This document shows positions 1-41,956 of a stretch of DNA of 41,956 bases, in pieces. Position numbers and translations under genes: made by a program. Positions within the stretch are counted from its first letter, which is position 1. Each line of letters opens with the position of its first letter. The DNA is from a virus: the IMG/VR virus record IMGVR_UViG_3300040801_003073, positions 1 through 41,956 of that record; one strand, 5' to 3'. A model generated the notes under the pieces. That model had not been told where the DNA came from. It worked only from the letters and a program-made list of their open reading frames with translations, and made no database searches.

Positions 1-156
1 AAATGTAGATATAAAGAATAACATCATAAAGAATAATATCGGCAATATAACTAAAAATGGAATGATATATAAGATAGGCATTAAGGCAATTACACCTATG
101 ATCGCTAATGCTAATATTATTGGTTGCTCAGTAATTTTTATAGTCTCTTGTGTCAT
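1..156 (-). CDS. Small hydrophobic membrane protein, cut by the left edge
   Basis: A leftward reading frame starts at an ATG 9 nt after the stop of the 62-aa gene and runs off the left edge, giving 52 visible residues. After about 12 polar residues (MTQETIKITEQP) the rest is almost wholly Ile/Leu/Val/Phe/Met, enough for one or two membrane segments. The stop region of the upstream gene (TTTAGGTAATTG) supplies a weak Shine-Dalgarno, so the two are probably co-transcribed. Function is unknown. If the window is circular, the first codon beyond the edge would be TAG, giving a complete 52-aa protein. Confidence 0.5.
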   Translation of the reverse strand, partial: MTQETIKITEQPIILALAIIGVIALMPILYIIPFLVILPILFFMMLFFISTF

Positions 157-165
157 ATCAATTAC

Positions 166-354
166 CTAAAATCTATATTTAGATTCATCTAATCTTTCTG
201 ATATATAATCCCAAACTTTTTCAGAAAATTCATTTGTAAATTTTTCAATAGTTTTATCATCATTAAAGCTATTAGAATAAAACATTTCTGATATAGCTTT
301 ATCAACTTCTTTTTTAATAGATAATTGAAATTCTTTATATGTTTTGTTTGTCAT
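166..354 (-). CDS. Hypothetical 62-aa protein
   Basis: This is a short, charged, probably helical protein (MTNKTYKEFQLSIKKEVDKA...) with no recognised domain. A good ribosome-binding site (GGGAG) lies about 7 nt upstream of the ATG, and a plausible sigma70 promoter lies further upstream. It is divergent from the packaging genes and heads a two-gene leftward unit with the membrane protein. The start is supported by the RBS. The function cannot be inferred; the position at the edge of a phage module suggests either a phage accessory gene or a host-flank gene. Confidence 0.55.
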   Translation of the reverse strand: MTNKTYKEFQLSIKKEVDKAISEMFYSNSFNDDKTIEKFTNEFSEKVWDYISERLDESKYRF

Positions 355-378
355 AATCTATCTCCCTTTCTCATGCTT

Positions 379-408
379 ATAATACTAGTATAGCATAGAA
401 TTAGTTAA
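379..408 (-). promoter_or_regulatory. Putative sigma70 promoter for the leftward 62-aa gene
   Basis: Read on the minus strand: TTAACT, an 18-bp spacer, then TATTAT, about 25 nt upstream of the ATG at 354. In AT-rich DNA such matches are easily found by chance, so the support is mostly positional. Confidence 0.3.
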
Positions 409-454
409 GAAACAGTTAATATCAATGGTTTAGAAGGGTAATATATTGCATATA

Positions 455-484
455 TTGCTTTTTTTCTAATAATAATGATATTAT
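455..484 (+). promoter_or_regulatory. Putative promoter of the rightward structural genes
   Basis: TTGCTT, an 18-bp spacer and TATTAT lie about 30 nt upstream of the first rightward gene. The region downstream holds two G-runs (AGGGG and AGGGGG), the second being the ribosome-binding site. It is the only good promoter match in the 159-nt divergent gap. Confidence 0.35.
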
Positions 485-513
485 GTAACTAGGGGTTTAA
501 ATAGGGGGTATAC

Positions 514-1020
514 ATGGATATCAATTGGATAGAAGAAGAAATAAAGATTAAGGATCTTAAAGAATATGATAAGAATCCTAGATATATAGATAAGGATCAA
601 TTTGACAAACTTGTCGCGTCATTAAAAGAAGATGGCTATCATCAAAGGATAATAGTAACGCCTGATAATACTATATTGGGTGGACATCAAAGGAAAAAAG
701 CGCTTAAAAAAGCAGGCTTCAAAGACAGCGATAAAATACAAGTATTAAAACCAGATAGGGAGTTAAGTGAAGATGAATTCAGACGCATTAATGTTCGTGA
801 TAATCTCAATCATGGTGCTTGGGACTTTGATGCTCTTGCTAATGACTGGGATTATTCCGAATTAATTGAAATTGGTTTCCCAGAAAATCTGTTGAATTTT
901 GATTTAAATATGGAAAAAGATGAGGCAATTCAAGAGGATAAAATTGACGAGGATTTAATTAAAGAGAACAAAATAAGCTATATAACATGTCCTGAATGTA
1001 AACATAAATGGGAGAAATAA
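514..1020 (+). CDS. ParB/sulfiredoxin-like nuclease-domain protein
   Basis: The N-terminal ~100 residues match the ParB N-terminal/sulfiredoxin-like fold found in many phages next to the terminase. Seen are NPRYIDKDQFDKLVASLKEDG (helix-strand), then IIVTPDNTILGGHQRKKAL, the GHxR-type box of the family. The C terminus ends with a short zinc-knuckle-like CPECKHKW, with only one CxxC pair visible. Family members bind or nick DNA or hydrolyse nucleotides; in packaging loci they are thought to help terminase site recognition or DNA modification. A five-G ribosome-binding site sits 5 nt before the ATG. The following terminase gene starts 1 nt after its stop. Domain call is confident, exact role is not. 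Confidence 0.8.
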   Translation: MDINWIEEEIKIKDLKEYDKNPRYIDKDQFDKLVASLKEDGYHQRIIVTPDNTILGGHQRKKALKKAGFKDSDKIQVLKPDRELSEDEFRRINVRDNLNHGAWDFDALANDWDYSELIEIGFPENLLNFDLNMEKDEAIQEDKIDEDLIKENKISYITCPECKHKWEK

Positions 1021-1021
1021 A

Positions 1022-1360
1022 ATGATGAAACATCCGCCACCAGAGCATACAAAATGGAAAAAAGGTCAGTCAGGCAATCTTAATGGTCGACCAAAAGGCA
1101 GGCTATCATTTGGACCTGCTATAGAAGAAGAATTAAGAGCAGCAATTAAAGATCCTAATGGCAACCCTATAGAGGTTCGACAAGCTCTAGTTAAGACCTT
1201 GATTAAAGAAGGTTTGAAAGGTAACATGAGAGCATTGGAGTTTATTATAGATAAAATCGATGGTAAGGCTAAGCAATCTTTACAAATCGAGGCAAGAGAA
1301 AATATCGATAAAGAACAATTAAAACGAATTGCTAAGGCTATTGCGGATGAATCCGAATGA
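1022..1360 (+). CDS. terS: DUF5681 protein, probable small terminase subunit
   Basis: The N terminus (WKKGQSGNLNGRPKGRLS) is the signature of DUF5681, a family that sits just before the large terminase in many phages. The rest is helical (EEELRAAIKDPNG...VRQALVKTLIKEGLKGNMRALEFIIDKIDGK). The family is generally taken as the small terminase, which recognises packaging sites and regulates the motor; that is inferred from position. Two adjacent ATGs (1022 and 1025) share the same RBS (GGGAG). Its last 14 nt overlap the TerL start, indicating translational coupling. Confidence 0.75.
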   Translation: MMKHPPPEHTKWKKGQSGNLNGRPKGRLSFGPAIEEELRAAIKDPNGNPIEVRQALVKTLIKEGLKGNMRALEFIIDKIDGKAKQSLQIEARENIDKEQLKRIAKAIADESE

Positions 1361-2702
1361 TCTTATTGAATATGGTTGTTATCATTATTTAGGTGCATAT
1401 GCTGAATATGTAAAAGAAGATTTCCAAAGGCCTGCACATATACAAAATATTATTAATCATTTGATTAAAGTTGAAGCAGGTGAAATTAAACGTCTAATGA
1501 TTAACGTACCGCCTCGTTTTGGTAAGTCTTATCTAGTATCGACAATATTTCCTACATGGTATCTTGGTCGAAATCCTAAAAATAATATTATATTTTCTAC
1601 ATATGGGCAAAGCCTTGCTGATGATTTTGGTAGGCAGGTTCGTAACATTGTACAAGATGAAAGATTTCAAGAAATATTCCCTGAAGTTAAGCTTGCTGAT
1701 GATAGCGCAAGTGTAAAGAAATTTGCTGTTAATCAAGGTGGTGTTTATTATGCAATAGGCGCTGGCGGGTCATTAACTGGTAAGGGTGGATCACTTATTA
1801 TTCTTGATGACGTGCTTAGAAATAGAGCAGATGCAAACTCATCTACTATAAGAAAAAATATTCTCGATTGGTATAAATCAACTCTATATACAAGGCTTGC
1901 ACCAGGTGGCTGCATAGTATTTATTAATACACGTTGGCATCAAGATGATCTTGCTGGTTATTTATTACAACATGAGCCTGAGTCATGGACGCATATTAAC
2001 ATGCCTGCTATATCAGATGATGGGCATTCTTTATGGCCTGAACGATGGCCTCTTGATAAGCTTGAAGAGATAAAAAAATCAATAGGCTCTTATGAATGGT
2101 CGGCATTATACCAACAATCACCTGCGCCTCAAGATGGGGGTATGTTTAATAAAGCATGGTTTGAAATTGTTAATGCCAAGACTGTAAATAATATAAAATC
2201 AATAAGATATTGGGATAGGGCTGCCACTGTTAAAAAAGATGGCAACGATCCTGATTGGACTGTAGGCGTTAAGATGTCTAAAACAAAAGAAGGCCTTTTT
2301 TATATTGAAGATGTAGTAAGGCTTAGGGCAAGTTCTTTAGATGTGCAAAAAGCTATACATAATACAGCCGTTCGTGATGGCACATCTACTGTCGTAGGTT
2401 TGGAGCAAGATCCTGGCTCTGCTGGTAAGTCAGAAGTTGATTACTTAACTCGTATGTTATCAGGCTTTATTGTAAAAACATTTAAGGTAACAAAAGATAA
2501 AGTAACAAGAGCATCGCCATTCTCTGCGCAATGTGAGGCGGGTAATGTTAGAATGCTCAAAGCCTCTTGGAATAATGATTTACTTGAAGAATTATCGATG
2601 TTTCCATTTTCAAAAAACGATGATCAAACGGACGCTGCTTCAGGATGTTTCAATTATTTAACTGAAGATAAATTTAGCTATGAAAGCATGGTAAGGTGGT
2701 AA
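1347..2702 (+). CDS. terL: Terminase large subunit (ATPase-nuclease packaging motor)
   Basis: This 451-aa protein has the two TerL domains. The ATPase has Walker A at residues 54-61 (VPPRFGKS) and Walker B at about 139-145 (SLIILDDV). The C-terminal RNase H-like nuclease shows YWDRAAT, then QDPGSAGKSEVDYL and a late acidic NDDQTDAASG. This matches the phage terminase C-terminal family TIGR01630. The protein powers DNA translocation into the prohead through the portal and cuts concatemers. I chose ATG 1347; an in-frame TTG at 1329 would add six residues but has no advantage. The end is close to the family's usual end, so the following HNH gene does not interrupt it. Confidence 0.93.
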   Translation: MNPNDLIEYGCYHYLGAYAEYVKEDFQRPAHIQNIINHLIKVEAGEIKRLMINVPPRFGKSYLVSTIFPTWYLGRNPKNNIIFSTYGQSLADDFGRQVRNIVQDERFQEIFPEVKLADDSASVKKFAVNQGGVYYAIGAGGSLTGKGGSLIILDDVLRNRADANSSTIRKNILDWYKSTLYTRLAPGGCIVFINTRWHQDDLAGYLLQHEPESWTHINMPAISDDGHSLWPERWPLDKLEEIKKSIGSYEWSALYQQSPAPQDGGMFNKAWFEIVNAKTVNNIKSIRYWDRAATVKKDGNDPDWTVGVKMSKTKEGLFYIEDVVRLRASSLDVQKAIHNTAVRDGTSTVVGLEQDPGSAGKSEVDYLTRMLSGFIVKTFKVTKDKVTRASPFSAQCEAGNVRMLKASWNNDLLEELSMFPFSKNDDQTDAASGCFNYLTEDKFSYESMVRW

Positions 2703-2746
2703 TAAGTATAGATTTTAAAATAGATTCGTGCTATGGTTATTTTGTT

Positions 2747-3409
2747 ATGGGAAGAATTTATAAAACAGCATCTACTACTGAAAGTATAATATATAAAGGG
2801 ATAAAATTTAATCGTTATCCAAATAGTAAAAATCCATCTCATAGAAAATATTATAGACCTCATGCAAATTATATAAAACAAGGTATAACATCATTACATA
2901 GAGAAATATGGAAAGATAATTTTGGTAAAATTCCAAAAGGCTATGATATACATCATAAAGATCATGATTTTAATAATAATTCTATAGATAATCTCATATG
3001 TATTTCAAAAAAAGAACACGCTAATCAACATGCAGAAGAAAATGCTATAAGAGGAAGAAGTGAAAAACAATTAAAACATTTAAATAAAATAAGAAATTTA
3101 ACAAAAGAATGGCATGCAAGCCAAGAAGGAAAGGAATGGCATAAACAACATGTAAAAAATTCTTTAGCAAAAGTAGAAAAAAAAGAATTTAAATGCATTA
3201 ATTGTGAAAAAGTATTTTACTCAATAATTACAAATTCAAAATGTTGTTGTAGAAAATGTTATACAAAATGGTATGAAAAACATAAAAGAAAAAGAAAATT
3301 AATAGATAAAATTTGTAAATTTTGTAATAAATCTTTTCAAGCAGATAGAAAAAAAACATTATTTTGTTCTTATTCATGCTCTGTTAAGTCTAGAAACATA
3401 TATATGTAA
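2747..3409 (+). CDS. HNH homing-type endonuclease with C-terminal zinc knuckles
   Basis: The 220-aa protein has an HNH_3-type core: HREIWKDNFGKIPKGYDIHH, then KDHDFNNNSIDNL, then KKEHANQH. Two Cys-rich modules follow (CINCEKVF...CCCRKC and CKFCNKSF...FCSYSC), likely zinc-binding DNA-contact units. Free-standing HNH genes nick DNA and spread by homing, and commonly sit between terminase and portal genes. Base use is still more A-rich than its neighbours, a sign of separate origin. No good RBS is visible. The start is uncertain: a GTG at 2696 overlapping the terL end would add 17 residues. Both flanking genes are intact, so it is an insertion between genes and not an intron or intein. Confidence 0.85.
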   Translation: MGRIYKTASTTESIIYKGIKFNRYPNSKNPSHRKYYRPHANYIKQGITSLHREIWKDNFGKIPKGYDIHHKDHDFNNNSIDNLICISKKEHANQHAEENAIRGRSEKQLKHLNKIRNLTKEWHASQEGKEWHKQHVKNSLAKVEKKEFKCINCEKVFYSIITNSKCCCRKCYTKWYEKHKRKRKLIDKICKFCNKSFQADRKKTLFCSYSCSVKSRNIYM

Positions 3410-3463
3410 TTCACATTTAATCTAATTTGTTTTACACTAAAACTAAATACTTGAGTTACTTCT

Positions 3464-3470
3464 GGGGGGG
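3464..3470 (+). promoter_or_regulatory. Seven-G ribosome-binding site of the portal gene
   Basis: A run of exactly seven G ends 4 nt before ATG 3475. This decides the portal start over the in-frame ATG at 3427, which has no RBS. Confidence 0.7.
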
Positions 3471-3474
3471 AGAA

Positions 3475-4965
3475 ATGACAAAGAAAAAAAATAAAGTTAT
3501 TAACCTAGACGGATGGGGAAATATCTTAACTAATCTAGGAATCCGTAGTCGCGATCGTACACAGTCAAATAAATATATGTATGATCTTAAGTTAGATGAA
3601 AATCAATTAATGAATTTATATACTGGTGATGGCTTTGCTAAAAAGATCGTTGATGCTGTTGCAAATGAGATGACAAGAGAATGGTTTACAGTTGAAGGAG
3701 ATACTGATAATCTGATAACAGGAGCGCTTGATGAGATAGATGGTAAATCTAAAGTTACTGATCTTATCAGATGGTCAAGATTATTCGGCGGGGCAGTTTT
3801 ATTGTTAGGTGTTGATGATGGTCAAGAATTAGATCAACCAATCAATTATAACAATATCAGAAAACTTGATTATCTACAGGTATTCGACAGGCATCAGGTA
3901 TGGTGGACATTTAATGATGTCTATGGTGTTGAATCAAGAAATTTTGGCAATCCAGAATTCTATAGAATAAATCCTTTAAAAACAGCAACAGCAGAAATCG
4001 TAGTACATGAATCTAGAATAATAAAAATGGATGGCGAGAAATTGCCTGTGCGTCGTTATATCGATAATGACTATTGGGGTGATAGCGTATTACAATCTTG
4101 CTATACACAATTAAAAAATCTTGGCGTTGCTTATGGTTGTACAGCTAACATTATAGAAGATTTCGTACAAACAGTTTTAAGTGTAAATAATTTATCTGAT
4201 ATGCTTGCGGCGGGTCAAGATGATCTGATTAAAAAACGTTTGGATATTATAGATACCTCAAGACATGTAGCAAATACAATATTATTAGATAGTGAAGAGA
4301 CTTATACTAAACAAGCAAGTTCAGTTGGTGGCCTAGATGGTCTTATAGATAAGTTTGCACTCGCTTTAGCTTCTGTGACTAACATACCAGTTACCTTTCT
4401 TATGGGGCAGGCTCCTGCAGGTCTACAAGCAACAGGTCAATCTGATATAAGAATGTTTTATGATAACATTAAGGCAGAGCAAGAAGATACCTTACGCCCT
4501 GTATTAGAAAAACTTACAAAAATAATTATGCTATCTAGTGAAGGTGGGTTTAATGGCCGTGAATTAGAAAACTGGTGCATTAAATTTAATCCTTTATGGC
4601 AAATGGGTGATCAAGAAAAAGCAACAATGAGAAAAACAGTTGCTGAAACTGATCAGATATATATTAACACTGGTGTTCTTGACCCTAGTGAAGTTGCTAT
4701 TGCAAGATTTGGTGGGGACAGTTATTCTATGGATACAGTTATTGATACTGAGACTAGGGAAAATCCTGAAATGACACCTGAAGATGTTTCTGCTATTGAG
4801 GAGATACGTAATACAGTAACTGAGATGGCAAGAAAAGAACAAGAAGAAGAAATGGAAGAGGAAGAGGAAGAAGAAATGCCAGCACCTCTACCACAAGCAA
4901 ATGAAGATGAAATGAGAAGGGAAGATCGCTTTTTTGATATATTAAACAAACTTGCTGAGAGGTAA
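3475..4965 (+). CDS. Portal protein, DUF1073 / Phage_portal_3 family
   Basis: This 496-aa protein matches the DUF1073 portal family: an N-terminal MYDLKLDENQLMNLYTGDGF, then ...KIVDAVANEMTREW and WSRLFGGAVLLLGVDDG, and a helical stem. Twelve copies form the ring at one capsid vertex through which TerL pumps DNA and on which the neck assembles. The C terminus has a strongly acidic run (EEEMEEEEEEEM near residue 460) and an ENPEMTPED sequence that recurs in the tape measure. Some databases label the family Acb1-like anti-CBASS; here position and length favour portal. The next gene starts 2 nt after the stop, so translation is probably coupled. Confidence 0.9.
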   Translation: MTKKKNKVINLDGWGNILTNLGIRSRDRTQSNKYMYDLKLDENQLMNLYTGDGFAKKIVDAVANEMTREWFTVEGDTDNLITGALDEIDGKSKVTDLIRWSRLFGGAVLLLGVDDGQELDQPINYNNIRKLDYLQVFDRHQVWWTFNDVYGVESRNFGNPEFYRINPLKTATAEIVVHESRIIKMDGEKLPVRRYIDNDYWGDSVLQSCYTQLKNLGVAYGCTANIIEDFVQTVLSVNNLSDMLAAGQDDLIKKRLDIIDTSRHVANTILLDSEETYTKQASSVGGLDGLIDKFALALASVTNIPVTFLMGQAPAGLQATGQSDIRMFYDNIKAEQEDTLRPVLEKLTKIIMLSSEGGFNGRELENWCIKFNPLWQMGDQEKATMRKTVAETDQIYINTGVLDPSEVAIARFGGDSYSMDTVIDTETRENPEMTPEDVSAIEEIRNTVTEMARKEQEEEMEEEEEEEMPAPLPQANEDEMRREDRFFDILNKLAER

Positions 4966-4967
4966 CC

Positions 4968-5213
4968 ATGTCATCATTCAAGGATAAAGCTTTAGAATTG
5001 CTAAACTTGAAAAATTTTGCTTCAATAGATTCATTGCAAATGTCTTTAGATGAAGAAATTATTCGTATTGCTGATGAATTAAAAAAACTCAATAAGCGTA
5101 TCGATAATATTCATGTTAGAATAGACAAAAAAGAGGAACAACTCAGAGAGCTTGAAATGCAAAAGCAGATCAAGTTAGATGAAATACATGAGCTATTCTA
5201 TAAGGAAATTTAG
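4968..5213 (+). CDS. Hypothetical 81-aa coiled-coil protein
   Basis: A small, highly charged protein whose second half is heptad-rich (LKKLNKRIDNIHVRIDKKEE...), so a coiled coil is likely. It follows the portal by 2 nt and precedes the next gene by 2 nt, in a tightly packed head operon. The ATG follows the AGAGG that ends the portal gene. No family was recognised; a small structural or assembly factor is possible. Confidence 0.7.
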   Translation: MSSFKDKALELLNLKNFASIDSLQMSLDEEIIRIADELKKLNKRIDNIHVRIDKKEEQLRELEMQKQIKLDEIHELFYKEI

Positions 5214-5215
5214 TT

Positions 5216-5578
5216 ATGGATTTAAAAGATTTAGAAATTAATCAGCTGGTTATAGAATGGCTTCGCTATCATATACCTCGTTATATAGATAAAAATATGC
5301 CAATCATGGTAGCAGATGAGGTGGATAAAATACCTGCTGCTATCAGTATTCGTAATGCTTATATCAAAGAAGATGAACTTAATATTGAACTTACCTCAAA
5401 TGAAATAATTAACTTAGGCTCGATTGTAAATTATGAATTAATAAAAAAAGAAATTAAATTACAATTAGATAATATTAAATTAGAAGACAAGGTTAAAAAG
5501 GAAAATTTAAAAAAAGATCTTTATAATTATCTTAAAAAGGTTAAAATGGATTTAAAGGATAATATAAAGGTAAAATAA
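5216..5578 (+). CDS. Hypothetical 120-aa protein in the head operon
   Basis: The N-terminal half is mixed alpha/beta (INQLVIEWLRYHIPRYIDKN). The C-terminal half is Lys/Leu/Asp-rich and helical, ending in alternating Lys-rich helices. It fits tightly between the coiled-coil gene and the GIY-YIG gene with 1-2 nt gaps. No domain was recognised and no function is assigned. Confidence 0.65.
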   Translation: MDLKDLEINQLVIEWLRYHIPRYIDKNMPIMVADEVDKIPAAISIRNAYIKEDELNIELTSNEIINLGSIVNYELIKKEIKLQLDNIKLEDKVKKENLKKDLYNYLKKVKMDLKDNIKVK

Positions 5579-5579
5579 A

Positions 5580-6239
5580 ATGTGGGAAAAAATTTCTAAA
5601 TGTACTTTAAGTTCAAAACATGATTCATACTGGAGATTAAGAAGTAAAAATTCTATTATTTGTTTAAATTCTAAATTTTGTAAACAACATAATATAAAGA
5701 AAAATAATAGTTATGCAGAGGTTTATCTGGATAATATAAATCATAAGTTAGCATTAAAAATTTCTGATGAAAGATTATCTGATGATTCTTATTTAATTAC
5801 ACAGGATGGTGGAAAAAGATCTGCACTAGAAAATAAATATACTGCTATTATTTGTTGTCCTACTATTTTTAAAAAGAATAATCGTTTAAATAAACTTGCG
5901 GAATATAAATATAACTTAATACCTACTTTTGATCGTGATTATAATTTCTTTTCAGTAAATTTACCACCTTGTTTTGAATTAAATGATTTAAATTCAATAG
6001 ATGATAATTCTAAAGGTATATATCAATTAAAATATAATAATAAAATAATGTATATTGGATGTGGTAATATAAAATCTAGAATTAGAACACACAAGAGAAA
6101 TCAGTTAGCATTTGATGATATATCTTTTTCTTTAACAGATGAGCATCAATATTGGGAAAATTATTGGTTAAAATACTATTTAGATAAAAATGGTGAATTA
6201 CCTATTCATAATACTTTATTAACAAACGGGGATTTATGA
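5580..6239 (+). CDS. GIY-YIG family endonuclease
   Basis: The 219-aa protein carries a C-terminal GIY-YIG nuclease module. Visible are GIY at residues 146-148, YIG at 158-160, R167/R169 and H171 in the central helix, E193 as candidate catalytic Glu and N211 in PIHNTLL. The N-terminal ~140 residues have no recognised domain and may be the DNA-recognition part. Such free-standing nucleases are typical homing endonucleases of phage genomes; a role in DNA processing is the alternative. It overlaps the next gene by 4 nt and starts 1 nt after the previous one. Its A-rich codon use resembles the HNH gene and is unlike the late genes. Confidence 0.8.
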   Translation: MWEKISKCTLSSKHDSYWRLRSKNSIICLNSKFCKQHNIKKNNSYAEVYLDNINHKLALKISDERLSDDSYLITQDGGKRSALENKYTAIICCPTIFKKNNRLNKLAEYKYNLIPTFDRDYNFFSVNLPPCFELNDLNSIDDNSKGIYQLKYNNKIMYIGCGNIKSRIRTHKRNQLAFDDISFSLTDEHQYWENYWLKYYLDKNGELPIHNTLLTNGDL

Positions 6240-7021
6240 TTGATGATAAAATATTAGATCAAATAAAAGATCCAGCTGCTGCATTAGTCTTAGCAGAATG
6301 GTTGCAAGATTTAATAAAAATTTATAATAATAAAAATCCAAACTTAATTACTAATGTTGAATTAGAAGATAATCATATAGTTGTTTCTTTTTTAGATGGC
6401 ACTAAAAAATCAACTAAAGATATTGTTGGTCTGCCTCCTGAACATCGCTATGTTGAAAAAGATAATTGCATACAGTTTAAACAGCCTGATGGCGAATGGG
6501 GTATATGCATACCTATAGAAGACAAACGCACAGTAAAGGTGGATAATTATGGTGGTTCTATCGGTCAACCTATTATTACAAAGCTTAGCGTATTATTTAA
6601 TAATATACTTATTGATAGCAATGTTCAAAAAATAGATTTTACGGGATCTGTTAATGTTACCAAAGTAGAAGATAAGTTTGTGCGGGTTGAAGTTTTTACT
6701 GGTCTTGTTTGGGATACCTTAACTGCCGATACAGTCTTAGAAAATAATAAAGGATATATAATCGATGGAAATGTACAATTAAATTTAACCTTGCCTGATA
6801 ATTGCGATATTGGCGACACTATCGAAATTTTGATGGGAAGTGTTGAAGGCTTTAGGTTAGTAGCGCCATCTGGAATTGATTTTTTTATGGGTAAAAAGCA
6901 AGTAGTTAATTATCTTGAAAATGCTCCTGGGCAAATTAATTCTGCTTTGGCAATTAAATGTAATTATGCTAATCTAAAATATATAGTAACCTCATCTATG
7001 GGGAATTTTACTATTAACTAG
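6236..7021 (+). CDS. Fibre- or decoration-like virion protein A
   Basis: The 261-aa protein has a helical start (DPAAALVLAEWLQDLIKIY), a middle part resembling fibre N-terminal modules (HIVVSFLDGTKKSTKDIVGLPPEH), and a C-terminal beta-rich domain (VWDTLTADTVLENNKGYIID...LTLPDNCDIGDTIEI...SSMGNFTIN). That last domain is clearly related to the C-terminal domain of the next gene. Four G residues 5 nt upstream act as RBS. The beta-domain is typical of surface fibres or decoration proteins. Its place inside the head operon suggests a head fibre or accessory surface protein; this is inference. Confidence 0.6.
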   Translation: MIDDKILDQIKDPAAALVLAEWLQDLIKIYNNKNPNLITNVELEDNHIVVSFLDGTKKSTKDIVGLPPEHRYVEKDNCIQFKQPDGEWGICIPIEDKRTVKVDNYGGSIGQPIITKLSVLFNNILIDSNVQKIDFTGSVNVTKVEDKFVRVEVFTGLVWDTLTADTVLENNKGYIIDGNVQLNLTLPDNCDIGDTIEILMGSVEGFRLVAPSGIDFFMGKKQVVNYLENAPGQINSALAIKCNYANLKYIVTSSMGNFTIN

Positions 7022-7043
7022 TTGCTAATTTTGGGGGGAAGAT

Positions 7044-7532
7044 ATGGTAACAAATAATTCATGGAATGCGGAATATAATAATGAGGACGGTCAACTACTC
7101 ATCGGTTCCACTTCACAAGATCAACCAATTGTAGGTACACTTACAGGCGGTGCAGGTATTACAGTTACTAATGGTGACGGTACAATTACAATCGATGCTA
7201 GTAAACAAGAATTTTGGGAAGTAATTACAGATGCTACCCATCAAATGGAAGTAGATAAATATTATCTAGCAAATAATGCTGCTCCTGTCGTCTTTACATT
7301 ACCAGCCACAGCGGCTGTAGGCACCGAGCTTAGAGTTGTAGACATGCAGGCAGGTTGGCAAATTGCACAAAATGCATCTCAGCAAATTCACTTCGGCAAA
7401 AAATCAACAACAGCTGGTGTAACAGGTACTTTAGATTCAACTAAAGAATATGATTCAGTGCATTTAGTTTGCTCAGTTGCAGATACTGAATGGATCGTAT
7501 TATCTAGTGTTGGTAATCTTGATATTAACTAG
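7044..7532 (+). CDS. Fibre- or decoration-like virion protein B
   Basis: This 162-aa protein has a fibre-like shaft motif (LTGGAGITVTNGDGTITID) followed by a beta-domain (FWEVITDATHQMEVDKYYL...VFTLPATAAVGTELRV...HFGKK...VLSSVGNLDIN). That domain is paralogous to the C-terminal domain of protein A, with the same closing SS-x-GN-x-x-IN. A six-G ribosome-binding site sits 5 nt upstream. It looks like a trimeric shaft plus small beta-sandwich. Likely virion-surface; the attachment point (head or tail) is not visible from sequence. Confidence 0.65.
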   Translation: MVTNNSWNAEYNNEDGQLLIGSTSQDQPIVGTLTGGAGITVTNGDGTITIDASKQEFWEVITDATHQMEVDKYYLANNAAPVVFTLPATAAVGTELRVVDMQAGWQIAQNASQQIHFGKKSTTAGVTGTLDSTKEYDSVHLVCSVADTEWIVLSSVGNLDIN

Positions 7533-7541
7533 GTTATAAAT

Positions 7542-8000
7542 ATGGCATTAATTAATTCATTAAATAATGAAAATCTAGATATCGCTAAAAAAGGTGTGGT
7601 AGTTGAGGAATTGACTGCCACCCTAGACTTTAATGATGATGCTTTTATAGTAACATCTGTTGGAAATAATAAAGTAAATGTTGAAATAGATACAAATATT
7701 TTACAAGAAAATTCTTTTAAGCGCGTTGCTACAGCTGTTGATTACACCACGCAAGCAGGCGATACTTATATAGGTGTAGATAGCACAAACGAAGTCACAA
7801 TAACGCTTGCAGCAGGCGAATATGAAGGACAAACAATAATAATAAAAGATGAGACAGGTAATAGTAATTCAAGAAAAATAACTGTTTTGCCTACATCACC
7901 AGATCTTATCGATGATAAAGATGAAATACAATTAGCATCAAAATACATAGCAATACAATTAGTGTATATTGCCAGCAATAACCAGTGGAGAATAATATAA
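7542..8000 (+). CDS. Fibre- or decoration-like virion protein C
   Basis: The 152-aa protein follows B by 9 nt. Its C-terminal domain (YTTQAGDTYIGVDSTNEVTI...EGQTIIIKDETGNSNSRKITV...IQLVYIASNNQWRII) is the widespread viral fibre module with the pattern Y-x-x-x-x-GD-x-Y-I...V-T-I-T-L...IKDE-x-G...W-x-I-I. It is analogous to, but further diverged from, the domains of A and B. The stop codon overlaps the next ATG (TAATG), so the downstream protein is translationally coupled. Probably another surface or collar component. Confidence 0.6.
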   Translation: MALINSLNNENLDIAKKGVVVEELTATLDFNDDAFIVTSVGNNKVNVEIDTNILQENSFKRVATAVDYTTQAGDTYIGVDSTNEVTITLAAGEYEGQTIIIKDETGNSNSRKITVLPTSPDLIDDKDEIQLASKYIAIQLVYIASNNQWRII

Positions 8001-9205
8001 TGAGTTTTATATATAATGATTTAATTGATTATAAAGATACTAGCGTAGCAGATCCTTTTAGAAAACTAAGGGTATCTAACACTAATGGCATCTTTAATTC
8101 AACAATGCAAAATGATAATAATCCTGAAGAATGGGAAACTGTTATAGCCACAGGTGGTACTTTTACATATAATTCAGTAGACTCATCAGGTGATCTTAAT
8201 GTTACTACTTCAAATGGTAGTAGATTATTGCGACAAACTTTAGAAACTTTTCATTATCAAGCAGGTAGTGGAATGTTAATTTATATGACTGGTGTTTTAA
8301 ACAATACACAGACAGGAACGGCTTCTAGGATAGGTATTTTTGATGATGAAAATGGTATGTTTTTTGAATCAAAAGATGGTGATTTTAATGTAGTCTTAAG
8401 ACAAACCTTAACGTTGGCTACACTAACCGAGATAAGAGTTGCGCAAAGTTCTTTTAATAAAGATAAAATGGATGGCACAGGCCCTAGTGGATATAATATT
8501 GATTTAACTAAATCTCAATTATTTTCTATAGATTTTGCATGGCTTGGAGTTGGTCGGATAAGGATGTCAATTTGGACAGGACATTGCTTTTGTGTATGTC
8601 ATGAATTTATTTTAAATAATACATATAACGGCCCTTATATGGGTAAAGGTGACTTACCATTAAGATATGAAATTGTAAACAGTCAAGCTGTAGCATCAAC
8701 AGCCACAATGAAGCAAATGTGTTCGGCGGTTTTTGTTGAAGGTTCATTAAATAAAACAGGATATATAAGATCAGTATTAACGCCTGCTAATGATACATAT
8801 GCTATACCAAATACAACAAATTTTTATAGTTTACTAACTATAAGAGTAAGGGCAAATCAAAATAGAGTTGTAGTCCAACCTAAATCCTATCACGTTGTAG
8901 TCGATGGCGCTGATACTATCCATGCAGCTATTATAAAAGATCCAATTTTTACAACTACACCATCATGGATAAATGTAGATGATTATGTTGAATATTCACA
9001 AACTAATTCTGTTGTAACACCAGGCATTATTTTAAGTTCAACAGTAGTTGCAGAAAAAAGCGTAGGCGAGATTGATTTACAAATAGTAAGGGATTTTATT
9101 TCAACTGATTATGCTGGAACATCAAAAACCTTTTGTTTAGCTGTAAGAAGGATTAATGGTGGTGCAGATGTTGCAGGTTCATTTAATTTTGTTGAGTTTA
9201 GATAA
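8000..9205 (+). CDS. Large beta-rich virion protein with DPFxKLRVS N terminus
   Basis: The 401-aa protein begins with VADPFRKLRVSNTNGIFNST, a motif I know from a family of viral structural proteins in environmental phages and large viruses. It continues with RIGIFDDENGMFFE, WLGVGRIRMS and LPLRYEI blocks. All predict beta-sheet. The start at ATG 8000 (TAATG overlap) is preferred over a further upstream in-frame ATG. It is the largest member of the A-B-C surface block between portal and morphogenesis genes. A receptor-binding, head-fibre or capsid-decoration function is plausible; no enzymatic motif is visible. Confidence 0.6.
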   Translation: MSFIYNDLIDYKDTSVADPFRKLRVSNTNGIFNSTMQNDNNPEEWETVIATGGTFTYNSVDSSGDLNVTTSNGSRLLRQTLETFHYQAGSGMLIYMTGVLNNTQTGTASRIGIFDDENGMFFESKDGDFNVVLRQTLTLATLTEIRVAQSSFNKDKMDGTGPSGYNIDLTKSQLFSIDFAWLGVGRIRMSIWTGHCFCVCHEFILNNTYNGPYMGKGDLPLRYEIVNSQAVASTATMKQMCSAVFVEGSLNKTGYIRSVLTPANDTYAIPNTTNFYSLLTIRVRANQNRVVVQPKSYHVVVDGADTIHAAIIKDPIFTTTPSWINVDDYVEYSQTNSVVTPGIILSSTVVAEKSVGEIDLQIVRDFISTDYAGTSKTFCLAVRRINGGADVAGSFNFVEFR

Positions 9206-9206
9206 T

Positions 9207-10091
9207 ATGGCAATACCTGAGTCAGTAAAGCAAGCTATAGCAAGACGCAAAGCAGAGGGCGTTAAGAAAAAAGGTGGTCGACCTCCTCAATGGTTATTTC
9301 CTGAATCTGTTGAGCGTGAATATCGTCGCAAACTTTTTGACTATGTAGATATATTACAAGAATCTTTTCGTGATACTCTCTTAAATCAATTACCATCACT
9401 ACATAAACAAGCTAATAGCAATACTAATAATGATTCAGTTAGATATGATCCATGGGTAATTAAACAAGATTTTGCTTTTACACGAACTGATGATTGGGCA
9501 AGAGATCTTAATAATTTAATTAGCGCTACTACAGTAATATTTAACCGACGTGCACCACAGCCAGAAACTTTAGCTACTGATGCAGGGTTGGCAACATCAA
9601 ATTTTAATAGGCAACAATTTGATCGTGTTACGCAAGCGGCTCTTGGGGTAAATGTCCTTATACAAGAACCTAATCTACAAACGCAACTTAATGCTTTTGC
9701 ATTTCGTAATGCCGACTTAATTAAAGACATATCTGATAAAACTGTAAAGGATATATCTGTTATTACCAGTAATGGTTTAACACAGGGTAAAGCTTTGAGT
9801 GAAATAGAAAGTGAAATACAATCACGCTTTCCTATGGCAAAAAGAAGAGCGCAGATAATAGCTCGTGATCAGGTAGCAACTTTAAACGGGCAGTTAACTA
9901 AAAATCGACAAACTGATTTAGGCATACAAAAATTTAGATGGATAACAGCTGGTGATGAGCGTGTTCGTTCTGAGCATTCTTCATTAGGTGGTAAAGTATT
10001 TAGTTGGGATAAGCTTCCTGCTATAGGTGCACCTGGCACACCCATTTTATGTAGATGCCGCGCAGAGCCTATCTTTGACGGTTTTGAGTAA
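9207..10091 (+). CDS. Phage head morphogenesis protein, Mu F / SPP1 gp7 family
   Basis: The 294-aa protein ends in the hallmark domain of the family: FRWITAGDERVRSEHSSLGG, then ...APGTPILCRCRAEPI, with the conserved H and the CxCR. The N terminus is basic (RRKAEGVKKKGGRPPQW). Members sit beside the portal, enter the prohead in a few copies and are needed for infectious particles or DNA ejection. The ATG at 9207 is 1 nt after the previous stop; an overlapping upstream start at 9156 is rejected because it lies inside the preceding gene. In relatives this gene directly follows the portal; here 4.2 kb of extra genes lie between them. Confidence 0.88.
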   Translation: MAIPESVKQAIARRKAEGVKKKGGRPPQWLFPESVEREYRRKLFDYVDILQESFRDTLLNQLPSLHKQANSNTNNDSVRYDPWVIKQDFAFTRTDDWARDLNNLISATTVIFNRRAPQPETLATDAGLATSNFNRQQFDRVTQAALGVNVLIQEPNLQTQLNAFAFRNADLIKDISDKTVKDISVITSNGLTQGKALSEIESEIQSRFPMAKRRAQIIARDQVATLNGQLTKNRQTDLGIQKFRWITAGDERVRSEHSSLGGKVFSWDKLPAIGAPGTPILCRCRAEPIFDGFE

Positions 10092-10103
10092 AAAAAATTA
10101 CTA

Positions 10104-10133
10104 TTGCAAGTTGAAATAATTTAATGCTAATAT
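10104..10133 (+). promoter_or_regulatory. Putative promoter before the protease-scaffold gene
   Basis: TTGCAA, an 18-bp spacer and TAATAT lie in the 95-nt gap before the DUF2213 gene. It could give extra transcription of the capsid genes. Confidence 0.3.
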
Positions 10134-10139
10134 TGAATT

Positions 10140-10157
10140 AAAAGGAGAAATCCTTTT
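10140..10157 (+). promoter_or_regulatory. Small hairpin in the leader of the capsid genes
   Basis: A 7-bp stem AAAAGGA / TCCTTTT closes a GAAA tetraloop, just downstream of the putative promoter. GNRA-type loops are stable, so this may act as a 5' stabiliser or regulator. No T-run follows, so it is not an intrinsic terminator. Confidence 0.35.
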
Positions 10158-10158
10158 G

Positions 10159-10172
10159 TAAGTTTAAACTTA
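10159..10172. repeat. 14-bp perfect palindrome TAAGTTTAAACTTA
   Basis: A perfect 14-bp palindrome lies 15 nt before the ATG of the protease-scaffold gene. It could be a protein-binding operator or part of the leader structure with the preceding hairpin. Confidence 0.35.
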
Positions 10173-10186
10173 TAGGTTAATTACAA

Positions 10187-11515
10187 ATGAAGAATGTAGC
10201 TCGTTTTGACAGGGGGTTGGTCAAAAAAGCGATTGTAACCGATGAAGGTTATCTTCGTGCCGATGCTATAGTTACCAGAACAGGTGTTTTTACATATATA
10301 AATGCTGATGGTACTATTCGCAAAGAACTACGCCACCCAGATGATGTTTTTAAAACAGACAGTTTAGAATCCATGAAGATGAAGCCGATAACTAACGGTC
10401 ACCCTTCTCAAAAACTTGTAGACTCTAGAAATTTTAAAGAATTAAGTGTCGGTTACACAGGTGAAAATGTAAATACAGATGGTGAATATATAATAGCGTC
10501 AATGATCATAACTGATAATGATGCTGTTAAAGCTATTAAAGAGAATGGTAAGCGTGAATTATCACTGGGTTATACTGTAGATTTAGACAGAGAAGACGGT
10601 GTATATAACGGTATGGAATATACACATAGACAAAAAAATATTAAATATAATCATTTAGCGATTGTGGATCGTGCACGTGCAGGTGCTAGTGCTCGTATTC
10701 ATTTAGACCATAATGATGCAGAGGAAATTATTATGCCTACACCTAAGCCAAATGAATCAAGAGATGTATTTATCGAGCGTTGCATGGGTGACGCAGAAGC
10801 AATGAAAACATTTCCTGATAATAAACAGAGATTAGCATTTTGCAATTCTGTATTCGAAAGAAAAGACAGCTTAACAGTTGTCGATTCTGATTATTCTAAT
10901 CTAAAACAAGGGGGAAGTAAGATTATGGATGAGAAGTATTCAATTGTGACTCTTGACGGTCTTGAGTATAAGGCTGCGCCAGAAGTTGCAAACGCATTTA
11001 AAAAATTTGATTCTGAAAAGTCAGAGTTAAATACAAAGTTAGATAGCTTAAACGCTGAATTTGAAAAATTAAAAGCTGAAAAAGATGACTTAAAAGCTAA
11101 GTTAGATGAAGCTAGTTCAATTGATCATGAAGCTAAGTTAAAAGAAGCTGTTAAAGCAAGAGTAAATTTAATTTCTAAAGCTAACGAAATTTTAGGTAGT
11201 GAAGCTAAAGAAATTAATATGGACGAAATGTCTGATAAGGATATCAAAGTTTCTATTATTAAGGTTAAGCGTCCAAAAGTAAATCTAGATGAAGCTTCTG
11301 ATACTTATATTGAAGCATGTTTTGATTTAATTGTTGAAGATTCAGCTGAAGTAAAATCTGAAGATTCAGAAAGTTTAAAAAAGCAACGTGAAGCATTATC
11401 TGTAAAATCTGATGCAAAAGAAGAAAAAAAGATGACCGCTGATGAAGCTTATAAAGCTTATGTAGATCGTTTAAAAAACGGATACAAAGAAAAAAAAGAC
11501 AAAAAAGACAAATAA
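10187..11515 (+). CDS. DUF2213 prohead protease fused to a coiled-coil scaffold
   Basis: This 442-aa protein has an N-terminal DUF2213 domain (residues ~1-180: RFDRGLVKKAIVTDEGYLRA, ...MKPITNGHPSQ, ...LSLGYTVDLD, HLAIVDRARAGASAR). It is followed by a linker and a long Lys/Glu/Leu coiled coil (residues ~265-310) and a highly charged end. DUF2213 proteins are prohead maturation proteases; the NGHP and LSLGY segments hold the likely catalytic His and Ser. The coiled-coil half looks like a capsid scaffold. The C-terminal half has its own start (listed separately at 10925), as in protease-scaffold genes such as lambda C/Nu3. Confidence 0.85.
   Translation: MKNVARFDRGLVKKAIVTDEGYLRADAIVTRTGVFTYINADGTIRKELRHPDDVFKTDSLESMKMKPITNGHPSQKLVDSRNFKELSVGYTGENVNTDGEYIIASMIITDNDAVKAIKENGKRELSLGYTVDLDREDGVYNGMEYTHRQKNIKYNHLAIVDRARAGASARIHLDHNDAEEIIMPTPKPNESRDVFIERCMGDAEAMKTFPDNKQRLAFCNSVFERKDSLTVVDSDYSNLKQGGSKIMDEKYSIVTLDGLEYKAAPEVANAFKKFDSEKSELNTKLDSLNAEFEKLKAEKDDLKAKLDEASSIDHEAKLKEAVKARVNLISKANEILGSEAKEINMDEMSDKDIKVSIIKVKRPKVNLDEASDTYIEACFDLIVEDSAEVKSEDSESLKKQREALSVKSDAKEEKKMTADEAYKAYVDRLKNGYKEKKDKKDK
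10925..11515 (+). CDS. Nested capsid scaffold from an internal start
   Basis: Inside the DUF2213 gene, in the same frame, an ATG at codon 247 is preceded by a five-G run (10910-10914) with a 10-nt gap, resembling the other phage ribosome-binding sites. It would give a 196-aa protein starting MDEKYSIVTLDG, i.e. just the coiled-coil scaffold with the protease removed. Internal scaffold starts are well known in lambda and related phages. The spacing is longer than ideal, so expression is plausible but unproven. Confidence 0.5.
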   Translation: MDEKYSIVTLDGLEYKAAPEVANAFKKFDSEKSELNTKLDSLNAEFEKLKAEKDDLKAKLDEASSIDHEAKLKEAVKARVNLISKANEILGSEAKEINMDEMSDKDIKVSIIKVKRPKVNLDEASDTYIEACFDLIVEDSAEVKSEDSESLKKQREALSVKSDAKEEKKMTADEAYKAYVDRLKNGYKEKKDKKDK

Positions 11516-11525
11516 AAACACTATA

Positions 11526-11532
11526 GGGGGGG
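11526..11532 (+). promoter_or_regulatory. Seven-G ribosome-binding site of the cement-protein gene
   Basis: Seven G residues end 6 nt before ATG 11539. Confidence 0.65.
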
Positions 11533-11538
11533 TTTAAC

Positions 11539-12294
11539 ATGTCACAATTAACATACAACTACGATATGGTTATTGCACAGAGAGGTATGAAAGCTGACTC
11601 TGGTTTTGATAACGTATTATCTTATAACGCTGAAGAAAACGTACCATTTGGTATGGGTCTTCTACAAGGTGTTGCAGAAAACGCTGCACAATTACCAAAA
11701 TTAAATGTTGCAGTATTATCATTTGATGCTGATTTCGTAACAGGTAATAACATTGATTTAGATGTAAACGGTGTTGCAATCACAACAGTTCCATTTAATA
11801 CAGACCAAGCTACAACTTTAGCAGACTTAGTTGCTGAGTTAGATAGCTTAGACAATATCAGTGCTGAAGGCACAGGTGCTCGTGAAGTTACTTTAACAGG
11901 TGAAGGCATTGCAGTTGTTTTAGCAAATATTGCTGTAACAGGTGGTGCTTCTCAAGCTAACGGTTCTGTTGCTTATTCAACAGATAAAGATTTTGTTGGT
12001 GTTGCATTATTAGATCATGCTCATGAGCAAGATTTAGATGGTAACGTTTTCTATAAACAATATGACGCAATCTCAGTAATGAGCCAAGGTCGTGTTTATG
12101 TTTACGTTGAGCAAGCAGTTGCTGTTGGTGATCCTGTTTACTTAAGAGTAAATCAAGGTGGAGATGCAGATGAGTTACCAGGTCAATTCAGAATGGATGC
12201 TGATGGTGGCGATGCAATATTATTAAGTAGAGTACGTTGGTTAAAAGGTGCTGCTGCTGATGGTTTTGCAGTATTAGAAATCAACTTAGTATAA
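11539..12294 (+). CDS. Capsid cement/decoration protein with inserted Ig-like domain
   Basis: The 251-aa protein has a split body. The N-terminal part (QRGMKADSGFDNVLSYNAEE...VPFGMGLLQG) and C-terminal part (VALLDHAHEQDL...YKQYDAISVMSQGRVYVYVE...VGDPVYLRV) match phage structural cement proteins encoded just before the major capsid gene. Between them, residues ~57-138 are a separate beta-domain also found in the sheath and baseplate J proteins of this phage. Cement proteins bind the capsid lattice after expansion and stabilise it. The insert probably projects from the surface. Codon use is G/C-richer at key positions than the accessory genes, consistent with high expression. Confidence 0.75.
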   Translation: MSQLTYNYDMVIAQRGMKADSGFDNVLSYNAEENVPFGMGLLQGVAENAAQLPKLNVAVLSFDADFVTGNNIDLDVNGVAITTVPFNTDQATTLADLVAELDSLDNISAEGTGAREVTLTGEGIAVVLANIAVTGGASQANGSVAYSTDKDFVGVALLDHAHEQDLDGNVFYKQYDAISVMSQGRVYVYVEQAVAVGDPVYLRVNQGGDADELPGQFRMDADGGDAILLSRVRWLKGAAADGFAVLEINLV

Positions 12295-12304
12295 AAATAA
12301 TCTC

Positions 12305-12311
12305 GGGGGGG
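12305..12311 (+). promoter_or_regulatory. Seven-G ribosome-binding site of the major capsid gene
   Basis: Seven G residues in a CTC-G7 context end 7 nt before ATG 12319. Confidence 0.65.
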
Positions 12312-12318
12312 AACTAAC

Positions 12319-13266
12319 ATGACTGAGAAAATTCAATCAATAAATCTTGATGCGAATGAAACCGCGTTTTTCGCAAGAGAATTAGAATACATTAAAGCAG
12401 GTACTTATGATGTATTATATCCAACATTAAAAGCTACACAATTGATTCCAGTATCTACAAATGCTGGTGCTGGTGCTGAATCAATCACATATCAGCAATT
12501 TGATCAATTAGGTATGGCTAAAGTTATCGCTAACTATGCTGATGACTTACCAAGAGCAGATATTAAAGGTAAAGAATTTACTTCACCTATTAGATCACTT
12601 GGTGCTTCTTATGGATATAACGTTCAAGAAATCAGAGCTGCGCAATATGCTAATCGTAACTTAACAGGACGTAAAGCTAATGCAGCAAGAAGAGCTATTG
12701 AGCAAAAAATTAACAACATAGGTTGGTTTGGTGAAGCTGCTAACAATCTATTAGGAATAGTTAATCATCCAAATGTAACAAGAGTTGCAGCTCCACAAAA
12801 TGCTGGTGCAACATCTACATTATGGGCTAACAAAACTCCTGATGAGATTTTAGCTGACATGAATAATACAGCTAATGGTATTGTTGATTTAACAAATGGT
12901 GTTGAAGCTCCAAACACTTTGTTAATGCCAATTGATCAATATACCTACATTGCATCTACTGCAAGAAGTGCAAATTCTGACACAACAATTCTAGAATACT
13001 TTTTAATGAACAATCCATTTATCAACAGAGTTGAGTGGGTTAATGAATTAAAAGGTGCTGCTGTTGGTGGATTTGGCGTTGACAGTAATGATGTTATGAT
13101 CGCATATGATAATAATCCTGATAAATTAACTTTAGAAATTCCACAACCTTTTGAGCAGTTCCCTGCACAAGAAAGAGGCTTAGAATTCTTAATTAATTGT
13201 CATGCTAGAGTTGGTGGGGTAATTGTATATTATCCATTATCAATTGCTATTATGGAAGGCATATAG
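12319..13266 (+). CDS. Major capsid protein, DUF2184 family
   Basis: The 315-aa protein matches the DUF2184 major capsid family (HK97 fold). Seen are an N-terminal arm (ARELEYIKAGTYDVLYPTLKA), the ...DLPRADIKGKEFTSPIRSLGASYGYN strand, the RKANAARRAIEQKIN spine helix, and the conserved close LEFLINCHARVGGVIVYYPLSI. It forms the icosahedral shell around the scaffold. Position after the cement gene and before connector genes is standard. Two hairpins follow its stop, as expected of a highly expressed, possibly separately processed message. Confidence 0.92.
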   Translation: MTEKIQSINLDANETAFFARELEYIKAGTYDVLYPTLKATQLIPVSTNAGAGAESITYQQFDQLGMAKVIANYADDLPRADIKGKEFTSPIRSLGASYGYNVQEIRAAQYANRNLTGRKANAARRAIEQKINNIGWFGEAANNLLGIVNHPNVTRVAAPQNAGATSTLWANKTPDEILADMNNTANGIVDLTNGVEAPNTLLMPIDQYTYIASTARSANSDTTILEYFLMNNPFINRVEWVNELKGAAVGGFGVDSNDVMIAYDNNPDKLTLEIPQPFEQFPAQERGLEFLINCHARVGGVIVYYPLSIAIMEGI

Positions 13267-13276
13267 GATTAAAGAA

Positions 13277-13300
13277 ATACATTTTTTCATAGGAATGTAT
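13277..13300 (+). promoter_or_regulatory. Hairpin 1 after the capsid gene
   Basis: A 7-bp inverted repeat ATACATT / AATGTAT with a 10-nt loop lies just behind the capsid stop codon. It is not followed by a clean T-run, so mRNA stabilisation is as likely as weak termination. Confidence 0.35.
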
Positions 13301-13317
13301 GTCCTTTTATTTGAAAA

Positions 13318-13349
13318 GTAGGGTAACCCTTTAATAAGAGTTACCCTGC
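13318..13349 (+). promoter_or_regulatory. Hairpin 2 after the capsid gene (attenuator or mRNA stabiliser)
   Basis: A 10-bp stem (GTAGGGTAAC / GTTACCCTGC, one G-T pair) with a 12-nt loop is followed by A-rich, not T-rich, sequence. It therefore lacks a terminator tail. It may protect the capsid mRNA 3' end or partly attenuate transcription into the connector genes. Confidence 0.5.
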
Positions 13350-13368
13350 TCACAACACAAAAAAAATC

Positions 13369-13375
13369 GGGGGGG
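13369..13375 (+). promoter_or_regulatory. Seven-G ribosome-binding site after the capsid hairpins
   Basis: Seven G residues in an ATC-G7 context lie 4 nt before an in-frame TTG (13380) and 10 nt before ATG 13386, so the start of the downstream gene is ambiguous by two codons. Confidence 0.55.
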
Positions 13376-13385
13376 ATTTTTGATT

Positions 13386-13733
13386 ATGAAGTTGAAGAGC
13401 AATTTAACATATGTTTACGTTGTTGGCAAAAACTATATTATGCCAGGGCTAAATTATATTGAAGATGTGTCGATACTTGATCACCCTCATGTACAGGGTC
13501 ATATAGAGCATAATAACTTAGAATTATTATCTGATTTGCCTAAGAAAAATGGTGCATTTGGTAAAGTTGAATTAGATTATGCAAATATGAACGCTAAAGA
13601 ATTGGCTCGTGAAATCAAAGAGATATATGATCTTAAATTACTAGAGAAGATTCAAAAAAATGATACAAGAAAACTTGTATTAGATGCAGTTGAAAAACAA
13701 TTGCAAAGTTTTAGAGAAGAAGATGGAGAATAA
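13386..13733 (+). CDS. Hypothetical protein at the capsid-connector boundary
   Basis: A 115-aa protein. The N-terminal half is beta-like (LTYVYVVGKNYIMPGLNYIED), the C-terminal half helical and charged (NAKELAREIKEIYDLKLLEKI). In related myoviruses a small protein with a C-terminal helical, SAP- or Rho-N-like region often occupies this slot. I see only the secondary-structure resemblance, not a domain match. The next gene begins 3 nt after its stop. Start may be TTG 13380 instead. Confidence 0.65.
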   Translation: MKLKSNLTYVYVVGKNYIMPGLNYIEDVSILDHPHVQGHIEHNNLELLSDLPKKNGAFGKVELDYANMNAKELAREIKEIYDLKLLEKIQKNDTRKLVLDAVEKQLQSFREEDGE

Positions 13734-13736
13734 TTT

Positions 13737-14096
13737 ATGTCAATCGATACGATTCTTTTAGATATAGCACCTGAAATGGCAAGCGTTGATCCCGCAGTTC
13801 GCGCAAGATTAATTTCTTATGCAACATTTCAAGTTGGTTTTAGATGTAATAACGATGTAAAGAATTTAGCGATTGCTTATTTAACAGCTCACAATTATAC
13901 ATTATCGCAACGTGGCGGCGTTGGTGGAAATATAACATCAGAAAAAGAGGGGGACCTTGCGCGTAGTTTTGGTGGTGCAATGCAAGATGGAACTGGTCTT
14001 GGTAGCACAAGTTATGGCATGGAGTTTTTACGACTCAAGAAAATGTTTATACTCACACCTCGTACACGTCAGGTTAATATAAATAATGACTGTTAG
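13737..14096 (+). CDS. Head-tail connector protein, DUF4054
   Basis: The 119-aa protein matches DUF4054: helical N terminus, then LAIAYLTAHNYTLSQRGGVG, the VTSEK-like SEKEGDLARSFGG, and GLGSTSYGMEFLRL. This family is the head-completion adaptor that docks on the portal (gp6/gp15-like). Its last 11 nt overlap the next gene. The ATG is 3 nt past the previous stop. Confidence 0.85.
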   Translation: MSIDTILLDIAPEMASVDPAVRARLISYATFQVGFRCNNDVKNLAIAYLTAHNYTLSQRGGVGGNITSEKEGDLARSFGGAMQDGTGLGSTSYGMEFLRLKKMFILTPRTRQVNINNDC

Positions 14097-14526
14097 AGAT
14101 ATAGATAAAGGTTGGCAAAATATTGTAAGTAATCTTAAGATTTTAAATAATTCAGCTACTAAAGTTGGGTTACAAAAAGGTGATACTCATGAAGGTAAAA
14201 GCATTGCTGAGTATGCTGCTTATAATGAATTTGGTACTAAAAATATCCCATCACGTCCTTTTATGAGAAATGCTTTTGATAAGAATAAAACATTGCTATA
14301 TAACTTTGTAGATACTCAATATAACAATGTATTAGCAAGAAGATTATCAGCACGTAATGCTCTTGGTATAGTAGGGCAGTATTTTCAAAATACAATTCAA
14401 AAATCTATTGAGCAAGGTGGATTTGAATCAAATGATCCTAAAACAATAAAACAAAAAGGAAGCTCTAAACCTCTTATTGATACAGGTACAATGCGTAATT
14501 CAATAAGGCATGTGGAGGTATTTTAA
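14086..14526 (+). CDS. Neck/tail-joining protein, HK97 gp10-like or Mu G-like
   Basis: The 146-aa protein shows the family pattern: TKVGLQKGDTHEGKSIAEYA, the conserved YNEFGTKNIPSRPFMR, and a late KGSSKPLIDTGTMRNSI. Such proteins join head connector and tail or complete the neck. It overlaps both neighbours (11 nt upstream, 1 nt downstream, TAATG), so the connector genes are translated as a coupled set. Confidence 0.82.
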   Translation: MTVRDIDKGWQNIVSNLKILNNSATKVGLQKGDTHEGKSIAEYAAYNEFGTKNIPSRPFMRNAFDKNKTLLYNFVDTQYNNVLARRLSARNALGIVGQYFQNTIQKSIEQGGFESNDPKTIKQKGSSKPLIDTGTMRNSIRHVEVF

Positions 14527-14861
14527 TGACAACACAATTTAGATCACCATTCACAGTTAGAAGAAAAGTTGCTGGTTCTTATGTAAATGGTTTTTGGGTT
14601 GAAGGCTCAGAATCATCTTTTGTAATACAAGCATCAGTACAGCCAGTTCGTGGTTTAGAATTAGAAAGTTTACCTGAGGCAAGACGCGATTCTCAGGCAG
14701 TAAAAATATACACAGATACACAATTATTAACTGTTGCGCCTGATGGTTCAACAAATCCTGACATATTGGAAGCTTTTGGTTTTGACTTTGAAATTATTGA
14801 AGTTCAGCCATGGCAATCTAATGTAATTAGTCACTATAAATGCATAGGAGTGAAATTATGA
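14526..14861 (+). CDS. Putative head-closure/neck protein
   Basis: A 111-aa beta-rich protein (FTVRRKVAGSYVNGFWVEGS...IQASVQPVRGLELESLPEARR...VKIYTDTQLLTV). Size, the PEARR segment and the position between the gp10-like and terminator-like genes resemble head-closure or stopper proteins of small myoviruses. It is coupled to the gene before by TAATG and to the next by ATGA. Confidence 0.65.
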   Translation: MTTQFRSPFTVRRKVAGSYVNGFWVEGSESSFVIQASVQPVRGLELESLPEARRDSQAVKIYTDTQLLTVAPDGSTNPDILEAFGFDFEIIEVQPWQSNVISHYKCIGVKL

Positions 14862-15406
14862 CGGTAGCTATATCTACACTTCAACTTGCTTTATATAACT
14901 GGGTAACAGGAGTAACAGGGGTAACAACTATATGGTCATTTGCTAATGCACCGCAGCCAGCTTTGCCATATATAACATTAAATATTTTAAATATAAATAC
15001 TACAGGGCCAGATTACGAAACGCCTCCTAATGATGATGGAGATGCAGCTCTTTTTGGAGATAGAGAATTAACATTAGAAGTAAATTATTATGGAAATGGT
15101 GGGATAGATGCGCTTGAAAATTTAAGAACGTCTATCCAACAATTTGACATAAAACAAACATTAAATGCAGCTGGCATTGTATTTATAGATAGAGAGTTAA
15201 GTGAAAATCTAACTTTTTTACAAGATAGTTTATATGAGGAAAGGCATTTGATGGAATTTAGATTCAGATATTCTAATCAAGGTGTCGGTAATGCTAACTT
15301 ATTTGAGGTTGGTATTATTGAGCATGTTGGTATGGAAGGTGAATTTGATAAAGGGGATGGTACTGTCGTTATCACGCAAACATATGATATAGATAGCACG
15401 CCATAG
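14858..15406 (+). CDS. Neck/tail terminator protein, LIC_12616-like
   Basis: The 182-aa protein starts with a helix, then IWSFANAPQPALPYITLNIL, a long acidic loop, and ELTLEVNYYGNGGIDALENL, which is the pattern of the LIC_12616 / gp12-like neck terminator family. These proteins cap the tail tube and join it to the head. ATG 14858 has a strong AGGAG RBS and an ATGA overlap with the previous stop; the in-frame ATG at 14840 is rejected. A perfect hairpin follows its stop. Confidence 0.78.
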   Translation: MTVAISTLQLALYNWVTGVTGVTTIWSFANAPQPALPYITLNILNINTTGPDYETPPNDDGDAALFGDRELTLEVNYYGNGGIDALENLRTSIQQFDIKQTLNAAGIVFIDRELSENLTFLQDSLYEERHLMEFRFRYSNQGVGNANLFEVGIIEHVGMEGEFDKGDGTVVITQTYDIDSTP

Positions 15407-15415
15407 TTAAAACTC

Positions 15416-15434
15416 CAATTGCACATTGCAATTG
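15416..15434 (+). promoter_or_regulatory. Perfect hairpin before the sheath gene
   Basis: An 8-bp perfect stem CAATTGCA / TGCAATTG closes a 3-nt CAT loop. No T-run follows. Like the hairpins behind the capsid and spike genes, it sits just upstream of a seven-G RBS gene. Confidence 0.45.
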
Positions 15435-15469
15435 TTAGGGTTATTATTAAATTAAAATACTTAATTTTC

Positions 15470-15476
15470 GGGGGGG
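15470..15476 (+). promoter_or_regulatory. Seven-G ribosome-binding site of the sheath gene
   Basis: Seven G residues in a TTC-G7 context end 4 nt before ATG 15481. Confidence 0.65.
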
Positions 15477-15480
15477 AATT

Positions 15481-16776
15481 ATGAGTATACGTGACATAGT
15501 TAACGTACAAATTACAAGACAAACCACACCTGTGAGCCAAAGAGGATTTGGTGTTGTTATGATCTTGGGAACACACAAAGTTTTTAATGAAAGAATTCGT
15601 TATTATCAAGAAGCGGATGCGATTCTAGAAGATGGGTTTGAGTCTACAAGTCCAGAATATATTGCAGCTCTTGCAGTATTATCACAACAACCTAGACCAA
15701 TTCAATTAGCAATAGGTAGAAGATCAGTTGATGATGTTGTAATGACTGTAGCAACTGTTGCAGACTCTACAAATTACACAACAACAATTAATGGTACTGA
15801 TTTTACAATTAATTCAGGTGTAGGTGCAACAGCAGAAAGTATTGCGCTAGCATTAGTTGGAGCAATTAACGCTGGTAGTGAGCCTGTAACTGCAGTTGAT
15901 AATGTAGATGGCACTTATGATCTTAATGCAGATGTAACAAACGATGCATGGACATTATCTTTTGATGAAAATCAAACTGTAGCTGATTATGTAGCAAGTG
16001 ATGCATTACAAGATGACTTAACAGCAGTTAATGAGGAAAATGATGACTGGTATGGTTTAGTTATTACATCAAGAGTTAAACAAGATGTATTAGACGCTGC
16101 TGCATGGTGTGAAGCTCGTATTAAATTATTTGGTACTGCTTCAGATGACACAGATATTTTAGATGCTTTATCTACAACAGATATTGCTTTTGAATTATCA
16201 GATGCAGAATATGCAAGAACATTTGTTATGTATCATGATGAAGCTGCTGACATATATCCAGAAGCTGCATGGTTTGGGTTACAATTCCCAACACCTCCAG
16301 GATCTACAACATGGGCATTTAAAACATTAGCTACAATACCTTCTGTGAAGTTATCAGCTACACAGCGTATTAATGCACAAAACAAGAATTGTAATACTTA
16401 TGAAAACAGAGGTGGAGTAAGTTTTGCATATCAAGGAAAAGTTGCTGCTGGTGAGTTTATAGATGTTATTCGTGGTGTTGATTGGTTACAAGCTCGTATG
16501 ACAGAAAGAATTTTCTCTAGACTTGTTAACTTACCTAAGATTCCTTATACAGATCCAGGTGCTGCGATTGTTGAAGCTGAGATAAGAGCACAATTAGATG
16601 TAGCGATTGCACAAGGTTTAATTGCAGCTGATCCACAATATACAGTTACAATTCCTAAAGTTGCAGATCAAGCATTTAATGATAGAGCAAATAGGTATTT
16701 CCCTAACATCACATTCTTTGCGACCTTGGCTGGTGCTATTCATAGCCTTGAGGTTCGTGGAACAGTTTCAGTTTAA
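15481..16776 (+). CDS. Contractile tail sheath protein, DUF3383
   Basis: The 431-aa protein begins with IVNVQITRQTTPVSQRGFG, diagnostic of DUF3383 sheath proteins, and ends with the conserved sheath core (...GVDWLQARMTERIFSRLVNL...GLIAADPQYTVTIPKVADQ...RYFPNITFFATLAGAIHSLEVRGTV). Residues ~86-164 are an inserted beta-domain shared with the cement and baseplate J proteins. The sheath wraps the tube and contracts to drive it through the envelope. Strong RBS and its own upstream hairpin fit a major structural product. Confidence 0.9.
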   Translation: MSIRDIVNVQITRQTTPVSQRGFGVVMILGTHKVFNERIRYYQEADAILEDGFESTSPEYIAALAVLSQQPRPIQLAIGRRSVDDVVMTVATVADSTNYTTTINGTDFTINSGVGATAESIALALVGAINAGSEPVTAVDNVDGTYDLNADVTNDAWTLSFDENQTVADYVASDALQDDLTAVNEENDDWYGLVITSRVKQDVLDAAAWCEARIKLFGTASDDTDILDALSTTDIAFELSDAEYARTFVMYHDEAADIYPEAAWFGLQFPTPPGSTTWAFKTLATIPSVKLSATQRINAQNKNCNTYENRGGVSFAYQGKVAAGEFIDVIRGVDWLQARMTERIFSRLVNLPKIPYTDPGAAIVEAEIRAQLDVAIAQGLIAADPQYTVTIPKVADQAFNDRANRYFPNITFFATLAGAIHSLEVRGTVSV

Positions 16777-16791
16777 ATTAGGAGATAAAAC

Positions 16792-17241
16792 ATGAGTGTA
16801 AGAACATATAGTCCAGGCGAAATAGTAATGACAGTAAATGGCGTTGCTATGGGTGGTTTTGCAGATGGTACATTTATAACCGTTGCAAGAGATGAACAAA
16901 GTTTTACAAAAGTAACAGGTGCTGATGGCACAGTGTCTAGATCTAAAAGCAATAATAGATCTGGTACTGTAACATTATCACTAAAACAAACAAGCCCATC
17001 TAATGAGATCTTAAGTGCATTATTAGTACAAGATGAATTAGATAATAGCGGTGTTGTGCCTGTTCTTATTAAAGATAATTCAGGTACATCAAGATTCTTT
17101 TCTGGTACTGGTTGGGTGCAAGGCATGCCGTCAGTAGAATACGGAAAAGAAATTGCTAACCGTGAATGGGTTATTGAAATGGCTGACATGGAAATTAATG
17201 TTGCTGGTAACATCGGTGTTGGTGTTGCTGAAGAGGCTTAA
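16792..17241 (+). CDS. Tail tube protein, DUF3277
   Basis: The 149-aa protein (YSPGEIVMTVNGVAMGGFAD...GADGTVSRSKSNNRSGTVTL...NREWVIEMADMEINVAGN) is the DUF3277 tube family, which always follows the DUF3383 sheath. Hexameric rings stack into the inner tube. A normal GGAG RBS precedes the ATG. Confidence 0.88.
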   Translation: MSVRTYSPGEIVMTVNGVAMGGFADGTFITVARDEQSFTKVTGADGTVSRSKSNNRSGTVTLSLKQTSPSNEILSALLVQDELDNSGVVPVLIKDNSGTSRFFSGTGWVQGMPSVEYGKEIANREWVIEMADMEINVAGNIGVGVAEEA

Positions 17242-17266
17242 AGATTAATTAAATAAAAGGAGTTTT

Positions 17267-17713
17267 ATGATTGAGTCAAAAGAAAAGGTAATTGAAGGTG
17301 CAAAATATTATGTTAGTCAATTTCCTGCGCGTCGTGCGTTGAAATTAAAAACAAGGTTAGTCAAATTATTGGCACCAAGTCTTTTTACTATGGCAGGTAA
17401 AGGCGGCAATATATTAGATGCAGAGCTGGGCTCTGATTCTATTGGTAAAGCGGTTAATATGCTTGTAGAGAGATTAGATGAAAATGATCTTGAGAATTTA
17501 ATCATGGAACTCCTTTGCATGACAAGACGTGAAGGCAAAGAAATTACCCCGCAATATTTTGATATGGTATATGCAGGTAATTTTCAAGAATTATATGAAG
17601 CTCTTTATTTTGTTTTAGAGGTAAATTTTGGTAGTTTTTTTACAAAGATCGGTATTGGTGCCCAAGATATGAATCTGGTGCAGAAGACCGACCAAAAGAA
17701 CTTGGAAAATTAA
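17267..17713 (+). CDS. Tail assembly chaperone, short form (G-like)
   Basis: A 148-aa helical protein between tube and tape measure genes, the standard place of the tail chaperone (similar in pattern to phage TAC families; ...LVKLLAPSLFTMAGKGG...LCMTRREGKEITPQYFDMVYAGN). It coats the tape measure during tail assembly. Near its end lies a candidate -1 slip site, and the -1 frame remains open for about 64 further codons, so a longer fusion is expected too. RBS AAGGAG is strong. Confidence 0.82.
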   Translation: MIESKEKVIEGAKYYVSQFPARRALKLKTRLVKLLAPSLFTMAGKGGNILDAELGSDSIGKAVNMLVERLDENDLENLIMELLCMTRREGKEITPQYFDMVYAGNFQELYEALYFVLEVNFGSFFTKIGIGAQDMNLVQKTDQKNLEN

Positions 17714-17904
17714 GAGAAGATTTATCAGAAGAATATGTTATCTGGCGTCTTGTATTTGAAAAAGTTGCAACATTAGAAGAACTTGAAGTTCATTGGAGTT
17801 TAGACGATGTTGAGAGAGCAAATGCACTTTTAGATATGAAAAATACTTATGAAGTGCATGAGTATAAAAAATTAAAGGCAAAGAGTAAGCATGGCAACCG
17901 TTAG
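17692..17904 (+). CDS. Tail chaperone extension read by -1 frameshift (T-like)
   Basis: Downstream of the candidate slip sites the -1 frame is open for about 70 codons without a start codon of its own (…PKELGKLREDLSEEYVIWRL...EVHWSLDDVERANALLDM...). It ends at TAG 17902-17904, 14 nt into the tape measure gene. Candidate slip sequences are C-CAA-AAG (17692-17698) and G-GAA-AAT (17704-17710); the zero-frame stop is 17711-17713. This reproduces the G/GT arrangement of many tailed phages. The exact slip codon is not certain, as neither heptamer is a perfect X-XXY-YYZ. Confidence 0.78.
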   Translation, partial: PKELGKLREDLSEEYVIWRLVFEKVATLEELEVHWSLDDVERANALLDMKNTYEVHEYKKLKAKSKHGNR

Positions 17905-19483
17905 AGAACTTGTAACAAGAATTGGCTTCAATGTAGACCAGCGTAAGTTAGACAATGTAAATCGTTCTGTAAAACATCTTAAAACTAGATTAGATGATGT
18001 ATCTGGCAGTTTATTATCTACTGGTACTCGTTTAACTGCATTTGCAACTACTGCAATTAGCTATATGGGTTATGGTATTGTAAAGGCTGCATCTGATGCG
18101 GCGGAAAGTGCATCTAAATTAAGCGTTGTATTTGAAGGTTTAGAAACTCAAACAGATAAAGTAATAAAAAATCTTGTTGATAATTATGGATTAGCTAGGG
18201 CAGCCGCTGTTGATTTAGTGGGTAATACTGGTCTTGTTCTTAAAGGTTTTGGTTTACAAGGCGATGCGGCTTTAGAATTATCTGAAGATATTAATACATT
18301 AGCAGTAGATGTTGCATCATTTAGAAACGTTGAGGGTGGAGCTGAAAGAGTATCTAGAGCAGTAACCAAAGCATTGCTTGGTGAACGTGAAATGCTTAAA
18401 GATATGGGTATTGCTATTCGTGAAGCTGATGTGCAGGCAAGAATGCTGGCGGATGCTCAAAAAGGTTTAACTTATGAATCAGAGGAGCAAGCCAAGGTAT
18501 ATGCAACTTTAGCATTAATAATGGAAAAAACTAAAGATGACCAAGGTGATTTTGCAAGAACCAGTCATTTCTTTGCAAACCAAATGCGTATACTTAGTAA
18601 TAGACTATTAGAAGCAAAAATATCACTTGGTGAATTAATACTACCTGAAGCAACAAAATTTGTAGAATATTTAATAAGTTTAATAGAAGATTTTAATAGT
18701 TTAGGTGATGGAACAAAATTATTAATATTAAGAATAGCAGGTTTTATTGCACTAGCAGGACCTTTATTATTAATACTTGGCGGCATGATTAAGGCTGTTA
18801 GTGTATTAATATCGGTATTTACTGGGCTTAGAACTGCATTTTTATTTATTAAAGGAATACAATTTGCTGCAACACTCACTACCATTGTCACTGCATTAAA
18901 AGGGGTGACGATAGCATCACTTGCAGCACAAGCATCATTTTTACTTATACCAGCTGCGATATTAGCTGTAGGGGCAGCGCTAACATGGGTCATATTAAAG
19001 ATTGATGAGATGTTCCCATTTTTAGATTCCTTAGTGGAAGCTATAAACTATGTTTTTGAAGCATTTATGCTAGGCATACCTGAAACTATTAAAGAAATAG
19101 GTCGTTTAATTCAATGGATTGGTGAGTTATTTGGTCTTTTAGATGAAGAAAAAGAAGTTAAGGTTAACGCTGAAAATCCTGAGATGACACCACAGGAAAG
19201 ATATAAACCTATCAGCCAAAGAATTGCTGAGGGTGATACAAGTGCTGTTGATAATTTCCTTGCTACTAGAACATATGGTCCTGAGATGACTCCTGAGATG
19301 CGAGCTATGCAAACTCAAAGCACAAATAATGTAAATGTTAAATCAGATATAGTTGTAAATGTACCTGCTGGAACATCTGAACAACAAGCAGCATTTTTAA
19401 AACAAGCAGCAAGAGAAGCATTTAGAGAAGAATATGAACGTAGCTTGCAAAATGCTGTCGTTAATAATCCTGAATTGGAGTAA
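17891..19483 (+). CDS. Tail tape measure protein
   Basis: The 530-aa protein has a helical N-terminal scaffold-binding part (VRELVTRIGFNVDQRKLDNV...KHLKTRLDDVSGSL) and a central hydrophobic stretch (residues ~275-380) with several membrane-like helices (IAGFIALAGPLLLILGGMI). The flexible C terminus carries two PEMTP motifs. It sets tail length; at about 1.5 Å per residue, 530 residues give a short tail near 80 nm. The start overlaps the chaperone extension by 14 nt. The hydrophobic segments probably enter the host membrane during DNA delivery. Confidence 0.9.
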   Translation: MATVRELVTRIGFNVDQRKLDNVNRSVKHLKTRLDDVSGSLLSTGTRLTAFATTAISYMGYGIVKAASDAAESASKLSVVFEGLETQTDKVIKNLVDNYGLARAAAVDLVGNTGLVLKGFGLQGDAALELSEDINTLAVDVASFRNVEGGAERVSRAVTKALLGEREMLKDMGIAIREADVQARMLADAQKGLTYESEEQAKVYATLALIMEKTKDDQGDFARTSHFFANQMRILSNRLLEAKISLGELILPEATKFVEYLISLIEDFNSLGDGTKLLILRIAGFIALAGPLLLILGGMIKAVSVLISVFTGLRTAFLFIKGIQFAATLTTIVTALKGVTIASLAAQASFLLIPAAILAVGAALTWVILKIDEMFPFLDSLVEAINYVFEAFMLGIPETIKEIGRLIQWIGELFGLLDEEKEVKVNAENPEMTPQERYKPISQRIAEGDTSAVDNFLATRTYGPEMTPEMRAMQTQSTNNVNVKSDIVVNVPAGTSEQQAAFLKQAAREAFREEYERSLQNAVVNNPELE

Positions 19484-19488
19484 CAAAT

Positions 19489-20127
19489 ATGGCAATATCA
19501 CTTTTATATAATCCAAGGGGTCAAAGAAAAACAGCCATTGGAACATTGGTTATTGAAGCTACATTATCGGAAACGCATGAAGCTACATGTACAGTAACAG
19601 ACCAACCAATTGAAACGGGCGCAAGAATATCAGATCACATTATTTTAGATCCTGAACGTGTTATTATTGAAGGTTTTGTATCTGACAGCCCAATAAATTT
19701 ATCAGCGGGTTTTAATAGTCAAGCGACATTTGATGAGTTATATGCATTAAGAGAGGCTCGTCAATTACTTACTGTGGTGACAGGTTATAAAGTATATGTT
19801 GATATGGCGATAACTCGTATTACAGTACCTAGAGATCAAAGCACAGGACAAGCAATAAGATTTAGTGTTGAGTTAAAGAAAATAAATCGAGTTGGCAGTC
19901 TAACTATACAATTATTTGAAGATGTTTTATCTCAAGCTCAAGGGGCTGTTGATCAAGCATCATCTAGGCTTAATTTAGGAAGATTTACGCCAGTAGATTT
20001 AACATCTAACTTACCTAGCTTATCGGCTGCAACTGCACAACAATACCAAGCATTAGACACAGCGGCACGTGATATTGCAAGTGATGTTTTAAGGTCTGGT
20101 ACTAATATATTAACGGGGGCAAATTAA
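19489..20127 (+). CDS. Dit-like baseplate/tail protein
   Basis: The 212-aa protein (RKTAIGTLVIEATLSETHE...ITDHIILDPERVIIEGFVSD pattern, then FDELYALREARQLLTVVTGYKVY...AIRFSVELKKI) matches the Dit-like N-terminal fold found after the tape measure in small myoviruses. It forms the ring at the distal end of the tube. GGAG RBS; the next gene starts directly after its stop. Confidence 0.78.
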   Translation: MAISLLYNPRGQRKTAIGTLVIEATLSETHEATCTVTDQPIETGARISDHIILDPERVIIEGFVSDSPINLSAGFNSQATFDELYALREARQLLTVVTGYKVYVDMAITRITVPRDQSTGQAIRFSVELKKINRVGSLTIQLFEDVLSQAQGAVDQASSRLNLGRFTPVDLTSNLPSLSAATAQQYQALDTAARDIASDVLRSGTNILTGAN

Positions 20128-20463
20128 ATGAGTTTTATTATACCTACACAAAGCCTACCAGCATTTAGTTTTGAGATAGCTTTAGAAGGCTCTACATATC
20201 GTTTAGCTTTTATATGGAATACTAGACATGAATATTGGACGATGGATTTAAAAGATCGTCAGGGAAATATTTTAATTGGTGGTATTAAGTTAGTTATTAA
20301 TTATGAAATATTATTTAGATATCGTCGCGGTGATGTTCCACCTGGTGCTATAGTACCGCTTGATATTACGGGCAGATTAGAGCGTATTGGTCGCAATGAT
20401 TTAGGCACGAATGTAAAATTAATTTATTTAACTGCGGATGAAGTAGATGGCATTATTTCTTAG
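20128..20463 (+). CDS. Baseplate plug-like protein (Pam3 gp18 type)
   Basis: The 111-aa beta-rich protein (LEGSTYRLAFIWNTRHEYWTMDLKD...GGIKLVINYEILFRYRRGDVPPG) fits the small baseplate plug family described for cyanophage Pam3 and found in the same gene order. It would sit inside the hub. A five-G run (20115-20119) 8 nt upstream serves as RBS. Its end overlaps the hub gene by 17 nt. Confidence 0.72.
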   Translation: MSFIIPTQSLPAFSFEIALEGSTYRLAFIWNTRHEYWTMDLKDRQGNILIGGIKLVINYEILFRYRRGDVPPGAIVPLDITGRLERIGRNDLGTNVKLIYLTADEVDGIIS

Positions 20464-21370
20464 GGATGTACTTGTTAATATAAGCAATCCAGAGACTGGT
20501 TTAAATCAGGATTTTGCTGGCGCTACTTTGCGCATAAGATTTTCGATTGAGAAAAATACAAAGTCTAATAGTAATACGGCTAGAGTAGAAATATATAATC
20601 TAAGTGAGTATACAAGAAATTTAATTCGTGAATTTGATGATACGGTTACTGTAAGTGCTGGTTATTCTGAAGGCTATGGCAATAAGTTAATGTTTAAAGG
20701 TCAGATCACAAAAATTAATCATAAAAAAGAATTACCAGATATTATATCAGCATTAGAGTGTGGTGATGGTATTAAGAAGGCAAGAGAAACTAGAGCTAGC
20801 GTTAGTTATGAAGAGGGTAGTAAAACACGTGATATCATACAGGATTTGGCAAATAAATTAGAGTTACCTATAAAAAGCATACCTGATGATATTAAGGAAA
20901 GTTATGTGCAGGGTTTTTCTCATACTGGTAGTGTAAAAGAAGCATTAAATAAAGTTGTAGAAAAAGCGGGTCTTGAATGGTCGATTCAAAATGAAGAAAT
21001 ACAAATAATCAAAAAAAGAAATGTTACTAAGTCGCCAGAGATAATTATATCTGATTTAGAGGGTTTAATTGAGCAGCCAGAAAAGCTTAATGATTTAGAG
21101 GCCAATTTAATTGGTGATCAACCTAAGCCTGGTTATCGTATAAAAACTTTATTAAATCCAGATATTGAGCCTGGCATAAAGGTATTTTTACAAAGTCCTA
21201 ATGTACAAGTAGACCAACCAGAATATAGGGTAGAGAAAGTAACTCATACTGGTGATAACTGGGGTGGTGATTACGTAACAGAATTTACGATAGTTGAGAT
21301 AACTCCACCTGCAGAAGTAATTTTACCAAGTAAAACAGTAACAATATCAAGACCAACAATAACGGGGTAG
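20447..21370 (+). CDS. Baseplate hub protein, gp27/gp44-like
   Basis: The 307-aa protein has the hub pattern: LRIRFSIEKNTKSNSNTARVEIYNL, ...VSAGYSEGYGNKLMFKGQIT, a charged middle, GSVKEALNKVVEKAGLEWSI and a C-terminal barrel. Such hub proteins form a trimer linking tube symmetry to the spike. The ATG at 20447 lies inside the previous gene (17-nt overlap). Confidence 0.78.
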   Translation: MALFLRDVLVNISNPETGLNQDFAGATLRIRFSIEKNTKSNSNTARVEIYNLSEYTRNLIREFDDTVTVSAGYSEGYGNKLMFKGQITKINHKKELPDIISALECGDGIKKARETRASVSYEEGSKTRDIIQDLANKLELPIKSIPDDIKESYVQGFSHTGSVKEALNKVVEKAGLEWSIQNEEIQIIKKRNVTKSPEIIISDLEGLIEQPEKLNDLEANLIGDQPKPGYRIKTLLNPDIEPGIKVFLQSPNVQVDQPEYRVEKVTHTGDNWGGDYVTEFTIVEITPPAEVILPSKTVTISRPTITG

Positions 21371-21371
21371 T

Positions 21372-22112
21372 ATGGATAATTTATTAACTGATGTATTACA
21401 ATTAGCATTTAAGAACATGATGAATAACATGCATACATGTTTACCAGGTGAGGTCAAAAAATATGATCATACTATACAAAAAGCTACAGTATTACCTTTA
21501 ATAAAAAAGAATTATAAGGATGGTAAAAGTCAATCTTTACCATTGATAGTAAACGTACCTGTTATATGGCCAAGATCATCAAATGCATCTATGACATTTC
21601 CAGTAAATGCTGGTGATGGTGTGTTGTTATTATTTTCTGAAAGGGCTTTAGAAAATTGGTTAGCATTAGGTGGTGAACAAATACCAGGTGATGCAAGAAA
21701 GTTTGATTTAACTGATGCGATAGCTATACCAGGATTATATCCATTTAGCACGCCATCTTTAAGTGAGAATAATACGGATGTATTGATAAAATATAATTCT
21801 ACTACGGTAAGGATAACGCAAAGTGGTGATGTGAATATAGACACGCCAACAAATGTAAATATTAATGCAGGAAATAATATAGCAATGACAGCGGGCAGCC
21901 AAATAACAATGGCAGCGCCTTTAATTGGTATGAGTGCCAACGGAGTTACTGCAACTATTAACGGTGGTGGTAATGTATCAATAGACGGCCCTGTTGTGAC
22001 TACAGATACTATTGATACTCCTGGTGATATTACATCTGGTGGTATTAGTTTACAGACACATGTTCATAGCGGTGTTCAATCTGGTGGTAGTAATACGGGT
22101 GGTCCCGTTTAA
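21372..22112 (+). CDS. Membrane-puncturing spike, Gp138 family / baseplate protein V
   Basis: The 246-aa protein has an N-terminal OB-like Gp138 domain (MHTCLPGEVKKYDHTIQKATVLPLIKK...VPVIWPRSSNASMTFPVNAGDGVLLLFSER). A repetitive beta-helix follows (TVRITQSGDVNIDTPTNVNINAGNN...). It ends at HVHSGVQSGGSNTGGP, where H230-x-H232 is the iron-binding pair at the tip of P2 gpV-like spikes. It pierces the outer membrane on contraction. Four G residues before the ATG act as RBS. Confidence 0.88.
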   Translation: MDNLLTDVLQLAFKNMMNNMHTCLPGEVKKYDHTIQKATVLPLIKKNYKDGKSQSLPLIVNVPVIWPRSSNASMTFPVNAGDGVLLLFSERALENWLALGGEQIPGDARKFDLTDAIAIPGLYPFSTPSLSENNTDVLIKYNSTTVRITQSGDVNIDTPTNVNINAGNNIAMTAGSQITMAAPLIGMSANGVTATINGGGNVSIDGPVVTTDTIDTPGDITSGGISLQTHVHSGVQSGGSNTGGPV

Positions 22113-22118
22113 TTACTA

Positions 22119-22140
22119 ATTGTAAAGTAAAATTTACAAT
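22119..22140 (+). promoter_or_regulatory. Perfect hairpin between spike and wedge genes
   Basis: An 8-bp perfect stem ATTGTAAA / TTTACAAT with a 6-nt loop is followed by no T-run. As at the capsid and sheath borders, a seven-G RBS follows. Confidence 0.4.
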
Positions 22141-22164
22141 GTTATGATTAATTTATAAAGGCTC

Positions 22165-22171
22165 GGGGGGG
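22165..22171 (+). promoter_or_regulatory. Seven-G ribosome-binding site of the gp25-like gene
   Basis: Seven G residues in a CTC-G7 context end 7 nt before ATG 22179. Confidence 0.65.
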
Positions 22172-22178
22172 ACTCTTT

Positions 22179-22547
22179 ATGACAGAAAACAGAGATTTGA
22201 AGTTGGATACTCTTACCCATGATCTTCAAATCGCCAGATATGATTTACAATTAGTTGATAATATAGGATCAACTGCACAGCGTCTTAAAGTGCGTTTAAA
22301 ATTCTTCCTTACGGAATGGTTTTTAGACCGTCGTTCAGGCGTACCTTATTTGCAAGAAATTTTAGAAAAATCTCCTGATTTACAATATGTAGAAAATATA
22401 TTCAAAACAGTCATTTTAACAACTCCTCGCGTAATACAATTAACCAGTTTTTCATTAGATTATGACAATTTAACACGTCGTTTAATTGTTACATTTAGTG
22501 TTCTTACTGATGATGGGGAAATAATATTTAACGAGGTGTTACCATGA
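22179..22547 (+). CDS. Baseplate wedge protein, gp25/GPW family
   Basis: The 122-aa protein (IGSTAQRLKVRLKFFLTEWFLDRRSGVPYLQEIL...TTPRVIQLTSFSLDYDNLTRRLIVTFSV) fits the gp25/GPW lysozyme-like wedge family with the conserved EWFLD and GVPY segments. It initiates sheath assembly on the baseplate. It overlaps the baseplate J start by 4 nt. Confidence 0.85.
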   Translation: MTENRDLKLDTLTHDLQIARYDLQLVDNIGSTAQRLKVRLKFFLTEWFLDRRSGVPYLQEILEKSPDLQYVENIFKTVILTTPRVIQLTSFSLDYDNLTRRLIVTFSVLTDDGEIIFNEVLP

Positions 22548-23980
22548 GTTTTGGACTTACTCCTTTAGGCTTTATTCGTAAGCGCCTAGATGATGTCAAA
22601 GCAGAATTAGAGGCTGCTGTATTAGATGAGTTTGGTGAAGTAAATACTGAACCTGATAGTGTATTTGGGCAGTTAATAGGTATATTTTCTAATGTTATAG
22701 CTAACTTATGGCAAGAGATGGAGAATACATATTTTTCTCAATATCCTGCTACTGCTGATGGTGTTAGTTTAGACAATGCTGTTGATTTAGTTGGTATAAG
22801 ACGACTTGAGGCAACCAAGTCTAGAGTGCTAGCAAGTATAACAGGTGATCAATCTACTTTAATACCTGCAGGATCTCAGGTATCTGTTGCAGAGACGGGC
22901 GAAATATTTGAAAATCCAGAAGATGGGGTTATCACAAGAAGCAACGCACAAATATTAGTTATTGAAGTGACTCAAGTTACAGATTCAACGGATTATACAG
23001 TTTTAGTTAATGGCGTTTCTATCACCTATAATAGTGGTGTAGGAGCTACCGCCGATACAATTGCAGCAGGATTAGTATCTGCAATTAATGGAGAAACCGA
23101 ACCTGTTACTGCCAATGATCTTGGTGGTGGCGAATTTGATATAACTACTGATCAAGATGATCTGGCATTTAATGGAAGCGTGGGTACGGGACTTACTATC
23201 ACATCCAGAACATCTCCATTGCTCTTCGAGGCCTTAGAGACGGGGCCGATTACTGTTTTGTCAGGAACCTTTACGGAAATTGTAACGCCAGTTAATGGGT
23301 GGGATAGCGTTTCCAATATAGAAGATGGTGTTGCAGGTAGAGATTTAGAGACAGATCAGGAGTTAAGAATTAGACGCTTAAATTCTATACGTGTATTGGG
23401 TGCAGGTTCGGTAGAAGCTATACAAGCAAGATTAAGACAAGAGGTGCAGGATGTATTAAATGCACTTGTATTTGAAAATAGGGAGCCGTTTGAAGTTGAT
23501 GGCAGACCTGCGCATAGTTTTGAGACTGTTGTGCAAGGTGGTGATGATACTGAGATAGCTGAAAAGATATGGGAATTAAAGCCAGCAGGCATACAGACAT
23601 TTGGTAATGTAAATGTTTTAATTACAGATAGTAATGGCGATTCACAATCGATATTTTTCTCAAGGCCTGAGCCTGTTTATGTATGGGTAGAAGTTGACTT
23701 AACTGTTATTAGTGGTGAGTTTTCGGCAGAGGGTCCAGATGCGGTTGCTGCGGCAATTTTGGCATTTGGTCAATCTTATAATGTAGGTGAGGATATTTTA
23801 TATCAAGAATTTACGCAGCCTATTTATAATGTAGGTGGCATAGAATTAATTGATTTAACATTAGCAACTTCGGCAACACCTGCGGGGCCTCCAGGGGCAT
23901 ATAGTGCTGCTAATTTAACAATTAATGAAGTTGAGATTGGTGATTTTGATTTAACAAGAATTACGGTTAATGTGTTATGA
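22544..23980 (+). CDS. Baseplate J-like wedge protein with inserted beta-domain
   Basis: The 478-aa protein has the baseplate J/gp47 architecture: a helical N terminus (FIRKRLDDVKAELEAAVLDEFG...SVFGQLIGIFSNVIANLWQEME), DNAVDLVGIRRLEATKSRV, and a conserved centre WDSVSNIEDGVAGRDLETDQELRIRR. Residues ~136-221 are an insert homologous to those in the sheath (TDSTDYTVLVNG...YNSGVGATADTIA) and cement proteins. The protein forms the wedge around the hub. Its end overlaps the next gene (ATGA). Confidence 0.88.
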   Translation: MSFGLTPLGFIRKRLDDVKAELEAAVLDEFGEVNTEPDSVFGQLIGIFSNVIANLWQEMENTYFSQYPATADGVSLDNAVDLVGIRRLEATKSRVLASITGDQSTLIPAGSQVSVAETGEIFENPEDGVITRSNAQILVIEVTQVTDSTDYTVLVNGVSITYNSGVGATADTIAAGLVSAINGETEPVTANDLGGGEFDITTDQDDLAFNGSVGTGLTITSRTSPLLFEALETGPITVLSGTFTEIVTPVNGWDSVSNIEDGVAGRDLETDQELRIRRLNSIRVLGAGSVEAIQARLRQEVQDVLNALVFENREPFEVDGRPAHSFETVVQGGDDTEIAEKIWELKPAGIQTFGNVNVLITDSNGDSQSIFFSRPEPVYVWVEVDLTVISGEFSAEGPDAVAAAILAFGQSYNVGEDILYQEFTQPIYNVGGIELIDLTLATSATPAGPPGAYSAANLTINEVEIGDFDLTRITVNVL

Positions 23981-24942
23981 GTATAGTAGATGAGAGTATA
24001 GAACTCTTTATTGAACAATTTAAAGGCGCTGAAGCGATTGAGGGTTTAGCACGCTCTTTGATGGCGGGTCTTGATGAGGCTGAGCAAACTTTAGATGATT
24101 TATTATTAAAGCGTTGGTTAGAATTAGCTGAGGGTGAGCAATTAGATCGTCTAGGTGTGTTGTTAGGTCAACCGCGTTTTGGTCGTGATGATGAAGCTTA
24201 TCGTGCTGCATTATACTTTCAGATATTTATTAATACATCCAAGGCGGATCCAGAGGCGATAATAAAAGCTACTCGTGTTTTAAGTGCGGGTAATTTTTTA
24301 CGTTACTGGGAAAACTATCCAGCTGGTTATCAGATATTTACAGACGGACCTAATACATTAGATATAAGTGGTGCGGTATTATTGACCTTTCCATTGCAAT
24401 TAGATGATGGTGGGGTTTTAGAGACTGACGATGGTGGTGAGTTTGAGACAAGAAGTGCGCTTGATGTGCCACAGGAATTAGTATTATTTTTAAAGTTTTT
24501 ATCACCGACGGCAATAGATTATATATCCGTAATCTTCTCACTTGGAGAAACGCCTTTATTTGGTGTATTTGAATTTTTAAGTGCATATTTAGTATTAGAT
24601 GATGGTGGTTTATTTGAGTTAGATGATGGTGCACAATTAGATGTGATAACTACAGAAGTTGCTTTATCCGATGATGGGTTTCAAGGCTTTAGTGAATTAT
24701 CGCTTGGTTTATTTATTCTTGATGACGATGGTGAGTTAGAGATAAATAACAGTGCATATGCAACGCCTGCCTTAGAATTAGATGATGGCGGCTTTTTAGA
24801 GAGCAGTAACGAAGAATTATTTTTAATCCAGGTAGAGGAAGTTGAATCTGATCCTGGACCTTTAGCAATCTTTTTCCTTGACCAAAGTCCTGATGGTGGT
24901 GGAAAATTAGCAGAGGTAATGGTTGATGAAAATATTAATTAG
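23977..24942 (+). CDS. Baseplate wedge protein, DUF2612-like, with acidic LDDGG repeats
   Basis: The 321-aa protein begins as a DUF2612/gpI-type wedge (FKGAEAIEGLARSLMAGLDE...GEQLDRLGVLLGQPRFGRDDEAYRAALYFQI), which follows baseplate J in this phage group. From residue ~130 it carries many copies of an LDDGG[VLF][LF]E-like motif (QLDDGGVLETDDGGEFET, VLDDGGLFELDDG, FILDDDGELE, LELDDGGFLES). The repeats are very acidic and may bind calcium or interlock with fibres; that is inference. It would connect baseplate and tail fibre. Confidence 0.78.
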   Translation: MSIVDESIELFIEQFKGAEAIEGLARSLMAGLDEAEQTLDDLLLKRWLELAEGEQLDRLGVLLGQPRFGRDDEAYRAALYFQIFINTSKADPEAIIKATRVLSAGNFLRYWENYPAGYQIFTDGPNTLDISGAVLLTFPLQLDDGGVLETDDGGEFETRSALDVPQELVLFLKFLSPTAIDYISVIFSLGETPLFGVFEFLSAYLVLDDGGLFELDDGAQLDVITTEVALSDDGFQGFSELSLGLFILDDDGELEINNSAYATPALELDDGGFLESSNEELFLIQVEEVESDPGPLAIFFLDQSPDGGGKLAEVMVDENIN

Positions 24943-24951
24943 GGGGAATTA

Positions 24952-25425
24952 ATGGTAGCAAAACCTGATGAAAAACCAAGATGGGCAACAGTAGAAACTG
25001 AAAGTCCAATAAGTGGGATTAACAATGTTATATCGCCACCAGAATCAAAAAAGAATGTGGGTTGGAATACTTTTGAGATGCCCGCAAGACAATTTTTTAA
25101 TTGGTTACATTTAAAAGCATATCAGTGGATTAATTTTTTTGATTACAGAATAACAGATAGATTCACAACAACTGATGGGGATGGTGTGGCATTATTTCCG
25201 ATCGACGATAGTTTAATAGTTTTGTATGCGGTGGATATAACAACGCCTGCAAATTATATACATGCAACAGGTTTTAGAGCGGCGTCAGGCGCACCTGTAT
25301 TGAATGTATTAAGTAATAACGTTTTAACATTGGGAGCAACTGACACAGATGGCACACAAGCGATCAGTGGTGGTACGGCTGCTAATATTATTGCGTATGG
25401 TCAAAGTCAAATAATTAACGATTAA
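24952..25425 (+). CDS. Baseplate/fibre attachment protein
   Basis: The 157-aa protein has an N-terminal motif common at the base of phage fibres: KPRWATVETESPISG, ISPPESKKNVGWNTFEMPAR, QFFNWLHLKAYQWINFFDYR. The C-terminal half is beta-rich. It is placed between the wedge and the fibre gene, with a five-G RBS 5 nt upstream. It likely links fibre to baseplate. Confidence 0.65.
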   Translation: MVAKPDEKPRWATVETESPISGINNVISPPESKKNVGWNTFEMPARQFFNWLHLKAYQWINFFDYRITDRFTTTDGDGVALFPIDDSLIVLYAVDITTPANYIHATGFRAASGAPVLNVLSNNVLTLGATDTDGTQAISGGTAANIIAYGQSQIIND

Positions 25426-25439
25426 TAGGGGGTTTTAAA

Positions 25440-26201
25440 ATGGCTGATCCACGTCAAATAACCGAATTACCTGTAGCAGCAACGTCTGATGACGTTGACT
25501 TGATGCTAACTAGACAAGGTCTATTCGATAAACAAGTAACAGTAGAGTTGGTTAGAGAACCACTTTTACGCATAGCAAATAATTTAAGTGATCTTGATGA
25601 TCCTGCAACTGCACGTACGAACTTAGGTGTAACGGCTGCTGCTGATGTATTACTTGCTGCAAATAATTTAAATGATTTAGATAACGTAGTGACTGCGAGA
25701 ACAAATCTTGGGGTTAGCGCAACAGCTGATACATTATTAGTTGCTAATGATTTAAGTGATTTAAATGATCCTGCAACAGCTCGTTCTAATTTAGGTGTTG
25801 TAGCTTCAACAAATACAGCGGTTACAAATGCTACAAATGATTTTAATTTTAACATTCAGCAAGAAATGCAAATATTGCATTATAGTGAAGATGTTAATGC
25901 GGTTGGTAATATAACAGGTGCTGCTGCATTTAATTTCACTGCGGGTAATGTACAAACTGCAACGGTTACTGGTAACGTAAATATTTCATTTAGTAATCCT
26001 GCGGCATCTGGTCAGGCGTCTTCAATGACATTAATCCTAGATGATGGTGGTGCATTTACAATAACATGGGATGCTAGCATTTTATGGGCGGGGGGAACTG
26101 CTCCGACATTAACTACTGCTGGTACTGATTTGTTAGTATTTACAACAATAGATAATGGCACAACATATTACGGTGCTGTTGCTGCATTAGATTTAAGTTA
26201 G
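25440..26201 (+). CDS. Tail fibre protein with 28-residue shaft repeats
   Basis: The 253-aa protein starts ITELPVAATSDDVDLMLTRQ, a common fibre N terminus. Three repeats of exactly 28 residues (residues ~43-126) follow with the core NLSDLxDPATARTNLGV, typical of trimeric fibre shafts. The C-terminal domain is beta-rich (ASSMTLILDDGGAFTITWDASILWAGG...YYGAVAALDL), as in fibre heads of several phages. Five-G RBS with a 7-nt spacer. Confidence 0.8.
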   Translation: MADPRQITELPVAATSDDVDLMLTRQGLFDKQVTVELVREPLLRIANNLSDLDDPATARTNLGVTAAADVLLAANNLNDLDNVVTARTNLGVSATADTLLVANDLSDLNDPATARSNLGVVASTNTAVTNATNDFNFNIQQEMQILHYSEDVNAVGNITGAAAFNFTAGNVQTATVTGNVNISFSNPAASGQASSMTLILDDGGAFTITWDASILWAGGTAPTLTTAGTDLLVFTTIDNGTTYYGAVAALDLS

Positions 26202-26211
26202 GAGATTAATC

Positions 26212-26751
26212 ATGTACGTTAAAATAGAAAATAATGAGATTAAGCATAGAGGTAATTTGCCTAAGTCTTATGGCAATATAAGTGGTTTTGATAAGCTTGA
26301 CGATGCAAAATTAGCTGAGTATGGTTTTTACCCTATGGAAGTTAACATGCCTGAATATGATGCTGATGAGCAGGAATTAGGTAAGGAAGTTGTTAATTTA
26401 GAAGGTGGTAAAGCTAAGATTACTTTTGAGGTTAAGAACTTAGTTAAGAAAGTCAAAGATGAGAAAATAGCTAACAAGAAAAATCATTTAAAGATGATGG
26501 CATATCAGCTATTAAAAAACACTGATTTTATTATGTTAGAGGATAATGGTCTTGACGTTAACAATTTAGCTAAACTAAAAGATATGAGATTAAACCTTAT
26601 GGGTTTAGAAGCTAAGTTATCTAGCATGACAAAAGCTAATTTAAAAGAATTATTTAATCTCATTAAAAAGGCAGCGCCTGCAAGTGAAGATAGATTTAAT
26701 ATATTTAATGCAGACATGGAAGCTTTAGCTAACTTTTTAGAAACTCTATAG
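26212..26751 (+). CDS. Fibre-locus protein, probable tail fibre assembly factor
   Basis: The 179-aa protein opens with MYVKIENNEIKHRGNLPKSY, GNISGFDKLDDAKLAEYGFYP, a start I associate with phage tail-fibre assembly and DUF4376-like proteins. The rest is helical and lysine-rich. It sits between the fibre and the beta-propeller gene with a GGAG RBS. The function as chaperone is inferred from position. Confidence 0.55.
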   Translation: MYVKIENNEIKHRGNLPKSYGNISGFDKLDDAKLAEYGFYPMEVNMPEYDADEQELGKEVVNLEGGKAKITFEVKNLVKKVKDEKIANKKNHLKMMAYQLLKNTDFIMLEDNGLDVNNLAKLKDMRLNLMGLEAKLSSMTKANLKELFNLIKKAAPASEDRFNIFNADMEALANFLETL

Positions 26752-26760
26752 GGGGTTAGA

Positions 26761-27675
26761 ATGTTAAAAGATAGATTATTTCAAGCTGCTTCTAATATTG
26801 GTGGTGTTGGTGAATATTTTGTAGGAGATGACAACAGTACAACAACAGAAGTTTTTTTAGATAACTCAACTGGTTGGACTAATGTTATTCCTGGATCAAA
26901 TGAGGTACGTGGATTAGCTTCTGATGGTGATTTTATTTATTCAGGTTCTTATGATGATAATGTTCGTAAAATAAATATTAATACTGGTATAACTGTTTGG
27001 ACTAATACTGAACATACAAGTGATGTATATGATGTTGCAGTAGATGCATCTGGTAATGTTTATTCAGCATCAACAGATGCTAGCATTAAAAAGATTAATC
27101 CAAGCGGTTCTACAATTTGGACTAGAGCCGATTTCGGTGTATTTCCTGTTGTTGGTATTTGTGTTGATTTAGCTGGTAATGTTATTGCATGTTCACAAGA
27201 CAACACTTGGAAAAAATATAATAGTAGTGGAACATTATTATTTACTAACACTGAAAGTTCTAGCATTGTAAGTAGTGTTGCAGTAGATGCTACTGGTGAT
27301 GTATATAGTGCTGATGCAATTGGTGTTGTTAGAAAAACTACATCTGCTAATGTCCCTGTTTGGAATTACACAACGCTTACTGGATTACAAGGTCTTGCAG
27401 TTCATTCTAATGGTAATGTATATGTATCTGGTACAAATGGTCAAGTTACTAAATTAAACAATGCAGGTGCTTTTCAATGGACTGTAAGCATATCATCGGG
27501 TTTAGCTTTAAATATTGCTACTGATCCTGATGAAAATATTTATGTAACAAGCTTTGACAACGCTGTATATATTTTAGAGCCTACTGCAGGGGGTCTTATT
27601 CAAACTTATCCAGCTGGTACACAAGTATTTAGTATATGTACAAGAGTTGGGTTATATCCAATATTTTACACATAG
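26761..27675 (+). CDS. Beta-propeller tail protein (PQQ/WD40-like blades)
   Basis: The 304-aa protein has a short N terminus of fibre type (LKDRLFQAASNIGGVGEYF). About six blades follow, each with a pattern like VAVDASGNVYSASTDASIKKI...G...W: VYDVAVDASGNVYS, VVGICVDLAGNVIAC, VSSVAVDATGDVYS, LQGLAVHSNGNVYV, ALNIATDPDENIYV. Such propellers bind ligands or proteins. At the end of the fibre locus this is a good candidate for receptor-binding or virion adhesion. Five-G RBS. No signal peptide is visible, so it is not a secreted host-type protein. Confidence 0.75.
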   Translation: MLKDRLFQAASNIGGVGEYFVGDDNSTTTEVFLDNSTGWTNVIPGSNEVRGLASDGDFIYSGSYDDNVRKININTGITVWTNTEHTSDVYDVAVDASGNVYSASTDASIKKINPSGSTIWTRADFGVFPVVGICVDLAGNVIACSQDNTWKKYNSSGTLLFTNTESSSIVSSVAVDATGDVYSADAIGVVRKTTSANVPVWNYTTLTGLQGLAVHSNGNVYVSGTNGQVTKLNNAGAFQWTVSISSGLALNIATDPDENIYVTSFDNAVYILEPTAGGLIQTYPAGTQVFSICTRVGLYPIFYT

Positions 27676-27679
27676 TGAT

Positions 27680-27862
27680 ATGAATTTGCTTGAAATAGTA
27701 AAGGCAAGAGTAAAAGAGAAGACGACATGGATAGGGGTAGGTATATTGGTACTTGCTCTTTACCCATGTGGCACGGCTGATTATGGTGATAAAGTACTAA
27801 CTGTCTTAGAAAGTGTAGCTGAGTTACTAGGCATTGGCTGTATATTGATGAGAGAAAAATAG
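27680..27862 (+). CDS. Small holin-like membrane protein 1
   Basis: The 60-aa protein starts at ATG 27680, 4 nt after the propeller stop. It shows a charged amphipathic N terminus (EIVKARVKEKTTW), one hydrophobic segment (IGVGILVLALY) and a second weakly hydrophobic helix (LLGIGCILM), ending in REK. It resembles the next gene in layout. Holin-like by size, membrane topology and position after the fibre genes; not proven. Confidence 0.6.
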   Translation: MNLLEIVKARVKEKTTWIGVGILVLALYPCGTADYGDKVLTVLESVAELLGIGCILMREK

Positions 27863-27881
27863 TAAATAATTTGGGGGAATT

Positions 27882-28067
27882 ATGAAAATATTTGATACGG
27901 TTTTTAAATTTGTTATTGATAGAATGCGTGAGCGTAGCACATGGGGTGGTATTACGTTTTTAGCGGCGGCTGTTGGTATACATCTTAATCCTGATAATGT
28001 TGGTGCGATAATGGAAGGCGCTGCATCTATTATGGGTACTATATATGTTATGACAAAGGATAAATAA
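27882..28067 (+). CDS. Small holin-like membrane protein 2
   Basis: A 61-aa protein with the same plan as its neighbour: DRMRERSTWGGITFLAAAVGI, then a short loop and AIMEGAASIMGTIYVMTKDK. The shared R-x-R/K-E-[RK]-[ST]-T-W-x-G core suggests the two are paralogues, perhaps holin and antiholin. A five-G RBS sits 4 nt upstream. Confidence 0.6.
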   Translation: MKIFDTVFKFVIDRMRERSTWGGITFLAAAVGIHLNPDNVGAIMEGAASIMGTIYVMTKDK

Positions 28068-28068
28068 A

Positions 28069-28506
28069 ATGGATTTATCTGAGCTGAAGCGTAAGCTATT
28101 TAAGTTATTATCGATCGGAAGATTTTACGGTAAGTTAGATGAGGAGGCTTTGGCTCAGAAGCGTTTTGTAGATCAATTAAGATATTATTCTATAGAGGGT
28201 CGCCTGAAGGCTATATGGTGTGCGATCTGTAATGAGAATAGTGATAATAAGAAAAAATTATTTGGAATTAAGCTGCAACATTTAGGCAAGATTAGAGGTG
28301 CACCTGATCTTGTTTTTTTATGGGAAAATGGTAGTGGCTGTATAGAATTTAAGTCATTAAAAGGCAAGCAGACTGAGGATCAAAAAATATTTGAAGAATG
28401 GTGTCGATTTAACAATGTGCATTATGAGATAGTAAGGAACCCCAATCAAGCAGAAATGGTTCTGAATAAATGGGGTATCCTGACATTAGAAAAGAGATTA
28501 CCTTGA
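28069..28506 (+). CDS. VRR-NUC domain nuclease
   Basis: The 145-aa protein contains the PD-(D/E)XK core of VRR-NUC proteins: KIRGAPDLVFLWENGSGCIE, FKSLKGKQTEDQKIFEEWC. The acidic D of APDL and the E-x-K of IEFKS are the catalytic set. Phage VRR-NUC proteins resolve junctions or process DNA ends. It begins 1 nt after the holin-like gene and overlaps the oppositely oriented kinase by 9 nt at the 3' ends. Confidence 0.85.
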   Translation: MDLSELKRKLFKLLSIGRFYGKLDEEALAQKRFVDQLRYYSIEGRLKAIWCAICNENSDNKKKLFGIKLQHLGKIRGAPDLVFLWENGSGCIEFKSLKGKQTEDQKIFEEWCRFNNVHYEIVRNPNQAEMVLNKWGILTLEKRLP

Positions 28507-29046
28507 TAATCCTTCATTACGTAATAAAGGCTCTTGAGCTCTTTTAGCTACATATTTATTTAAAGCAATCATATTAGAGATATTTTCAAAACCAGAATTA
28601 TTAAGTTTGAAATGTTCTTGTTCTGGCTCTTGGAAATAAGTTTTCATGATATCGAAATATTCTTGAGTTACTTCAGACTTACCGTCTTGATTACGTGCAT
28701 TAACGCGATCCATGATTGTTTGATCTGGGGCTGTTACTTGTACGAATATAGTATCAGGAAAGGCTTTAAGTAATTGTTCTCTATTTTGGTTTCTGTAGAG
28801 CGCTTGCGACATAACTATGGTGCGACCGCGAGACTCCCTTTTTAAACCCTTGATTGAAGAAATCATGCAGTCAGTAAAAACATCTACATCTTCTTGCGTA
28901 AAATTAATACCATCTTTTATTTTATCTTTCATAAATTGAGGTAAATCATTATCACCTTCGTGAAAAATATACCCGTTCCATTGCGCAAACTGTTGAGCTA
29001 CATGAGATTTACCTGCACCTGACAGGCCGAAAAAAACTATAAGCAT
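28498..29046 (-). CDS. P-loop kinase, gluconokinase/shikimate-kinase-like
   Basis: The 182-aa protein has Walker A GLSGAGKS at residues 7-14. A nucleotide-kinase-like layout follows: GYIFHEGDNDLPQFMKDKI, a TIVMSQALYRNQNREQLL segment and FVQVTAPDQTIMDRVNARNQ. The pattern is closest to gluconokinase-type small-molecule kinases, but the substrate cannot be read. It is the only leftward gene at the end of the late region, has its own promoter, and looks like a cargo (moron) gene. Its RBS is a normal GGAG, unlike the G-runs of the late genes. Confidence 0.75.
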   Translation of the reverse strand: MLIVFFGLSGAGKSHVAQQFAQWNGYIFHEGDNDLPQFMKDKIKDGINFTQEDVDVFTDCMISSIKGLKRESRGRTIVMSQALYRNQNREQLLKAFPDTIFVQVTAPDQTIMDRVNARNQDGKSEVTQEYFDIMKTYFQEPEQEHFKLNNSGFENISNMIALNKYVAKRAQEPLLRNEGLSR

Positions 29047-29089
29047 TTTAGACTCCTATTTTTAAAATATACTAAATTGTTTCATCTGC

Positions 29090-29118
29090 AATATAATATT
29101 ATTTTATCATTTAGACAA
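29090..29118 (-). promoter_or_regulatory. Promoter of the P-loop kinase gene
   Basis: On the minus strand: TTGTCT, a 17-bp spacer and TATATT, about 43 nt upstream of the ATG. An ACAATTTA element follows the -10 by 9 nt. Confidence 0.45.
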
Positions 29119-29205
29119 GAAAAAAGTTCAAAAAACTCAACCTTTCCAACCTTTAATTACCTGATAAATAATGAATTTTAACTGCTAGTAGTTTATTTTT
29201 TAATC

Positions 29206-29234
29206 TTTACTTTTATCAGTATTTTATCTATAAT
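29206..29234 (+). promoter_or_regulatory. Promoter of the methyltransferase gene
   Basis: TTTACT, a 17-bp spacer and a perfect TATAAT lie 23 nt upstream of the ATG, so this cargo gene has its own transcription signal. Confidence 0.55.
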
Positions 29235-29257
29235 TTGCTAAAATTTAGAGGTATGCA

Positions 29258-30070
29258 ATGTCACATTATATTTTTTCTACAAATCACCAAATTGAAGAGC
29301 AAAGACTTGATATATTAAACAGGTCATGTAATGAAAATACATTAAATTATTTAACATCATATATTAGGCCAGGCATGAAAGTATTAGAATGCGGTTTTGG
29401 CCATGGTCAGATATCAGATGAAATAAATAAAATTCCTAATATAAAATATTTAGGTTTTGAAAATGATATCTATAGAATGCATTTAAAATGCGAAAAGAAT
29501 AAATTTACATATGGTGATTTATTAAATTTAGAAGATATAAAAGAATTAAAGCGCAAAAAGTTTGATGTAATATATATGCGTTGGATACTCGCTTATCTAC
29601 CACAATTTAAAGTATCTGAGGTCTTAAAAGATCTACATCAAAGATTAAAAAAAGGTGGCAAGCTCATACTTGAGGAATGTGATTTATATTCAGCTTACCT
29701 TACTAAAAATGGTGAAAAGATAAATATACCTATATTTGATAGATGGATAGATTTATCACGTCTTGTGCAAACCATGATTAATAGTTGTAACTTTAGAATG
29801 GGTAGTGAGTTGCCTGAGATAGTTGCAGAAACTTTTAAAAAAACAGATATTATGTATAGTGATTTTCAGCCAGTATTAAAGGGTAGGGATAAAGAAATTA
29901 TAACATTGGGCTTAAAAAGCTCAGCTAAAAGTTTAATTGAAAAAAGAATCATAACTGAAAATGAAATCATAGAGATGATTAGTAACATAGAATATGCAAT
30001 CATAAATAATGATGATATAGATTTGCATTATGTAAAAAATACAAACTGTGTAATTTCTAAAGAAGATTAA
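29258..30070 (+). CDS. Class I SAM-dependent methyltransferase
   Basis: The 270-aa protein has motif I VLECGFGHGQ (residues 42-51), an acidic GFEND after strand 2, GDLLN after strand 3, motif IV FDVIYMRWILAYLP and a post-motif KKGGKLILEECD. The fold is clear. The substrate is not: the layout is like small-molecule (UbiE/Methyltransf_11) enzymes. No DNA-methylase DPPY/NPPY motif is visible. The gene stands alone with promoter and terminator between leftward genes, as morons do. Confidence 0.8.
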   Translation: MSHYIFSTNHQIEEQRLDILNRSCNENTLNYLTSYIRPGMKVLECGFGHGQISDEINKIPNIKYLGFENDIYRMHLKCEKNKFTYGDLLNLEDIKELKRKKFDVIYMRWILAYLPQFKVSEVLKDLHQRLKKGGKLILEECDLYSAYLTKNGEKINIPIFDRWIDLSRLVQTMINSCNFRMGSELPEIVAETFKKTDIMYSDFQPVLKGRDKEIITLGLKSSAKSLIEKRIITENEIIEMISNIEYAIINNDDIDLHYVKNTNCVISKED

Positions 30071-30153
30071 TTGACTTTTAATAACTTAAACGCTACATTT
30101 TAAATGAAGTTTTAGACTTTTATTTTAAAAGTGAAATGCTTCTAAATTGTTTT

Positions 30154-30222
30154 GAGGGTGCTAGTTTTATTTTAACAATATTAAAATTGTTTGTTGCATA
30201 TTTCTTATAGCACCCTCTTTAT
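30154..30222 (+). terminator. Long-stem terminator behind the methyltransferase
   Basis: A 10-bp perfect stem GAGGGTGCTA / TAGCACCCTC (30154-30163 with 30208-30217) is followed by a T-rich tail (TTTATTTATTTT). The 44-nt loop itself can form an AACAAT/ATTGTT hairpin. The loop is long for an intrinsic terminator, but the convergent position fits. Confidence 0.6.
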
Positions 30223-30654
30223 TTATTTTAAATATAACAAAGCTTCTTCTAGTCTTCTTTTAACTAAGCCACCTAAAACAACTTTATTTGCATAGCGCCA
30301 TCTAATAAATTCAGCAGCTGCGTGATAATCTTTATCTTTATTTATATATCTTAGTAATGTTGAACTTCTAAAATTACCTTCACCGACATTATAGACAAAG
30401 GAAACGAGGGCAGAGAATTGATTGCGAGTTAATCTTTTTTTAACATAACGCTTAACTATTTCTTCTGCATGTTCTACGTCTTTTTTTAGTAATTTTTCGG
30501 CTTCTTCTCTAGTGATTTTATCAGGAAATTCTTCATCTTCTTTTATGGCATGGCCATAACCTATAGTCATGACTCCGCCTGGACATTCATAAGCAGATGG
30601 GCTAAACCCTTCAGCTTGTTTTATTAGATCTAGCCCAGCATCGTTAATAAACAT
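30223..30654 (-). CDS. T4-type lysozyme/endolysin (GH24)
   Basis: The 143-aa protein carries the GH24 pattern LIKQAEGFSPSAYECPGGVM then TIGYGHA. Catalytic Glu is E15, the TIG...GH block follows, and the usual Asp position holds Cys (ECPGG), as in a subset of phage lysozymes. Later blocks are FSALVSFVYNVG and LLRYINK...EFIRWRYA. It cleaves peptidoglycan at lysis. No signal peptide is visible, so it needs a holin. A seven-G tract 3 nt upstream decides the start at 30654 over an upstream ATG at 30678. It is the last gene of the leftward recombination operon. Confidence 0.9.
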   Translation of the reverse strand: MFINDAGLDLIKQAEGFSPSAYECPGGVMTIGYGHAIKEDEEFPDKITREEAEKLLKKDVEHAEEIVKRYVKKRLTRNQFSALVSFVYNVGEGNFRSSTLLRYINKDKDYHAAAEFIRWRYANKVVLGGLVKRRLEEALLYLK

Positions 30655-30657
30655 AAG

Positions 30658-30664
30658 CCCCCCC
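30658..30664 (-). promoter_or_regulatory. Seven-G ribosome-binding site of the lysozyme gene
   Basis: On the minus strand a run of exactly seven G lies 3 nt before the ATG. It is the only leftward gene here with this late-gene-style signal. Confidence 0.6.
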
Positions 30665-30674
30665 AAAAGTATCA

Positions 30675-30974
30675 TCATTGTTTAAATAATGATTCATTAA
30701 AATTAATTTTGGCTTCAGCAAGGATATATTTGAGCATATAGCCCATAAAATAAGTTTCTATTACTGCACGCTCGGATATACGATAACGTTCTGCAAATAG
30801 CTTTATATCGTCTTTAAAGGATGGATCATCATATAGGTCTAGAATATCTAGCATAGCGCAATTAGCGAATTGTACTGGCTTCATAGCAAGCACGTCTTGT
30901 AATTTTGCTTTATAACGTTTGCAATTTAGGAAATGAGAACTGAATTCTGCTAGTCGATCACTCGTATTTGTCAT
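30675..30974 (-). CDS. Hypothetical 99-aa protein between annealase and lysozyme
   Basis: A helical protein with no recognised domain (RLAEFSSHFLNCKRYKAKLQ, ...DPSFKDDIKLFAERYRISER, AVIETYFMGYMLKYIL). The middle part (LFAERYRISERAVIETYF) has a helix-turn-helix feel, but I cannot support it. It overlaps the Bet gene by 17 nt, so it is co-translated with it. Confidence 0.65.
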   Translation of the reverse strand: MTNTSDRLAEFSSHFLNCKRYKAKLQDVLAMKPVQFANCAMLDILDLYDDPSFKDDIKLFAERYRISERAVIETYFMGYMLKYILAEAKINFNESLFKQ

Positions 30975-31914
30975 TAATAAATTTCAATATACCATCTACT
31001 TTATCTTGATCAAGCGCAAAGAAGGATGTAACCTTAGCTTTATCAAGCCACTTATTTATAGTATCGTTTGAAATTTTATGTTTGTCAATAAGTTGAAGAA
31101 CCTTTTGAATTTTGTCATTGAGATCATCGCGTACATCCTCGGTTTCACTTGGGTTGTTTGGTTCACTATCTGTTACATTATCGTTGGTCTCTGTTACTGT
31201 TTTTACAGGTTCTGCGTTGTTAGTTTTACCAAGATCCGCCGAAAGTTTGGCCTTTAATTGGTCAACACGTGAGCCTGTTGATTTAGGTGTGATGTCTTGC
31301 ATATTTTCATAGAATTCTTTACCTTCCATTTCTTCAGCTGTTACTTGTGCTGTAATAATTTCTGGAAATGCTTTTCTTAATGCTTGAGCTTCAGCACATT
31401 TAGCAAGTTGCGCATATGGTCTTTTTTTCCACATAGCATTAGGAGCTTGTGAATCTCTACCCATTGTAGCATAGTTTTCTATCCAATATTCACATGATGT
31501 AAATTCAACAATATGACCTTGTAATAATCTTCTAACAGTTATTTTACAATATTTAGGATAAGTTACTTTAACGCCATTTAAATTCTCTGTAATATCACTG
31601 CCAAATTCAGGTTCGCTAACGCCTGCATAGGTTTCGCTCCTTGATGCTTGTATTCTATAAAGACCAATACCAGGCATAATAACATCACGCCATTCATATT
31701 TTCCAGTTATAGGATTTTTTACATTCATTGGCACGATATGCACTGGTTTAAGCATAGGATCAATTTTAAGAGCTTTACAATAATCAATTACCATAAGAAC
31801 CGACGCATCTTTTGCACCTGGATAAACACTATCTTTTAATGCATTCCAAGTTGATTCACCTATTTCATCTATTCTTATTTGTAAATCTGTTTTTTGTGTT
31901 ATTTCGTTATTCAT
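30958..31914 (-). CDS. bet: Single-strand annealing recombinase, Bet/RecT family
   Basis: The 318-aa protein shows the Bet family pattern: ASVLMVIDYCKALKIDPMLK, PVHIVPM, IMPGIGLYRIQASR, and KKRPYAQLAKCAEAQALRKA then TAEEMEGKEF. It anneals complementary strands together with the exonuclease encoded upstream. The C-terminal ~110 residues are acidic and low in conservation, perhaps for partner contacts. A duplicated 67-68 bp element lies just upstream of its start. Confidence 0.93.
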   Translation of the reverse strand: MNNEITQKTDLQIRIDEIGESTWNALKDSVYPGAKDASVLMVIDYCKALKIDPMLKPVHIVPMNVKNPITGKYEWRDVIMPGIGLYRIQASRSETYAGVSEPEFGSDITENLNGVKVTYPKYCKITVRRLLQGHIVEFTSCEYWIENYATMGRDSQAPNAMWKKRPYAQLAKCAEAQALRKAFPEIITAQVTAEEMEGKEFYENMQDITPKSTGSRVDQLKAKLSADLGKTNNAEPVKTVTETNDNVTDSEPNNPSETEDVRDDLNDKIQKVLQLIDKHKISNDTINKWLDKAKVTSFFALDQDKVDGILKFINDKYE

Positions 31915-31979
31915 TTTAAACCCTTAAATTGTTGCTATATCATTGATATTATTATATATTATTCTCATCTTTTTGTAAA
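31912..31979. repeat. Direct repeat copy 1 (before bet)
   Basis: About 68 bp, nearly identical to the copy at 32096-32162 with a 1-bp length difference and a few substitutions. On the minus strand it covers the last codons of the 48-aa gene (QKDENNI), the intergenic leader with ACAATTTA and the bet start. Confidence 0.8.
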
Positions 31980-32098
31980 TCTTTATCTTCTATTATCATA
32001 ATATCAATGTTGATTTCTTCTTTTAATATTTGAAATAAAAGAATTAAAAGCGATATAATACTTATTATAAGCGCTACTATACTAATAATATTCTCCAT
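31952..32098 (-). CDS. 48-aa single-span membrane protein
   Basis: A short leftward gene between bet and the 94-aa gene. It has a hydrophobic first half (MENIISIVALIISIISLLIL) and an acidic tail ending DLQKDENNI, which almost repeats the end of the upstream protein (LQKDEDNI). The ATG has the same leader as bet because both lie in the direct repeat. Likely a small inner-membrane protein; role unknown. Its tail may simply be a by-product of the duplication. Confidence 0.55.
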   Translation of the reverse strand: MENIISIVALIISIISLLILLFQILKEEINIDIMIIEDKDLQKDENNI

Positions 32099-32162
32099 TT
32101 TAAACCATAAATTGTTGCTACATTATTGATATTATTATATATTATCCTCATCTTTTTGTAAA
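32096..32162. repeat. Direct repeat copy 2 (before the 48-aa gene)
   Basis: Partner of the 31912-31979 repeat. On the minus strand it covers the last codons of the 94-aa gene, the leader and the start of the 48-aa gene. Confidence 0.8.
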
Positions 32163-32419
32163 GAATTTTCTAATAATTCAAGCCTATTATTAGCAGCATC
32201 TAGCATAACTTTAAAAGAATCTCTTCCTATAGAAAACTGTTCATCTAATATTTTTAATTCCTCAAACATACCAGCTTCGAGCATTCTATGTTTTAAGAAT
32301 ATTTGATAATCATCGCTTAATAATATTTTTGATAATTCTTTTACTTGTTGAGTAGCATTTTTTAACGCATTATAATAATCTTCTTTAGTCTTTATATTTT
32401 TTATATCTAAATTATCCAT
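32135..32419 (-). CDS. Hypothetical 94-aa helical protein
   Basis: A helical, charged protein (IKTKEDYYNALKNATQQVKE...LEELKILDEQF-like pattern) ending LQKDEDNI, with no recognised family. It overlaps the exonuclease gene by 8 nt and its end lies in the direct repeat. Position between exonuclease and annealase suggests an accessory recombination factor, but sequence gives no direct support. Confidence 0.65.
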   Translation of the reverse strand: MDNLDIKNIKTKEDYYNALKNATQQVKELSKILLSDDYQIFLKHRMLEAGMFEELKILDEQFSIGRDSFKVMLDAANNRLELLENSLQKDEDNI

Positions 32420-33371
32420 CTAATACCTCTTTTGATTTATTTAATCTAAATACTGGTTGAATTTCATTTAAAGGTTTTTTTTCTTTTAAACAAGCTTCAT
32501 AAGCTTCAGGAAATTTATTTTTAAGTTTTTTAGTATCAAATGTATCACGTTGTTTTTCTATTTTATGTGTAGCGATTTTATTTCCATTTAAATCATGTAA
32601 AGTATCATAACTACCCATATCATCTTTAAGTATTAATATAAGATCTTTTTTTTCTTTTTCCATGATATTGATAGATTTATCTAATTCAATAATTTTTTTA
32701 TATAAATTATACATTTCTGCAGTTGCTTTTATTACTTTATCTTTTTCTTTTTCATCATTTGGATGCTTAATTAATAAATCAGAATCCATAATAACAGGAG
32801 GTGGAATCATTTTTAAAACATGATCATGCCAGAATGAATGAGCTTTTTTTAATATCATTTCTTCTAATTCTAAATCACGTTCATAGGTATGAATTTGAAA
32901 ATCAGAGAAGCCTATTAATGCAGCGATATCGGCTCGTGGTTTATCTAAAACAAAGCAATACCAAGCAACTTGATAAAGCCATTCAGTTGGGAATTCATGA
33001 TTTGAATATTGCATTAAAGAATAATAACGATTTGTTTCTATTGTTTTACATTCCAGAATAAACTCGCGGTTATTTACCCATCTATCTATATTAGCAGCAG
33101 CAAATTTATGTTCTGGATGCACAAATAATGTTTCATCTATTTCTGTTATATTACCTGTTTTTTCTTCATATAAGCTAGCTACATAAGATTCAAGATCGCT
33201 TCCTACTCTAGTTCTTAATGTTTGAGTATCGTTTATCTCATCTGATAATTTATCTGTATATACTTTTAAAGGAGATGAATACTTATTATCTTGAAAAATA
33301 GATGATATATCCGATCCACCTAAGTATTTTTTACGTCTTCTTAAAAATTCTGAATAGTTTAATTCTTTCAT
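32412..33371 (-). CDS. YqaJ-like lambda-type exonuclease
   Basis: The 319-aa protein has the YqaJ/lambda exonuclease features: LGGSDISSIFQDNKYSSPLK, LRTRVGSDLESYVASLYEE, then the PD-(D/E)XK core with NIDRWVNNREFILECKT, where D and E-x-K coordinate metal, and YQVAWYCFVL. It degrades one strand to load Bet. The C-terminal ~120 residues are a coiled-coil extension (IIELDKSINIMEKEKKDLIL). It is first in the leftward operon, behind a near-consensus promoter. Confidence 0.9.
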   Translation of the reverse strand: MKELNYSEFLRRRKKYLGGSDISSIFQDNKYSSPLKVYTDKLSDEINDTQTLRTRVGSDLESYVASLYEEKTGNITEIDETLFVHPEHKFAAANIDRWVNNREFILECKTIETNRYYSLMQYSNHEFPTEWLYQVAWYCFVLDKPRADIAALIGFSDFQIHTYERDLELEEMILKKAHSFWHDHVLKMIPPPVIMDSDLLIKHPNDEKEKDKVIKATAEMYNLYKKIIELDKSINIMEKEKKDLILILKDDMGSYDTLHDLNGNKIATHKIEKQRDTFDTKKLKNKFPEAYEACLKEKKPLNEIQPVFRLNKSKEVLDG

Positions 33372-33396
33372 TGCATACTCCTAAATTGTCAGAAGT

Positions 33397-33425
33397 ATTA
33401 TACAGAAAATATTTAGTGTTTACAA
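33397..33425 (-). promoter_or_regulatory. Strong early promoter of the recombination operon
   Basis: On the minus strand: TTGTAA, a 17-bp spacer and a perfect TATAAT, 25 nt upstream of the exonuclease ATG. This is among the best sigma70 matches in the window. Confidence 0.65.
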
Positions 33426-33526
33426 CATATTTGGTTTAGTTTTTAATAGTAGTCTAAGCTAAAAATTATTTGTAACGGGCGGGGTTGTGAATTTTTTTTT
33501 CAAAAAAAGCTGGTAAAAAAGAAAAA

Positions 33527-33571
33527 GCCTCGCTAATATTGTTACTGCTAACACAACAAAAAAAACGAGGC
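33527..33571. promoter_or_regulatory. Inverted repeat overlapping the initiator RBS
   Basis: GCCTCG (33527-33532) and CGAGGC (33566-33571) form a 6-bp stem. The inner TTGTTA...TAACACAA can extend the structure. The 3' arm includes the GAGG Shine-Dalgarno of the initiator. It could hide the RBS or serve as an operator; which depends on where transcription starts. Confidence 0.4.
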
Positions 33572-33580
33572 ATATATTTC

Positions 33581-34927
33581 ATGACTGCATTATATAAACA
33601 TTCTAAAGATAGTCAACACCTAAATAACACTTTCTTAAATAAAAGTATATCATCTACTATTCACGATTGCAAAAGTTTTCACAGTGGCTTTACAATAATT
33701 GAAAATTCATTATTTAGACGCGATAGAAATTTATCAGAGTTAGCAACTAGAATAAAAACAAAAACATTACAATATAAATTACATACAGTTACTATTGAAT
33801 GGTTATATAAATCATTTGAAGAAAAAATCTGTAAAAAAACATTAATTAAAGGCTGTAATGAATTAGTAGAAAATAAAAAATGGAAATCAGAAAAAGTTCA
33901 AGTTGGTAAATTTAAACATAAATATGTATATACAATATTACCTGAGGAAGTTACTGGCAATTATTTCTTTTATGATAATCAAATATTGAATAATAATAAT
34001 TTATCTCATAATGCATTTTTAATAGCTGGATACTTACAAAGTCATGATGAAAGTTTTTATCATAACTTAACATTAGAAAAAATAGGATATGATACTGGTA
34101 TTAGAAAAAATCCTAAAGGTAATAAAATAACTATAACAAACGCATTAAATGAATTATTAGAATGCCAAGCAATAAATCGTAAAATAATTAGAGAAATTAA
34201 TAATGGTAAAAAGGTAAATAAAACTATTTATATTATTAATAAGAATTATTCTATTGTGGATAACTCTGTGGATAAGTATGTGGATAACTTTTCTAATGAG
34301 GCCGAAATTAAAAAATCTACTAGCGCCCAAAACTATACAATATATAATTCGACCCCTAATAAAGATAAGAATATTATTAAGAAAAAAGAAAAAGAAAAGA
34401 ATTTTAAAAAAGTTTTAAATAAATCTATAAAGGTTTCAGATGCAATCGCAGACGTTAATAATGACCTACAACTAGAAGTTACCAAAAATGAAGTTTTTGA
34501 CCCTCTGGTTGAACTCGAATCTGATAATATACGGGAGGCGGTTATTGTAGATAAGGATATTTTAGATAATGCCTTATGGGTTAATAGGCCTTATACCCTA
34601 GCTAACCTATGTAATCCGTTTAGTAAAAATGGTGCTTTAAATCCTAGTGTAGCTTTTACGATAAAAAAACTATCTGGTAGAGAATTTTCTTATCCTGAAT
34701 TACATAAATTAATTTGTAATATTCAAATTAGGTACCTAAATAAACATGAAAAACTGCCTGTTTATAGTAATCTCAATAACTTAATAGTATCAGTTATAGA
34801 AATGATAAAAAAAGAAAAACGCAAAGTGGACGATATCCGAACTTATGATAATTGGATGCCACAAGATTTACGTAATGCTATAGCAAGATCAAAATATGAG
34901 TTTACTGAATATCAGATTGAGTGGTAA
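33581..34927 (+). CDS. Replication initiator protein with internal origin
   Basis: The 448-aa protein has a likely winged-helix region (SHNAFLIAGYLQSHDES...LTLEKIGYDTGIRKNPKGNK...NALNELLECQAINRK), as in phage and plasmid initiators. A lysine-rich linker and a C-terminal helical domain follow (RPYTLANLCNPFSKNGALNP...LHKLICNIQIRYLNKHEKLP). In the middle it encodes VDNSVDKYVDNF, which is three exact DnaA boxes in DNA. I chose ATG 33581 with the GAGG RBS over an in-frame TTG at 33539. It is divergent from the recombination operon. Initiator is inferred from the boxes and fold; no Rep family was recognised with certainty. Confidence 0.65.
   Translation: MTALYKHSKDSQHLNNTFLNKSISSTIHDCKSFHSGFTIIENSLFRRDRNLSELATRIKTKTLQYKLHTVTIEWLYKSFEEKICKKTLIKGCNELVENKKWKSEKVQVGKFKHKYVYTILPEEVTGNYFFYDNQILNNNNLSHNAFLIAGYLQSHDESFYHNLTLEKIGYDTGIRKNPKGNKITITNALNELLECQAINRKIIREINNGKKVNKTIYIINKNYSIVDNSVDKYVDNFSNEAEIKKSTSAQNYTIYNSTPNKDKNIIKKKEKEKNFKKVLNKSIKVSDAIADVNNDLQLEVTKNEVFDPLVELESDNIREAVIVDKDILDNALWVNRPYTLANLCNPFSKNGALNPSVAFTIKKLSGREFSYPELHKLICNIQIRYLNKHEKLPVYSNLNNLIVSVIEMIKKEKRKVDDIRTYDNWMPQDLRNAIARSKYEFTEYQIEW
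34255..34287. other. Candidate replication origin: three DnaA boxes in tandem
   Basis: TGTGGATAA occurs at 34255, 34267 and 34279, a period of exactly 12 bp. Each is the perfect complement of the TTATCCACA DnaA box. The surroundings are AT-rich, as needed for unwinding. They lie inside the initiator gene. Confidence 0.75.
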
Positions 34928-34931
34928 AATT

Positions 34932-35249
34932 ATGCTTAAAATAATAGCAGCAATATATAGATGTAATGAAGAAATATATTTAAAAAAACATGATAAATTA
35001 AGTAATTTTGATATACTTAATCAATATAAAGATTTATTTATTTTTAAAACAAATTTAGATGATTATTTAAGTGAATTAGAAGATCAACTTAAAAGAAGAA
35101 ATATAGGTTTTTTAAACTATGATGAAATTCAAATAAAAGATGGAGAATGTAGAGAACCTAATTGTGATCATTGTGATTATAATTATATTTGTTATTTAAA
35201 AGAAATACTTGAAAAATATGATATTAAAAATAATAACTTCAGTTGTTAG
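34932..35249 (+). CDS. Small protein with Cas4/AddB-like cysteine cluster
   Basis: The 105-aa protein ends with CREPNCDHCDYNYICYLKEI, whose C-x4-C-x2-C-x5-C pattern resembles the iron-sulfur signature closing Cas4/AddB-type nucleases. However, no nuclease motifs are present upstream. It could bind zinc or an Fe-S cluster. The start at ATG 34932 follows the initiator stop by 4 nt; an overlapping in-frame start at 34896 is less likely. Confidence 0.6.
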   Translation: MLKIIAAIYRCNEEIYLKKHDKLSNFDILNQYKDLFIFKTNLDDYLSELEDQLKRRNIGFLNYDEIQIKDGECREPNCDHCDYNYICYLKEILEKYDIKNNNFSC

Positions 35250-35289
35250 GAAATTCTGAACAACTGTAAAGAAAAGTAAGAGGTTAACT

Positions 35290-35649
35290 ATGACTGAATT
35301 TTATATTGGCCTAATTATTTTAGGTATAATTAGTTTTTTTTATTATAAGTTAGTAAATCTATTTTTAGATCAAAAACAAAAATTAAGAACTAGGGAAACT
35401 ATTAATAACTATAAACTTAATGGATTATTAGATATTGATTTTAGTATTGAGAAAAATGGAAATAAATTTGGATCGATAAATAAAAAGATTAACTGTAATT
35501 ATACAATGATTAATATTCCATGCTTTAAATTTACTGATGATAGTGGAAATGAATATAATATAAAAATTAATACTAAATTAAATCTAGAAAATGATCATTT
35601 AAATACGATAAAATTTATGGTAGATGATAATGCGTTTATTAAAAAATAA
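35290..35649 (+). CDS. Membrane-anchored hypothetical protein
   Basis: The 119-aa protein has one N-terminal membrane segment (FYIGLIILGIISFFYYKLV) and a soluble beta-rich domain (LDIDFSIEKNGNKFGSINKK...MINIPCFKFTDDSGNEYNIK). The anchor lacks a cleavage site, so the domain is likely tethered to the inner membrane. No family recognised. AGAGG RBS. Possibly a superinfection-exclusion protein, but this is only position-based. Confidence 0.6.
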   Translation: MTEFYIGLIILGIISFFYYKLVNLFLDQKQKLRTRETINNYKLNGLLDIDFSIEKNGNKFGSINKKINCNYTMINIPCFKFTDDSGNEYNIKINTKLNLENDHLNTIKFMVDDNAFIKK

Positions 35650-35744
35650 AGAACAACTATGAAAATATTATTATTATCACAAATTATTATTACTAAAGTA
35701 ATTAATGAATTATTTTAAAAAATTTAAAGTAAATAGAAAGTAAT

Positions 35745-36074
35745 ATGGCAAGCTATAGATTAAATTTTGTAAAAAATATCTTAGAAAAAATAATACCACC
35801 TACAAAACCAATAGATAAAACAGGTGGTGTTTATGATACGTATTATGATTTAAAAGAAAGGGGCTTAATTTTAATTGTTTCTAATGGTGGAAATAAAACT
35901 TTTTATCTATATAAAAAAATTAAAAATAATCCTGAAAGAATAAAATTAGGAGGCTTTCCTGAATTATCTATATATGAAGCAAGAAAATTGGCTCAACAAA
36001 ATAAAAGATTAATTATTTCTGGAATAAATCCTAACCATGAAAAAAGAAAACTAAAAAGAATAACTAACGCTTAG
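35745..36074 (+). CDS. Stand-alone integrase arm-type DNA-binding domain
   Basis: The 109-aa protein matches the N-terminal arm-binding domain (DUF4102) of P4-type tyrosine integrases: GVYDTYYDLKERGLILIVSN, GGNKTFYLYKKI, KLGGFPELSIYEARKLAQQN, and GINPNHEKRK. The catalytic domain (R...HxxR...Y) is missing; after residue 109 the frame stops and the next genes run leftward. It may be a decayed integrase, or a small DNA-binding regulator or directionality factor. No intact integrase exists elsewhere in the window. It overlaps the next leftward gene by 11 nt at the 3' ends. Confidence 0.72.
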   Translation: MASYRLNFVKNILEKIIPPTKPIDKTGGVYDTYYDLKERGLILIVSNGGNKTFYLYKKIKNNPERIKLGGFPELSIYEARKLAQQNKRLIISGINPNHEKRKLKRITNA

Positions 36075-36324
36075 ATTTCTTATACCAATAAGCTGACTCA
36101 TCAAAAAAGTCAGGTGGGTAATAGCCAAGCTCAACTAAAGTTGGGTGGTTCTTTTCTCTAAACCTTATTTGTAATGCTAAGTAAGTTGCAAACTCTTTAC
36201 TATGGCCGCCATCATACTGTAATATAGCTATGCGCTCCTCGATCTCGTAACGCTCGTCTGGATCCTTAATTAGCTTTAATCTAAGCTTTAACCTTTCTAA
36301 ATCTTCAGATGCTTTCTTGATCAT
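36064..36324 (-). CDS. Hypothetical 86-aa charged protein
   Basis: A helical N terminus (ASEDLERLKLRLKLIKDPDE), then RYEIEERIAILQYDGGHSKE and an aromatic end (ELGYYPPDFFDESAYWYKKS). No domain recognised. It is the second gene of a leftward pair and overlaps the first by 20 nt. Its end overlaps the integrase fragment. Confidence 0.6.
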   Translation of the reverse strand: MIKKASEDLERLKLRLKLIKDPDERYEIEERIAILQYDGGHSKEFATYLALQIRFREKNHPTLVELGYYPPDFFDESAYWYKKSKR

Positions 36325-36631
36325 ATTTTTCTACAGCTTTTCTAATATATTTAGGTGCACGATAGTTAAACATCGAGCATACCTCAAATGTTTCACCAAC
36401 TACATCTTGTAAATAACATTGAAATGCTTCCCTAACCTTATGAAATATCTCATGAATATGAGCATTTTTAACTTCAAATTCCTTTTTTAAATCTGTAGTT
36501 TTTGTAAATGGTTCTCTAAAAACATAAGCATAAAATATATCATGATTTCTTATATGGAATTTTATATCTGGCCTATTTTTAATATGCCATTCTTTGAAAT
36601 TATTATATTGCGATATTAATTTGTCTTTCAT
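36305..36631 (-). CDS. Hypothetical 108-aa protein with helical C terminus
   Basis: The protein (KEWHIKNRPDIKFHIRNHDI, ...HEIFHKVREAFQCYLQDVVG, ...YRAPKYIRKAVEKYDQ) is helical. Its HKVREAFQCYL segment resembles NHVRELFRFYL of the 137-aa gene across the intergenic region, so the two may be distant paralogues. A five-G RBS (36636-36640 on the minus strand) fixes the start at 36631; longer in-frame starts lie in the promoter. Confidence 0.6.
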   Translation of the reverse strand: MKDKLISQYNNFKEWHIKNRPDIKFHIRNHDIFYAYVFREPFTKTTDLKKEFEVKNAHIHEIFHKVREAFQCYLQDVVGETFEVCSMFNYRAPKYIRKAVEKYDQESI

Positions 36632-36662
36632 TAAACCCCCTTTATTTGATCTGGTTACTTTT

Positions 36663-36691
36663 ATTATATTCTGTGCTGACTGGGAAGGCAA
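36663..36691 (-). promoter_or_regulatory. Promoter of the leftward two-gene unit
   Basis: On the minus strand: TTGCCT, a 17-bp spacer and a perfect TATAAT, about 30 nt before the ATG at 36631. Confidence 0.55.
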
Positions 36692-36780
36692 GCAGGGATC
36701 GAACTTTATAAAAATCACGCAAAAAACACGGATTTTATGTCAAGGCACAACTCGCAATTATTTTTTTTCTCCAATTGTAC

Positions 36781-36809
36781 CTTTTTTTATTTTCTAATTT
36801 TGTTATTAT
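36781..36809 (+). promoter_or_regulatory. Promoter copy 1 (candidate small RNA)
   Basis: A T-rich segment ending in TATTAT (36804-36809) shares 26 identical bases with copy 2 (36781-36806 = 36992-37017). The -35 region is weak (T-run). Confidence 0.45.
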
Positions 36810-36812
36810 ACT

Positions 36813-36934
36813 ATTGCACAACATAAAAAGTGTTGAAGGTTTTTTCCTTAAAGGATCAGGTACCTTTTTTTCTACTGGTTGTGCATTTATCATTTCGAAA
36901 AAAGGGAGCGCTAATTTGCCATCCCTTTTTTTTT
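36813..36934 (+). ncRNA. Candidate small structured RNA with its own terminator
   Basis: About 120 nt lie between promoter copy 1 and an intrinsic terminator, without a reading frame. The first 71 nt are closed by a perfect 8-bp helix TGCACAAC (36815-36822) / GTTGTGCA (36878-36885). Inside, AAAAAG pairs with CTTTTT and AAGG-T6-CCTT forms a hairpin. The last 40 nt are the terminator. It could be a regulatory or antisense RNA; no known family was recognised. Low-complexity A and T runs weaken the inner helices as evidence. Confidence 0.4.
36898..36934 (+). terminator. Intrinsic terminator of the candidate small RNA
   Basis: A 10-bp stem AAAAAAGGGA / TCCCTTTTTT (36898-36907 with 36922-36931) with a 14-nt loop runs into nine T residues. 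The A/T symmetry means it can also work leftward. Confidence 0.75.
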
Positions 36935-36991
36935 ATAAAAAACCATCTAAATATTTAATTTCGTTCACAAAATTCATCCCTTTTTTTTCTT

Positions 36992-37020
36992 CTTTTTTTA
37001 TTTTCTAATTTTGTTATAAT
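36992..37020 (+). promoter_or_regulatory. Promoter copy 2 (alpha-CTD operon)
   Basis: The same 26-bp core as copy 1 ends here in a perfect TATAAT (37015-37020), 53 nt before the first ATG of the operon. Confidence 0.5.
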
Positions 37021-37026
37021 GTTTGC

Positions 37027-37068
37027 GGGGGCAATGCTAGCCTAGGTTGCCCCTGTTCAAATAAGGGG
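37027..37068 (+). promoter_or_regulatory. Leader with two mutually exclusive hairpins
   Basis: Hairpin A pairs GGGGCAA (37028-37034) with TTGCCCC (37047-37053) around a 12-nt loop. Hairpin B pairs CCCCT (37050-37054) with AGGGG (37064-37068), which is the Shine-Dalgarno of the next gene. Both need the same CCCC, so A would free and B would hide the RBS. Confidence 0.45.
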
Positions 37069-37073
37069 ATAAT

Positions 37074-37487
37074 ATGACAAATTATATTTATTGTAACGGC
37101 GTATTGATAAAAGCAGAAACTAAAGAAGAATTAGAAGAAAAGATACAAATAGAAAAAGAAATACAAAGATGCTGCTATAAAAGAATGCCAAAGTTATTTG
37201 AAGAATTTAAAGAAACTTTTAATGAATATTATGATGAAATAGAAAGTTATGCATTTGAAAAAATTATCCTTGCAGAAGATCAAATGCTACCAAAAAAATT
37301 TTTGTCAGAAATGCCCAATATAAATATTAAACAATTAAAACAAATGCTAAATCATGTCCGTGAATTATTTAGATTTTATTTAATATTAAGAGAAGAATAT
37401 ACTATGTCTAAATTCTTAATTTATAATTCTACATCTGTATGCACAATTAAAAGAATTAGAAAAAGAATTCAAAATATGAAAGGATAA
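37074..37487 (+). CDS. Hypothetical 137-aa protein, first of the alpha-CTD operon
   Basis: The protein has a short beta start (TNYIYCNGVLIKAETKEELE) and then long helices (LFEEFKETFNEYYDEIESYAFEKI...IKQLKQMLNHVRELFRFYLI), ending with a basic tail (TIKRIRKRIQNMKG). The middle helix resembles that of the 108-aa leftward protein nearby. No known domain. The next gene starts 1 nt after its stop, so the two are co-expressed. Confidence 0.65.
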   Translation: MTNYIYCNGVLIKAETKEELEEKIQIEKEIQRCCYKRMPKLFEEFKETFNEYYDEIESYAFEKIILAEDQMLPKKFLSEMPNINIKQLKQMLNHVRELFRFYLILREEYTMSKFLIYNSTSVCTIKRIRKRIQNMKG

Positions 37488-37488
37488 T

Positions 37489-38247
37489 ATGGATTTACAA
37501 CAAGCTTTAGATAAAATATTATTTTTAAAAAATAAAATTGCAGAACAAGAAACTATCATTACTAATTTAAAAAATAAATATAATACACTTACCGTTAAAT
37601 TAAATAATGCTAATACAAATTATAAAGATTTATCAAATAGGTTTGATGAACAAAAATATGAGCTTGAAAGAATACATTATAATAATCAATTGGATTTAAA
37701 AGAATATAAGTCTAAAATAAGTGATTTAAAAATTGAAATTGAAAGCAAATCACCTGATTATATAAGAAAAAATATTGAATATGAATTTAGAAATGAGGTT
37801 AATAATTTAAAACAACGATTAGTAAATTATGAATTATTATTTGAATCAATGAATGGCGAAAATAATTTAGATTTATTAATTATGGATTTAAAAGAATTAA
37901 CAGAAAAATATAAAAATAAAAATATAGGAAAAATTTTTAATTGGAAAAATAACAGTGTTTTAGCATTGCCTTTGGATGATTTAGATATTACTATCCGCAC
38001 ATCAAATTGTTTGAAAAATGAAGGTATAAAATATATAGGCGATTTAATTCAATATAGCGAAAAAGAATTATTGCGTATACCCAACTTTGGCAGAAAATCA
38101 TTAAATGAATTAAAGACTATAGTAAGAAATTTACATTTAAATTTTGGGGCAACTATTTATAATTGGCCTCCTGAAAATATAGAAGAATTATCTATACAAG
38201 TTTTAGATAAATACAATGAAATTATTCATAGGATATCATATGCATGA
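37489..38247 (+). CDS. Coiled-coil protein fused to an RNA polymerase alpha C-terminal domain
   Basis: In this 252-aa protein residues ~1-120 are a long coiled coil. Residues ~159-233 are an unmistakable RNAP alpha-CTD: PLDDLDITIRTSNCLKNEGI, KYIGDLIQYSEKELLRIPNF, GRKSLNELKTIV, ...NWPPENI. By alignment from memory with E. coli alpha, R170, N173, C174, K176, G201, K203, S204 and E207 correspond to R265, N268, C269, K271, G296, K298, S299 and E302. These residues bind UP-element DNA and activators. The alpha N-terminal (assembly) domain is absent. It may bind UP elements, compete with host alpha or bridge regulators; that is inference. It overlaps the next gene by 8 nt. Confidence 0.88.
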   Translation: MDLQQALDKILFLKNKIAEQETIITNLKNKYNTLTVKLNNANTNYKDLSNRFDEQKYELERIHYNNQLDLKEYKSKISDLKIEIESKSPDYIRKNIEYEFRNEVNNLKQRLVNYELLFESMNGENNLDLLIMDLKELTEKYKNKNIGKIFNWKNNSVLALPLDDLDITIRTSNCLKNEGIKYIGDLIQYSEKELLRIPNFGRKSLNELKTIVRNLHLNFGATIYNWPPENIEELSIQVLDKYNEIIHRISYA

Positions 38248-38941
38248 CTACAAAGAACTTTTTACTAATCTTAAAATCAAATATGACAATTTAGTGACAA
38301 AACATAATAAAGCATTGGAAGAGCATAAAAAACAATTAGATAAAATTGAAGCTCTTAATAAAGATATCAAGCTACAACGTAATGCCGTCGAATCCGAGTT
38401 AATGCATTATGTAAAACTTTATAATGAAGCCGAAAATAAATATTTAAAAGAAAAAGAATTAAATGATATTTGTTTTCAAGTAGAAAAAGATGTAGAGATT
38501 ATAGAGAAAGCAATTGAAGGTCAATATTTCAATATGCCAGAACTTTTAAAAGAATTAGATGGCTTAGAAGCAAAATTTAAAGATATATCAGAATCTTTTA
38601 CTTGTTATTTATTCGATTGTTTTATTAAAGCAGAATTAGACTTAAAAGAATTTCTTGATATAATAAATAAACAACCTATAGCATTTTGCGATTGGGAAGA
38701 CACTGAAGATAAAGAATTGGATCAACTTACTATAGAATTATTTGAAATATTAGAAAAATTAGAAAATAAACACGAGAAAGTTGATAATATAGAATTACAA
38801 GAACAATATGAAAAAAGAAAAAATATTAGAGAGCTAAAAGGATATATTGAACAAATAAATCAATTAATAAATATAATTCGACTAAAATTAACTGATGAAA
38901 TAATTGATTTTAAAAAATATAAGAGTAAACAATGGCAGTAA
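38240..38941 (+). CDS. Long coiled-coil protein downstream of the alpha-CTD gene
   Basis: The 233-aa protein is nearly all helical with heptad-like Leu/Ile spacing (YNLVTKHNKALEEHKKQLDK-like runs, ...LEKLENKHEKVDNIELQEQY, ...INQLINIIRLKLTDEI). A central part reads LKELDGLEAKFKDISESFTC. No domain recognised. It is translationally coupled (8-nt overlap) to the alpha-CTD protein, whose N terminus is also a coiled coil, so the two may form a complex. ATG 38240 has an AGGA RBS. Confidence 0.7.
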   Translation: MHDYKELFTNLKIKYDNLVTKHNKALEEHKKQLDKIEALNKDIKLQRNAVESELMHYVKLYNEAENKYLKEKELNDICFQVEKDVEIIEKAIEGQYFNMPELLKELDGLEAKFKDISESFTCYLFDCFIKAELDLKEFLDIINKQPIAFCDWEDTEDKELDQLTIELFEILEKLENKHEKVDNIELQEQYEKRKNIRELKGYIEQINQLINIIRLKLTDEIIDFKKYKSKQWQ

Positions 38942-39126
38942 GTAAAGATATGTTATTAGAAGCAGCTAAGCATGGCCGCGACGACATAAAAAAAAGAATA
39001 GAAGAAACCGTAAGTAAAATAAATGCACTTGAAGACGATTTAAAGTTTTTCAAATTAAAATTAAATGATTATACTACGGTTATAGACGAATTCTCAAACG
39101 ATAAAGAGATTAGACACGATGATTAA
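38932..39126 (+). CDS. Small coiled-coil protein (64 aa)
   Basis: A helical protein (DMLLEAAKHGRDDIKKRIEE, TVSKINALEDDLKFFKLKLN) with a heptad pattern. It overlaps the upstream gene by 10 nt and the following 39-aa frame by 8 nt. This is the third coiled-coil product in a row, in keeping with a multi-protein complex. Confidence 0.65.
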   Translation: MAVSKDMLLEAAKHGRDDIKKRIEETVSKINALEDDLKFFKLKLNDYTTVIDEFSNDKEIRHDD

Positions 39127-39238
39127 AAAAATATTTTTTATTCTTATATTAACTGCAATAATATCATTGCCTTATAAAGCTCAAGCTAAAAAACCATTCT
39201 GCATTCATTTGCCTGATGGTGTTATTTTATGCATGTAG
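39119..39238 (+). CDS. 39-aa exported peptide with signal sequence
   Basis: A short frame with a textbook signal peptide: KK charge, hydrophobic core (IFFILILTAIISLPY) and a KAQA cleavage-like end. The mature part would be only 16 residues with two cysteines (KKPFCIHLPDGVILCM). It overlaps both neighbours, and the next gene starts within its end in another frame. The overlap with a small membrane protein recalls spanin pairs, but no lipobox is present. It may be a secreted microprotein. Confidence 0.5.
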   Translation: MIKKIFFILILTAIISLPYKAQAKKPFCIHLPDGVILCM

Positions 39239-39429
39239 ACTTTGATAAATTAGATCCTATTTTATATAACTATATAATTGCTTTTGGAATAATTCTAATT
39301 ATAATCCTGCTTATCATATTAATTTTTATTGTTATAAAAAATGACAAATATATTAAAGAAATTGGGGATAATAAAAAAGAAGAAGGAATTTTCTGGGGCA
39401 ATGGTGATAGTGGACGATTTGGGGAATGA
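39229..39429 (+). CDS. Small single-span membrane protein (66 aa)
   Basis: A strong membrane helix (IIAFGIILIIILLIILIFIVI) is followed by a polar tail (KNDKYIKEIGDNKKEEGIFW). It overlaps the 39-aa frame by 10 nt and the 81-aa frame by 89 nt, each in a different frame. The hydrophobic span argues that it is real. Function unknown. Confidence 0.5.
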   Translation: MHVDFDKLDPILYNYIIAFGIILIIILLIILIFIVIKNDKYIKEIGDNKKEEGIFWGNGDSGRFGE

Positions 39430-39586
39430 GCAAGTTATATCATTTAGAGATAAAATAAGATTAGAAATATATGGCGATATAGACTTTCAAGAATGGCGCC
39501 TACCTAATCAAACATATGTAGAACGCTTTGGAACTAAGCGTGACGTTGATCTTAAAGAAGCGAAATTTTACCCTTCTTTTAAATGA
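39341..39586 (+). CDS. Hypothetical 81-aa protein overlapping the membrane gene
   Basis: The protein (AMVIVDDLGNEQVISFRDKI, RLEIYGDIDFQEWRLPNQTY) has a beta-like core that resembles KIIVSTGQNEEHIEFTQPIS-x-x-YMGEVHIHN of the next gene, so they may share a small domain. The first 89 nt overlap the membrane gene out of frame, a case of overprinting. It ends 54 nt before the next gene. Confidence 0.55.
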   Translation: MTNILKKLGIIKKKKEFSGAMVIVDDLGNEQVISFRDKIRLEIYGDIDFQEWRLPNQTYVERFGTKRDVDLKEAKFYPSFK

Positions 39587-39640
39587 TAGTTTTTTATGAT
39601 ATTCTGAAAGTGAAGACTATTTATTTATAAGGGGGAATGT

Positions 39641-40108
39641 ATGAGTAAATGGAAGACCGCTTTACACACTATAAAACGTGCTTTTATGTGCTGCATAAGA
39701 TGCACTGATATCGTAGACCGCATGACTAGAACTGCAACAGAAGAATTGGAAGCTAATCACAACGAAAGCACAAGTAATGAAGGCCGCAAATCCAGCGTGG
39801 CAAAAATTATTGTATCTACTGGCCAAAATGAGGAGCATATAGAATTTACCCAACCTATATCAATTAAATATATGGGCGAGGTTCATATACATAATGAAAG
39901 CAATAATTACTACACACCAAGTAGAAGCCCTAAAATCACACCTAACAATAGCGAAGTTGATCTTGTAAAAACTATTGAAAGAGCAGTAGAGGAAGGCAGA
40001 TTTGGCAGGTTAATACAACGTAGAACTATAGATTCAGTTGAAGGCAGAAGAATTCAACAGATACTTAGCCGAGAAGATAATAATAATTTACTTGTACCAC
40101 ATATGTAA
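39641..40108 (+). CDS. Hypothetical 155-aa protein, last gene of the operon
   Basis: The N terminus is basic with two Cys pairs (RAFMCCIRCTDIVDRMTR). The middle shows a short beta-domain (AKIIVSTGQNEEHIEFTQPI, SIKYMGEVHIHNES). The C terminus is helical and charged (TIERAVEEGRFGRLIQRRTI). No known domain. A five-G RBS gives the start, and a strong terminator follows 67 nt after its stop. Confidence 0.65.
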   Translation: MSKWKTALHTIKRAFMCCIRCTDIVDRMTRTATEELEANHNESTSNEGRKSSVAKIIVSTGQNEEHIEFTQPISIKYMGEVHIHNESNNYYTPSRSPKITPNNSEVDLVKTIERAVEEGRFGRLIQRRTIDSVEGRRIQQILSREDNNNLLVPHM

Positions 40109-40174
40109 TATGGTATAATTGTTTTAAATTTTAATCCTTTGTATGATTGGTTAAAATTGCATTTTCCATTTCTT

Positions 40175-40212
40175 AGGAGGAGTGACTTAAAAATCATTCC
40201 TCCTTTTTTTTT
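40175..40212 (+). terminator. Strong intrinsic terminator of the accessory operon
   Basis: An 11-bp stem AGGAGGAGTGA / TCATTCCTCCT (one G-T pair) with an 8-nt loop runs straight into nine T residues. It separates the operon from the convergent 75-aa gene. Confidence 0.9.
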
Positions 40213-40438
40213 ACTTTTTAATAAAATATTCTTTATAGAATTTAACATTATCCCATTTAAGTTGGATGTTATGTTCATACCAATTAATTATATAGTCACA
40301 ATGATTTTTTTCATTTCTTAAATAAGACATATACTCATTCTCTAATTTAATAATTTCATCTAAATAAGATTGTAATCGATCATCATTGGTAGGATTTAGA
40401 TAATCAATATTCTCTGGGCTTTTCAGCTTAAGTTTCAT
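40211..40438 (-). CDS. Hypothetical 75-aa protein
   Basis: A helical protein with many aromatic residues (LQSYLDEIIKLENEYMSYLR, CDYIINWYEHNIQLKWDNV). It is divergent from the serine recombinase gene; its leader contains ACAATTTAG, AAGG RBS. No domain recognised. It could be a small regulator paired with the recombinase, which is only positional. Confidence 0.55.
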   Translation of the reverse strand: MKLKLKSPENIDYLNPTNDDRLQSYLDEIIKLENEYMSYLRNEKNHCDYIINWYEHNIQLKWDNVKFYKEYFIKK

Positions 40439-40471
40439 AAAATACCTTCTAAATTGTTTGTTAATTAAACA

Positions 40472-40494
40472 CGTCTGATAACATATAACAGACG
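40472..40494. repeat. Inverted repeat in the recombinase intergenic region
   Basis: CGTCTG and CAGACG form a 6-bp inverted repeat around an 11-nt AT-rich centre. In this divergent gap it could be a crossover or res-like site for the recombinase, an operator, or a leader hairpin. Confidence 0.35.
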
Positions 40495-40519
40495 CAAAAA
40501 TAAAAATATAACAAAAAGG

Positions 40520-40547
40520 TTAACAAATAGTTAATAATGTGTATAAT
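40520..40547 (+). promoter_or_regulatory. Promoter of the serine recombinase gene
   Basis: TTAACA, a 16-bp spacer and a perfect TATAAT lie 44 nt upstream of the ATG. A six-G run (40566-40571) and a normal AGGAG (40577-40581 region) follow; the AGGAG is at the better distance for initiation. Confidence 0.6.
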
Positions 40548-40591
40548 AATTCTATGATTATAAATGGGGGGCTATTTAGGAGATTAGTTAA

Positions 40592-41200
40592 ATGGCTGTT
40601 ATTGGATATGCCCGCATCTCTACCCCATATCAAAGTCTAGAATTACAAATACAATCTTTAAATAAACATGGTTGCGAAAAGATTTATAGCGAAACTGTTA
40701 GCGGCGCTAAAACCTTAAGACCTCAATTCCAAGCCTGCCTAGATTATTTACGTGCTGGCGATACCATAGTGGTCTGGAAGCTAGATAGGTTAGCTCGTAC
40801 ATTAAAAGAACTTTTACATCTCATAAAATATTTTGAAGATCATGAAATACATTTTGTATCTTTAACTGAAAATATCGACACTAAAACCGCAATAGGCAAA
40901 TTTGCATTCCATATGTGTGCATCTATGATCGAATTCGAACGTGATGTTATTCGTGAGCGTGTTACCGCTGGCCTTAAAGCAAGTCGTAAACGTGGGCGTA
41001 AAGGTGGACGCAAATATAAGTTCGATAAAAATAAAAGAGAACGTATATATGATTTATATGAAGTAAAACAAATGCCAGCTTCTGAAGTAGGCGAATTATT
41101 TGGTATAAAGAGACACCTCGTGTATAAATATGTGCGTGAACTTAAAACAGAGAAAAAAAACCTTGAATTGAGTTTAGAAAAATTAGAAACTGGTAGTTAG
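40592..41200 (+). CDS. Serine recombinase, resolvase/invertase family
   Basis: The 202-aa protein has the whole catalytic domain: Y6-A-R8-I-S10 with S10 as nucleophile, the WKLDRLAR block (D65, R66, R69), LTENIDTKTAIGKF and the E-helix MIEFERDVIRERVTAGLKA. A C-terminal helix-turn-helix follows (MPASEVGELFGIKRHLVYKY). The size matches Hin/Gin invertases and Tn3 resolvases rather than large serine integrases. It may invert a segment, resolve dimers or control tail-fibre choice. No inverted fibre cassette is evident here. It has its own promoter. Confidence 0.93.
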   Translation: MAVIGYARISTPYQSLELQIQSLNKHGCEKIYSETVSGAKTLRPQFQACLDYLRAGDTIVVWKLDRLARTLKELLHLIKYFEDHEIHFVSLTENIDTKTAIGKFAFHMCASMIEFERDVIRERVTAGLKASRKRGRKGGRKYKFDKNKRERIYDLYEVKQMPASEVGELFGIKRHLVYKYVRELKTEKKNLELSLEKLETGS

Positions 41201-41205
41201 TGCTT

Positions 41206-41448
41206 ATGAATAATAAAAAAGACATGGTTGAAATAATAAAAGTTTCTAAAATATCTATTCCTGTTCAAAATAATAATTTAGGTTCTGAAATCCTAAAAAC
41301 TATACTTTATAAAAAAAATAATCAATATTGCTGTTCTCAAGGCATCGGTGAAGATGAGTGGGTTATCAATAATGGTACTATGATTAATGTACAAGATGCA
41401 TTTCAAGTTTATTTTGATTTTAATGAAATAGAGCAACAACTTTTATGA
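41206..41448 (+). CDS. Hypothetical 80-aa protein after the recombinase
   Basis: A mixed alpha/beta protein (IIKVSKISIPVQNNNLGSEI, ...QGIGEDEWVINNGTMINVQD, AFQVYFDFNEIEQQLL) with no recognised family. It starts at ATG 41206, 5 nt past the recombinase stop (a GTG at 41200 would also work) and ends 7 nt before the transporter. It is probably co-transcribed with the recombinase. Confidence 0.55.
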   Translation: MNNKKDMVEIIKVSKISIPVQNNNLGSEILKTILYKKNNQYCCSQGIGEDEWVINNGTMINVQDAFQVYFDFNEIEQQLL

Positions 41449-41455
41449 GATAATT

Positions 41456-41956
41456 ATGAATGATAATTTTAAAGGTATCCTATATTATATAGGGTGCTGT
41501 CTTTGCTTTGTACTTTGTAGTATACTTAGTAAATATACCCCTAACTCAAATCCTTTCACTATCATATTTTTTAGAGATATTTTCTGTCTAGGTTATGCAT
41601 TTATTTGGATAATGACAAAAGATAATGAATTATTTAAAACTAAGCAGATTGGAGTGCAAGCCATAAGATCCATATTTGCCTTCTTAGGCATAACATGCTG
41701 GCTTAATGCTGTTAAATATATTCCTTTACCAGAGGCCACAGCGCTTAATTTAATGGTGCCTATATTCAGCTCGATCATTGCCATATTATTCTTAAAAGAA
41801 CGCTTACGTTTAGGTAGGCTTATTGGGATTATGGTAGCTATGTATGGTGCCTATATAATAGTTAATCCAGATTTAAATAACTTTAATATATATTATCTGC
41901 TGCCATTAGGATCGGCGTTAATGTTTAGTATATACAATAATATAGTGCGTTTTCTA
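41456..41956 (+). CDS. DMT/EamA-family transporter, cut by the right edge
   Basis: 167 residues of the N-terminal EamA domain are visible, still open at the window end: FKGILYYIGCCLCFVLCSIL, an FFRDIFCLGYAFIWI helix, GITCWLNAVKYIPLPEATAL, then NLMVPIFSSIIAILFLKERL and GIMVAMYGAYIIVNP. These are five or six of the ten membrane helices of a DMT transporter. EamA proteins export or import small metabolites; in intracellular bacteria some carry S-adenosylmethionine. The substrate cannot be told from this part. The start is 7 nt after the 80-aa gene. It could be host flank or phage cargo. Confidence 0.85.
   Translation, partial: MNDNFKGILYYIGCCLCFVLCSILSKYTPNSNPFTIIFFRDIFCLGYAFIWIMTKDNELFKTKQIGVQAIRSIFAFLGITCWLNAVKYIPLPEATALNLMVPIFSSIIAILFLKERLRLGRLIGIMVAMYGAYIIVNPDLNNFNIYYLLPLGSALMFSIYNNIVRFL

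Follow-up and report, generated by a model that had tools for sequence, protein, structure and literature searches.

Three exact DnaA boxes lie at a 12-bp period inside P0001, a 448-aa open reading frame (ORF) of a phage. Comparison with related and unrelated sequences supports well the view that the box bases are kept by selection on the DNA, while the protein appears to accommodate the array as a pliable VDN/VDK linker. We consider it likely that the array provides docking sites for host DnaA at the phage origin of replication, that this origin lies here, within the linker of the initiator, and that P0001 is the initiator in question; each of these elements (P0001 as initiator, DnaA binding at the array, replication start at the array) we infer. 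Throughout, the window means the whole 41,956-bp stretch of DNA that was analysed, a linear virus record with 27% GC.

The box array and its gene

An earlier note on this DNA had described three exact boxes at a 12-bp period within a gene, and exact matching returned the coordinates and reading frame that it claimed. The boxes, and one degenerate relative, are as follows:

34255-34263, minus strand: DnaA box 1, exact TTATCCACA (TGTGGATAA on the plus strand), coding V226-D227 and the AA of N228
34267-34275, minus strand: DnaA box 2, exact TTATCCACA, 3 bp from box 1, coding V230-D231-K232
34279-34287, minus strand: DnaA box 3, exact TTATCCACA, 3 bp from box 2, coding V234-D235-N236
34546-34554, minus strand: degenerate box TTATCTACA, one mismatch, in the same strand and frame as the array, coding V-D-K at residue 323

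All three boxes of the array share one orientation, with gaps of 3 bp, which is the form of a cooperative (double-box type) DnaA array, i.e. two or more consensus 9-mers in the same orientation with a 2-3 bp gap. In frame they read ATT GTG GAT AAC TCT GTG GAT AAG TAT GTG GAT AAC TTT, giving the peptide I-VDN-S-VDK-Y-VDN-F at residues 225-237 of the ORF; the 9-mers are identical and the spacer triplets between them are unlike each other (CTC, GTA, CTT). Neither strand of the window holds a further exact DnaA box, and from the base composition of the window one would expect 0.81 exact boxes and 8e-11 box triples at a 12-bp period. One-mismatch matches number 17 elsewhere in the window, which is the chance level, and the degenerate box at 34546-34554 is at best a possible weak DnaA site, such matches being expected by chance. 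The single-stranded fold of the array region is nothing out of the ordinary, and Rfam returned no match.

The gene that carries the array can be divided as follows, the segments being read from sequence pattern and a low-confidence model:

33527-33571, plus strand: hairpin GCCTCG/CGAGGC (RNA fold -12 kcal/mol, z -2.1; sequence)
33581-34927, plus strand: P0001, a probable phage replication initiator of 448 aa (translation)
residues ~29-125 and ~119-225 of P0001: two winged-helix-like segments
from residue 226 of P0001: box-coding linker
residues ~325-440 of P0001: helical C-terminal part

This layout, in which an unstructured box-coding linker lies between two winged-helix segments and a helical C-terminal part, is suggested by the sequence pattern, by the secondary structure of the model and by one weak family match (residues 127-217, below), the AlphaFold models themselves (pLDDT 33 for the whole protein, 38 for one domain) being uninformative. 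The mechanical ORF list begins P0001 at TTG 33539, but translation more likely starts at ATG 33581, which has a GAGG ten bases before it. That GAGG ribosome-binding site lies within the 3' arm of the hairpin at 33527-33571, which could control initiator translation.

The earlier note's naming of P0001 as an initiator found no direct confirmation, with no significant match in Pfam, PHROG or PDB. Weak matches are to phrog_11718 (residues 127-217, E 0.019), which the recognised, box-bearing initiator-type gene L245 matches at 2e-12, and to HTH_36 (E 0.72); neither the O family (PF04492 or an O-like PHROG) nor the Rep_3 and RPA plasmid initiators (PF01051, PF10134) gave a match. We also tried a home-made profile of box-bearing initiators, which scored P0001 no better than shuffles. 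Protein searches of viral and genome contigs, phage and plasmid records and 369 genomes of one class returned no relatives. When syntenic initiators were sought through the neighbouring RecT and RecE, the sole close sibling contig (L316, found by RecT search at 88% identity) was without the initiator region. The window proteins searched included no other recognisable replication initiator, and P0001 is most likely the initiator of this phage.

Genes recognised in the window include terminase, RecE, RecT, a resolvase, an integrase fragment and an endolysin, with RecE and RecT directly before P0001 on the minus strand. Three further genes were observed in passing. A phage gene at 37489-38247 clearly matches the C-terminal domain of the RNA polymerase alpha subunit (PF03118, E 2e-21), and its product is a possible transcription-hijacking factor; the 109-aa ORF at 35745-36074 holds an integrase arm-DNA-binding domain alone (PF13356), with no catalytic domain recognised nearby, and is possibly a broken integrase or a regulator; and a full serine resolvase is encoded at 40592-41200.

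Evidence for selection on the box bases

GTG makes up 8.3% of the valine codons in the window (n=735), and in the 448-aa ORF it is used at all three array valines but at only 1 of the 21 others, so that the claim of a codon used against the phage's own preference is confirmed. With the array peptide fixed and codons drawn as the phage uses them, the chance of three exact boxes is ~8e-5, and none of the nine other VD[NK] tripeptides in the window genes examined is an exact box.

The pattern that would speak against selection on the DNA, i.e. peptide repeats kept and box bases lost, was looked for in the L015 family, which comprises other phage genes, the window ORF itself being without detectable relatives. 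Its 13 homologs, 78-100% identical, were collected by protein and not by boxes. The number of VD[NK] units varies from 1 to 3 per gene, and each retained unit is an exact box (xxT GTG GAT AA), while the choice between N and K, which depends on the base directly beyond the 9-mer, varies; the opposite pattern was thus found, with the box bases kept.

Viral contigs at large point the same way. Three boxes at a 12-bp period occur in at least 119 stretches in IMG/VR, against 3 stretches for a synonymous, GC-matched control array (TGTTGACAA three times, same peptide), and it is this near-absence of the control array, together with the L015 family, that supports well the earlier suggestion of DNA-level selection. 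An any-codon scan for VD[NK]xVD[NK]xVD[NK] found exact triple boxes at 38 of 80 among the matches listed. In 19 non-redundant ORFs (at least 140 aa) from a peptide-only scan, 34 of 57 VD[NK] units are exact boxes and a further 8 of the 57 are the near-box TGTTGATAA; the units that are neither are mostly simple peptide repeats. Non-redundant ORFs with tandem boxes use the VDN frame in 26 of 38 cases, though five of the six frames are open. Because of this frame preference and the L015 pattern, selection apparently acts on the DNA, with the array sited at positions where a soft, charged linker is acceptable to the protein.

Box arrays in other phage and plasmid genes

In 117 viral contigs surveyed for exact head-to-tail boxes, with gaps of 0-30 allowed, the gaps cluster at 2-4, 11-14 and 23-25 bp, a helical phasing. 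E. coli DnaA favours box pairs 2 or 3 bp apart (PMC11317965), which the viral phasing fits. The open-licence literature searched offered no account of phage initiators whose DnaA boxes are translated as VDN/VDK.

Of the 26 non-redundant VDN-frame ORFs, 12 match replication-initiation, O-like or DnaD-like PHROGs (E <=1e-3) and a further 2 are winged-helix proteins. Among 100 control ORFs drawn from those contigs, none of these families reached two matches, the lowest number at which the comparison lists a family. At its C-terminus, one box-bearing phage initiator (L077:1314-2495) matches DnaA domain I (PF11638, E 7e-7), possibly in mimicry of the helicase-recruiting end of DnaA.

The 200 bp that follow the array in the initiator-type VDN genes contain an unusually unstable AT-rich 50-mer (Fisher p 9e-7), typically 50-100 bp past the array, with no instability signal upstream (p 0.46); other VDN genes have no unstable segment after the array (p 0.74). 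Lys/Asn-rich linkers may account for part of this downstream AT signal, since the synonymous AT excess in the initiator set is modest (z 2.7). When coding and non-coding arrays were pooled, the AT profile rose only weakly.

Two unrelated plasmid initiators, which were found through the box search and so serve as examples and not as a count, end in VD[NK]SVD[NK], coded in each by a pair of exact boxes at a 12-bp period: the PF10134 protein (RPA) of Methylocystis parvus pMpar-1 and the replication protein of Methylomagnum ishizawai pRS11DPr1. As a counter-sample we took 14 phage genes picked, by protein similarity alone, for homology to the L245 or L067 winged-helix domain, and found among them no exact box and no VDN. 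Several of their linkers code other direct repeats, such as three units of 15 or 30 bp, and AT-rich repeats of 15-17 bp come after these. Boxes are therefore optional in initiators, as homologs of a box-bearing initiator domain can be without them.

Box arrays are also present outside initiator genes, so that an array alone is no proof of an origin. In L036, L044, L103 and L115, arrays on the opposite strand encode YPQ repeats (e.g. MAYTGFPATYPQTYPQSYPQ) close to the N-terminus of small proteins, and in a microvirus, an ssDNA phage (L336:2001-2034), the array begins just past the replication initiator gene. T5-like phages (matches H43-H90) have box arrays in non-coding DNA, annotated as terminal repeats in some records, and DnaA boxes have been mentioned at the T5 injection stop signal (PMC13250531). 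Wolbachia phage WO (AB036666.1, 24417-24438) has a tandem box-like sequence within its baseplate J gene.

The array as a candidate origin

Two segments beside the window array are candidates for the unwinding element that an origin would need:

34357-34406: AT-rich low-stability segment after the array, candidate DNA-unwinding element (99th percentile of window instability)
34194-34248: second AT-rich unstable segment, immediately upstream of the array, alternative candidate for the unwinding element (99.8th percentile)

The first lies 69 bp past the array, on the same side and at the same distance as in other box-bearing initiator genes, and the 60-mer from 34365 is 90% AT; individually it is not significant in this AT-rich phage (p ~0.12, 50-mer test), and the window has no synonymous AT excess downstream of the array. 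The second reaches p 0.01-0.04 against random window positions, and no counterpart on the left side of the array was seen in other genes. The surroundings of the array and linker hold no other short-period tandem repeat and no iteron-like repeats. GC skew, which had been proposed as a check, tracks gene strand in this phage and gives no help in placing an origin.

On the origin reading, host DnaA would bind the array cooperatively, as a filament, because with 3-bp gaps successive boxes lie on one side of the helix, about a turn from each other. DnaA on the array would mark the phage origin and help to melt neighbouring AT-rich DNA (34357-34406, or 34194-34248), after which the initiator made from the same DNA would help to load the host helicase; the DnaA domain I at the L077 C-terminus would suit such a helicase-delivery role. 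The proposal of an origin inside the initiator gene is made plausible by the wider set, through the initiator enrichment and the downstream AT-rich segment; for the window itself, with its orphan protein and an AT flank at p ~0.12, we infer it.

An in-gene origin is known already (ori-lambda, pSK41), and host DnaA boxes as its sites are what differs here. Ori-lambda lies within the O gene, with iterons and an AT-rich tract mid-gene, as also in Stx phages, where two extra iterons in O add 13 residues to the linker (PMC7466680). The window gene resembles lambda O in its tandem putative protein-binding sites mid-gene, in a linker between N-terminal DNA-binding and C-terminal parts, and box-bearing genes resemble it in a site copy number that varies and alters linker length; the AT-rich DNA near the window array may be a counterpart of the lambda tract. 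The lambda parallel drawn by the earlier note needs correcting as to the nature of the sites: the lambda sites are ~18-bp iterons bound by O, whereas the window has 9-bp host DnaA boxes, no other iteron-like repeats and a protein not recognisably of the O family. RepA_N plasmids of the pSK41 type likewise have a central origin in rep (PMC5703833), inside initiator coding sequence that is dispensable as protein, but their repeats are initiator-specific, and a review reports no DnaA boxes detected in staphylococcal plasmids (PMC5703833). The TP901-1-type rep genes (L330) and relatives, homologous to the box-bearing L245, are winged-helix initiators in which the linker codes direct repeats and then AT-rich repeats, the linker repeats not being DnaA boxes. 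Bacterial oriC and double DnaA boxes share the consensus TTATCCACA, the head-to-tail arrangement, the 3-bp gap and AT-rich DNA nearby (PMC11317965, PMC8287927), while the window array is coding DNA of a phage gene. The pMpar-1 and pRS11DPr1 initiator genes share with the window exact boxes 12 bp apart that are read as VD[NK]SVD[NK], but belong to plasmids and unrelated initiator families, with the array at the C-terminal end.

The array could instead serve DnaA-responsive control, modulating or blocking initiator transcription or soaking up DnaA and so delaying host initiation, with the origin elsewhere. In E. coli DnaA does bind tandem boxes at regulatory sites (PMC11317965), arrays also stand in T5-like terminal repeats and other non-origin places, and no phage iterons are visible beside the window array. 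We nevertheless regard such control as unlikely, as recurrence specifically in replication initiators, with the AT-rich segment on a fixed side, fits an origin better, as do boxes in plasmid initiators of other families, and box-free homologous linkers carry other direct repeats and then AT-rich repeats, as an origin slot would.

It is very improbable, in our judgement, that the boxes are a by-product of a V-D-N/K-x repeat favoured in the protein as a flexible or DnaB/DnaA-contacting linker motif: the synonymous codons are fixed to the box bases despite the rarity of GTG, the synonymous array is almost absent, the box bases stay constant while N/K varies just outside them, and homologous initiators lack the peptide altogether. 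The preference for the VDN frame where four others are open as well does indicate a peptide at least better tolerated, and some box-free VDK repeats exist, as simple repeats. Tandem 12-mers are common in coding DNA, and the window has other low-score tandem repeats; yet a functionless short duplication of a box-like 12-mer deserves hardly any credence for boxes that are the only exact ones in the genome, combine identical 9-mers with unlike spacers and recur as the same array across unrelated genes.

Returning to the array as an origin, the linker past the winged-helix domain looks like a site that holds either element-specific repeats or host DnaA boxes. We lean slightly towards the broader view that the initiator linker is a general origin slot in phages and plasmids, in which many unrelated elements have convergently put VDN/VDK-readable host boxes in place of iterons, tying replication start to host DnaA through coding DNA. 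In-gene boxes of this kind recur in replication genes of many unrelated phages and plasmids, and phages seem to place part of their replication-start signal in protein-coding DNA. Silent mutation can remove the boxes and leave the protein unchanged, which makes reliance on host DnaA testable. If the reading is true, TGTGGATAA at a 12-bp period (equivalent to VD[NK]xVD[NK]) would locate candidate origins and initiators in uncultured phages, even where the proteins match nothing, the orphan of this window included, and many phages may rely on, or compete for, host DnaA.

Follow-up and report, generated by a model that had tools for sequence, protein, structure and literature searches.

The eight small genes packed at 37074-40108 of a tailed-phage contig form a real shared unit, in which the gene for a protein bearing the C-terminal domain of the RNA polymerase alpha subunit (alpha-CTD) is an optional member and not the centre. 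The contig, referred to here as the window, is the whole 41,956-base IMG/VR record IMGVR_UViG_3300040801_003073. The reading that we favour, and to which we give about an even chance, is that of a moron-like accessory operon assembled by recombination, with slots for diverging or optional genes, whose second gene, g2, joins a probable coiled coil to the 3' end of an alphaproteobacterial-type rpoA.

On its plus strand, the window carries genes for terminase, what is presumably the portal, capsid, a DUF3383 protein (a family that we take to be tail sheaths), and baseplate J; lysozyme, RecT, and YqaJ follow on the minus strand, and the accessory region comes after them. The alpha-CTD, the terminase, and the base composition indicate that the host is probably AT-rich and alphaproteobacterium-like. 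Scanning genomes with the terminase returned 36 loci, the best of them in alphaproteobacteria (many Acetobacteraceae) at no more than 48% identity. Two orders were picked as small-genome relatives through their rpoA matches (42 and 162 genomes); no terminase match at E 1e-40 was found in either, and g1 had no match in the 162 genomes. The EamA gene had no match at 1e-30 in 385 or in the 162 genomes, and at 1e-18 it matched three of the 162, with identities of only 32-33%.

The list of open reading frames bears out an earlier note on this DNA that described eight packed or overlapping genes: all eight are on the plus strand, and neighbours overlap or lie 1 to 54 nt apart. We regard them as genes, not chance frames, because seven of the eight keep their order in a sister phage. 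The first, g1 (37074-37487), encodes 137 aa with no assigned family. It is followed by g2 (37489-38247; 252 aa), with a probable coiled coil at residues 1-150 and an alphaproteobacterial-type RpoA C-terminus at residues 155-246, and by the coiled-coil proteins g3 (38240-38941; 233 aa) and g4 (38932-39126; 64 aa). Heptad periodicity as strong as theirs occurred in 4 of 300 shuffles each, which agrees with the claim of at least two further coiled-coil proteins; for g1 (90/300) a coiled coil is unsupported. The 39-aa peptide g5 (39119-39238), which the note had called exported, has a signal-peptide-like N-terminal stretch, assigned by eye, and two cysteines in the remainder, and the claimed membrane protein corresponds to g6 (39229-39429), a 66-aa single-pass protein with a hydropathy of 3.77. 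The last two products, g7 (39341-39586, or starting at 39401, with a convincing ribosome site at neither; 81 aa) and g8 (39641-40108; 155 aa), share an ungapped 33-residue core (z 4.0-5.1; for each of four pairings, 0-2 of 500 shuffles did as well), which supports the claim of two proteins with a similar short core. AlphaFold models of g8 (pLDDT 33) and g1 (pLDDT 50) were too poor for use.

The alpha-CTD is the sole recognisable domain, as had been noted: g2 matches the Pfam family RNA_pol_A_CTD (PF03118) with E=1.8e-21 and 76 bits (cut-off 23.8), and none of the other seven proteins scores above the curated cut-offs of Pfam and NCBIfam. Against PHROGs and PADLOC these seven gave weak or partial matches only (best E 0.00016, for g4). 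No PADLOC defence model matched most of a protein, the best short partial matches being KwaA with g6 (0.0005) and PglW with the alpha-CTD (0.0009), and no toxin, immunity, or secretion domain was found in the operon with Pfam, NCBIfam, PHROGs, or PADLOC. In the collections searched, g1 and g3-g8 have relatives in the sister phage only, and their families are new there.

Signals at both ends partly support a separate accessory transcription unit that has a leader of its own and a terminator-like end. The leader (36985-37073, plus strand) comprises a T-tract, an extended -10 element (TTTTGnTATAAT, 37009-37020), and a GGGGCAA...TTGCCCC hairpin (37028-37053); it is conserved in the sister, which is almost identical to the window over about 36980-37090. 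Two copies of the core promoter element are present in the window, and the pattern was contained in none of 100 shuffles. Its second copy (36781-36809, a 29-nt repeat) belongs to a candidate small RNA on the plus strand (36781-36936) with a structured stretch and its own terminator-like T-run stem (fold z -4.0). No counterpart of weight was found in the sister, and Rfam gave no match at the gathering score over the whole window and one chance-level match near the candidate. Downstream of g8, a terminator-like plus-strand hairpin (40175-40212) combines an 11-bp stem with a T run behind it; its fold z is -3.5, equalled by 0 of 200 shuffles. At this position, the sister has a different stem-loop that lacks the long T run. 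The single promoter and strong terminator proposed earlier are consistent with the conserved leader and this hairpin, but generic scans showed no excess of either signal (33 sigma-70 promoter-like sites versus 30.0 expected; 1 terminator versus 1.1 expected).

A scan of viral contigs with g1 returned one relative, IMGVR_UViG_3300022701_000186, which has g1, g3, g4, g5, g6, g7, g8, a minus-strand ORF, the serine recombinase, and g10 arranged as in the window but lacks g2. A second contig, reached through the terminase, is the same virus (99.9%). This sister was the sole operon relative in viral scans with g1, g2, g3, g7, and g8; a genome scan with g8 found no relatives, tblastn retrieved no match of weight, whether for g8 and g1 among phages or for g8 among plasmids, and 115 loci fetched through the terminase (36 genome, 79 viral) contained no operon relatives apart from weak recombinase matches in five. 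The gene-set comparison therefore covers two phages only. The alpha-CTD gene is optional in that the sister carries the other seven in order without it. The search for the same gene set in related phages, which the note had proposed, recovered seven of the eight genes, and the idea of an operon built around the alpha-CTD gene fails. As there is one sister only, gain of g2 in the window looks the same as loss in the sister.

The genes of the unit have different histories. For 18 backbone gene pairs, selected as aligning over most of their length, with other homologous pairs left out, synonymous divergence (dS, Nei-Gojobori) from the sister was 0.36-1.11 (median 0.72). The values for g1 (dS 0.13, 86% amino acid identity), g5 (0.08, 38 of 39 residues identical), g6 (0.09, 87%), and g7 (0.24, 89%) are far lower, those of g6 and g7 being somewhat lowered by their overlap, while the overlap of g5 is minimal. 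Between these genes, g3 and g4 have dS of 0.73-0.75 and protein identities of 37-38% (g3, 37% overall and 64% over residues 1-77; g4, 38%), and g8, the recombinase, and g10 reach 0.89-1.09 (g8, 1.09, with 61% protein identity). Taken in 60-base steps, nucleotide identity stays at 53-73% as far as 39140, lies at 90-98% between 39141 and 39560, and falls to 53-82% beyond; it jumps from 73% to 97% at the start of g5 and drops from 97% to 68% at the end of g7. The boundary of the g1 block is the g1 stop codon together with the next ribosome site. At the inner edge of this block, g2 lies directly behind an AAAGGA ribosome site, and the same site precedes g3 in the sister. The low dS and the identity steps, set against the backbone, indicate that the leader with g1 and g5-g7 are two blocks exchanged recently between related phages and that the genes between them were not. 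That g5-g7 travel as a block is the clearest pointer to a working sub-unit.

The alpha-CTD of g2 is of the alphaproteobacterial RpoA type. Residues 155-246, down to the tail WPPENIEEL, align with alphaproteobacterial RpoA ends at about 49-58% identity, and RpoA chains in the PDB match with E down to 2e-25. Only positions 243-335 of the whole-RpoA model match (106 bits versus a cut-off of 302): the N-terminal domain (alpha-NTD) of RpoA is missing, and in its place g2 has a probable coiled coil of 150 residues. The residues reported to contact UP-element DNA in E. coli are R265, N294, K291, and K298 (PMC7822876). R265, N294, and K298 (E. coli numbering) are kept in g2, and K291 is replaced by R. 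N268, C269, K271, G296, S299, E302, D258, and D259, which presumably also have roles in the alpha-CTD, are kept as well. Contacts with sigma and activators are less certain because E261 is changed to D and V257 to L and because region 285-288 is only partly kept (V287 altered, E286 and E288 kept).

The heptad periodicity in the N-terminal part of g2 is suggestive (17 of 300 shuffles as strong), residues 1-150 are probably a coiled coil, and no relative of this segment was found among the sequences searched. Homology of the coil to the g3 family was considered and rejected: pairwise comparisons hinted at kinship (0/500 and 6/500 shuffles as good), but a profile of the three g3-type N-termini missed g2, and the coil itself retrieved no relative. 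No orthologue of g2 was found in the scans made with it. Matches to g2 occurred in 366 of 385 alphaproteobacterial genomes, three of which have two, and among the matches listed they look like the rpoA of the genome. A tree of the alpha-CTDs (79 columns, long branches) did not single out a donor. What the sequence shows of g2 is an alpha-CTD whose DNA face is intact, joined to another segment and encoded at an optional position within a mosaic operon.

Other viruses encode comparable proteins. An alpha-CTD alignment scan matched 28 stretches of viral contigs, seven of which encode relatives that are short and lack the alpha-NTD; five of these are distinct, as two pairs are identical. A sixth distinct protein is AWY09459.1 of Ruegeria phage vB_RpoS-V16; g2 matched 22 phage records, and of the four examined, three were ordinary RpoA and one was this protein. 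R265, N294, G296, S299, and E302 are present in all six; one has lost K298, and two have a non-basic residue at position 291. Like g2, the six proteins are small, but their partner regions differ from that of g2 and from one another, and no homologues of g1 or g3-g8 lie beside their genes within the loci compared. Phages thus appear to have taken the alpha-CTD repeatedly, since six further proteins carry different partner regions. The earlier note held that alpha-CTD genes without these neighbours in related phages would speak against its operon; the loci compared come close to that situation, with the qualification that their proteins are not g2 orthologues.

Most likely, we infer, g2 forms oligomers that bind A/T-rich minor grooves and interfere with the host RNA polymerase or redirect it. 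Its coiled coil would join two or more alpha-CTDs in one molecule; like the domain in RNA polymerase, these would bind narrow A/T-rich minor grooves at UP-element-like sites and perhaps also sigma or activators. At chosen promoters the protein would then rival the alpha-CTDs of the host polymerase or take their place. The other operon genes need not join in this action. A more specific version, which we put forward only tentatively, is that g2 is a portable oligomeric UP-element binder that offers several alpha-CTDs simultaneously to A/T tracts and replaces the contribution of host alpha at chosen promoters, among them the duplicated T-tract/extended -10 type ahead of this operon, with the six other proteins as independent cases of alpha-CTD mimicry. 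Against the DNA-binder model, no binding site for g2 emerged, and the sister, which lacks g2, has retained this promoter.

The same conserved residues could be read differently, with g2 as a decoy for regulators of the host or of rival phages, whose alpha-CTDs sequester activators or anti-alpha factors that would otherwise bind the alpha-CTD of the polymerase and so shield the phage programme or a lysogen. A free alpha-CTD on a rod is plausible bait, and D258, D259, E286, and E288, which we take to be protein-facing, are kept beside the DNA face. The DNA-contact residues are equally kept, however, also in the six unrelated phage proteins, and V257, E261, and V287 are changed, so we consider a decoy unlikely. 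Less probable still is an effector or interference cassette, in which variable coiled-coil payloads (g2, g3, g4, and the further g3 relative of the sister) would be brought to the envelope or anchored there by the conserved g1 and g5-g7, against the host or rival phages. Conserved outer blocks around variable inner genes fit such a cassette, as do the exported-looking peptide and membrane protein within a block and the recurrence in the sister of a further g3-like N-terminus with another C-terminus (0 of 500 shuffles), but no toxin, immunity, or secretion domain was detected and the comparison comprises two phages only. It is improbable that g2 is a chance capture with no selected function: the sister lacks it and it has no detected orthologue, yet its 252-codon frame is intact with its own ribosome site, and all listed DNA-contact positions are kept or conservatively changed despite 49-58% identity to RpoA. 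Least credible is the earlier proposal of one co-expressed complex of all eight products coupling host transcription control to the membrane. The gene overlaps, the single leader and single terminator-like end, the membrane protein, and the exported-looking peptide speak for it; against it stand the absence of g2 from the sister and divergence ranging from dS 0.08 and 97% identity (g5) to 37-38% protein identity (g3, g4), because such differing histories of neighbouring genes disfavour tight co-evolution of g1-g8 as one machine. What holds of the undescribed accessory system proposed there is the shared gene set, with families new apart from the alpha-CTD; an obligate complex is disfavoured, and membrane coupling, though possible, gains no support.

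Several elements of this picture have precedents. Like morons and prophage accessory loci (term usage as in PMC7067206), the operon is an extra, mosaic unit with a conserved leader and a terminator-like end, outside the structural modules. Of the moron traits, variable presence is seen for g2, whereas g1 and g3-g8 are in both phages compared; the operon differs from morons in having eight genes. PglW of type 2 BREX includes a helical domain whose structure is described as resembling that of the alpha-CTD (PMC12839542), and the profile match of g2 to it is weak (E 0.0009-0.004); PglW is a large multidomain defence kinase, to which g2 has no further similarity. Other phage factors aimed at the alpha subunit, phiKMV Rac and T4 Alt, ModA, and ModB (PMC7552054, PMC7824862), are enzymes that modify host alpha, whereas g2 would mimic part of it. 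Titles and abstract openings of the literature searched, mostly outside subscription journals, mention no phage coiled-coil alpha-CTD protein or fusion, PglW being the nearest parallel encountered. The alpha-CTD domain and this kind of accessory operon are already known; the coil-alpha-CTD protein has no match in the libraries searched.

Phages are known to attack the RNA polymerase alpha subunit or to modify it. If phages have indeed captured the alpha-CTD itself repeatedly and joined it to new partners, this would be another way of taking over transcription, and one that is easy to test. With g2 present in one member of the sister pair and absent from the other, nature provides a direct comparison, and the mosaicism reveals which genes of an uncharacterised operon travel together.

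An ORF of the related phage IMGVR_UViG_3300022701_000186 (13011-13970, in its stretch L005) corresponds to two ORFs of the window (5216-5578 and 6236-7021), and the ORF between these two (5580-6239) looks GIY-YIG-like by eye and has no Pfam match. Window 5216-7021 appears to be a gene split by insertion. An HNH endonuclease gene (2696-3409, PF13392) lies between the terminase and portal genes, where the related phage has no counterpart. Among the tail proteins, the DUF3383 protein (15481-16776) and the baseplate J protein (22544-23980) have a common 74-residue segment (residues 78-151 and 130-203, respectively; 53-55% identity in cross-comparison with the related phage), which appears to be a domain reused in both.

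An integrase arm-binding domain (PF13356, E 3.5e-12) stands on its own at window 35745-36074, with no catalytic part beside it. A second copy of the operon promoter element, of the T-tract/extended -10 type that lies upstream of the first operon gene, precedes a structured stretch of about 120 nt that has its own terminator-like end (36781-36936). This region is a candidate phage small RNA, and no counterpart of the promoter copy and structured stretch was found in the related phage.

Downstream of g10, the gene following the serine recombinase, is an EamA-family (DMT) transporter gene (41459-41956) truncated by the contig end. Positions 6274-6777 of the related phage, downstream of its own g10, match the start of the window, and the EamA-family gene may therefore be either cargo of the phage or part of host DNA flanking it.

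The 39-residue operon peptide g5 (39119-39238) is identical at 38 of its 39 residues in the related phage; by eye, it looks exported, with a predicted mature form of 16 residues including two cysteines. In the related phage, small helical genes also occur in another cluster (L002 45-926). The N-terminal sequence of one gene in the L002 stretch (290-751) is common to g3, the 233-aa coiled-coil protein of the operon (0/500 shuffles), which indicates that g3 and these small helical proteins belong to one multi-copy family whose C-termini vary.

Follow-up and report, generated by a model that had tools for sequence, protein, structure and literature searches.

A phage accessory gene encodes an RNA polymerase alpha-CTD on a predicted coiled coil

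An accessory gene of a phage encodes a genuine C-terminal domain of the RNA polymerase alpha subunit (alpha-CTD), in a protein of 252 amino acids (AA) without the alpha N-terminal domain (alpha-NTD). The gene lies in the window, i.e. the whole stretch of 41,956 nucleotides that was analysed, which is the IMG/VR virus record IMGVR_UViG_3300040801_003073. We give a probability of about one half to the reading that the protein acts as a coiled-coil alpha-CTD dimer on AT-rich promoter DNA and shifts the promoter use of the host RNA polymerase, with competition as the net effect.

Domain, fold and determinants

The gene, an entry of the open reading frame list with an ATG start (Table 1), matches PF03118 over residues 154-212 (E-value 1.8e-21, 76 bits, cutoff 23.8). 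This is the sole family above its cutoff within the 252 AA and the one match to PF03118 in the window. A preliminary description made from the letters alone had read a full alpha-CTD at 37963-38187 (residues 159-233) and had set a match to this family beforehand as a test, which the protein passed. The coordinates were correct, except that the domain begins slightly earlier, at about residue 154. The NCBIfam RpoA model aligns residues 147-239 with model positions 243-335 of 338, spanning the end of the linker, the CTD and almost the full C-terminal tail, while the equivalog cutoff for RpoA is missed (106.4 bits vs 302). The top sequence among solved structures is the Caulobacter RpoA CTD (E-value 2.3e-25).

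The AlphaFold2 model of the protein has a mean pLDDT of 77.8, with blocks of 91-98 in the CTD (residues 161-220). Using Foldseek, the closest structure to the modelled CTD was PDB 9zum, a Caulobacter alpha-CTD with AT-rich DNA bound, at 0.7 A over 73 residues with 53% identity and a probability of 1.00. The expected alpha-CTD fold was thus found in the predicted structure, as a compact helical fold with a helix-hairpin-helix DNA-binding face. The phage protein shares with this alphaproteobacterial RpoA the domain and tail, the 265 determinant and the motif WPPENIEEL. It differs from RpoA in that it has no alpha-NTD, sits on a coiled coil and has about 45% of its residues changed. The family profile search of the 252 AA detected neither the alpha N-terminal assembly domain (PF01000/PF01193) nor a helix-turn-helix (HTH) or sigma domain. 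Without the alpha-NTD, the usual route of assembly into the polymerase is closed to the phage protein.

Table 1. Positions of the gene, its parts and its neighbourhood in the window.
Feature	Position	Strand	Basis or remark
Whole gene, coiled coil and alpha-CTD, 252 AA	37489..38247	+	Open reading frame; PF03118; AlphaFold2
Helical stalk (predicted), residues 3-143	37495..37917	+	DSSP of the model; heptad score vs shuffles
Alpha-CTD and C-terminal tail, residues 154-239	37948..38205	+	Pfam; NCBIfam; pLDDT; fit to 9zum
265 (DNA-contacting) determinant, R170 to E207	37996..38109	+	Alignment
NWPPENI tail motif, residues 225-231	38161..38181	+	Part of the WPPENIEEL signature
Upstream operon gene, 137 AA	37074..37487	+	86% identical in the relative L049; adjoins the downstream gene there
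Downstream coiled-coil gene	38240..38941	+	Follows the 137-AA gene directly in L049
Operon promoter, predicted (TATAAT)	37001..37021	+	T-tracts upstream; also in L049:1854

The place of the alpha-NTD is taken by a helical stalk, in agreement with the preliminary description. DSSP of the AlphaFold2 model assigned residues 3-143 as helical. A single unbroken heptad register runs through residues 3-62, with L-A-I-L-I-Q-I-L-Y-L-L-A-Y-L-F-Q-L-I at the a and d positions. None of 500 shuffles reached the mean heptad score obtained for residues 1-88 or for residues 1-143, and the score of residues 89-143 by themselves was not significant (500 shuffles). A predicted coiled coil over the first half of the stalk is therefore well supported, and the predicted heptads and helix suggest that the stalk dimerises. 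We do not claim that the stalk arose by duplication of the adjacent coiled-coil gene. The alignment of the N-terminus encoded by this gene with the coil scored 82, the mean of the shuffles being 53, and 3 of 200 shuffles scored as high, a weak signal that coiled-coil composition could explain.

Which residues form which determinant is established for the E. coli domain, whose numbering equals the residue number of the window protein plus 95. In the alignment, R170, N173, C174 and K176 correspond to E. coli R265, N268, C269 and K271, and N199, G201, K203, S204 and E207 to N294, G296, K298, S299 and E302. All are retained, so that every counterpart listed in the preliminary description, from R265 to E302, is present, together with the closing NWPPENI. 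The whole 265 determinant is intact despite a domain identity to RpoA of only about 55%. On the side facing sigma region 4, the acidic residues D258, D259 and D261 (E. coli numbering) of the 261 determinant are kept, which ancestry alone could explain. The 287 determinant is partly kept: S285, E286, E288 and L290 fit, while position 287 is a K and positions 317-318 differ.

No alpha-CTD family was obtained for the protein in the PHROGs search, and a search of viral contigs with the whole protein returned no relative. By the latter search, the exact combination of this coil with a CTD is so far unique to this record. A role in defence was checked as well, and the sole PADLOC match was to the alpha-CTD-like stretch of PglW (E-value 0.00086), which is no evidence of BREX.

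Origin of the domain

Among the sampled RpoA proteins, tails of the WPPENI(E/D) type and LKN(D/E) with PNFGRKSLNE occur only in alphaproteobacterial sequences, and the window protein follows this pattern closely. In a tree of 84 domains it groups with 34 alphaproteobacterial sequences (support 96/87). The best identity of its domain within the alphaproteobacterial set is 55%. The tree and the WPPENIEEL tail indicate an alphaproteobacterial rpoA as the donor, which is claimed to the level of class rather than order due to the very long branch of the window protein (4.9). Judged by its sequence, the domain is thus captured from an alphaproteobacterial RpoA, which supports the capture considered in the preliminary description. 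Either the capture would be old, or the copy would be changing fast. Going by the domain, the phage host is likely alphaproteobacterial as well. The prophage search returned no host genome with a close prophage, only a contig of a deltaproteobacterial MAG, which is a distant match (41% capsid), and Kaistia (27%).

Genome context

The window encodes a terminase, a portal protein, a Mu-F-like protein, a capsid protease, a cement protein, a major capsid protein and baseplate genes of a contractile tail, in addition to RecT and a YqaJ exonuclease. The genome has a GC content of 32%. With a G+C of 21% and a GC3 of 12%, the alpha-CTD gene resembles its neighbours (23-24% and 14-15%) and is thus adapted to its surroundings.

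The accessory nature of the gene is seen in a comparison with the relative IMGVR_UViG_3300022701_000186 (L049; 90% capsid identity). Positions 36980-37490 of the window correspond to L049 1833-2343 at 93%, and the similarity picks up again from window position 38239 at L049 2347. The alpha-CTD gene is precisely absent from this place, where its two neighbours are joined, and the breakpoints sit in AGGATA-type sequence before each start codon; since the L049 contig does not reach the length of the window, a copy in its missing part is possible. Presence and absence between such close relatives identify the gene as an accessory cassette in one apparent operon; with two genomes compared, gain and loss of the gene look alike. 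The relative phages found by their capsids had no match to PF03118, the corresponding slot being covered in L049 and not in every record. Of the searches with flanking genes, one returned only the relative L049 and another nothing.

The downstream coiled-coil gene shares 64% identity with L049:2348-3136 over its first approximately 80 residues and diverges beyond, and therefore looks modular. A further gene in L049 (290-751) has a motif at its start like that of the downstream coiled-coil gene.

Viral alpha-CTD proteins beyond this phage

The preliminary description had implied that a phage alpha-CTD homolog is a rarity, which did not hold. Non-RpoA proteins with an alpha-CTD are common in viral contigs, and databases already carry names for them in several phages. 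When viral contigs were scanned with the CTD alignment as seed, 224 alpha-CTD-encoding stretches were obtained, from which 80 loci were kept. All 80 encode non-RpoA proteins that lack the alpha-NTD (64 distinct proteins in 50 clusters), and PF03118 was matched by each of the 50 cluster representatives. Contamination with bacterial rpoA was rejected as an explanation since none of the 80 loci encodes an alpha-NTD, PF01000 is absent in the 12 viral records tested for it, and genes for a terminase, an exonuclease, a DNA polymerase and a helicase are among the neighbours. Some matches in the annotated phage collection were plain bacterial RpoA from mislabelled or unverified records and were not counted.

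The scaffolds of these proteins vary. Across 51 proteins, including that of the window, sigma-70 region 4 occurs in six, Mor in two and HTH_17 in three; other HTH domains, coiled coils and short helical parts are found as well. The unusual build that the preliminary description saw in the window protein is shared by at least two further viral proteins, L125 (265 AA) and L127 (281 AA), with the same layout of a long heptad-patterned helix leading to an alpha-CTD, although the sequence of their coils is unrelated to that of the window protein. Over 60 distinct viral domains, R265 is conserved in 100%, S299 and E302 in 95% each and N268 in 81%, all at positions that were not part of the search seed, whereas variation is seen at 266, 267 and 272-274. 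The conservation of N294, G296 and K298 was forced by the search seed and is not evidence. Since residues of the DNA face are kept and the nearby surface varies, this face appears to be under selection.

Several proteins in the viral structure library are labelled as "RNA polymerase, alpha subunit, C-terminal". These uncultured-phage proteins and the protein A0A2P1JY10 of Rhodococcus phage Finch are likewise viral and below the length of RpoA. Most proteins with this label have 110-140 AA, match structurally over the CTD only and have no assigned function. Among isolated phages, Bacillus phage vB_BmeM-Goe8 carries an alpha-CTD gene among small genes in each of the two terminal repeat copies. 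Its products gp005 and gp073, annotated as "RNA polymerase subunit alpha", have 211 AA with the alpha-CTD at the end like the window protein, but differ in the N-terminal part, in the terminal-repeat location and in belonging to a Herelleviridae phage. The kind of protein is therefore already known to annotators; what is absent from the open-access literature is a functional description, as no study of the function of a phage-encoded alpha-CTD protein was found there. The viral group is widespread, its members differ in architecture, and its function has apparently not been studied.

Our confidence falls slightly short of even for the broader view that phages have repeatedly taken the alpha-CTD onto new scaffolds, such as coiled coils, sigma region 4, Mor and membrane anchors. 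These proteins would form an undescribed class of regulators that rewire promoter choice from outside the enzyme, with the window protein as a dimeric member derived from alphaproteobacterial RpoA.

Individual proteins of the group show further arrangements. An alpha-CTD is joined to sigma-70 region 4, or to an HTH resembling it, in L124, L131, L143, L149, L145, L166, L103 and L106, some of which carry a MerR-like HTH in front. The L127 protein (L127:2002-2844) has, judged by eye, an apparent N-terminal membrane segment followed by the coiled coil and the C-terminal alpha-CTD, and could possibly be a membrane-anchored alpha-CTD. The Goe8 gene for 211 AA lies at L167:1959-2591 (NC_048797.1). 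In Ruegeria phage vB_RpoS-V16 (L043:2926-3792, MH015258.1), the CTD opens a 288-AA protein that is named pyrophosphatase in RefSeq, a name that applies to its C-terminal part. On a 16.6-kb Yoonia plasmid (L046:1748-2917, NZ_CP150953.1), an rpoA-like frame is complete, comprising both alpha domains and an added C-terminal extension; this frame is missing from the distributed gene table. Weak matches of phage alpha-CTDs to positions 330-387 of phrog_1660 (PmgS-like head morphogenesis; E-values 0.00095 and 0.0062) hint that PmgS relatives end in an alpha-CTD-like part.

Possible function

Members that carry sigma region 4 or Mor assign the viral alpha-CTD group to transcription initiation, and the proteins of the group probably steer host transcription. 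For the window protein, we infer DNA binding, an effect on transcription and the sign of this effect. An alpha-CTD from alphaproteobacterial RpoA would have been joined to a long coiled coil as a phage accessory gene. The coiled coil would pair two copies into a free-standing dimer, unattached to the polymerase, that mimics the alpha-CTD pair carried by the enzyme. The 265 determinant of each alpha-CTD would grip the minor groove of AT-rich, UP-element-like DNA, and the acidic 261 face may contact sigma region 4. Occupied AT-rich sites would then alter the promoter choice of the host RNA polymerase during infection. We favour a negative sign, in which the protein would compete at strong host promoters with the alpha-CTD of the polymerase itself, by analogy with other phages that remove or modify the host alpha-CTD. 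The LUZ19 protein Rac triggers a cleavage that removes it, and Alt and ModA of T4 ADP-ribosylate the alpha subunit (PMC7552054). These proteins are aimed at the alpha subunit and at alpha-CTD-dependent initiation, as proposed for the window protein; they bring about cutting or modification of the host subunit, whereas the window protein would supply an additional copy of the domain. Help at phage promoters comes close behind as the alternative sign. Against the proposed mechanism, the stalk lacks a domain for sequence-specific DNA binding. Promoter specificity would therefore fall to a weak AT-preferring alpha-CTD alone, and such a preference may be nearly unspecific in a genome with 32% GC.

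Help could take the form of co-activation: bound to T-tracts that lie upstream of phage -35 boxes, the dimer would contact sigma region 4 and assist in bringing the host RNA polymerase to the phage. The kept D258, D259 and D261 and the T-tracts ahead of the operon promoter and its duplicate (36790-36810, two mismatches) are in line with this, and those relatives in other phages that carry sigma region 4 or Mor would be self-contained activators. However, L049 has the same promoter and T-tracts without the gene, which is thus dispensable for the phage group and for that promoter. In addition, the promoter motif has only two good copies within the window, and a free alpha-CTD untethered to the polymerase would bring only a small gain in recruitment. 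Co-activation is considered rather less likely than competition.

More doubtful is that the protein bridges AT-rich DNA as an architectural binder that compacts or protects phage DNA or counters xenogeneic silencers, with no direct role at the polymerase. A probably dimeric stalk bearing two minor-groove binders in an AT-rich genome would suit such a role, but the nameable partner domains in the viral group are mostly domains of transcription initiation, and the neighbouring genes give no pointer to DNA organisation. A decoy that titrates host activators or phage-hostile factors binding the alpha-CTD, with no need for DNA, is very improbable: the surface is broadly alpha-CTD-like and the 287 determinant is kept in part, but the K at 287 and the differing positions 317-318 do not fit, and conservation in the viral set peaks on the DNA face.

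If competition by a coiled-coil alpha-CTD dimer is the true mechanism, a free copy of the polymerase's promoter-sensing domain would be a tool of phage takeover, adding a further route of attack on alpha-CTD function to its cleavage or modification. The viral fusions would be ready parts for studying how the alpha-CTD acts together with sigma region 4 and activators at promoters once separated from the enzyme. The window protein itself is of moderate interest, and the greater value lies in the breadth and diversity of the viral group.

Further observations in the window

Right behind the operon promoter, the leader (37022-37057, + strand) contains a possible GGGGGCAA...TTGCCCC stem, which L049 keeps. 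The second copy of the promoter motif (TTTTCTAATTTTGTTATTATA) opens a candidate small RNA gene at 36790-36935 (+ strand) with a long hairpin. This region has a predicted folding energy of -35.3 kcal/mol (z -3.7). It also contains a GGGA...TCCC stem and a run of T residues, which together resemble an intrinsic terminator; an Rfam search of the region gave no match. A 109-AA protein at 35745-36074 (+ strand) consists of an integrase-type Arm-DNA-binding domain (PF13356), the catalytic domain being absent. The L049 contig (L049:4681-6777) passes from the end of the window (40513-41400) into its start (1-515), and since it bridges both ends, the window probably represents an almost complete genome with circular permutation.
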